Below, in pieces: positions 1 through 34,352 of a stretch of 34,352 bases of DNA. Under the pieces are notes generated by a model, which worked only from the letters and a program-made list of their open reading frames with translations, ran no database searches and was not told the origin of the DNA. Each line of letters opens with the position of its first letter. Positions within the stretch are counted from its first letter, which is position 1. The translations under genes and the position numbers were made by a program. Origin of the DNA: Gemmatimonadota bacterium (lineage in GTDB: Bacteria; Gemmatimonadota; Gemmatimonadetes; Longimicrobiales; Gaopeijiaceae); the NCBI GenBank assembly GCA_028873825.1, contig JAPPNM010000129.1, positions 1-34,352 on the forward strand, read 5' to 3'.

Positions 1-215
1 GCGAAGCCCTGGAGTGGAAAAATGTATAGCAGACATTACATAGTGTAATGTATACTTTACAGTGCGGACGGGTGAATCGAAGCGGCCAGCGCGGATGCGT
101 CGCCGTTCGAATCTCGCATGGCCGCGAGCGGCCACCCCGCGGGGCTGAAACTCGCGGTGCGGAGCGGTGCTTGTTTCATAGGAATGCCGGGGGGATTTTG
201 TCCACGGGCTGCTAG
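1..215 (+). repeat. Dispersed MITE/REP-like element, copy A (truncated by window start)
   Basis: This is the right part of an element also seen at 4022-4270, 9417-9620 and 34283-34352. It contains the perfect palindrome ACATTACATAGTGTAATGT (33-51) and ends with an inverted terminus, TTTTGTCCACGGGCTGCTAG (196-215), which is the near reverse complement of the left end seen in the other copies (AGCAGTCCGTGGATAAAG). No transposase is encoded. Relative to copy B it has about 50 extra bases between the core and the right end (about 108-180). Short open frames running through it are conserved only because the DNA is. Confidence 0.85.
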
Positions 216-290
216 CGCCGGATCGCGCCGGCGCTCCATCCCCAGCCGCCCCTCCGGTGACGTTGCCGACCCACATTCCCTCGCGTCGAG

Positions 291-2756
291 TCAGCTCACC
301 GGCCGCACCCTCTTCTTCAGCACGAACAGTCCCTCCTGCATGCTGGTCACGATCACGGTTCCGCTCTCGAAATACGGGTAGTTGCTCCACGCCCCGCCGA
401 ACCCCGGCCCCTCCCCGTACGGTGCCGTGTCGAAGGCCGCGACTTCGCGCGGGTTCGCGGGATCGGAGATGTCGAGTATGTGCAAGCCGTACAGGTAGTT
501 GGCCTGGTAGGCGAAGCCGCCCTTGATGTAGAGGTTGTGCGCGCTGGCGGGGTGCGAACCCATGAACTCCCTGACGAGCACGGGGTCCTCGACGTCGCCG
601 AGGTCCCAGATGAGCGTGCGCGTGGTCTCGACGTTGCCCTGGATGACGTCGTATTCGTCGTCCTGGTAGAAGTAGCGGTGGTCGGGGGTGAGCCAGCCCT
701 GGTGGATGTAGGCCGGATTCGGCGACGACGCGCTCGACACTTCGACCGGGTTGTCCTTGTCGGTAACGTCCGCGATCTGGAAGACGCTCCCGTTGGAGTT
801 CAGGCACAGCTCGCGGCCCCGGTACCGCTCGTCGGGGCCCCGGTAAACGACGCACTGAGAATCGTGGATGGCGTCCGAGGAGCCGCAACCCGCAAACTCG
901 GGGTTCTTCGGATCCCGGATGTCGATCATGTGGAGGCCGCCGCCGCACGACTCGCCCCCGCCCCGGCTCCCCACCGCGTAGGCGAAGCCGGTCTCCTCGT
1001 TTACGACTATGTTGTGCGAACTCGCCACTTGCGTGTAGAGCGCGTCGGCTTCGAAGAGCGCGGGCACGCCGGCCGGCGAAACGTCGCGCAGGCGCGTGAG
1101 GTCGAAGACCTGCATGCCGTGCTCTCCGGCCCCGTCGGCGACGATGAAGGCGTGATCCTCGTAGGTCTTGACGTCCCGCCACAGCTGGGACGGCGGGGTG
1201 TCCGGCGTCTTGGGCAGATCGCCCACCAGCACCGGGTTCGCCGGGTCGGTGACGTCGACGAACGACGTGCCGTCGTTGCGTCCCACCAGGGCGTACTCGC
1301 GCCCGGTCTCCGGGTCGGTCCAGCCCCAGTTGTCGTTGGCGCGCACCCCCCGCGCGCGCGCCCCGGCCCTGAGCAGCGAGGGGGGGAGGTAGGCCAGCAG
1401 CTCGACGTCTTCGCAGTCGAACGGTCCCGCCCGGCCATCGGTGCAGGGGCGTTCCTCGCCGACCAGCGCGGCCATGAAGTCGGGGGCGCTCAGGAGCGTG
1501 CCCGCGTCCTCCCAGCCGTCGCCGCCGCGCTCGAAGAGGTGGACCGAGCCCGCCTGGTGGTGCATGCCGGGCGCCCCGGCGGCGACCACCCCGGCGTCCG
1601 CGACGACGAGGCCGCCGAAGCGGTCGCTCTCGACGGTCTCGGCGCGGGGGAGCCGGATGCGGCGCGGTTCGGCAGGCAGCGAACCGTCGTCGCGGGCCTC
1701 GTACACGAAGACGGAGCCGGTCTCGTAGCCGCGCGTCGTGGGTGCCCCGACCCACACGTCGTTTCCGGCGTAGGCCACCGCCGCGCCGAAGCGGTCGCCG
1801 CTCTCGCCGCTCGAAGGCGCGAGCCGTCCGTCGCCGGGGACCCACCGGGCTAGGCCCGGGTCCCAGGAATGCGTGAAGACTGCGCCGCGGCTGTCGTTCG
1901 CTCCCGGCGCCCCGACCAGCACGCCGTCGCCGGAAGCCGCGAGGGCCGACCCGAAGTTCGCGTTGGCGCCTGTGGCCGCCTCGAGCGCTCCGGCTTCCTC
2001 CCAACCCTCCTCGCCCAGGCGGAAGTGATGGACGCGGCCCGCCGCCTCGCCGTCCTCGCCCCCGGCGTTCCACCCGGGCGCCCCGACCAGCAGGCCGTGC
2101 GGGGTGAAGACGATGGCCGCGCCGAAGCGGTCGCCGCTCGCGCCGTCGGCGGGTCGCAGAATCGCGCTCCGCAGCCAGCTGCCGTCCCCGTCGCGCTCGT
2201 AGGCGTGGACGGCGCCGCGGGGGGCGGCTTCCCGCGTTCGCGGGCCCTGCCCCGGGCCGGCGCCGGTTACGCCCACCATCAGCCACTCCCCGTCGGCGGC
2301 CAGGCTCAGGCCGAAGTCGGTGCCGCAGTACCCGTCGAAGCGGCAGGAGGGCGACTCCCCGGCGATCTCCTCGTCCTCGATCGCGCCCGCGGCGCCCCAC
2401 TCCCCGCCGTCGGCGCGCTCGAAGACGTGCAGGGGGCCTCCCCGCTGGCCGACGAAGAGGGTGTTGCCGGTCCTGGCCAGCAGGGTGCCGAAGCCGTCCG
2501 CGCGCTCGGAATCGGGGGCGTGAAGGACGGCGGACTCGCGCCAGGCGCCGTCCGGCGCGCGGTAGACGTAGACCGCGCCGGGCCGGAAGGAGGTGGTGGG
2601 TTCGGCGACCAGGATCTCGTCGCGGTCGATCAGGACCGCGTGGCCGAAGGCGCCGGACTGGGCGGCGAGGGGCGGGGGGGCGGAGACGAGCGCGAGAAGA
2701 GCGAGCGCGGCGGCCGCAGGACGGGCGGGCGCACGTGTGACGGGAGTGGGGATCAT
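291..2756 (-). CDS. Secreted choice-of-anchor B-type protein (FG-GAP-like repeats + LVIVD-like propeller)
   Basis: About 821 residues. I chose ATG 2756 because AGGAG lies 5 nt upstream and it gives a clean signal peptide (Ala-rich core ending PPLAAQ); an upstream in-frame start at 2795 only adds 13 residues. The N-terminal half holds repeats of the FG-GAP/integrin-propeller kind (recurring DRFGAAV, GAPG and GSVFVYE-like strings). The C-terminal half holds repeats of the form DVTDPANPVLVG, DIRDPKNPEFAG and DISDPANPREVA, typical of LVIVD/choice-of-anchor B proteins. The family is secreted or surface-exposed; its ligand or enzymatic role is unknown. It stands alone, running toward repeat copy A, whose end is about 75 bp beyond the stop codon. 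Family assignment is from motif recognition. Confidence 0.85.
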   Translation of the reverse strand: MIPTPVTRAPARPAAAALALLALVSAPPPLAAQSGAFGHAVLIDRDEILVAEPTTSFRPGAVYVYRAPDGAWRESAVLHAPDSERADGFGTLLARTGNTLFVGQRGGPLHVFERADGGEWGAAGAIEDEEIAGESPSCRFDGYCGTDFGLSLAADGEWLMVGVTGAGPGQGPRTREAAPRGAVHAYERDGDGSWLRSAILRPADGASGDRFGAAIVFTPHGLLVGAPGWNAGGEDGEAAGRVHHFRLGEEGWEEAGALEAATGANANFGSALAASGDGVLVGAPGANDSRGAVFTHSWDPGLARWVPGDGRLAPSSGESGDRFGAAVAYAGNDVWVGAPTTRGYETGSVFVYEARDDGSLPAEPRRIRLPRAETVESDRFGGLVVADAGVVAAGAPGMHHQAGSVHLFERGGDGWEDAGTLLSAPDFMAALVGEERPCTDGRAGPFDCEDVELLAYLPPSLLRAGARARGVRANDNWGWTDPETGREYALVGRNDGTSFVDVTDPANPVLVGDLPKTPDTPPSQLWRDVKTYEDHAFIVADGAGEHGMQVFDLTRLRDVSPAGVPALFEADALYTQVASSHNIVVNEETGFAYAVGSRGGGESCGGGLHMIDIRDPKNPEFAGCGSSDAIHDSQCVVYRGPDERYRGRELCLNSNGSVFQIADVTDKDNPVEVSSASSPNPAYIHQGWLTPDHRYFYQDDEYDVIQGNVETTRTLIWDLGDVEDPVLVREFMGSHPASAHNLYIKGGFAYQANYLYGLHILDISDPANPREVAAFDTAPYGEGPGFGGAWSNYPYFESGTVIVTSMQEGLFVLKKRVRPVS

Positions 2757-2803
2757 GGCTGCTCCTGGTGGGCCGGTTCGTTCGGGAATCCGCATCGTAG
2801 CGA

Positions 2804-2910
2804 GCGGGTTCGGCGCTTGGCAACAGGCTGGCTGCGGGGGCGGTCAAGTCCGAAGTCGTGCGGGCCAACGACACGGCGGGTTCGGCACCTGGCAACGGGC
2901 TGGCTGCGGG
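2804..2910. repeat. Two 35-bp direct repeats
   Basis: Near-identical 35-bp blocks at 2804-2838 and 2876-2910 (about 32 of 35 matching; both contain GCGGGTTCGGC and end GGCTGGCTGCGGG), 72 bp apart. They lie just upstream of the secreted-protein gene that starts at 2756 and reads leftward. They could be paired regulator sites or an unrelated short duplication; the sequence does not decide. Confidence 0.6.
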
Positions 2911-3033
2911 TTCCTCACGCTATTCCGCAACCGCACCACCCTTCCCAGGGGGGATCGCTTGCCGGAACGCCCGCAACTGAGTAGCACTAGAGGGCGATGC
3001 GAGCGGGTCTGTCCACCGACCCCTTCGAAGAAG

Positions 3034-3106
3034 CTCCCGCGGCAGGACTCGAACCTGCGACCCGACGGTTAACAGCCGTCTGCTCTACCAGCTGAGCTAC
3101 GCGGGA
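3034..3106 (-). tRNA. tRNA-Asn (GTT)
   Basis: On the minus strand a complete cloverleaf can be drawn: 7-bp acceptor stem (3100-3106 with 3035-3041), D arm GCTCAGCTGGTAGAGC, anticodon stem GACGG/CCGTC around loop CTGTTAA with anticodon GTT, and T arm with GGTTCGAGTCC. Discriminator base is G. CCA is not encoded; the next bases read CTT. Confidence 0.95.
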
Positions 3107-3209
3107 TTGGGAAGAACAGCGTGGTAAAATCGCCCGGGCGGGACAGGGAGTCAACCGGAACCGGCGGGCTCGCCCGACGGCCCAGCCTTGCGGCCGACCT
3201 GGCCACGGA

Positions 3210-3617
3210 TCAATACGAGATCGACCCCAACTCCTCCCACAAGCCCCGTGGAGCGATGATCGGCAACGGCGCCTGCCGGGCGATTTCGAGGAGATCCCGG
3301 TCACCCGTCACGAGGACATCCGCTTCGCCCGCCACGGCTTCCTCAAGAACCGGGATGTCGTCCGGGTCGCACAACTCGATTCCGAGCGAAGGAGCGTCGC
3401 CAACTACGTCTCCTTCCGCGCGAAGAAACCGCTCGGCCGCCCTCACCGTGTCGTGCGGCACGCCGAACTTGTCGCGGAGAACGCGCTGCAACTCGTCGAG
3501 CACCGTCTCGCCCGCGACGAGTTGGTGTTGAGCGACGACGATCCGGAGCACATCGGCGCAGAGTCCCCGGGTCGCGAGAGCACTGACCAGGACGTTGGTA
3601 TCGAGGAAGATCCTCAA
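3210..3617 (-). CDS. PIN-domain toxin (VapC-like, COG1569 type)
   Basis: 135 residues. The N-terminus MRIFLDTNVLVSAL carries the first catalytic Asp of the PIN fold, and DVLVTGDRDLL near residue 100 carries the later acidic pair; a Glu in the ETVLDELQRVL helix is a further candidate ligand. PIN toxins are Mg2+-dependent ribonucleases that act in the cytoplasm and are neutralised by a partner antitoxin. The start overlaps the end of the upstream RHH gene by ATGA, so the pair is translationally coupled as toxin-antitoxin operons usually are. Length matches the 'putative toxin-antitoxin system toxin component, PIN family' group. The RNA target cannot be inferred. Confidence 0.88.
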   Translation of the reverse strand: MRIFLDTNVLVSALATRGLCADVLRIVVAQHQLVAGETVLDELQRVLRDKFGVPHDTVRAAERFLRAEGDVVGDAPSLGIELCDPDDIPVLEEAVAGEADVLVTGDRDLLEIARQAPLPIIAPRGLWEELGSISY

Positions 3618-3835
3618 GATATGTCGCGGAAGACATCTGCGTCGGTGAGGTAGCCTCGCGCTTCGGCGAAGGGCCCGATCCGGGCGCGAAGATCGGCCAG
3701 CCGCTCCAGGGCCAGCTGGCGCCTCAACGCCTCCCGGACGAACGAGCTCCTGCTCCGGCCGCTCCTGCGGGCGGCCAGATCCAACCGGCGCTCCATGTCC
3801 GGGTCGATCCTGATGGTCACTGCGGAAGTCTTCAT
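3614..3835 (-). CDS. RHH/CopG-like antitoxin
   Basis: 73 residues. The start (ATG 3835) gives the typical ribbon-helix-helix beginning MKTSAVTIRIDPDMERRLD, where alternating residues form the DNA-binding strand, followed by two helices (RSGRSRSSFVREALRRQLA). The C-terminal tail (GPFAEARGYLTDADVFRDIS) is the likely toxin-wrapping segment. The open frame runs further upstream into repeat copy B, but that extension has no family resemblance. It is first in the operon and overlaps the PIN toxin by 4 bp. Expected to repress its own promoter by family analogy. Confidence 0.88.
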   Translation of the reverse strand: MKTSAVTIRIDPDMERRLDLAARRSGRSRSSFVREALRRQLALERLADLRARIGPFAEARGYLTDADVFRDIS

Positions 3836-3839
3836 GTCA

Positions 3840-3870
3840 TACAATGTAGTACGTCCGCTAGCATTGCGAA
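3840..3870 (-). promoter_or_regulatory. Promoter/operator of the RHH-PIN operon
   Basis: Minus-strand -35-like TTCGCA (3865-3870), 16-nt spacer, -10-like TACATT (3843-3848), then a very short leader before ATG 3835. The -10 overlaps the small palindrome TACAATGTA (3840-3848), a plausible site for RHH autorepression. Both boxes match the sigma-70 consensus at 4 of 6 positions, so this is a candidate only. Confidence 0.4.
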
Positions 3871-4021
3871 CAGCGGTGGATCGGTGCTCCAACTCCGTCC
3901 CTGCCGAGCCAGAGGATCTCGTGAAGTGAAGTGAAACTCCACTGCGAGCGTCGGGAGTTTCGGCCCGCAGGGTGTCCGCGCGCGGCGATGAGGGCTTCGG
4001 CGGGAATCCGCCGCCCTCCCC

Positions 4022-4270
4022 TAGCAGTCCGTGGATAAAGCCGCCCGAGCACCGAGAGCGGCGAGGCGTCGGGCTGGCAAGGCGCGACGAAGGGGGAATG
4101 GCAGCGCTATTCGCCCGAGGAGCAACGCAGAGCGCAGCCTTGGAGTGGCAAAATGTATAGCAGACATTACATAGTGTAATGTATACCTTACAGCGCGGAC
4201 GGGTGAAGCGAAGCGGCCAGCCCGGATGCATCGCCGCTCGAATGCCGGGGGGATTTTGTCCACGGGCTAG
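4022..4270 (+). repeat. Dispersed MITE/REP-like element, copy B (complete)
   Basis: Best complete copy, about 249 bp. Left end TAGCAGTCCGTGGATAAAG, right end TTTTGTCCACGGGCTAG: imperfect terminal inverted repeats. The core palindrome ACATTACATAGTGTAATGT is at 4164-4182. The right end supplies the stop codon of the neighbouring minus-strand gene (complement of CTA at 4267-4269). There is no coding capacity for a transposase. Size, inverted ends and copy number fit a non-autonomous element, or an ERIC/REP-like intergenic repeat. Confidence 0.85.
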
Positions 4271-5307
4271 ACATTGAACCGCACCCGAACGATGTCCCCG
4301 TCCGCCACCACGTAATCCTTCCCCTCCACCCTAAGCATCCCCGCCTCCTTCACGGCCTGTTCCGACCCGTACTCGGCGAAACGTCCGAACGGGATGATCT
4401 CGGCGCGGATGAAGCCGCGTTCCATGTCGCTGTGAACCTGTCCGGCCGCGGCGCGCGCCACCGTTCCCCGCCGGATCGTCCAGGCGTGCACGTCCTCGCC
4501 GCCGACGGTGAAGAACGACACCAGGTCCATGAGGCCGTACGCGGTGCGGATGAAACGCGCGAGGACCGGCTCGGCCAGTCCCATGTCCTCCAGGAACTCG
4601 GCCTGGTCTTCGGGGTCCAGCAGCGCGATCTCGGCCTCTACGCTGGCCGATAGAACCATTGCGGCGCCCCCCATCCCCGCAACCTCGCCGGCGAGCCGCG
4701 GGTCCAGTTCCTCGCCGGCCCGCTCCTCCTCGACGTTCACCGCGGCCAGCAGCGGCAGGTCGCTCAGCAGCCCGAATCCCTTCAGGAACCCCCTGTGAAG
4801 TTCGGCTTCGGAGAGCAGCCGGAGCGCCTTCCCCTCGCCCAAGGTCGCGGCCATGGTCTCGAAGGCGTCGATTTCGCGCACGTCGGCCCGTTCCTTGCGC
4901 GCCCGGTCGAGGCGCCGCTCCACCACGCCCAGGTCGGCCAGCACGCACTCCTCGTGGAAGGCCCGCACGTCGCCGAGCGGGTCGGGGTTGCCTTCCAGCG
5001 CGGGGTTTACGAAGTCGCGGAGCACCAGGCAGAGGGCGTCGCGGTCCCGGATCTCCTGCAGGCCGCGCGGCGAGAGAACCCTTGGCACGCCCCCGTGTTC
5101 GCCCGGAACGTCGCGCAGGTTGATGGTCGCGTGGGTGGTCTTCTTCGGGGAGTAGACGCGGGACAGGAAGTCGACGCGCGGGTCCGGCACGCGCACAGTG
5201 CCCACCCGCACCTCGCCCCCGTAGCCGACCGGCGCGTTCAGTCCGGTCATGGCGTTGAAGAGGGTCGTCTTGCCCGAACCGGGGAAGCCGCAGAGCCCGA
5301 ATCTCAT
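4267..5307 (-). CDS. YchF/Obg-like P-loop NTPase with TGS domain
   Basis: 346 residues when started at ATG 5307, which matches the family's N-terminus (MRFGLCGFPGSGKTTLFNAM); the frame extends 30 residues upstream only via TTG. P-loop GFPGSGKTT is at about residues 7-15. The usual G4 NKxD is replaced by NVEE, the change associated with ATP rather than GTP use in YchF. The C-terminal 80 residues (RRGTVARAAAGQVHSDME... to DGDIVRVRFNV) are the TGS/DUF933 domain that contacts ribosomes in YchF. The GSGKTT loop and the DVPG string in place of DxAG suggest the YchF paralogue group rather than housekeeping YchF. No Shine-Dalgarno is evident. The stop codon lies within the end of repeat copy B. Confidence 0.85.
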   Translation of the reverse strand: MRFGLCGFPGSGKTTLFNAMTGLNAPVGYGGEVRVGTVRVPDPRVDFLSRVYSPKKTTHATINLRDVPGEHGGVPRVLSPRGLQEIRDRDALCLVLRDFVNPALEGNPDPLGDVRAFHEECVLADLGVVERRLDRARKERADVREIDAFETMAATLGEGKALRLLSEAELHRGFLKGFGLLSDLPLLAAVNVEEERAGEELDPRLAGEVAGMGGAAMVLSASVEAEIALLDPEDQAEFLEDMGLAEPVLARFIRTAYGLMDLVSFFTVGGEDVHAWTIRRGTVARAAAGQVHSDMERGFIRAEIIPFGRFAEYGSEQAVKEAGMLRVEGKDYVVADGDIVRVRFNV

Positions 5308-5674
5308 GGGGAGGGGGACTGCGGCCGGGGCGGGGGCCGGCCGGCGGCGGAGGGAGGAATCGGGGTGGTCTCCTTGCTGTTCCCGGACATGGGGCAACCC
5401 TGCTTTCGCGGCGTCATCGAAACAACGTGCATCGAACGGTCCGCCGGGGGAAGGACGGGCGTCACCCGCAACCGAGACCGGAAGGAGCCGGCGCGCCTCC
5501 GGTCCCCGAACGGGGGTTCACCGCGTCACAGGCGAGCGAACGTCAAGTTCGGTTGACTTCTGTAAAGCGCAGATTGCCGAAACGCGCGACGGGTCGGCAG
5601 CCCCCGGCGTCCGGCGCCGCGTCACGCTGACCAATGACACGTCATCACATCGCGCGGGTAGTCGCTGGACGGCC
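5308..5674. other. Gene-poor interval between YchF-like and ankyrin genes
   Basis: 367 bases without a convincing gene. It holds the 5' flank of the minus-strand NTPase gene and the 3' flank of the ankyrin gene. I see a small palindrome TGACACGTCA at about 5633-5642 but no clear promoter, terminator or RNA gene. Confidence 0.4.
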
Positions 5675-8050
5675 TCAGTTCCCCGCGGCCCGGCACGGGT
5701 TGACCACCCGGTGGCCCCTGGCTACGGCATGCAGCCACTCTTGCGGCACCTTGCCTCGCACATAGTCCGACGGGGTGCTGCCGTCGTCGTCGGGCGCGGC
5801 GGGATCGGCGCCGAGCCGCAGCAGCAGTTGGTACTTCTCTGAACTCCGGGCTGCCTCATGCAGCGGAGTGCGTCCCCCCCGGCCGCGCGCCCGCAAGTCC
5901 GCACCCGCCTGCACCAGCAGTTCCACAACCGCCGCGGACGGTCCGCGCGATGCCGCGCCGTGAAGGGGCGTCGCCCCGTCCTCCGAGCGGGCGTTCACAT
6001 CCGCCCCCCGGTCCAGCAGCACCGCCACCACGTCGGGCGCCGCGTACTTCGCAGCCTCGTGGAGCGGCGTCCTTCCAGCCTCGGCTCGCGCATTCACATC
6101 CGCCCCGGCCCGCAACAGCGCGACAATTACGTCCGGGCCGCTGTTCGCAGCGACGGCGTGGTGAAGCGGCGTCCGTCCCCCACCTGATCGCAGATTCGGG
6201 TCGGCCCCGGCGCCTGTCAGCACGGAGATCAGCGCGGGACCGCAGGCCCGGACCGCCGCCAGGTGCAACGGAGTCCCTTCCCAACCCCCCCCTGCGTTCA
6301 CACGCGCCCCCGCTTCGACCAAGGCGGCGGCCACGGCGGCGTTCGGGTTTGCCGTCGCCTCGTGCAGGGGAGCATAGTCCCACCCGTAGTCGATAAAGTA
6401 CCCCGACGCCCAGGAATTCACCTCCGCCCCCGCCTCCAGCAGGGCCGATATGATTGCGGGATCGGTGTTGTGCCGGGCCGCCCGGTGCAGGGGAGTATAA
6501 CCCCGGTTGTCGCGCGCGTTGACGTCTGCGCCCGCCCGGACCATTGCGGAAATCACGGCGGGGTCGCGGGTGAACGCCGACGCCTCGTGGAGTGGAGTGG
6601 CGCGGTCGCCGTCGCCGGTGACATCCGCGCCCCGGCGAATGCAGCCGGCAACGACATCGGCTCCGGCCCTGCGGAAGAACATTGGAGTATGCCAGCTCCC
6701 GCAACTCGTGGGATCCGGCACGTTGCCGTCTTCATCGGGGAGCGTCGCATCGGCCCCGAGCCGGATCAGCGTGTCAAAGACATCGGGTCTCCCGGCATGC
6801 AAGGCGTCGCGCAACGGGGTTCGGCCACGCTCGTCGCGTGAATCCGCGAGCGCACCGGCGCCGACAAGGAGCGAAACCAGCTCCACGGGGTCTCGTCCAG
6901 CGAGCACAGCCTCATGCAGCGGCGTCCGGCCCGCGCCGGTGGCCGCGTTCGCGTCAGCCCCGGCTTCGAGGAGCGCGGTTGCCACGCCGAACCTTCCGGA
7001 GCTCACGGCCAGATAGAGGGGTGTGGCGCCGTCGTCGTTGCGCATGTTCACGTCGGCCCCCGCCTCCAGGAGCGCGGCCACCATTTCGGACCGTCCCGCC
7101 TCTGCGGCAGGGTGGAGAGGGGTGTTGCCAGCGCGGTCCCGGGCGTTCGCCTCCGCGCCCGCCCCGGCGAGCGTCCCGATGAGCGCACGAGCCGCGCGAT
7201 TCGGCCGCTCGGCACGCACCAGGTGGTGCATCGGGGTCAGGCCGTAGTCGTCGCGGGCGTTCACCTCCGCGCCCCAATCGATGCACTCCTGCAGGGTCTC
7301 CGCTGTGGCCGAGCCGAGGAAGTCACGGCCGAGCGGCTCGCACGTGTCGGAACCGGGTTTCCGCTCCGGCGTTTCCAGTGTCTCCGGGTCGGCCCCCAGT
7401 TCCAGGAGTTCGTCGACGACCCACGCGTTGCGGGCGCGCAACGCCAGCTGCATCGGTGTCACGCCCTCGTCGTTGCGCGCGTTCATGTCGGCGCCCGCAC
7501 GCACGAGAGAAGCGGCGATCGGCCCCGCATGACCGCGAACGGACATGGCCCGCATGTGCAGCGGCGTGTCGCCGCTCCGATTGCGGGCGCGCACGTCCGC
7601 GCCCGCCGCCAGAAGCACATCGACGAGCGCACTGTCCCCCAAAGCCGCTTGATGCAGGGGTGTGTTGCCGGCTGTGTCCCTTGCGTTCACGTCGGCACCG
7701 GCCTTCAGGAGCGGGACGATGGCGGGATTCGGGAGGAGCGGGAGGTCACCATACGATATCGGGGCGAGTGGGCTCACCTTTTGGAGCGGGGTCAAGCCGG
7801 CGTTGTCCCGGGCGTCCGGGTCCGCTCCGGCCTCGAGCAGGACTTGAACCAGAGCGGGACTCCCGCCGGCCTCCACCGACATGTGAAGAGCGGTTCCCCC
7901 GCGGATGTCTCGCGCTGCCACGTCCGCCCCGGCATCGAGCAGCGCTGCCGGGACGCCGGGGTTGGCGCTGGCCGCGCCCGCCGCATGGAGAGCGGACCCA
8001 CCGCCGAGCACCCGGCACGTCGTCCCGAGAAACCGACAACCCCATGGCAA
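5675..8050 (-). CDS. Ankyrin-repeat array, downstream part (in frame with 8057-9328)
   Basis: About 791 residues of nearly continuous ankyrin repeats (recurring GRTPLHEAA and LLxAGADVNARD strings), roughly twenty units. The frame is the same as the upstream ankyrin ORF, separated only by one TAG (8057-8059) and two codons. It has no signal peptide, no Shine-Dalgarno and no ATG before residue 57 (only TTG 8050 and GTG at codon 14), so it reads as a continuation rather than an independent gene. Two degenerate Cys-containing segments interrupt the array (CEPLGRDFLGSA..ECIDWGAEV and CGSWHTPMFFRRAG..GCIRRGADV). Ankyrin arrays bind proteins; in symbionts such secreted proteins can target host factors (family knowledge). 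Either the second half of one ~1,215-residue protein or an untranslated remnant. Confidence 0.8.
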   Translation of the reverse strand: MPWGCRFLGTTCRVLGGGSALHAAGAASANPGVPAALLDAGADVAARDIRGGTALHMSVEAGGSPALVQVLLEAGADPDARDNAGLTPLQKVSPLAPISYGDLPLLPNPAIVPLLKAGADVNARDTAGNTPLHQAALGDSALVDVLLAAGADVRARNRSGDTPLHMRAMSVRGHAGPIAASLVRAGADMNARNDEGVTPMQLALRARNAWVVDELLELGADPETLETPERKPGSDTCEPLGRDFLGSATAETLQECIDWGAEVNARDDYGLTPMHHLVRAERPNRAARALIGTLAGAGAEANARDRAGNTPLHPAAEAGRSEMVAALLEAGADVNMRNDDGATPLYLAVSSGRFGVATALLEAGADANAATGAGRTPLHEAVLAGRDPVELVSLLVGAGALADSRDERGRTPLRDALHAGRPDVFDTLIRLGADATLPDEDGNVPDPTSCGSWHTPMFFRRAGADVVAGCIRRGADVTGDGDRATPLHEASAFTRDPAVISAMVRAGADVNARDNRGYTPLHRAARHNTDPAIISALLEAGAEVNSWASGYFIDYGWDYAPLHEATANPNAAVAAALVEAGARVNAGGGWEGTPLHLAAVRACGPALISVLTGAGADPNLRSGGGRTPLHHAVAANSGPDVIVALLRAGADVNARAEAGRTPLHEAAKYAAPDVVAVLLDRGADVNARSEDGATPLHGAASRGPSAAVVELLVQAGADLRARGRGGRTPLHEAARSSEKYQLLLRLGADPAAPDDDGSTPSDYVRGKVPQEWLHAVARGHRVVNPCRAAGN

Positions 8051-8056
8051 CCGAAA

Positions 8057-9328
8057 CTAGGCGGACTCACCCCCGCGCACCCGCGCCTGCACATCCGCTC
8101 CGGCATCGAGCAGGGCGCGGACGAGAGCGTCGTTGTCGCCGCGAGCCGCCAGAATCAGCGGCGTCCGGCCCCGGTCGTCGTACGCGTTCGGATCCGCCCC
8201 GGACTCGAGAAGTCTGTTTGCGATCCGAAGCGCGCCGGGCGCATCGGGCCCGGACGCGACGACATGCAAGGCCGTGCTGCCGGAACTGTTCCGGGCCCCC
8301 ACGTCCGCGCCCGCTCCGATCAGCAGGTCGAGAACAGCCGGCCGGGAGCGCCAAATCAGGGGTGTTGCTCCCTCGTCGTCCCTCGCGTGGACATTCGCAC
8401 CGGCCTCGAGCAGAAGCGCGACGGCCTCGATGTCACCCCGGCGAACTGCATGGTGCAGCGGGGTGCGGTTCCTGTCGTCGTGGGCGTTGACGTCCGCTCC
8501 CCAATCGAGGAGTATGGCCGCCACGGCCGTCCGACCGTGCGCGGTCGCCCACACCAGCGAGGTGGCATCCCGGTCGTTGCGCACATCGACATCCGCTCCC
8601 GCTTCCAGGAGCAGGGCCACGTTGTCTCCGTTGTCGTACATCGCCGCATGGTGCAGCGGGGTGTTCCCCTCGTCGTCACGGCCAAAGGTAAAGGTGCGAA
8701 GGCGGGCGTGTACGTCGGCGCCCCCCTCGATGCAACGTGCCATCGCCTTGGTGGTGGCCGCGGCGGCGAACGTTGGCGAGTTCCAGTGTTCGCAGTGCGA
8801 GGGATCGGCGATCCTGCCCCGGAGGTCGCGCGCCAGGGGGTCCGCGCCGGAGGCCAGCAATGTGCGGGCCGCGGCGGGGTTGCGGATGGCCGAATGCAAC
8901 GGAGTGCGGTCGCCGGCGTCCCGCGCGTTCACGTTCGCGCCCGCGCCGATCAGGGCGGTGACGATGGGAGGGTCCCGGTGTCCGGCTGCAACGTGAAGCG
9001 GGGTCGCCCCGCCCCAATCCCGGGCGTTCACGTCCGCGCCGCCCTCCAGCAAGGCGATGACGACTCCGAGATCGCCGGTCTCTGCCAGCGCCGAATGCAG
9101 AGGCGTCCGGTCGCCGGCGCTCCGTGCATTGACATCCGCTCCGTACCGGAGGCAGGATCCGACCGCGCCGGCGCCGGCATTGCGGAAAAAGAGGGAGAAT
9201 TCGCCCGACTTCCAGTCCGCGCAGTCCGGAGGGCCGGGCTCGGGGGAAGGGGGAGGCTGGGTGGAGGCGGAGGGCGCAAACGCGAGCAGGAGCGCAACGG
9301 TCCCGGCGAATGGGGCGATTCTGTTCAT
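8057..9328 (-). CDS. Secreted ankyrin-repeat protein, upstream part
   Basis: 423 residues from ATG 9328, chosen because it begins a signal peptide (MNRIAPFAGTVALLLAFAPSAS) followed by a Pro-rich linker; the frame extends upstream without support. The mature part starts with CADWKSGEFSLFFRNA..SCLRYGADVNAR and continues through about ten ankyrin units (GDRTPLHSA, LLEGGADVNARDWGGATPLH, and so on). A second Cys-containing segment, CEHWNSPTFAAAATTK..RCIEGGADVHAR, lies in the middle. The protein stops at TAG inside the array (ADVQARVRGGESA), and ankyrin coding resumes in the same frame. Export to the periplasm or beyond is inferred from the signal peptide. No operon partner other than the downstream half. 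Confidence 0.88.
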   Translation of the reverse strand: MNRIAPFAGTVALLLAFAPSASTQPPPSPEPGPPDCADWKSGEFSLFFRNAGAGAVGSCLRYGADVNARSAGDRTPLHSALAETGDLGVVIALLEGGADVNARDWGGATPLHVAAGHRDPPIVTALIGAGANVNARDAGDRTPLHSAIRNPAAARTLLASGADPLARDLRGRIADPSHCEHWNSPTFAAAATTKAMARCIEGGADVHARLRTFTFGRDDEGNTPLHHAAMYDNGDNVALLLEAGADVDVRNDRDATSLVWATAHGRTAVAAILLDWGADVNAHDDRNRTPLHHAVRRGDIEAVALLLEAGANVHARDDEGATPLIWRSRPAVLDLLIGAGADVGARNSSGSTALHVVASGPDAPGALRIANRLLESGADPNAYDDRGRTPLILAARGDNDALVRALLDAGADVQARVRGGESA

Positions 9329-9416
9329 CGTCGGCTTGTCACGTGAAGACGGCCTGTCCTTGAACTTCCGGACCGAGGACAGGGTGGGGGGCCGAGGAAA
9401 CAATCGTCAACCCGCC

Positions 9417-9620
9417 AGCAGTCCGCGGATAAGGCCGCCCGAGCACCGAGAGCGGCGAGGCGCCGGGCCGGCTAGGCGCGACGACGGGGGAATAGGCAGG
9501 GCTATTCGCCCGAGGAGCAACGCAGAGTGCAGCCTTGGAGTGGCAAAATGTATAGCAGACATTACATAGTGTAATGTATACTTTACAGCGTGGACGGGTG
9601 AAGCGAAGCGGCCGAGCCCG
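9417..9620 (+). repeat. Dispersed MITE/REP-like element, copy C (right end missing or diverged)
   Basis: Left end AGCAGTCCGCGGATAAGG at 9417, core palindrome ACATTACATAGTGTAATGT at 9559-9577. Similarity to copies A and B runs to about 9620 (GGGTGAAGCGAAGCGGCC) and then fades before the right inverted terminus. Confidence 0.85.
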
Positions 9621-9926
9621 TTCCCGGTGCCGGGAGACACCTCGGCCGACGGCCCGGCCGGAGAACCGCAAATGGAGTCGCCGCGGAACCACCGGACGCG
9701 ACAAGTGTGTATGATAGGAGGCGCGACCATGTCGGTGCGCCTGCCGAAGGGCTGGTCCGGCCCGGCGGCGGCGCCCTTCAAGGCGGGCGATTCGATACCA
9801 TCGCGGAGCACTGCGCCGCGTCCCGGAGGGCGTGGGCTGCGTTTCGCACCGACAGGAGTCTGTACGCTGAAGAACACTGGCACCGGCGGTCCGCGGGGAC
9901 TGCCCCGAGGCGGTTTTCGAAGGATC
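9621..9926 (+). other. Leader region of the beta-barrel gene with a strong ribosome-binding site
   Basis: No confident gene. AGGAGG (9716-9721) sits 7 nt before ATG 9729, whose frame runs into the beta-barrel gene; the resulting N-terminal extension would bury the signal peptide. One frame over, a stretch reading FDTIAEHCAASRRAW..SLYAEEHW has a composition more protein-like than the surrounding G+C-driven frames, so a small frameshifted ORF may lie here. I cannot support a function. Confidence 0.3.
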
Positions 9927-10773
9927 GTGAAGCGGGCGGAGCTGTTCGCCGTCGCCCTGGCGGGTCTCCTCGTCGGCCGGGACGGCGCGAGCGCCCAGTG
10001 GGTCGAAGAGCCCGGAAGGGGGTGGATAGCGCTGGCCGCGTACCACAGCGACACGCGGGAAAACTTCGGGCCGGAGGGAGAAGCTGGGAAGCTGCCCGAC
10101 GAGGGGCACGCGGTTACTACCTCGTCGTTCGCGACAATGGCCCTGGGTCTCGCCGAGACGGTGGATCTCTGGAGCCAGATCGCCTTCCACCGGCTCCGTT
10201 ACGACGACGCGGCGGAGAAGCGCTCGTCGTCGGGGATAGGCGACGTCCGGCTCTGGTTGCGGGCCGCGCCCCTGAAATGGCTGGGCTTGAGAGTGCCCTT
10301 CGCCGTCCGGGCCGGCGTCAAGGTTCCCGTCAGCGAGTTCGACGTGGACGCCGACGAGGTCGCTCTCGGAGACGGACAGCGCGACTGGGAGGTGCTGGCC
10401 GAGCTGGGGTACTCGTTCTGGCCGCTTCCCCTCTACGCTTCCGGGTGGGTGGGCTACCGCTGGCGGGAGGAGAACTCCGCGGGGACGGACTTCGGGAACG
10501 AGCTGTTCTACTACGCCCAGATCGGGGGACAGTCGGGCCGGTTGGGATACAAGCTGAGTGTCGACGGGTGGAACGGGGCCGCCGCCGGCGGCGTCGGCGG
10601 GGACGCGAACCCGGCCGTGGAGCGGGATCTGGTGCAGCTGCTGCCGTCCCTGCTGTACGATGTCGGAGCCGGATGGATCGAGGCGGGCATGCGTTTCGCC
10701 TTTGGGGGGCAGAAACGCAACGGGGGGAAGCTCTTTCGTGCTCAAGTACTTCAGGGGATGGACGCTGTTCTGA
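9927..10773 (+). CDS. Outer-membrane beta-barrel protein with probable single-base frameshift
   Basis: Start GTG 9927 (AAGG a few nt upstream) gives the signal peptide VKRAELFAVALAGLLVGRDGASAQ. The body has alternating amphipathic strands (LYASGWVGYRWREEN, LFYYAQIGGQSGRLGYKLSVDG), resembling the transporter-like/'MetA-pathway' barrel family. The open frame runs on to 10922, antisense to the next gene. Removing one G from the G6 run at 10704-10709 restores a C-terminus reading GGRNATGGSSFVLKYFRGWTLF (split: GGRNATGGSS, FVLKYFRGWTLF), which stops at 10771-10773. That ends in Phe, as barrels recognised by the BAM complex do, and abuts the convergent gene ending at 10774. So either a real frameshift or a homopolymer error. 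Substrate unknown. Confidence 0.75.
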
Positions 10774-11544
10774 TCATCGCGTCGGCGGGGCGACGGCGCG
10801 CAGGCGCTCGCGTCCCAGCGTGTAGAACATCTTCGTCCCCACGCGCACCGACATCCCCAGGCGGCCGGAGATCTTGGACCGGCCGCCGCTGCGCGGAAGG
10901 TGGGGCGCGTCGACCTCGCTGATCGCGAGACCGTGGCGCACCGCGCGCACCTGCATCTGGAGCGTCCATCCCCAGTCGCGGTCGTCCATGGCGAGGCGTT
11001 CGAGGGCGCCCATGCGGATGGCGCGAAACGGCGCCATGTCGCGGAACGAGCGCCCGAAGAGCAGGCGGGCCGCGAAGAGGACGACCCGGTTGCCCCAGCG
11101 GGCGTGGGCGTGCCGGTTGCCGGTGCCGCCGGGCCGCACCCGCACTCCGAGAGCGAGGTCGGCTCCCCGCGCCAGGGGGTCGAGGACGAGGTGAAGCCGC
11201 TCGGCGTTCTCGGGGTGGTCGGCGTCCAGGAAGACGATCGCGGCGGGGGGGGCGGGGAGGGCCGCCAGGTGCCGGATGCCGGCCAGGCAGGCGGAGCCGT
11301 AGCCGCGTCGCGGTTCCCGGACGACCGCCGCGCCGCCGGCGCGCGCGACGGCGGCCGTGTCGTCGGTGGATCCGTTGTCCGCCACGACGACGGAGTGGAG
11401 GCGGCGGACCGGCAGCGCTTCGAGGACGGCGGGCAGGGTCTGCTCCTCGTCGAGCGCGGGGATGAGGACGGCGGTTCTGGGAAGCGGATCGCGATGCCGA
11501 GGCTCGCCCGCGTCGTTCCGGGTCGGCGGACTACGGTGACGCAT
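10774..11544 (-). CDS. Family 2 glycosyltransferase (polyprenyl-phosphate sugar synthase-like)
   Basis: 256 residues from ATG 11544; the open frame extends upstream into Arg-rich sequence antisense to the next gene, which I reject. A GT-A fold is indicated by TAVLIPALDEEQTLPAVLEA, then VVVADNGSTDDT, REPRRGYGSACLAG and the DxD motif region FLDADHPENAE. GRSFRDMAPFRAIR near residue 190 corresponds to the family's acceptor-loop region. Such enzymes transfer a nucleotide sugar to an acceptor, often polyprenyl phosphate, at the inner face of the membrane. There is no C-terminal membrane anchor. It is divergent from the GT87-like gene (77 bp apart), and together they could supply and use a lipid-linked sugar; this pairing is inference. 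Confidence 0.88.
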   Translation of the reverse strand: MRHRSPPTRNDAGEPRHRDPLPRTAVLIPALDEEQTLPAVLEALPVRRLHSVVVADNGSTDDTAAVARAGGAAVVREPRRGYGSACLAGIRHLAALPAPPAAIVFLDADHPENAERLHLVLDPLARGADLALGVRVRPGGTGNRHAHARWGNRVVLFAARLLFGRSFRDMAPFRAIRMGALERLAMDDRDWGWTLQMQVRAVRHGLAISEVDAPHLPRSGGRSKISGRLGMSVRVGTKMFYTLGRERLRAVAPPTR

Positions 11545-11621
11545 TACTCGGGTCCGGACCGCGGTCGCCCGCCGCACCGGCAATTGGCGGGCGGTTCGTT
11601 CGGGGGATAGCGTTGTCCGGA

Positions 11622-13136
11622 ATGCGAAAGCGGAAACTCCGAATCGGCGGACGCGTCCCGGGCGCGACCCGGTCGCGGCGTCGCCGGCGCCCACCATTTT
11701 TCGCACCGCCACCGAAGATCGCGACTGAAGACCGGCCGACGGCGCATCCGCGTGAAGCGACGCGCTCTCCCGCAGTCCCCGTTCTCGCCTTCGGTCTCCT
11801 CGAGGTCGCCGCTCTCGCCGCCTTCGGGTGGCTGGACGGGATCGCGCTGCCGCTGCCCCGCCTGCTGCTGCCCGCCGCCGCGTTCCTCTGCTACGCGGCG
11901 GCGGGGATCGGAGCAAGCCGCGGTTCCCCCCCTCCCGCGGTTCTCCTGTGGGGAGTCGGCATCGCCGCCCGCCTGGCCCTCCTTCCCCTCGCCCCCGAGC
12001 TCTCCGGCGACGTCTACCGCTATCTCTGGGACGGCCACGTCCTCCTGGAAGGCGTCAATCCGTACGCCCATCCGCCCGAAGACGAAGCCCTCGCGGCGCT
12101 TCGAACCGAGTGGCACGGGGAGATCAACCACCCCCACATCCCGACCATCTACCCGCCGCTGGCCCAGGTGCTGTTCGGCCTCGTGAACGTCGCCGGGGGC
12201 ACCGTACTCGCGGCCAAGCTGGTGTGGCTGTGCTTCGACCTGGGGTGCGCCGCGCTGCTGCAGGGGATCGCAGCCCGCACCGGTCGGAATCCGGCCCGGG
12301 CGCTGGTCTGGTACCTGTGGTCGCCGCTTCTGATCGTGGAGACGGCGTGGAGCGCGCACTACGAGGCGGTGGGCCTCTTCTTCGTGACGGCGCTGATCTG
12401 GGCGGCGGCGGGGCGGGACGACGGACGCGCGGAATCATCGCCGGGCGCGGTTCCTGATCCGGACCCGTCCTCCGGCGGGCTTTCCCTCGGAGCCGGAAAA
12501 CGCTCCGCCGTCCTCGGTTCCGTCCTGGGACTGGCCACGCTGGTCAAGTTCGCGCCCGCCGCCGTCCTGCCGCCCCTGGCGCGGCGCCACGGTTGGCGCG
12601 CCGCGGTCGCCTTCGCCGCGGTGTGCGCCGTTCTCTACCTCCCGTTCGCGGGGGTCGGCGTCCCCGCGCTGACCGAGGGCCTGCGCACCTATGCGCGCCA
12701 CTGGTCGGCCAACGAGGGGGCCTTCTCCCTCGTCCTCCATCTGGCCGGAGATCCCGTGCGGGCCCGCTCGGCCGTTGCCGCGCTGGTGCTGGCCGTCGTC
12801 GGCTACACCGTGTGGAAGCGGTTCTCCGTCGAGCGGGCGCTGCTGTGGATCATGGGCGCCGGGCTGCTGCTGTCGCCCACGGTTCACCCCTGGTACGTGC
12901 TCTGGGTGCTTCCCATGGCCGCGCTGCGGGGCCACGCTCCCTTCCTCCTGGTCGGCGGCCTCGCGTTCCTCGGTTACTGGGGACTCGCCTCGTACGAGGC
13001 CGTCGGGGTCTGGCCGCAGCCCGGTTGGAACCGCGCGGCCATTTGGTTCCCGGTGTGGGGATTGATCCTCTGGCGCCTCGTCCCGGCGAGGGCCGGCCGC
13101 TCCGCCGTCCCAGTTTCCGAGCGCGAGGAACCCTGA
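11622..13136 (+). CDS. GT87/DUF2029-like membrane mannosyltransferase
   Basis: About 504 residues; start uncertain (ATG 11622 or TTG 11613; the first ~45 residues are Arg/Pro-rich and unlike the family). The rest is a polytopic membrane protein with about ten hydrophobic segments. After the second or third segment comes SGDVYRYLWDG, followed by GVNPYAHPPED and TIYPPLAQVLF, the acidic loop and YPP motif typical of GT-C enzymes of the GT87/DUF2029 group that use polyprenyl-phosphate mannose. Later strings WSAHYEAVGLFF and TVHPWYVLWVLP also fit. Acts in the cytoplasmic membrane, active site facing the periplasm by family analogy. It converges with the CESA-like gene at its 3' end. Confidence 0.82.
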   Translation: MRKRKLRIGGRVPGATRSRRRRRPPFFAPPPKIATEDRPTAHPREATRSPAVPVLAFGLLEVAALAAFGWLDGIALPLPRLLLPAAAFLCYAAAGIGASRGSPPPAVLLWGVGIAARLALLPLAPELSGDVYRYLWDGHVLLEGVNPYAHPPEDEALAALRTEWHGEINHPHIPTIYPPLAQVLFGLVNVAGGTVLAAKLVWLCFDLGCAALLQGIAARTGRNPARALVWYLWSPLLIVETAWSAHYEAVGLFFVTALIWAAAGRDDGRAESSPGAVPDPDPSSGGLSLGAGKRSAVLGSVLGLATLVKFAPAAVLPPLARRHGWRAAVAFAAVCAVLYLPFAGVGVPALTEGLRTYARHWSANEGAFSLVLHLAGDPVRARSAVAALVLAVVGYTVWKRFSVERALLWIMGAGLLLSPTVHPWYVLWVLPMAALRGHAPFLLVGGLAFLGYWGLASYEAVGVWPQPGWNRAAIWFPVWGLILWRLVPARAGRSAVPVSEREEP

Positions 13137-14528
13137 CGCGAAGAGGGCCACGAAGGGAAGCGAGGCCCAGTACCCGGCCGCCAGCGCCGCCACGCCGCCC
13201 AGAACCATGTACGTCCCGGCGCCGATCGCCAGCGAGCGGCCGCGGTACGCCGCGCCCGGGGGTTCGTAGGGCGACCGGGGCGACGGACCGGTCTTGGGAG
13301 TCCGCTCGAACGGGTCCCGCACGGGCCGGAATCCCCGGAACACAGCCCGGCTGAGCAGCGCCGAGAGTCCCGCGCCCAGCACCAGCGCGCCCGCCGCCCG
13401 CCGAATCGCTTCCTCCCAGGCGCGGCCCCGCCGCCGCGCGGCGGTAAGGTAGTAGACGATGAAGGGTCCGGCGGCACCGGCGAAGAGGGCCAGGTCGAGC
13501 CACCAGAGCGCCTCCATGTCCAGTTGCCGCCTGGCGAAGGCGGCCGGGACGATGAGTAGCGCGAGGGCGAAGGTCAGGGGGTAGGCGAACTGGCCGCACA
13601 GATGCACGACCGCCTCGAACTTGACGACCGGGCGAAGGCGAGTGCCGAGCAGTCGGGGAAGCAGCTTGCGCGCGGCCTGGACGCCCCCCTGGGCCCAGCG
13701 CCTCTGCTGCACCAGGAGCGCCGCGGGCGTGCGCGGGAGCTCGGCCGGCACGCCCACCTCGTCCCGCAGGACGAAACGCCAGCCCGCCATCTGCGCCCGG
13801 TAGCTGACGTCGAGGTCCTCGGTCAGCGTGTCGTGATGCCATCCGCCCGCGTCCGCGAGCGCCTTGGCGCGCCACATCCCTGCCGTCCCGTTGAACTTGA
13901 AGAGCCGTCTGCCGCGGTATCGTCCCCTCTGCTCCACCAGGAAGTGCCCGTCCAGCAGAAGCGCTTGGGCGCGGGTCAGCCACGATTCGCCCTCGTTGAG
14001 GTGGTCCCAGCGGGCCTGCACCATCCCGACCCGGGGATCGGCCATGGACGGGAGGAGCTCTTCTAGGAGGCCCGGCGGGGGGACGAAGTCGGCGTCGAGG
14101 ATGAGAACGTAGTCGCCGGTCGCCGATTCGAGACCCGCGGCGAGGGCGCCCGCCTTGTAACCGCGGCGGACGGTGCGGTGGAGGACGGTGATGTCGACGC
14201 CCTTCCGCCGCCAGTCCCGGGCGCGCCGCCGGGCGAGGGCGGTGGTCTCGTCGGTGGAGTCGTCGAGAACCTGGACCTGGAGGAGGTGGCGGGGGTGGGC
14301 GAGGCGGCAGGCGGCGTCGATGAGGCGCTCGACGACGTGCCGCTCGTTGTAGACGGGAAGCTGGACGGTGACTTTGGGTTGGGGGGGGAGGGCGGGGGGG
14401 GACGGGCGGCCGGGCGCCTTCCGGCTGGACAGGAGGAGCAGGTTGATCCGGTGCGCCGCGAAGGGAAGGAGGAGCGCGAGGACGCCGCCGTAGAGGGAGA
14501 CCGCGATGACGCTGAGGAGGTCGGTCAT
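12435..14528 (-). CDS. Membrane-bound processive GT2 (cellulose/mannan synthase-like); 3' end uncertain
   Basis: Start ATG 14528 overlaps the preceding small gene by ATGA. One N-terminal membrane segment is followed by a GT-A domain: TVQLPVYNERHVVERLID, VQVLDDSTDETT, VLILDADFVPPPG (DxD), TLTEDLDVSYRAQMAGW (acceptor Asp) and LVQQRRWAQGG (QxxRW), the D,D,D,QxxRW signature of cellulose-synthase-like enzymes. Four or so hydrophobic segments follow, the last ending near 13105. The open frame has no stop until 12435, about 700 bp inside the convergent GT87-like gene; the last ~230 residues are low-complexity antisense sequence. The real protein probably ends near 13110 (about 470 residues), implying a lost stop or a frameshift. 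Product likely an exported beta-glycan. Confidence 0.8.
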   Translation of the reverse strand: MTDLLSVIAVSLYGGVLALLLPFAAHRINLLLLSSRKAPGRPSPPALPPQPKVTVQLPVYNERHVVERLIDAACRLAHPRHLLQVQVLDDSTDETTALARRRARDWRRKGVDITVLHRTVRRGYKAGALAAGLESATGDYVLILDADFVPPPGLLEELLPSMADPRVGMVQARWDHLNEGESWLTRAQALLLDGHFLVEQRGRYRGRRLFKFNGTAGMWRAKALADAGGWHHDTLTEDLDVSYRAQMAGWRFVLRDEVGVPAELPRTPAALLVQQRRWAQGGVQAARKLLPRLLGTRLRPVVKFEAVVHLCGQFAYPLTFALALLIVPAAFARRQLDMEALWWLDLALFAGAAGPFIVYYLTAARRRGRAWEEAIRRAAGALVLGAGLSALLSRAVFRGFRPVRDPFERTPKTGPSPRSPYEPPGAAYRGRSLAIGAGTYMVLGGVAALAAGYWASLPFVALFASGFLALGNWDGGAAGPRRDEAPEDQSPHREPNGRAVPTGLRPDPDGLVRGESPVTEEREAADQEEGSVAPQRGHGKHPEHVPGVNRGRQQQPGAHDPQQRPLDGEPLPHGVADDGQHQRGNGRAGPHGISGQMEDEGEGPLVGRPVARIGAQALGQRGDADPREREVENGAHRGEGDRGAPTVAPRQGRQDGGGRELDQRGQSQDGTEDGGAFSGSEGKPAGGRVRIRNRARR

Positions 14529-14695
14529 TCCGGTTGGTCGTTGGGGGTCGGGTCGAATCCCCGGCACCGGAGCACCGGAAGCGGGGGGTACTTGGGGAAG
14601 GTAGGGTCGTGGCGGTGACGGCCACAAAGGTGGAAGACCGAGCCCCGGCGCGAGGTGATTCGGCGCATCCGGGCGCACCGGGCGCAGAGGCCCAT
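14525..14695 (-). CDS. Small four-cysteine (zinc-ribbon-like) protein coupled to the CESA-like GT
   Basis: 56 residues from ATG 14695. Cysteines at 4, 7, 24 and 44 (MGLCARC, VFHLC, LPVLRC) would form a CxxC...C...C metal site. The [13 protein letters not shown] segment resembles small conserved hypothetical proteins I recall from several phyla that read C-x-x-C...RGS-x-F-x-x-C...[13 protein letters not shown]. Its TGA overlaps the ATG of the glycosyltransferase (14525-14528), so the two are translationally coupled, which argues strongly that this is a real gene. Function unknown; metal binding is inferred from the cysteine pattern. Confidence 0.72.
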
Positions 14696-14727
14696 GCGGT
14701 CGGGGGGGGTGGAGGTCAACGGGCGTC

Positions 14728-14835
14728 AGCAGTCCGTGGATGAGTCCGCGCAGGCACCCGCGGCGGCGAGGCGGCGGGCCGGCGGGGCGTCTCGAAGGTC
14801 GAATAGCGGGGTGGTTTGCCCGAAAGGCAACATAC
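14728..14835 (+). repeat. Dispersed element, decayed copy E
   Basis: Left terminus AGCAGTCCGTGGATGAG at 14728, then divergent but alignable sequence (GGCGAGGCGGCGGGCCGGC; later TTTGCCCGAAAGGCAACATA matching the GCCCGAGGAGCAACG part of copies B and C). The palindromic core is absent. It lies between the small four-Cys gene and the hsdM remnant; the bases from 14836 to 14944 show nothing else recognisable. Confidence 0.6.
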
Positions 14836-14944
14836 CCGTCTTCACGGATCCGGGGTAACGGGCTGACCCCGGCCGAACAGCGGGGTGATACCCCCCGCGG
14901 TGCCGTGCTGTTCCCCGGGCCGAGGCCGGGATCGTACCACGACC

Positions 14945-15123
14945 GGCTACGAGACCGAACTCTGGTCGATGGCCGACGCGCTCCGCGGCTCGATGGACGC
15001 GGCCGAGTACAGGCACGTCGTGCTCGACGGGTCTACGATCCCTGCTGCGGCTCTTCAGGCATGTTCTTGCAGTCGGTCGAGTTCATCCGCGCCCACGCCA
15101 CCGGCGGGGATCCCTCGCAACTG
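14945..15123 (+). pseudogene. Remnant of a type I restriction-modification methyltransferase (hsdM)
   Basis: Two short pieces of HsdM lie back to back in different frames. 14945-15030 encodes [20 protein letters not shown] followed by EYRHVVLDG, the start of the HsdM N-terminal helical domain. 15031-15123 encodes [20 protein letters not shown] followed by AHATGG, the AdoMet-binding motif region (DPxCGSGGM in intact enzymes). The intervening hundred-plus residues, the NPPF catalytic motif and everything downstream are missing. No hsdR or hsdS remains. This is a deletion scar of a lost system, next to decayed repeat copy E. Identification is from strong motif resemblance. Confidence 0.8.
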
Positions 15124-15161
15124 CGGCCAGCCCGGCAGCCAGCCGGTCGGCGAACCGGTTC

Positions 15162-16754
15162 TCATCGTCCGGCCGCGCACTCCTCCAGTTCCCCCAGCCT
15201 CTCAATCAGCGGCGCCCTGTCCTCTTCGCTCACCTCCTCCAGCGACGCACGCAACACCCGCACGATTTCCGGGCCTCTGTCATCCCACCCGTACCACTCC
15301 CAGTCCCTCGCGGCCCGCGAGTCCGGACCGGCCGCCCGCGCGGCGCTGCACTGCTCCAGGGCATAGCCGAACGCAGTCCGCCCCAATTCGATGGCTCGTG
15401 CGATGTGGCGGCCGCTGGGAAACTCCGCCCAATACCTGGCCAGCCTCTCGTTGACAGCCTGCTCCGCGTGACAGACGGGATCATCCTCGCAGGAGTAGGC
15501 GTCCGACTCGCTCGCGAACCTCCAAATGATCTCCTCGGCGAACGGATCCGCCCGGTGGCTGTCGTACAGGGTTAGATACGCCTCGTCGCTCAGGGTCCAG
15601 GCACTGCCCTCGGCGGTATACGAGATCTCGCTTCCGAGCGCCTCGATCCACGCCAGGGTCACCGCATCGGCACTCCTGGGCCTGTACTCGCCCAGCACCC
15701 GGCGCAGCAGTTCCAGCCGCCGGAGTCCCAGCACCGCAGACCCTTCGACTATGTCCCGGTGCCCGCGGCCGTAGACCGACAGCACCGTCAACAGACTGAG
15801 GTGATTGAAGGTGGACCACCCTTCGCCGGACGTCAGGAAACGGTCAGCCATCGCAAGCACATGTTGGTCCGTGTCCCCCGGAGCGGTGTGCGCGGCCACG
15901 ACCCAGCACTTCCCCGGCGGGTAGAAGACCCATGCCTCGCCGGCCACGATGGTGTCCGCGCGATCGGTCCCGAAGTGGAGATCCAATCGCAGCGTCCTTG
16001 GGCCGGAGGCGGTCGGCAACGGTCGAATGCGGCACGCCACATCGGGGGCGATGATCGCCAGGTCCCTGGCCTCGGGTGCCGGCGCCCGTTCGTCCCGCCC
16101 CGGTTCCCCCGGTCCCGCGCCTGTCCTGGGCCCCCCCTCGTCCACCGTCCACATGCCCCAACCCGACGGATTCTCCGAGTACCGCACGCGGTCTCCGAGC
16201 GACTCGATCCACATGATGATCCGTGGGTCGCGATCAGTCGGGCGAAGAGGGGTCAACTCCGTCCGTTGTGCCGCCTCCACCGCCTTGGCGGCCAGGGCCG
16301 CCCGCCGCAGACTGAAAACGGGAGACCCTTCGACCTGCTCCCGGTACCGGGAATGCACGAACAGTGTGTGCACGGCCAGCAGGTGCTCCAGCGGCGGCAG
16401 GGCGTCCTCGGACAACAGGCGGTCGGCCAGCTCCAGCAGGTGACCGGCCCCCTCGGTCGAGACCACCATCGACTCCGCCACCCAGCACCCCTCGGCAACC
16501 CACGGGCGTGACGTAAGGCTGGGCGCGATGTGGATCCAGGTCTCCCCCCTCTCGTCGGTCGCGGTACGCCAAACCCAGATCTCCGCCGCCCAGGCATTGC
16601 CCTTGAGCTCAAGCACCGCCGCCACGTTCGCCGAGTGCGAAGGCGCGACGCGACAGGCGACTTCCGGCGTGACCTGCGCCACGCGTGCCCGCTGCTGCGC
16701 GGCCGCGGGCGGCGCAGTCGGGAATAGCATCAGGACAAGCACGATTCTGCGCAT
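15162..16754 (-). CDS. Secreted protein of unknown function with an internal duplication
   Basis: 530 residues from ATG 16754 (AGGAG about 7 nt upstream), with signal peptide [20 protein letters not shown]. Two copies of a ~170-residue module occupy about 25-205 and 231-393. Shared landmarks in order are VACR, a Cys-Trp-Val string (GCWVAES / KCWVVAA), H..L..ADR.L, VEGS.V..LRR, WIE.LG and a Y(S/T)....W....DE closing strand. The first part of each module looks like a small beta domain, perhaps SH3-like; the second is helical. A Cys-containing helical C-terminus ([25 protein letters not shown]) follows. No catalytic motif seen and I do not recognise the family. Located in the periplasm or secreted. 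Confidence 0.75.
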
Positions 16755-16916
16755 CCGGCGCTCCTGCGGCAGGTGGCGGTCCCCTGGAACCTGCCGGTTC
16801 AACCCCGGTTCAGGACCTCGATCTCAAGTCCCGCAACTCGCGGTAGGCGACGACGAGGAAGTTACCGCACCCGCACGCGGGGCGTTGTCCGAACGGCTAT
16901 GGCCCCGGTTCCCGCG

Positions 16917-17774
16917 CTACGCCACGATCCCGATGAAGGCCCGTTGGCGACCCGCGTCACCGCGACGGTGCGAGAAGTACCCTCCGTCGCCGCACAGGGT
17001 GCATTCGCGGCTCACCGAAACCCCTTCCTCGCGAACACCCGAGGCGGCCGCCCGCCGGCCGACGACCCGCCGGAGGTCGATGGGGCGGCGTGTCGCTGGA
17101 ACCGGCTCGCCGAGCGCCCGGAAGACTTCGGGTCCCACCTCGTAGCATTCCCCGCAGACGGCGGGCCCGAGGTGGACGGCCATGTCGGCCGGCCTGCTTC
17201 CGAAGGCTTCGCCCAGCGCGGCGACCCCAGACTCGACGACCCCCGCCGCCGTGCCCCGCCACCCCGCGTGGAGCAGCCCGACGGCTCTCCGGACAGGGTC
17301 GGCGACGAAGACGGGGACGCAGTCGGCGACCGCGACGGTCAGGAGCACTCCGGGGACGCGGGTCACATGCCCGTCGCCTTCGCCCGCCACCTTCGGGCCC
17401 GCGGCGGCGTCTTTCACAGTCCGCGTGCGCGAGCCGTGCACCTGGCGGCTGCCAACCGCCGAGCGCCAGGGGCTTCCCGGGGTCAGCGCGAGCATGTCGC
17501 GAAGGGGCGGGACGGCCGGATCGAACCGGGATTCGTCCGCGCCGGCCCCCCCGCCGGAGCCGCGAGCTTCCGGCCGGGTCCCCGCCGGGGCGGATTCGGC
17601 CGCACTCGGAACGCCGTCCGTCCCCGCGGCGCCCCGGGTCGTCCCCGCCCGGAGCCACGGGAAGCGACTGCCCCATCCCGGAACGGGGGTGGCCGGGAAC
17701 GATCGCGAGCCCGCCGCATCGCCCGGGGGCCGATGCGCCGCCGGCGCTCCCGGCCGTAACGCGCTTCCGGACAT
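16917..17774 (-). CDS. pgeF: Peptidoglycan editing factor PgeF / YfiH-type multicopper oxidoreductase-like protein
   Basis: 285 residues. Family landmarks in order: QVHGS (His113), VAVADCVPVFVAD (Cys152), LLHAGWRGT (His169), HLGPAVCGECYEVG, and the C-terminal ECTLC...YFSHRRGDAGRQ. His-Cys-His form the zinc/active site in the family. YfiH/PgeF proteins hydrolyse mis-incorporated amino acids in peptidoglycan precursors and also act on purine nucleosides (family knowledge). The first ~100 residues are Pro/Arg-rich and longer than usual, so the true start may lie downstream. It is divergent from sucA across an 83-bp gap. Confidence 0.9.
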   Translation of the reverse strand: MSGSALRPGAPAAHRPPGDAAGSRSFPATPVPGWGSRFPWLRAGTTRGAAGTDGVPSAAESAPAGTRPEARGSGGGAGADESRFDPAVPPLRDMLALTPGSPWRSAVGSRQVHGSRTRTVKDAAAGPKVAGEGDGHVTRVPGVLLTVAVADCVPVFVADPVRRAVGLLHAGWRGTAAGVVESGVAALGEAFGSRPADMAVHLGPAVCGECYEVGPEVFRALGEPVPATRRPIDLRRVVGRRAAASGVREEGVSVSRECTLCGDGGYFSHRRGDAGRQRAFIGIVA

Positions 17775-17832
17775 CGTCGCAAGGCTCCAGTCCCGTCGTG
17801 GCGATCCTCCACCGACACTCTCCCCCGTCCCC

Positions 17833-17849
17833 GAAAGCTACTAGCTTTC
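17833..17849. promoter_or_regulatory. Inverted repeat upstream of sucA
   Basis: GAAAGCT-ACT-AGCTTTC is a perfect 7-bp inverted repeat with a 3-nt centre, ending 8 bp before the sucA ATG in the pgeF-sucA divergent gap. It could be an operator or a 5'-leader hairpin controlling translation. The regulator is unknown. Confidence 0.45.
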
Positions 17850-17857
17850 ACCCCGTC

Positions 17858-20746
17858 ATGAGCGGATACTTCGACAGCCAGAACGCGGCCTACGTTCAGG
17901 CGCTCTACGAGGAGTTCACCCGGAATCCGGAGTCCGTGCATCCGGAGTGGCGGGAGATCTTCCGGCGCGGCCGGCGCGAACTGGCGGACGCCGGACTGCT
18001 CATCTCAGACGGCCGGGCGCAACCGAACGGAGGCGGCGTCCTCGCCGGACCCGGCGCGCTCCCCGAGCCCGCGGTTTCCCCGCCCCCAACCCCCCGCGCA
18101 CCCGCCCCGGCCGCGGCGCCCGCCGTCCCCGCCGCCACCCCCAGGCCCGACCCCCGCCTCCTCTCCCTCGTCGCCCGCGCCTCGAACCTCCTGCAGGCCT
18201 TCCGCGAACACGGCCACCAGGCCGCGCGCATCGACCCCCTCGGCAGCACGCCGCCCGGCCATCCCCAGCTCGACCCCGCGTACTTCGGCACCACCATGGA
18301 GGAGCTGGAGGAGATTCCCACTTCGGTGCTCTTTCCCAAGGGCGGCGAGGCCCCCCTCGCATTCACCCTCGACCGGCTCAAGGCCATCTACGGCGGCGAC
18401 CTGGGCTACGAGTTCGAGCACCTCGAGGACCCCGTCAAGGTGGCGTGGCTGTGGGAACAGGTGGAGCGGGGCGCGCACTTCGAGGGCTACGGCGACGAAG
18501 ACCGGGTGCGCACCCTCGACCGGCTCACCCAGGTGGAGGGACTGGAGCAGTTCCTGCACCGAGCCTACCTGGGCCAGAAGCGCTTCTCGATCGAGGGGAT
18601 CGACATGCTGGTCCCCATGCTCGACGAGGCCATCAAGCTGGCCGCGGCGCACGGCGCCGCCGAGGTCGTCATCGGTATGGCGCACCGCGGCCGCCTCAAC
18701 GTGCTGAAGCACATCATGGGGGTGCCGTACGCGGAGATTCTCGCCGAATTCGAGGAGGGCGCCGCGCCGGGAAGCGCGCTCTGGGTCCCCGACCCCGGCA
18801 CGGGGGACGTGAAGTACCACCACGGCGCCGCGGGGGACTACCCGCTCCGCGCGGGCGGCGCGATCCGGATCACGCTCGCCCCCAATCCCAGCCACCTGGA
18901 GTTCGTCAACCCGGTCATCCTGGGCATGGCGCGCACCCTGCAGTACGCGGGCCGCAACAGCGGCCGCGAACGGGACCCGGCGCTCGTCGTGCCCGTCCTC
19001 ATCCACGGCGACGCCGCCTTCGCGGCCGAGGGCGTCGTGGCCGAGACCCTCAACCTGGCCCGGCTGCGCGGCTACGAGGTCGGGGGCACCATCCACATCA
19101 TCGGCAACAACCAGGTCGGCTTCACCACCGGCCCCGGGGACGGCCGCTCCACCCGCTACGCGAGCGACCTCGCCAAGGGGTACGACATTCCGGTCATCCA
19201 CGCCAACGGCGACGCGCCCGAGGAGTGCCTAGCCGCGGTGCGGCTCGCGATGGCCTACCGCAAGCGCTTTCGCGCCGACGCGGTGATCGACCTCATGGGC
19301 TACCGGCGCCACGGCCACAACGAGGCCGACGAGCCCGAGTACACGCAGCCCGTCCTCTACGGCTGGATCAGCGACCATCCCACCGTGCGGATGCAGTGGG
19401 CCGGGGAGCTCGTCGCGCGCGGACTTGTCACCGGGAGGGACGCCGACGACCGGGTCGCCGCGATGGCCGACCGGCTTCGCGCGATCAAGGACGGCCGCAA
19501 ACGGAAGGAAGAGGAGTCCGCCCCGCCGTGGCAGGTGCCCAGCTACACCGCCGTGGACCAGGAGTTCGAGCGGGACACCGGGGTCCCCTTCGAGGAGCTC
19601 GAACGGATCAACCGGACGCTGCTCGCCGTTCCCGAGGGCTTCAGCGTCCACCCCAAGCTGGTCCGCCAGCTCGAGCGGCGCGGCAGGGACTTCGGTCCGG
19701 ACTTCGAGGTGGCCTGGGGACAGGCCGAGGCTCTGGGCATCGGATCGCTCCTGGCCGCGGGCGTGCCGGTTCGCCTCACGGGCCAGGACTCGCAGCGGGG
19801 CACCTTCAGCCACCGGCATGTGGTGCTGAACGACGCGGAGACCGGCGAGCGGCACTGCCCGCTGGCGGAAGTCTCGGACACCCGCTTCGAGATCTACAAC
19901 TCGCCGCTGACCGAGGCGGCCACGATCGGCTTCGAGTACGGCGTGGCGGTCGCGGCCGACCGGGACCTGGTGCTCTGGGAGGCCCAGTTCGGGGACTTCG
20001 TCAACGTGGCCCAGGTCATGATCGACCAGTTCCTGTCGGCGGGGTGGTCGAAGTGGGGACAGCGTTCGCGGCTCACCCTGCTCCTGCCGCACGGGTACGA
20101 GGGCCAGGGACCCGAGCACTCCAGCGCGCGTCTCGAGCGGTTCCTGCAGCTTTGCGGCGAGGACAACATGCGGGTGGTCTACCCCAGCACGCCGGCCCAG
20201 TACTTCCACCTGCTGCGCCTTCAGGCCTTCAGCGAACCGGAGCGGCCGCTGATCGTCATGTCGCCCAAGAGTCTCCTGCGGCACCCCCGGGCGAAGTCCC
20301 CGGTGCGGGAGCTGGCCGACGGGCGCTTCCGGAAGGTGATCGACGATCCCGCGACCCAGGGACAGGAAGACGCGGAGCGGGTGCGCCGGCTGATTCTGTG
20401 CAGCGGGAAGGTCTACTACGACCTGGCCGGCGCGGACGAGCGGGCCGAAGCCGGGGACACGGCGATCGTCCGGGTTGAGACGCTCTACCCGTTCCCGGCC
20501 GGGGGGATCCGGGCACTGCGCGAGCGCTACCCGAACGTCGAGACGGCGATCTGGACCCAGGAGGAACCGCTGAACATGGGGGCGCTCACCTACATCCTGC
20601 CGCGGCTGCGGACGGCGCTGCCGCGCGAGGTCCGCCTGCTGCACGTCTCGCGCCCCGAGCGGGCGAGTCCCGCCGAGGGGAACCCCCGAAATCACGCCAT
20701 CGCGCAGCGCGACATCGTGGCCAGGGCGCTGGCGGCGCGTGCATGA
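17858..20746 (+). CDS. sucA: 2-oxoglutarate dehydrogenase E1 component
   Basis: 962 residues from ATG 17858 (E. coli SucA is 933). The N-terminal segment YFDSQNAAYVQALYEEFTRN is the E2-binding leader typical of SucA, followed by a Pro/Ala linker. Thiamine diphosphate and active-site landmarks: GMAHRGRLNVLKH (near 273), HGDAAFAAEGVVAET (near 384), IIGNNQVGFTTG and YRRHGHNEADEPEYTQP. The C-terminal half has GQDSQRGTFSHRH, LPHGYEGQGPEHSSARLERF and GEDNMRVVYPSTPAQYFHLL. It decarboxylates 2-oxoglutarate in the TCA cycle and passes the succinyl group to E2. The E2 gene (sucB) is not next to it; a threonine ammonia-lyase follows. The stop codon abuts repeat remnants. Confidence 0.97.
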   Translation: MSGYFDSQNAAYVQALYEEFTRNPESVHPEWREIFRRGRRELADAGLLISDGRAQPNGGGVLAGPGALPEPAVSPPPTPRAPAPAAAPAVPAATPRPDPRLLSLVARASNLLQAFREHGHQAARIDPLGSTPPGHPQLDPAYFGTTMEELEEIPTSVLFPKGGEAPLAFTLDRLKAIYGGDLGYEFEHLEDPVKVAWLWEQVERGAHFEGYGDEDRVRTLDRLTQVEGLEQFLHRAYLGQKRFSIEGIDMLVPMLDEAIKLAAAHGAAEVVIGMAHRGRLNVLKHIMGVPYAEILAEFEEGAAPGSALWVPDPGTGDVKYHHGAAGDYPLRAGGAIRITLAPNPSHLEFVNPVILGMARTLQYAGRNSGRERDPALVVPVLIHGDAAFAAEGVVAETLNLARLRGYEVGGTIHIIGNNQVGFTTGPGDGRSTRYASDLAKGYDIPVIHANGDAPEECLAAVRLAMAYRKRFRADAVIDLMGYRRHGHNEADEPEYTQPVLYGWISDHPTVRMQWAGELVARGLVTGRDADDRVAAMADRLRAIKDGRKRKEEESAPPWQVPSYTAVDQEFERDTGVPFEELERINRTLLAVPEGFSVHPKLVRQLERRGRDFGPDFEVAWGQAEALGIGSLLAAGVPVRLTGQDSQRGTFSHRHVVLNDAETGERHCPLAEVSDTRFEIYNSPLTEAATIGFEYGVAVAADRDLVLWEAQFGDFVNVAQVMIDQFLSAGWSKWGQRSRLTLLLPHGYEGQGPEHSSARLERFLQLCGEDNMRVVYPSTPAQYFHLLRLQAFSEPERPLIVMSPKSLLRHPRAKSPVRELADGRFRKVIDDPATQGQEDAERVRRLILCSGKVYYDLAGADERAEAGDTAIVRVETLYPFPAGGIRALRERYPNVETAIWTQEEPLNMGALTYILPRLRTALPREVRLLHVSRPERASPAEGNPRNHAIAQRDIVARALAARA

Positions 20747-20747
20747 G

Positions 20748-20842
20748 GCCGCGCGAGCACCGAGGCGTTTCTTCCAGGATCGGGCGGACGAATCCGCGCG
20801 AGCGGCGAGACGGCGGGCCGGCAAGGCGCGTTGAGGGGGGAC
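20748..20842 (+). repeat. Remnants of the dispersed element between sucA and ilvA-like gene
   Basis: GGCCGCGCGAGCACCGAG directly after the sucA stop and a second block at 20786-20842 (GGACGAATCCGCGCGAGC, then CGGGCCGGCAAGGCGCGTTG) both match the left third of the element (GATAAAGCCGCCCGAGCACC, then GGCTGGCAAGGCGCGACG). Terminus and core are lost. Confidence 0.6.
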
Positions 20843-20870
20843 GCCGGCCGCCGGGAGGTCCCTCGGCGCC

Positions 20871-22082
20871 ATGCTGACCGCCGCCCACATCGCCGCCGCC
20901 CGGGACCGGATCGGCCCGCACGTGGTCAGGACGGGGTGCCCGGAATCGTTCGCGCTGCGGGAGTTGGCGGGTTGCCAAGTGCGCCTGAAGGCGGAGTTCA
21001 GGCAGCGGACGGGATCGTTCAAGGACCGGGGTTCGCTCAACAGGCTGATGCAGCTCGGGCCGGCGGAGCGCGAGGCCGGGGTGGTCGCGGCCAGCGCCGG
21101 CAACCACGCCCAGGCGCTGGCGCGCCACGCGGCGCGGCTGGGGATCCCGTGCACGATCGTGATGCCGGACAACGCACCGCTGATCAAGGTCAGCAACACG
21201 CGCGCGAGCGGGGCGAGGGTGATCCAGACCGGGGAGACGATTTCCGACGGGACGGCCCGTGTCGACCGCTTGGTGGCCGAAGAGGGGCTCACCCAGGTGC
21301 ACGCCTTCGACGACCTCGCGGTGATGGCCGGCCAGGGCACGATCGGGCTGGAGATCCTGGAGCAGCTTCCCGACGTGACCGTCGTGGTCGTGCCGGTCGG
21401 CGGCGGCGGGATGATCGCGGGGGTGGCCACGGCGGTGAAGGCGGAGAAGCCCGCCGTGCGGATCATCGGCGTCGAGGCCGAGGCCTCGCCGGGGGCGGTC
21501 AAGTCGCTGGAGGCGGGCGCGCCGGCGCACGTGGAGATGTCGGACACTCTGGCCGACGGGATCGCCGTGAAGCGGATCGGCGACCTGACCTACCCGCACC
21601 TGGAAGCCCTCGCCGACGACGTGGTGCTGGTAAGCGAAGAGGAGATCATCCGGGCGATCTTCTTCCTGCTCGAACGCGAGAAGCTGGTGGTGGAGGGGGC
21701 GGGGGCGGTGGGGGTGGCCGCGCTCCTGGAGGGGAAGATCGGGGTGGCGGCGGGCGACAGCGCGGTCTGCATTCTGTCGGGCGGCAACATCGACATGAAC
21801 ATGGTGTCGCGGATCATCGACCGGGGCCTCTGGGCCGACGGCCGCCTGGCCAGCCTGTCGGTGGTGGTGCGCGACCGTCCCGGCTACCTGAACGAAGTCA
21901 CCGGAGTGGTCGCGATCGCGGGCGCGAACGTGCTTCACATCGAGCATACGCGGGCGTTCGGGGACATCGCGGTGGGCAAGGTCGCGATCGAGATGAAGAT
22001 CGAGACCCGTGGGCGGGAGCACGTGGCGGCGATCGTGGCGCAGTTGCGCGAACTGGGACACCGGGTGGAGGAAGTGGGGTAG
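20871..22082 (+). CDS. ilvA: Threonine ammonia-lyase (PLP-dependent, with C-terminal ACT domain)
   Basis: 403 residues. Start ATG 20871 with GGGAGG 12 nt upstream. The PLP lysine is Lys51 in RTGSFKDRGS; the glycine loop VPVGGGGMIAG (177-180) holds the cofactor phosphate; ASAGNHAQALA and SGGNIDMN are further family motifs. Residues from about 325 form a single ACT domain (LSVVVRDRPGYLNEVTGVVA). Deaminates threonine to 2-oxobutyrate, the first step toward isoleucine, or acts catabolically. The ~400-residue length with one ACT domain fits the TIGR01127-like/short IlvA group, so symbol ilvA versus tdcB is not settled. The TAG stop is the first three bases of a repeat terminus (TAGCAGCCCGTGG). Confidence 0.93.
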   Translation: MLTAAHIAAARDRIGPHVVRTGCPESFALRELAGCQVRLKAEFRQRTGSFKDRGSLNRLMQLGPAEREAGVVAASAGNHAQALARHAARLGIPCTIVMPDNAPLIKVSNTRASGARVIQTGETISDGTARVDRLVAEEGLTQVHAFDDLAVMAGQGTIGLEILEQLPDVTVVVVPVGGGGMIAGVATAVKAEKPAVRIIGVEAEASPGAVKSLEAGAPAHVEMSDTLADGIAVKRIGDLTYPHLEALADDVVLVSEEEIIRAIFFLLEREKLVVEGAGAVGVAALLEGKIGVAAGDSAVCILSGGNIDMNMVSRIIDRGLWADGRLASLSVVVRDRPGYLNEVTGVVAIAGANVLHIEHTRAFGDIAVGKVAIEMKIETRGREHVAAIVAQLRELGHRVEEVG

Positions 22083-22103
22083 CAGCCCGTGGACGAAATC
22101 CCC
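22080..22103 (+). repeat. Solo terminus of the dispersed element at the ilvA stop
   Basis: TAGCAGCCCGTGGAC followed by GAAATCCCC is the reverse complement of the element's right end (GGGGATTTTGTCCACGGGCT in copies A and B). Only the end is present. It contains the stop codon of the threonine ammonia-lyase. An opposing terminus lies at 24474-24492. Confidence 0.7.
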
Positions 22104-22122
22104 GAGGGGCGCTCCTTCATGG

Positions 22123-22806
22123 CTACACCCCCTCCTCCCCGGCCCCCGCCTCCCTGAGCGCGTCCGCCATAATCCCGCACGCCGACCCGATCACCCCGAT
22201 CCCGGCGAACATCGCCACCGTGGCCAGGATCCGTCCTCCGGCCGTCACGGGCTGGATGTCGCCGTACCCCACCGTCGTCAGGGTGACCACCGCCCACCAC
22301 AGCCCATCGTAGACCGAGCCGAAGACCTCCGGCTGCACCGCCTGCTCGAGGTGGTACATGCCGAAGCCGGCCGTGACCACGATGATGCAGGTGCCGGCGA
22401 ACAGCGCTCCGGCCTCGTCCAGGGCGAGCCGGAACGCGCGGGCGAGCTTGGGCACCGCGCTGGTGCGGGCGGCGAGCTTCGCCGTGGTGACGAAGAGGCG
22501 AAAGAGGCGAAAGGCCCGAAGCGCCTTCAGATCGAATCCCGTGAACGCCCACAGCGGCAGGGCGGCCAGGAAGTCCACGATTCCCATGAAGCTGAAGGCG
22601 TACTTCCTCCAGTCCTCCGCCCGGCGGATGCGAATCCACCACTCGACGGCGTAGAGCAGCCAGATGCCCACGCGCGCCCAGAAGAAAACCGTCGCCGCAT
22701 CGGCGAGGGCGTGGATGGTCTCGGCGGCCTGGAGCACCAGGTCCACGCAAATTACGGCGATCACCGCACGTTCGGTTCGTTCGGAGAAGGGGGAAGGCTT
22801 GGTCAT
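22123..22806 (-). CDS. Potassium channel, voltage-gated-like (6-TM)
   Basis: 227 residues from ATG 22806 (GGGAG about 7 nt upstream); an upstream in-frame start at 22911 adds only a Cys/Arg-rich stretch. The selectivity filter TTVGYGD is at 178-183, between the pore helix (YDGLWWAVVTL) and the last membrane segment (ILATVAMFAGIGVIGSACGI). An S4-like segment (KALRAFRLFRLF, about 94-105) has regularly spaced arginines, fewer than in strongly voltage-gated channels. Cytoplasmic membrane; K+ flux. Divergent from the BCCT transporter with an 88-bp gap, which suggests a joint role in osmotic or ionic homeostasis (inference). Confidence 0.93.
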   Translation of the reverse strand: MTKPSPFSERTERAVIAVICVDLVLQAAETIHALADAATVFFWARVGIWLLYAVEWWIRIRRAEDWRKYAFSFMGIVDFLAALPLWAFTGFDLKALRAFRLFRLFVTTAKLAARTSAVPKLARAFRLALDEAGALFAGTCIIVVTAGFGMYHLEQAVQPEVFGSVYDGLWWAVVTLTTVGYGDIQPVTAGGRILATVAMFAGIGVIGSACGIMADALREAGAGEEGV

Positions 22807-22894
22807 CGTGGGTCTCCCGGGGTTGGTGGGGGGCACCGGGGTCGAGGCGCGCAGCCCGGTGCATGCAGCGCACGCCCGGGCTATCCTGTACCGT

Positions 22895-24448
22895 ATGGCT
22901 TCCGCCGACAAACAGACCGGCTACGAGGACGGCCGCGACAACGTGCAGTTCCTGGGCCTCGAGGTCCATGGGCCGGTCTTCTTCGTCTCCAGCCTCACCA
23001 TCATATCGTTCATCGTCGGCGTACTGGCGTTCCGCGATGCCGCCGCCGGCGTCTTCGAGTCGGTGTACGCGTGGCTCGTCTCGACGTTCGACTGGGTGTT
23101 CATGGGCACGTTGAACGTCTTCCTCCTGTTCTGCCTCCTCCTCCTGGCGACGCCCGTCGGCCGCGTCCGCCTCGGAGGACGGGACGCCAGGCCGGACTAC
23201 TCCATCTGGTCGTGGTTCGCGATGCTCTTCGCGGCCGGAATCGGCATCGGTCTCATGTTCTTCGGGGTGGCGGAGCCGGTCCAGCACTTTATCAGTCCGC
23301 CGCTCGGCGTCGACCCCGCGGACACCGCCGCCGCGCGCAACGTGGCCATGGCCGCGACGATCTTCCACTGGGGCATACAGCCCTGGGCGCTCTACGCCGT
23401 CGTCGCGCTCGCGCTCGCCTTCTCCGCCTACAATCTCCGGTTGCCGCTGACGATACGTGCGGCGTTCCATCCTCTCCTGGGCGATGCGGTGTGGGGCCGG
23501 TTCGGCCACTGCATCGACATCATGGCCGTCTTCGCCACGCTCTTCGGGCTGGCGACCTCGCTCGGTCTGGGGTCCCAACAGCTTGCGGCGGGGATGGCTC
23601 TCCTGTTCGGTGTGCCCGACACCAGCGCGACCAGGGTGCTGGTGATCGCCGCGGTCACGTCCGTCGCCACGCTGTCGGTCATGTCCGGAATGGACAGGGG
23701 AATCAAGCGGCTAAGCCAGGCCAACCTGGTTCTGGCGCTGCTGTTGCTCGCATTCGTGCTGGCGGCGGGGCCGACCCTCGCCGTGTTCACGGGATTCGTC
23801 GCCAGCCTCGGCCACTATCTCGCCGAAATCGGCCCGCTCAGCAACTGGGCCGGGCGCGACGACCTCGACTTCATGCACGGATGGACCACCTTCTACTGGG
23901 CGTGGTGGCTCTCCTGGGCACCCTTCGTCGGCCTGTTCATCGCGCGGGTCTCGCGCGGCCGCACGGTGCGCCAGCTCGTCGGCTGCATGCTGGTCATCCC
24001 GGTTCTCCTCTGCGCGCTCTGGTTCAACGCTTTCGGGGCGACCGCGCTGTCGATGCACATCGACGGAGGCCGGACCGCGGTGGTCGAAGCGGTCGGGGAC
24101 GGCCGGCTCGAACTGGCCCTCTTCGGGCTGCTCGACGCCCTTCCGCTCGCGCAGATCACCCCGGGGATCGCCATCGTCCTCGTGGCCGTCTTCTTCATCA
24201 CCTCCTCCGATTCCGGTTCGCTGGTGATCGACACGATCGCCGCCGGCGGCAAGATCGACACCCCCGTCGGGCTGCGCGTCTTCTGGTGCACCTTCGAAGG
24301 GCTCGTCGCCATCACGCTCCTGGTGAGTGGCGGACTGGTGGCGCTCCAGACGGCCGCGCTCATCACGGGCTTCCCGTTCGCCCTCCTGGTGCTGGCAATG
24401 TGCTTCAGCGTGTGGAAGGGGCTGCGGACGGCTGCGGGGCGGGGGTGA
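22895..24448 (+). CDS. BCCT-family transporter (betaine/choline/carnitine type)
   Basis: 517 residues. Start ATG 22895 (MASADKQTGYEDGRDN) is supported by the partial duplicate at 31466, which preserves the same start context. About twelve membrane segments. Signatures: AGIGIGLMFFGVAEPVQHF (about 113-131), FHWGIQPWALYAVVALAL (near 156) and FYWAWWLSWAPFVGLFIARV (near 332), which include the aromatic substrate box of BCCT proteins, then FFITSSDSGSLVIDTIA. BCCT carriers import quaternary-ammonium compatible solutes, usually with Na+ or H+. Exact substrate cannot be read from sequence. No long C-terminal osmosensing tail is present. No clear Shine-Dalgarno. Confidence 0.94.
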   Translation: MASADKQTGYEDGRDNVQFLGLEVHGPVFFVSSLTIISFIVGVLAFRDAAAGVFESVYAWLVSTFDWVFMGTLNVFLLFCLLLLATPVGRVRLGGRDARPDYSIWSWFAMLFAAGIGIGLMFFGVAEPVQHFISPPLGVDPADTAAARNVAMAATIFHWGIQPWALYAVVALALAFSAYNLRLPLTIRAAFHPLLGDAVWGRFGHCIDIMAVFATLFGLATSLGLGSQQLAAGMALLFGVPDTSATRVLVIAAVTSVATLSVMSGMDRGIKRLSQANLVLALLLLAFVLAAGPTLAVFTGFVASLGHYLAEIGPLSNWAGRDDLDFMHGWTTFYWAWWLSWAPFVGLFIARVSRGRTVRQLVGCMLVIPVLLCALWFNAFGATALSMHIDGGRTAVVEAVGDGRLELALFGLLDALPLAQITPGIAIVLVAVFFITSSDSGSLVIDTIAAGGKIDTPVGLRVFWCTFEGLVAITLLVSGGLVALQTAALITGFPFALLVLAMCFSVWKGLRTAAGRG

Positions 24449-24473
24449 GCAACCGTACGGCGAAGACGCGGGA

Positions 24474-24492
24474 AGTGTCCACGGGCTGTTAG
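24474..24492 (-). repeat. Solo terminus of the dispersed element after the BCCT gene
   Basis: GTCCACGGGCTGTTAGC matches the right terminus of copies A and B, oriented opposite to the terminus at 22080-22103; the shared inverted core is CAGCCCGTGGAC. It lies 1-2 nt from the stop codon (24494-24496) of the leftward-reading pseudogene. Confidence 0.6.
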
Positions 24493-24493
24493 C

Positions 24494-25259
24494 TCAGCCC
24501 CTTCCGCCAACGGGATACTCGCGCACGGCACGCTCCCCTGCCGGCGCAAGACGGACGACCTCGGAGACATCAAGCGGGTCGTTCTCGGGAAGCGGCGATT
24601 CACCCTTCTCCTGGCCGGTCCCGGCCACGCTCCGCAGCCCGGCCAGCGTCTCCGAGCCGGGTATCGCCGCCCGGTCTCCATCGTAGTAGTCGAACCAGGG
24701 GAGTCCGGCGTCGGCGTATTCGCGGGCCGTCGGCGGGTCGGTGGGCGGTCGCTCTCCGGTGATCGCCAGCCACTGCGCGGAGTTGGCGATCGTCACGAAG
24801 CAGCGGCTGGCGCGCCCCTCGTCCCACGCGTCCGGGCCGTAGTCGTCGTCGTAGATTTCCTGCCGCATCCGGCCACCGGGGGCCAGGCCCATGTCATACT
24901 TCGCGGGGGCCCGGCGGTAGCACACCCCGACGACCTCTTCCGCCGCCCTGAACCGGACCGCGAAGAACTTCTCGTAGACCTCGCGCTTCATGGGGCAGAC
25001 GGACAGCTGCAGGCCGCCGTGCTTCGCGGCTCCGGTCAACTGCTCCTCCGCCGTGTACCCCTCCACGGGTTTCCTGGGGAAGGCGGTCCGCGAAATCGTC
25101 GAGATGGCGGAGCGGAAGGCGACCCAGGCCCGCGGGGAGAGGGTAGGCCCGGTCGTTGTCCGGAATCCGCAGGGTGCGCTGGAACTCGATGCCGCACCGG
25201 GCCCCCGGATGGACTTCGGGGAACCGGAAGGTCATCCGGTCTCTCTCAAGGGTGATCAT
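24494..25259 (-). pseudogene. Decayed gene of a conserved hypothetical family (internal deletion and frame change)
   Basis: Two pieces of what looks like one protein. 25259 down to about 25080 encodes MITLERDRMTFRFPEVHPGA..FQRTLRIPDND..YPLPAGLGRLPLRHLDDFADRL. From about 25072 to 24494, one frame over, comes PVEGYTAEEQLTGAAKHGGLQL..GGRMRQEIYDDDYGPDAWDE..LPWFDYYDGDRAAIPGSE. I recall a family in which RTLRIPDD/YPLPPGLGxFP and GYTVEEQVTG/GRMRQxIY..PYG/GLPWFDLYDE occur in one longer polypeptide with roughly a hundred more residues between them; that middle is missing here. It follows an XRE regulator by 28 nt, as a co-transcribed partner. A GTG at 25066 could still allow a C-terminal fragment. Function of the family unknown. 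Confidence 0.65.
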
Positions 25260-25287
25260 CGGCTGCGGTTCTCCTCTGTTCAGTGGC

Positions 25288-25641
25288 TTACCAATCTCCG
25301 TCCCGCACGACCCGGACGACCCGGAACACGGCTTCGTCGGGCGCCTCCTTCAGCTCCCGGATGAGCTGCGCGAAGAGCCTCGGTCTCTTGCGAATGATCT
25401 CCTGCAGGTCGCTCGAGACCTTGCCGGCCAGGGCCAGAAACACGTCCGGATCCTCGTCCAGCTCCCTCGCCAGGCGAACGGTCGTGGCCTCCGAGGGCGG
25501 GGCGGCGGCTCCGCGTTCGATCTTGCTCAGATACGCCGGCTCCACACCGATGCGGTGGGCGACCTGGCGCAGCGAGAAGCGCCTGTCGTCCGCGCGAAGA
25601 GCTTCGCGTTTCCGCCGGACTGTGGTGCCGAAATGGCTCAT
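25288..25641 (-). CDS. XRE-family HTH transcriptional regulator
   Basis: 117 residues. Helix-turn-helix at about 22-49 (FSLRQVAHRIGVEPAYLSKIERG), followed by an acidic/helical C-terminus with SSDLQEIIRKRPRLFAQLIRELK. Start ATG 25641. The arrangement (small XRE protein, then 28 nt, then the conserved hypothetical gene) suggests a two-gene operon. The promoter carries a palindrome over its -10, consistent with self-repression. The partner gene is decayed, so this regulator may be an orphan. Confidence 0.9.
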   Translation of the reverse strand: MSHFGTTVRRKREALRADDRRFSLRQVAHRIGVEPAYLSKIERGAAAPPSEATTVRLARELDEDPDVFLALAGKVSSDLQEIIRKRPRLFAQLIRELKEAPDEAVFRVVRVVRDGDW

Positions 25642-25669
25642 GGGCCGTGGGCCGTGTGGGTAGTGTATC

Positions 25670-25702
25670 GTACATGGTACACAATTGTCGCGGCCGAGTC
25701 AA
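25670..25702 (-). promoter_or_regulatory. Promoter and operator of the XRE gene
   Basis: On the minus strand TTGACT (25697-25702), a 17-nt spacer and TACCAT (25674-25679) form a good sigma-70-type promoter about 33 bp before the ATG. The -10 is embedded in GTACCATGTAC (25670-25680), a GTAC-3-GTAC palindrome, a likely XRE binding site. Confidence 0.6.
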
Positions 25703-25857
25703 TGGGCGAAGGGGTCGTGTCGCTTGCGGGAGGCGGCTGGGGGTGATCACCGGGGTGCGTAGTCGATTCGGGATGGCGCGGCGTGACGAATGTCTCGCCG
25801 GGAGGGGCGCCACGGTGGCGCGGCCGCGCGGGAAATCGGCGAGTGAGCATCCGGGAT

Positions 25858-25887
25858 TTGACAAAGCTAGGGACAGTTAGATAGGGT
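25858..25887 (+). promoter_or_regulatory. Candidate promoter of the AAA-ATPase gene
   Basis: A perfect -35 TTGACA at 25858-25863 is followed at 18 nt by TAGGGT (25882-25887), a weak -10. The surrounding 60 bp are markedly A+T-richer than the rest of the window. The gene's ATG is 49 bp further on with AAAGGA as ribosome-binding site. Confidence 0.4.
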
Positions 25888-25935
25888 TATGTCCTCATGT
25901 GGCCTAACCATTCCTAATTCCCCCTAAAGGATTCG

Positions 25936-27116
25936 ATGGATCCAGTTGCCAACCCGTTCGCACCGGGGGCGGGATCGCGGCCCCCGGCCTTGGCGGGTCG
26001 CGACGAGGTGCTCGAAGCGGCGAGTATCGCCTTGCGACGCATTCAGGCCGGACGTCACGCGAAGAGCGTGATGCTTCTCGGCCTCCGGGGCGTCGGGAAG
26101 ACCGTGCTTCTGGCCCGGATCGGAGAAGACGCCGAGTCCCTGGGGTATCTGACCGCCATGATCGAGGCGCCGGAGGACCGCCGCCTAGCCGGACTCCTCG
26201 TTCCCAAGCTCCGCAGAGTCCTCTATCGAGTCAGCGGCAAGGAGAAGGCGCGGCTCCTGGGGAACCGCGCGCTTGGTGCGCTTCGCAACTTCGCCAGCGC
26301 CTTCAAGGTGTCCTACGCGGAGTTCGAAGTGGGCGTGACGCCCGAGCCCGGTCTGGCCGCGTCCGGAGACCTGGAAACCGATCTCACGGACCTGATGGTG
26401 GCAATTGGAGAAGCCGCCAGGGCCGGGAACCAGCCTGCAGCCATCCTGATCGACGAGGTGCAGTACCTGAACGATGAGGACTTGCGTGCGCTCATTGTCG
26501 CACTGCACCGGATCGGCCAGAGGGCGCTGCCCCTGCTCATGTTCGGAGCGGGCTTGCCCCAGCTCGCGGCGCTTTCGGGAGAGGCCAGAGCTATTCGGAG
26601 CGCCTCTTCGACTTCTTCGGCGTCGGTCCGCTTGACGAGAACGCAGCAAGGGAAGCCGTTCGGGTTCCGATCGAGGATGCCGGGGCGGCGATCGACGATG
26701 ACGCGCTCTCGGAGATCGCGCGGCGAACGGAAGGCTATCCGTACTTTCTCCAGGAATGGGGGGCGCACTCGTGGAATGTCGCGCCCAGGTCACCCGTGAC
26801 CCTCGAGGACGTGGTCTCGGCCAGCGGGAAGGCCATGGCCGCCCTGGACGCGAGCTTCTTCCGCGTTCGCTTCGATCGCCTCACGCCGCGAGAACAGGAC
26901 TACCTGAGAGCGATGGCGGAACTTGGTCCCGGCCCGCACCGCTCGGGAGAAATAGCCGCTAAGCTGGGAATCGCGGTCACGTCGGCCGGACCTCTTCGGA
27001 CCGGTCTGATCCGAAAGGGCATGATCTGGAGCCCTTCGCATGGCGACACGGCCTTCACGGTACCGATGTTCGATCGGTACATGGTCCGCGCGATGCCCGA
27101 TCGGCCACACTCGTGA
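25936..27116 (+). pseudogene. AAA-type ATPase with C-terminal winged helix, broken by one frameshift
   Basis: Start ATG 25936 with AAAGGA upstream. First frame: Walker A GLRGVGKT (49-56), Walker B AAILIDEVQYL (Asp173, Glu174), sensor-like LLMFGAGLPQLAAL. Near 26588-26592 coding shifts by one base: the continuation YSERLFDFFGVGPLDENAAR, then EGYPYFLQEWGAHSW and LTPREQDYLRAMAELGPGPH with a winged-helix segment (SGEIAAKLGIAVTSAGPLRT) runs to TGA 27114-27116. Repaired, the protein would be about 393 residues, the usual size for this ATP-binding family with an ATPase core plus wHTH. A single missing base explains everything, so a sequencing error is as likely as a real mutation. No toxin or nuclease partner lies next to it; role unknown. 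Confidence 0.8.
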
Positions 27117-27126
27117 AGCCCGCTCG

Positions 27127-27145
27127 GCGCCTCGTGCCGAGGCGC
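27127..27145 (+). terminator. Hairpin after the AAA-ATPase gene
   Basis: GCGCCTCG-TGC-CGAGGCGC: perfect 8-bp G+C-rich stem with a 3-nt loop, 10 bp after the stop codon. No T-run follows, so it is a candidate terminator or 3'-end stabiliser. Confidence 0.55.
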
Positions 27146-27356
27146 GGATACCTCCCTGACGCTGCTGGGGGAGGGTGAGTGGCGAGGGGAAGCCGCCGGA
27201 CCGATCCGGTTGCCGGAGCGCCGCGGCCGAGGTGGCGCGCCATTCGGACCGGTTTGCGCAGCATGGGCCAATGCCGTACAGTATGGTGGCATCAGGTCGC
27301 CTGGGTGGGCCAGGCACGATGCGCCACACGCCACTCCCAACGAGAGGAGAACGCCG

Positions 27357-28478
27357 ATGAACACACTTTCGTCAACACGGTTGCCCATGGCGCGATTCCC
27401 CGCCATGCCCCGCTGGTCGCCGCTGCCGTTGGTGGTCGCCTTGCTTGCCGCGTGCGGCGGCGACGCGCCGCCCATCGCGTGCCAAGGGGAGCTCCATACC
27501 AAGGTGGAGCTGAGCATGGAGCAGACGCAGCTCCTGCGGCCCTGCTTCGAGGACCCCGAGGGCGAGTCGCTGCAAATCACCGCCAAGGCGTCGGATCCCG
27601 AGGTCGTGTCCGCGCTTGTCGTAGAGGACCCGACGATTAATTCTCAGGTCCCGATGTATGTGGTCAGCGTGATGGGGTTGTCTCCCGGAACCTCCACCGT
27701 AACGATCACGGCCGAGGATCCGAGCGGCCAGACCGCCTCGATCGACGTCGCGTTGGAGGTCCTCAGGCGAGTCGTGGTCTGGCGGGCGGACTTCGACGGA
27801 AGCCGCGACGGCTTCGAGTCGGGCTCGTGCGGCGAGTTTACTATAGAAGACGGCAAGGCGGTGCTCGCTTCCGGCCGTGACGGCTCTCTTTGTTGGGCGA
27901 GGAAGTCGGGGTTCACTGCGGACGAATGGGAATTGACGGCGTCGTTGGGCAAGGCTAAGGAAAATGACAATGAGACCGCGCCCGGATTGTTGTCGTATTA
28001 CGGCGGGACGAACGCCATCTATCTGGGCATGGTCTTCGGATATGAATCCGTTAGCTCGAAGTACTTCGGCGCCGGAGACCCCCACAATTTTGTCATGGTC
28101 TACCACAACTATGCCGACTGGTGGACCACCGACGACGATCTTTGGGGGAACTCGGACGCTTGTGACAACGATCCCGGGGAGTTGATCGATGTGGCCTTCG
28201 CCAACCGCGACGGCGATCTTACGGCAACGTGCGGCACTACCCTGGTGTTGAGAGTGAACAGGGCGGATAAGGAGTGGTCGCACGTCACCACGATGGACAA
28301 CTTGGCTCTGACGGTGGTGGGCCCCAATGCGTACCAGTATGTGGAGTTCGATTGGGTCGAGTTGACCGCCCTCCCGCCCCAGGGCGAGCAAAGCGCTCGA
28401 GTGGCTTGGGACGAGGGCCCGCCCGAAGTGCCCGATGACGTCCTCACTCTCAAGCGCAGGGTCGACATCCCGAGGTAG
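27357..28478 (+). CDS. Ig-like/LamG-like lipoprotein, paralogue 1
   Basis: 373 residues from ATG 27357 (GAGGAG 6 nt upstream). A lipoprotein signal ends with VVALLAAC (lipid-modified Cys33). Residues about 45-145 form a bacterial Ig/cadherin-like domain of the type FxDPEGxxLxITAKASDPEVVS...GTSTVTITAEDPSGQTASIDVALEV. The remaining ~230 residues (VVVWRADFDGSRDGFE...YQYVEFDWVELTAL) look like a jelly-roll carbohydrate-binding or LamG-like domain, opening and closing with Trp/Phe-rich strands. Anchored to a membrane, probably surface-exposed. Its paralogue is at 31704. Between them, on the opposite strand, is an LRR-metzincin lipoprotein. Ligand unknown. Confidence 0.85.
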   Translation: MNTLSSTRLPMARFPAMPRWSPLPLVVALLAACGGDAPPIACQGELHTKVELSMEQTQLLRPCFEDPEGESLQITAKASDPEVVSALVVEDPTINSQVPMYVVSVMGLSPGTSTVTITAEDPSGQTASIDVALEVLRRVVVWRADFDGSRDGFESGSCGEFTIEDGKAVLASGRDGSLCWARKSGFTADEWELTASLGKAKENDNETAPGLLSYYGGTNAIYLGMVFGYESVSSKYFGAGDPHNFVMVYHNYADWWTTDDDLWGNSDACDNDPGELIDVAFANRDGDLTATCGTTLVLRVNRADKEWSHVTTMDNLALTVVGPNAYQYVEFDWVELTALPPQGEQSARVAWDEGPPEVPDDVLTLKRRVDIPR

Positions 28479-28578
28479 AGAGTCGAACCTGCGGGGGGGA
28501 TTGTGATCGCTGCAATCCTCCCGACATGGCGGTGCGGAGCGCCGGTTCGATAGCGGCGTGACGCGACCCGGGCCCCGG

Positions 28579-28615
28579 AGCCCGGGTGGAGCGGGAGAAA
28601 CGCTCCACCCGGGCT
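28579..28615 (+). terminator. Long hairpin after lipoprotein paralogue 1
   Basis: AGCCCGGGTGGAGCG, loop GGAGAAA, CGCTCCACCCGGGCT: a perfect 15-bp stem about 100 bp after the stop codon. No T-run. The loop GGAGAAA is identical in the second copy (32832-32881), where the arms differ. It lies between convergent genes and may serve both. Confidence 0.65.
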
Positions 28616-28719
28616 GCCGGGCATGGCGCGTGTCCGGGCGCCGAGCGGTCGTGGGCACCCGGCTGCTCCCGCAGCGAGGTTGCGGGTGGGCGCAAGAATA
28701 CGTCAACGGAACTGGTCGT

Positions 28720-31398
28720 TCACTTCTCGTCCGGCAGGCCCCGGCTGACCGTCACCACCTCCCCCGGCCCCGCCACCGGCGCCGTCTCGAAGTCGTCGAG
28801 CAGCCTCCGAATCCGCCCTGTTGCCCTATCCGTCACTATCGCCATCGGCCGCCGGGTCGTCGCGTCCAACCGGTCCGAGCCATTCGGCCCCGACAATGTG
28901 ATCGTGGCGAGAGACTCGGCCCAGTTCGCCTCTACCGGCAGCAAGAAGACGAAGTGTCCCTCCCCGCTCTCCGACTCGATCATCGGGTTGAAACTCAGCG
29001 AAAACAGTGTCCCGCCACTGTCACTCCGTCCCTCGATCCGGTACGGACCGCCGGCCTCCGGCAGCGACGGCGCGGCGTCCAGAACGATCGCGGGGTCGAG
29101 CGTGACCTGGCCCGGGCCGGTGCTCCCCCAGAGAACCAGCGACGGGCGCCTGTCCGCGGCCGATCGGCGTTTTTCCTCCTCCCGCTCGATTCGGTATTCC
29201 AGTGCCTTGGCGTGGTGGTAGTCGCTGATCCAGTAGTAGGTGTCGTGATAGCAGTAGGACATGAGATCGGGGTTGTTGGGACTCTTCAACTTCCCGGTTT
29301 CCCGGTCGCGTCCCCATGCGCCTGTTCGCCCGCCCTCGTGCGGATAGTCCGGGTCGAGGTGACGGGGATTGCCGCACGGTGCGTGCAGCAGGTTCATGTT
29401 GTGCCCGACCTCGTGCGCCAGGGTCAGGCGACCTGTGTTCGAGATGCTCGTCCGGCCGCCGAGCTGTCCCGCGTTCTGGCTCGGGAAGATACCCGCGTAG
29501 TAGCCGGGGTCGCCGTCCGCCTTTCTCAGCAGGTCGAGTTTCCTCATGAGATTCGAGTCGTCGTCCAGGTGAAAGGTCTCCCGCACGGAGAAGTCGTAGT
29601 CGCTGATGGGCAGCATCTTCAGCATCTCCCTGACCGGCCGGCTCATCGCGGTCATCCTGGACGCCGCATTGGCGTAGGCCGTGTCCTCCCCTTCGATCTG
29701 GATCGGCACGATGGTCACCTTGAATTCGGGCATTTCGCGCACATCCAGGGCGAGCGTGCCGGATTCGGGAACGCGTCGCCGGCTCCCGTCCCGCAGCGGC
29801 AGTTTCCGGTCGGGATCCAGCTCCACGACCAGTTTCAGTCCCGGCTCCAGGACTTCGCCGGGAATCGACGCGTGGTGAGAGGTCGCAAGCCGCCCCTCGT
29901 CGATCTCGAGCGGAATCCCCCGCCTGCCCTTGACAGTCATGTTGGCGACATGGACGGACTTCCCGTCCTTGTAGAAGGTCGCGCGGATCTGGGAGTCGAA
30001 GTAGTTGGCGGAGTCGGCCACAGCGAAGACCCGCAGGAGCGCGTCCCGGCCGGCCATGAGCGGAACTTCGGCGGCCCGGTTCTGCACAGGCTGGGTCAGG
30101 TAGACCAGGGGCAGCTTGACCAGGATCGAATCCGCGCCCTCGCACACGTTGCCGCTCCAGTCGGTCATCTCGCCCAGCCAGTCGGCGATCTCCTCCAGCG
30201 GAGGCGCGCACACGCCCGTATCCGCGAAGTGGAGCGTATCCAGGTCCAGCTCCGTCATCCACTCCTGGAGAACGCCGCCGAGCTTCCCGTTCCCGCTCAC
30301 GTCCAGGCGGGTCAGCTCGCGAAGGTGGACTAGTTGATACGGCAGCATCCAGATCGCGTTGTTGTCCTTGAGGTCCAGGGCCGTGACCCGGCCGCTGTCG
30401 TCCACCGAAACGCCGGCCCAGTCCTCCAGATCCGCGTCTGTAAGCCAACCGTCCTGCTCCGTCCACCCGGAGCCGCCCATCCCTTCGTACAGTGCGGTGA
30501 GGACCAGCCTGTCGTGGCGTGACGCGTCGCAGGATGAGCGCTCGACCCAGGCGATGGCGTTCAACCACCGCTGGAACCCGGCACCGCGCGGCGCACAAAG
30601 CCGGGTTTCCGGGAAGATAAGGTAGTGGGGCCGGAGCTGAGTCAAGCTCTCGGGCAGCAGGCCTGCCAGAGGATTCTCGGCGACCGCGAGGTAGTCGAGC
30701 GCGGACGCTTCGCCGATCCGGGCGGGCAGGGGCCCGGTGAGTTCGTTGCTGTGCAGTATCAGATTCAACAGCCCCTTGAGCCTGCCGATCGAAGACGGAA
30801 CAGGGCCGGTCAACGCATTGTAGGATAGATTGAGGTCGCCCAGCTCCGAAAGCTCGCCGATCTCGTGCGGAATCTCGCCGGCCAGGCCGTTGGATCGCAG
30901 ATCCAGCTCGACCACACGGCCACGCTCGTCGACTTTGACGCCGTACCAGGTGGATACCGGATCCCTGCTCAGCCAATTGGCATTGCGGCGCCAGCTTTCG
31001 CCGCCGGTGGCGCGATGGAGCGCGGTGAGCGCGTGTCGATCGGAATCGCGGGCGACGATCTTCGCGTCGGCCACCAGTGTGTCGTGCCGGGCCGTGACCA
31101 TCGTAATCCCCTCTTCCAGGGCGGTCACCATGCCGGTGATGTCGACCGTGGCCACGGTGAAGTCGGCGCTGGACCACTCGACGGCCGCGTCCTCGATCTC
31201 CCGGCCGTCGTGGTCCCGTACCACGGCCACCAGCTGCACGGTTCCGCCGGGGGGGAACAGGAGCGCGGAGTCCGGGGCGACCTCGATGGTGGCCGGCCCG
31301 GTGGGAGGGCCGGTCGGCCCCTTTTCGCAACCCGGGGAGGCCGCCGCCACGCACCAGAGGGACAGCACGCGGACTGTCCGAAGTTCCCAACTGCTCAT
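28720..31398 (-). CDS. LRR-containing metzincin-type metalloprotease lipoprotein
   Basis: 892 residues from ATG 31398 (GAGGAG 7 nt upstream). Lipobox AAASPGC puts the lipid on Cys24. Order of parts: BIG2-like Ig domain (about 36-115: VEWSSADFTVATVDITGMVT), first plant-type LRR block (about 122-290; cap TALHRATGGESWRRNANW, repeats NALTGPVPSSIGRLKGL), second LRR block (about 297-420), a beta-rich spacer, then the protease domain with HEVGHNMNLLH (His662, Glu663, His666, His672) and a Met-turn LMSYC (Met713). HExxHxxxxxH plus Met-turn defines a zinc metzincin; I cannot name the subfamily, and the Gly usual in HExxHxxGxxH is Asn here. A ~180-residue C-terminal beta domain follows. Likely surface-anchored, acting on extracellular protein. 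Flanked by the duplicated lipoprotein units. Confidence 0.88.
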   Translation of the reverse strand: MSSWELRTVRVLSLWCVAAASPGCEKGPTGPPTGPATIEVAPDSALLFPPGGTVQLVAVVRDHDGREIEDAAVEWSSADFTVATVDITGMVTALEEGITMVTARHDTLVADAKIVARDSDRHALTALHRATGGESWRRNANWLSRDPVSTWYGVKVDERGRVVELDLRSNGLAGEIPHEIGELSELGDLNLSYNALTGPVPSSIGRLKGLLNLILHSNELTGPLPARIGEASALDYLAVAENPLAGLLPESLTQLRPHYLIFPETRLCAPRGAGFQRWLNAIAWVERSSCDASRHDRLVLTALYEGMGGSGWTEQDGWLTDADLEDWAGVSVDDSGRVTALDLKDNNAIWMLPYQLVHLRELTRLDVSGNGKLGGVLQEWMTELDLDTLHFADTGVCAPPLEEIADWLGEMTDWSGNVCEGADSILVKLPLVYLTQPVQNRAAEVPLMAGRDALLRVFAVADSANYFDSQIRATFYKDGKSVHVANMTVKGRRGIPLEIDEGRLATSHHASIPGEVLEPGLKLVVELDPDRKLPLRDGSRRRVPESGTLALDVREMPEFKVTIVPIQIEGEDTAYANAASRMTAMSRPVREMLKMLPISDYDFSVRETFHLDDDSNLMRKLDLLRKADGDPGYYAGIFPSQNAGQLGGRTSISNTGRLTLAHEVGHNMNLLHAPCGNPRHLDPDYPHEGGRTGAWGRDRETGKLKSPNNPDLMSYCYHDTYYWISDYHHAKALEYRIEREEEKRRSAADRRPSLVLWGSTGPGQVTLDPAIVLDAAPSLPEAGGPYRIEGRSDSGGTLFSLSFNPMIESESGEGHFVFLLPVEANWAESLATITLSGPNGSDRLDATTRRPMAIVTDRATGRIRRLLDDFETAPVAGPGEVVTVSRGLPDEK

Positions 31399-31422
31399 GG
31401 CTTCGCTCCTCTATCCACCAAC

Positions 31423-31633
31423 GCATGCATTATACGCACGCCCGAGCTAACCCATACTATGCTCCATGGCTTCCGCCGTCAAGCAGACCGGCTACGAGGC
31501 CGGCCGCGACAATGCGCGGTTCCTGGGCCTCAAGGTCCATGGGCCGGCCTTCTTCGGCTCCTGCCTAGCGCCGCGGCCGAGGTGGCGCGCCATTCGGACC
31601 GGTGGCGCAGAACGGCCGACACCCGTACAATAG
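31423..31633 (+). pseudogene. Detached 5' fragment of the BCCT transporter gene
   Basis: 31423-31566 is homologous to 22861-22996: the upstream sequence starting GCATGCA, the ATG (31466) and the first ~34 codons (MASAVKQTGYEAGRDN... versus MASADKQTGYEDGRDN..., about 26 of 34 residues equal). Homology stops where duplicated unit 2 begins (31567), and the frame closes at TAG 31631-31633 after 55 codons. None of the membrane segments is present, so transport is impossible. It marks a recombination junction and may still supply a promoter. Confidence 0.85.
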
Positions 31634-31703
31634 GGGGGATCGGGTCGCCTGGGTGGCCAGGCACGATCCGCCGCACGCAACTCCCAACGAGAGGAGAACG
31701 CCG

Positions 31704-32747
31704 ATGAACACACTTTCGTCTACCCGGTTTCCCATGGCGCGGTTCCCCGCCATGCCGCGCTGGTCGCCGCTGCTGCCGGTGGTCGCCTTGCTTGCCGCGT
31801 GCGGCGGCGACCCGCCGCCCGTCGTGTGCCCGTGGGCGCCGGCGATACTCCAAGTGGAGCTGCGCGTGAACGAGACAAAGACCCTGCGGCACTGCTTCGA
31901 CGACCCCGACGGCGAGCGGCTGACAATCACCGCCAAGGCGTCGGACCCCGAGGTCGTGTCCACGCTCGTGTGGAGCTTGGGGGCCTGGGACCGGGACCCG
32001 ACGGTCCAGGTCAAGGGGTTGTCTCCCGGGATTTCCACCGTAACGATCACGGCCGAGGATCCGAGCGGCCAGACCGCCTCCATCGACGTCGCCTTGGAGG
32101 TCTTCGAGCTAGTCGTGGTCTGGCGGGAGGACTTCGACGACCGTGAAGACGGCAAGGCGGTGATCGGCGCTGGCTCTTGGCTGAGGAAGTCGGGGTTCAC
32201 CGCGGATGAATGGGAATTGACGGCGTCTTTGGGCCAGGCTAAGGAAAATGACCATGAGACCTTGCCCGGATTGTTGTCGTATTACGGCGGGACGAACCCC
32301 ATCTATCTGGGCATGGGGTTCGGATATGATTCCGCTAAGAGATTCGGCGCCGGAGACCCCCACAATTTTGTCATGGTCTACTTCAACGATACCGACGGGT
32401 GGACCACCGACGACGATCTTTGGGGGTACTCGGGCGCTTGTAAAAACGATCCCGGGGAGTTGATGGACGTGGCTTTCGCCAACCTCTTCGGCGATCTTAC
32501 GGCAACGTGCGGCACTACCCTGGTGTTGAGAGTGAACAGGGCGGACAAGGGGTGGCCGCACATCACCACGATAGACAACACGTATCTGTCGGCGGTAGGC
32601 ATCCAGTATGTGGTTTTCGATTGGGTCCAGTTGGCCGCCCTCGCGCCCGAGGACGAGCAAAGCGCTCGAGTGGCTTGGGACGAGGGCCCGCCCGAAGTGC
32701 CCGATGATGTTCTCACGTTCAAGCGCGGCGTCGACATCCCGAGGTAG
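31704..32747 (+). CDS. Ig-like/LamG-like lipoprotein, paralogue 2
   Basis: 347 residues from ATG 31704, with the same Shine-Dalgarno context as paralogue 1. Lipobox VVALLAAC, Cys33. The Ig/cadherin-like domain (LTITAKASDPEVVSTLV...ISTVTITAEDPSGQTASIDV) and jelly-roll-like domain (VVVWREDFDDRED...IQYVVFDWVQLAAL) are retained. Relative to paralogue 1 it lacks about 20 residues after EDFDD (the DGFESGSCGEFTIE part), replaced by a shorter KAVIGAGSWLRK link, and has different residues just after the lipobox and in the DPTVQVKG loop. Differences cluster in what would be loops, while the C-terminal VAWDEGPPEVPDDVLTFKRG is nearly unchanged. Function unknown; binding role inferred from domain type. 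Confidence 0.85.
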   Translation: MNTLSSTRFPMARFPAMPRWSPLLPVVALLAACGGDPPPVVCPWAPAILQVELRVNETKTLRHCFDDPDGERLTITAKASDPEVVSTLVWSLGAWDRDPTVQVKGLSPGISTVTITAEDPSGQTASIDVALEVFELVVVWREDFDDREDGKAVIGAGSWLRKSGFTADEWELTASLGQAKENDHETLPGLLSYYGGTNPIYLGMGFGYDSAKRFGAGDPHNFVMVYFNDTDGWTTDDDLWGYSGACKNDPGELMDVAFANLFGDLTATCGTTLVLRVNRADKGWPHITTIDNTYLSAVGIQYVVFDWVQLAALAPEDEQSARVAWDEGPPEVPDDVLTFKRGVDIPR

Positions 32748-32831
32748 AGAGTTGAACCTGCGGGGGGGATTGTGATCGCTACGAACCTCCCGACATGGCG
32801 GTGCGAAGCGCCGGTTCGGTAAACGGCGTGA

Positions 32832-32881
32832 CCCGGCAGCCCGGGGTGGAGCGGGAGAAACGCTCCGCCCGGGCTGCCGGG
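32832..32881 (+). terminator. Long hairpin after lipoprotein paralogue 2
   Basis: Arms CCCGGCAGCCCGG(G)GTGGAGCG and CGCTCCGCCCGGGCTGCCGGG around the same GGAGAAA loop as at 28579-28615, with one bulge and one G:T pair. The stem is extended outward compared with copy 1, so pairing is kept although the arms differ. No T-run. Confidence 0.65.
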
Positions 32882-32971
32882 CATGGCGCGTGTCCGGGCG
32901 CTGGACGGGTCCCCGCGGCCACGGAGCAGGTTGCCGAAGGCGGCTCGCTCCCCTCCAGATGACAACCCCAC

Positions 32972-33000
32972 TTTACACAATGTAAAGCCGCCTTTACACT
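32972..33000 (+). promoter_or_regulatory. Promoter with palindromic operator upstream of the MBL gene
   Basis: TTTACA (32972-32977), a 17-nt spacer and TACACT (32995-33000) form a sigma-70-like promoter. The -35 is part of TTTACACAATGTAAA (32972-32986), a 6-3-6 palindrome that would block or activate the promoter when bound. Its core TTACACAATGTAA differs by one central base from TTACACTATGTAA in the dispersed element. Confidence 0.6.
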
Positions 33001-33054
33001 ATCGCGGTAACAACTCTGTTGCCGACATCGCATGCGCCACCGCGGACCTGACCC

Positions 33055-34041
33055 ATGACACTCGCCGTTCGGCCCTTCACGCGCGGCCTGCACGATATCG
33101 GGCCCCGATGCTATGCGTGGATCCAGCCCGACGGCGGCTGGGGCTGGAGCAACGCCGGTCTCGTCGTGGACGGCGAAGAGAGTCTTCTGGTGGACACGCT
33201 CTTCGACCTCGGGCTCACCCGAACCATGCTCGCCGCCATGCGCGACGCGGAGCCGCTGGCCGCGCGCGACATCGACAGGCTCGTCAACACGCATGCCAAC
33301 CCCGACCACTGCAACGGCAACGAGCTCGTAGACGGAGCCGAGATCATCGCTTCCCGGGCGGCGGCCGAGGAGATGACCGCCCAGAGTCCGCAGCAGCTCG
33401 CCGTGCTCATGCGCACGGCCCCGGGCAGGGGCGAGGCAGGCCGGTTCCTCGTCGAGGCGTTCGGGGCCTTCGACTTCGAAGGCATCACGCAGACCCTGCC
33501 GACGACCACGTTCGAGGGCCGGCGCCGGACGCGCGTCGGCGACAAGGCCGTCGTCCTGGAGCAGTTCGGCCCCTGCCACAGCACCGGCGACATCCTCGTT
33601 CACGTGCCGGACGACCGCATCGTCTTCACCGGTGACCTCCTGTTCGTCGAGAGGCACCCGGTCATGTGGACGGGACCCGTTGCGAACTGGATCGCGGCCT
33701 GCGACCACCTGCTGGAGCTCCCCGTCGACGTCGTCGTTCCGGGCCACGGTCCGGTCACCGACAAGCGCGGCGTCCGGGCCGTGCGCGACTATCTGGTCTA
33801 CGTGAGGGACGAGGCGAAGGCCCGCTTCGACGCCGGTCTGAGCGCGTACGACGCGGCAATGGACATCTCCCTGGCCGATTTCGACTCGTGGGGCGACGCG
33901 GAACGGATCGCCGTCAACGTCGCGACCCTGTATCGGGAATTCGGCTCGAACGAACAGCCCGGCAAACCGGTCGAGCTCTTCGCGCTGATGGCCAGGATCC
34001 GCAGGGAGCGAGCGGGGGGGGCGCCGTGCATGCGAAGCTAG
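33055..34041 (+). CDS. MBL-fold metallo-hydrolase
   Basis: 328 residues from ATG 33055. The beta-lactamase-fold metal motif reads HANPDH (80-85), so the second His of HxHxDH is Asn; further ligands are His175 (PCHSTGD), Asp194 (FTGDLLF) and His231 (VVPGHGPVTD). The HANxDH variant is recurrent in a subgroup of MBL hydrolases in my recollection, so loss of activity should not be assumed. No signal peptide; probably cytoplasmic. An extra helical region (about 245-320) follows the fold. Substrate unknown. It is a single gene behind its own regulated promoter and is not part of the lipoprotein duplication. Confidence 0.9.
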   Translation: MTLAVRPFTRGLHDIGPRCYAWIQPDGGWGWSNAGLVVDGEESLLVDTLFDLGLTRTMLAAMRDAEPLAARDIDRLVNTHANPDHCNGNELVDGAEIIASRAAAEEMTAQSPQQLAVLMRTAPGRGEAGRFLVEAFGAFDFEGITQTLPTTTFEGRRRTRVGDKAVVLEQFGPCHSTGDILVHVPDDRIVFTGDLLFVERHPVMWTGPVANWIAACDHLLELPVDVVVPGHGPVTDKRGVRAVRDYLVYVRDEAKARFDAGLSAYDAAMDISLADFDSWGDAERIAVNVATLYREFGSNEQPGKPVELFALMARIRRERAGGAPCMRS

Positions 34042-34142
34042 TTCGACTCTCCGGCAGCCCGTCCGTCGGATCGGTGGATCCTCCCCTACGATCCCGCCGT
34101 CCGGCTGCCCGCCTGCATCGGCGGCCGGCGGCTGTAGCGCGA

Positions 34143-34179
34143 CAATCAGGATGAGAAGCCAGCGGCAATCAGGATGAGA
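34143..34179 (+). repeat. 14-bp direct repeat after the MBL gene
   Basis: CAATCAGGATGAGA occurs at 34143-34156 and 34166-34179, 23 bp apart. Its origin is unclear; no transposase or inverted ends are visible here. Confidence 0.55.
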
Positions 34180-34209
34180 GAGCGGAGGTGGCCGCGGCCG
34201 GCGCGAGCT

Positions 34210-34243
34210 TTGGCGTTTTCCCCTAGAAACGGAGAGACGCCAA
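34210..34243. other. Imperfect hairpin before repeat copy D
   Basis: TTGGCGT (34210-34216) pairs with ACGCCAA (34237-34243) across a 20-nt loop. It could be a weak terminator or chance. Nothing else is seen between the MBL stop and copy D. Confidence 0.25.
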
Positions 34244-34282
34244 GTGCCGGGCCGGCACATCACGGGCCACCAGATGGAGTTT

Positions 34283-34352
34283 TAGCAGTCCGTGGATAAA
34301 GCCGCCCGAGCACCGAGAGCGGCGAGGCGCCGCGCTGGCAAGGCGCGACGAA
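34283..34352 (+). repeat. Dispersed MITE/REP-like element, copy D (truncated by window end)
   Basis: Starts TAGCAGTCCGTGGATAAAG at 34283 and follows copy B closely up to GGCAAGGCGCGACGAA, where the window ends. Copy A at the window start begins in the same element further along, so both window ends fall inside it. Confidence 0.85.

Follow-up and report, generated by a model that had tools for sequence, protein, structure and literature searches.

A MITE of Gemmatimonadota that probably inserts at (C)T|AG with the help of an IS1182/IS5-related transposase and rebuilds TAG stop codons

The 34,352-nt window analysed here spans a complete contig (C73); the draft genome to which it belongs has 183 contigs and 3.31 Mb. 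Both ends of the window fall within copies of a repeat. Four substantial copies had been reported in a first-pass annotation, and these were recovered at 1-213, 4023-4269, 9417-9620 and 34284-34352. The copy at 1-213 lies on the minus strand and is truncated by the contig start, with its right-end (RE) terminus at 213. The nearly complete copy at 4023-4269 (plus strand) has its left end (LE) at 4023, a palindromic AT-rich core at about 4160-4190 and an RE terminus at 4269 that is short of three terminal bases. The plus-strand copy at 9417-9620 lacks the RE terminus, and at 34284-34352 the LE of a further plus-strand copy is truncated by the contig end. The decayed copies and solo ends listed earlier were equally found, as a decayed LE portion at 14728-14831, one or more decayed LE remnants at about 20730-20835 (both plus strand), a solo RE at 22080-22103 (plus strand, the element itself starting at 22081) and a second solo RE (AACAGCCCGTGGAC) at 24474-24490 on the minus strand. 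With up to two mismatches allowed, the end motif AGCAGYCCGTGGAY is matched 8 times in the window where 1.36 matches would be expected, a number reached by 0 of 100 shuffles, and one of the 8 (at 17344) looks like a chance match. The stretch 4022-4270 forms a single long hairpin, a far better fold than that of its shuffles (z of -6.8 as DNA and -8.6 as RNA). An Rfam search of the window gave a tRNA as its sole match.

Four of these ends had been described as lying at or beside gene stop codons. The TAG of a YchF-type ORF (ORF to 5307 or 5397) indeed lies within an RE terminus, at 4267-4269 on the minus strand, in the end that is short of its three usual terminal bases. The stop of the ilvA-like ORF (20871-22082, plus strand) is the TAG at 22080-22082; it had been taken as the first three bases of the element, but the element proper starts at A and the preceding T belongs to the flank, so the gene provides the T and the element the AG only. 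The ORF at 24494-25066 does stop close to an end, although its TGA comes a few bases before that end rather than 1-2 nt from it. The ORF at 17858-20746, named sucA in the first-pass annotation, is associated with a remnant, its TGA (20744-20746) falling inside the decayed left end and not beside it. The window also holds two diverged tandem copies of one stretch (27308-28552 and 31655-32821), 84-91% alike in long blocks, and at 5675-9403 long ORFs of repeats, which we take to be ankyrin-like, with many units about 99 bases apart.

Across its own genome the repeat has 43 DNA matches and 186 exact AGCAGYCCGTGGAY ends (93 per strand; decayed ends are left out by exact matching), against 0 for the reversed control. 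We analysed 183 distinct ends of the 186, 176 of them with at least 400 bases of flank. Complete copies measure about 249 bp and have two different ends, LE (AGCAGTCCGTGGATAAAGCCGCCCGAGCACCGAGAGCGG) and RE (AGCAGCCCGTGGACAAAATCCCCCCGGCATTCG); there is also a 174-bp form without the AT-rich core, together with shorter deletion forms, and many copies are decayed or cut down. This short, multicopy element with inverted ends carries no transposase gene and an IS with the same ends occurs in the genome, in agreement with the MITE label that it was first given. Among same-family genomes, 59 of 121 contain matches (own genome counted), including all 23 of the genus, and 133 ends were counted in the complete genome G033. 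Copies also abut one another in tandem arrays, with a unit of 249 or 176 bp, in G033 (207149-207893) and in G025 (contig C19, 17530-17894). An AT-rich palindrome that resembles the MITE core lies shortly after a stop codon in G028 (contig C22), where the MITE ends are absent.

Of the 144 typed ends, 75 are found at contig ends, with at most 205 bases of element visible there; the MITE helps to explain the high fragmentation of the draft genome. A second repeated element (ATGACGGAAGTATCGC or AGGACGGAAGTATCGC) was observed at eight loci, in the own genome (C17, C59, C121 and C138), in G030 (two loci), in G015 and in G027; in the own and G030 copies it follows GGCTGGC at one fixed site within LE. 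This element may be a site-specific IS and a parasite of the MITE. The longer element starting with ATGACGGAAGTATCGC inside LE on C17 and C59 had first been read as the autonomous form, but seems to be another element that has entered LE at a single site.

No transposase was seen in the window, as had been stated, and the matching IS sits on other contigs. It was found through two ends with unusual interiors: an IS of autonomous type, about 1.5 kb long and with the same ends as the MITE, is present on contigs C57 and C81. The C57 copy has 1531 bp between its termini, and the C81 copy is an internally deleted form, identical to it at 665 of 671 positions of one end. The IS interior encodes DUF772 (PF05598) and DDE_Tnp_1 (PF01609), both above cut-off. 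No intact copy was seen in the own genome, the C57 transposase being frameshifted into two frames and the C81 copy deleted. Many MITE copies are nevertheless 95-98% alike, and an intact IS copy may therefore be missing from the draft assembly. In two relatives the transposase is a single unbroken frame, of 476 aa (L260) and 468 aa (L253); frameshifts affect 6 of the 8 IS copies compared, the C57 copy included. The best NCBIfam family for the full-length transposases is IS1182 (NF033551), with 192.5 and 175.7 bits where the cut-off is 270. Of 117 family genomes, 10 (own counted) have a transposase match at E <= 1e-20; none was found in the complete genome G033 with its 133 ends, nor in at least 10 other listed genomes of the genus. 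From the shared termini and target we infer that the IS transposase moves the MITE in trans.

All eight IS copies for which both termini were located have the flanks CT...AG, and in 8 of 8 the last IS base and the flank read TAG. The two unbroken copies use this TAG to end their transposase gene (...TGC T|AG), with the AG coming from the flank. Every copy thus has the T|AG codon at its terminus, but only 4 read a long C-terminal portion of the transposase in the frame of that codon: the unbroken two, and L251 and L256, in which this frame holds the protein from residue 72 or 300 onwards. A frameshift in the remaining four places the DDE part in another frame, and in L252 the last ~38 residues are back in the terminal frame. 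As read from the two unbroken copies, the two target bases that are rebuilt for the host would also close the transposase gene. More distant IS relatives in Rhodothermales and Bacteroidetes records have similar ends and T|A flanks; their terminal frame stays open over just 0-83 codons, which places the end of their transposase further in. Named records hold 18 transposase-bearing loci, from Gemmatimonadota/Gemmatimonadetes, Longimicrobiales and Candidatus Palauibacter, and also from Gammaproteobacteria, Rhodothermales or Rhodothermaceae, and Bacteroidetes. In one record titled Gammaproteobacteria (L310) the IS flanks are the same as those of L251 in the family genome G011, and the record is probably a mislabelled bin.

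The target of the MITE is (C)T|AG, with no duplication or at most a 2-bp TA that overlaps the ends. The base before the terminus is T in 49 of 57 RE and 56 of 93 LE, with C at -2 in 35 RE and 66 LE, and the junctions mostly read T|AGCAG on both sides. Next to close downstream genes (n = 24) the residue after LE is AG in 14 cases, GA in 3, AA in 1 and others in 6; AG accounts for 14 of the 18 stop-like residues, against a share of 0.30 (p = 3e-5). As TGA is the commonest stop (TGA 161, TAG 71 and TAA 7; n = 239), these counts mean that T|AG is favoured as a target all the same, and that a TGA stop can probably be converted to TAG by insertion.

Target-site duplications and empty sites had been proposed as checks in the first-pass annotation; three clean empty sites were found, with no bases lost, and no duplication beyond a possible TA. 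One filled/empty pair lies in a gene whose own-genome orthologue has the RF-1 domain of a class-I release factor: the filled site in G028 reads ...GGTGGCGT|AGCGGCCC...GGACTGCT|AGCGGCATG and the empty one in G033 ...GGTGGCGT|AGCCGGATG, the empty site being GGCGT|AGC, in the stop codon. A second empty site, CCCT|CGGGG (L072/L005), is inside a coding sequence, with zero bases lost or duplicated, and a third, CCT|GGCC, is compatible with a TG duplication as well as with none. Since the L072/L005 insertion took place at T|CG in a coding sequence, TAG is not an absolute requirement at the target, and stops are not spared in every case. Of 32 copies, 21 are flanked by the same base left and right, against 15.3 by shuffle (p = 0.009), whereas L005 speaks against a 2-bp TA (TN) duplication; at CTAG a 2-bp duplication looks the same as none.

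The distance of each terminus from the nearest stop was then tabulated, as had been advised, with gene ends called by a home-made codon-usage caller rather than a standard one, on which these distances depend. In the own genome the stop of the flanking gene is exactly T|AG across the terminus at 27 of 55 RE, 9 of 89 LE and 5 of 32 untyped ends. Where an ORF of the RE flank reaches the junction or runs on, it is in the stop frame in 27 of 29 cases (p = 2e-11 against 1/3). Replicate genomes have a stop exactly at the junction for 16 of 72 ends (G025), 4 of 30 (G033, where some of the regions had been chosen for being orthologous to stop sites) and 2 of 6 (G032), and at four more G033 ends the stop finishes one base earlier.

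We also compared the 41 stop-junction flanks with 40 stretches from four relatives, in which the junction was placed by ungapped extension from the alignment end (0 to 51 bases); an alignable orthologue was available for 12 sites. At 9 of the 12 (23 of 37 rows) a stop codon (TAG, TGA or TAA) starts at the same T in one or more relatives. An element or apparent remnant is present in 3 of the 23 positive rows (G028 at L080, G033 at L134-1607 and G025 at L136-6849); it is the sole positive row of L134-1607, and 8 of the 12 sites rest on element-free rows. The three sites without an orthologous stop at the junction are L072 (the insertion within a coding sequence), L136-1666 and L150. The suspected coincidence with gene stops therefore holds both genome-wide and in orthologues. 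The earlier alternatives, that the element targets gene 3' ends or brings its own stop, were each partly right, the target (C)T|AG including TAG stops and the element's AG restoring the stop. Junctions and orthologues together demonstrate, at the level of sequence, that when the target is a TAG stop the element's AG rebuilds it and the upstream gene keeps its length.

Our preferred explanation, to which we give a probability of about 0.83, is that the MITE is the non-autonomous element of an IS related to the IS1182/IS5 group, inserting at (C)T|AG and rebuilding TAG stops with its own AG. The DDE transposase of the ~1.5-kb IS would recognise the common terminal inverted repeat AGCAGNCCGTGGAYAAA and insert the element at (C)T|AG without target duplication, or with at most an overlapping 2-bp TA. 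Wherever a stop codon begins with this T, the AG of the element would restore TAG and leave the length of the upstream gene unchanged. Inwards, the transposase frame of an intact IS would run to the last IS base and be closed by T plus the AG of the flank. TAG stops, and occasionally TGA stops turned into TAG, would then be harmless landing sites at which copies accumulate, presumably through target choice together with purifying selection.

Other explanations fit parts of these data. The palindromic fold, the tandem arrays, the solo ends and the genus-wide distribution are what a REPIN mobilised by a RAYT (Y1 HUH) transposase could also display, and the repeat had been called REP-like. Y1_Tnp (PF01797), the REP transposase family, matches in none of the 23 genus genomes, while the control matches in 5 of 14, and a DDE IS with the same ends as the MITE exists; we accordingly rejected the RAYT/REPIN origin, which is extremely improbable unless a divergent Y1 enzyme escaped the search. 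Stem-loop replacement, in which the element takes the place of a palindrome downstream of genes, would follow IS1272 (IS1182 family), whose transposase belongs to the same group as that of the partner IS and which likewise lacks long duplications; according to a passage of PMC5678879, two of three new IS1272 targets were downstream of genes and the third in a gene 3'-end region. A few single copies have palindromic flanks by eye, but the flanks of 49 complete copies hold no excess of palindromy (110 matches at offsets 3-10 against 105, sd 8.7) and the three clean empty sites lose zero bases, which makes this route highly unlikely, and it too was set aside. That copies are retained as a host 3'-UTR, terminator or RNA-stability module would suit the strong hairpin and the location between stop and next start with its orientation bias. 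A simple scan of two MITE copies found no terminator- or promoter-like site, contrary to the earlier idea that the element brings a transcript end, and many copies are decayed or shortened, so that we consider a host module improbable.

A closer question is whether there is an active preference for stop codons or gene 3' ends on top of the (C)T|AG target, for example by transcription- or translation-coupled exposure of sites. Stops coincide with 36 of the 102 typed ends that have T at -1 (p = 2e-4 against 0.20 and p = 2e-3 against 0.22), the baseline being the share of CTAG sites outside called coding sequence that are stops, 4 of 20 in the own genome, 15 of 87 in a larger own-genome set and 16 of 72 in G025, with uncalled open frames treated as non-coding. 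RE alone reaches 27 of 47 (p = 2e-8), with an odds ratio of 8.6 over LE (p = 3e-7), whereas LE alone (9 of 55) is at expectation. Purifying selection would give the same sign as active preference, the orientation bias is not clear in G025 (LE 5 of 24, RE 0 of 3, untyped 11 of 45) and the counts depend on the home-made gene caller; an active preference is rather doubtful on this evidence. Tolerance explains much of the stop association, but leaves over the bias towards RE and the surplus beyond the sites on offer. We entertain only tentatively the broader idea of a transposon lineage adapted to stop codons, whose ends would serve as the AG of TAG in both directions at no cost to the host, with its own transposase stop supplied and stops preferred beyond their target share in one orientation.

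Insertion at (C)T|AG with rebuilding of the stop offers a simple and testable route to transposon harmlessness, in which target sequence and terminal bases match and the stop codon is rebuilt. It predicts that an insertion can turn TGA into TAG and so shift the termination of a gene, even of a release-factor gene; with TAG in place of TGA, RF1-type termination would replace RF2-type.

A MITE of an IS1182-like IS is of a known kind, while the fit between target, termini and stop codons is unusual and, as far as the literature was searched, undescribed; no stop-codon-rebuilding MITE was seen among the papers listed in searches of open-access literature. REPINs are palindromes outside genes that occur in tandem arrays and as solo ends; in these features the present element is like REP/REPIN systems with RAYT, but here no Y1 transposase was found in the genus and the partner is a DDE IS. 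TA-target MITEs of IS630/Tc1-mariner type (Correia/NEMIS, RUP) share with the present element a short palindromic form, TA at the junction and a high copy number, and differ in that the partner IS here has a DUF772/DDE_Tnp_1 transposase and the junction is often fixed in the stop-codon frame. The nearest likeness by transposase score is to the IS1182 family (NCBIfam NF033551, including IS1272), with DUF772 plus DDE, terminal inverted repeats and no long target duplication. In contrast to that family, the transposase scores below the cut-off, the target is (C)T|AG rather than a replaced stem-loop, the MITE partner is abundant and the stop codon of the intact transposase is supplied by the target. 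Stopless transposases have been described, a passage of PMC5678879 reporting the tnp of TnSha1 to be without its own stop codon; the IS found here resembles such elements in this respect, but here the target completes the stop as T|AG, and outwards those bases also serve host genes.
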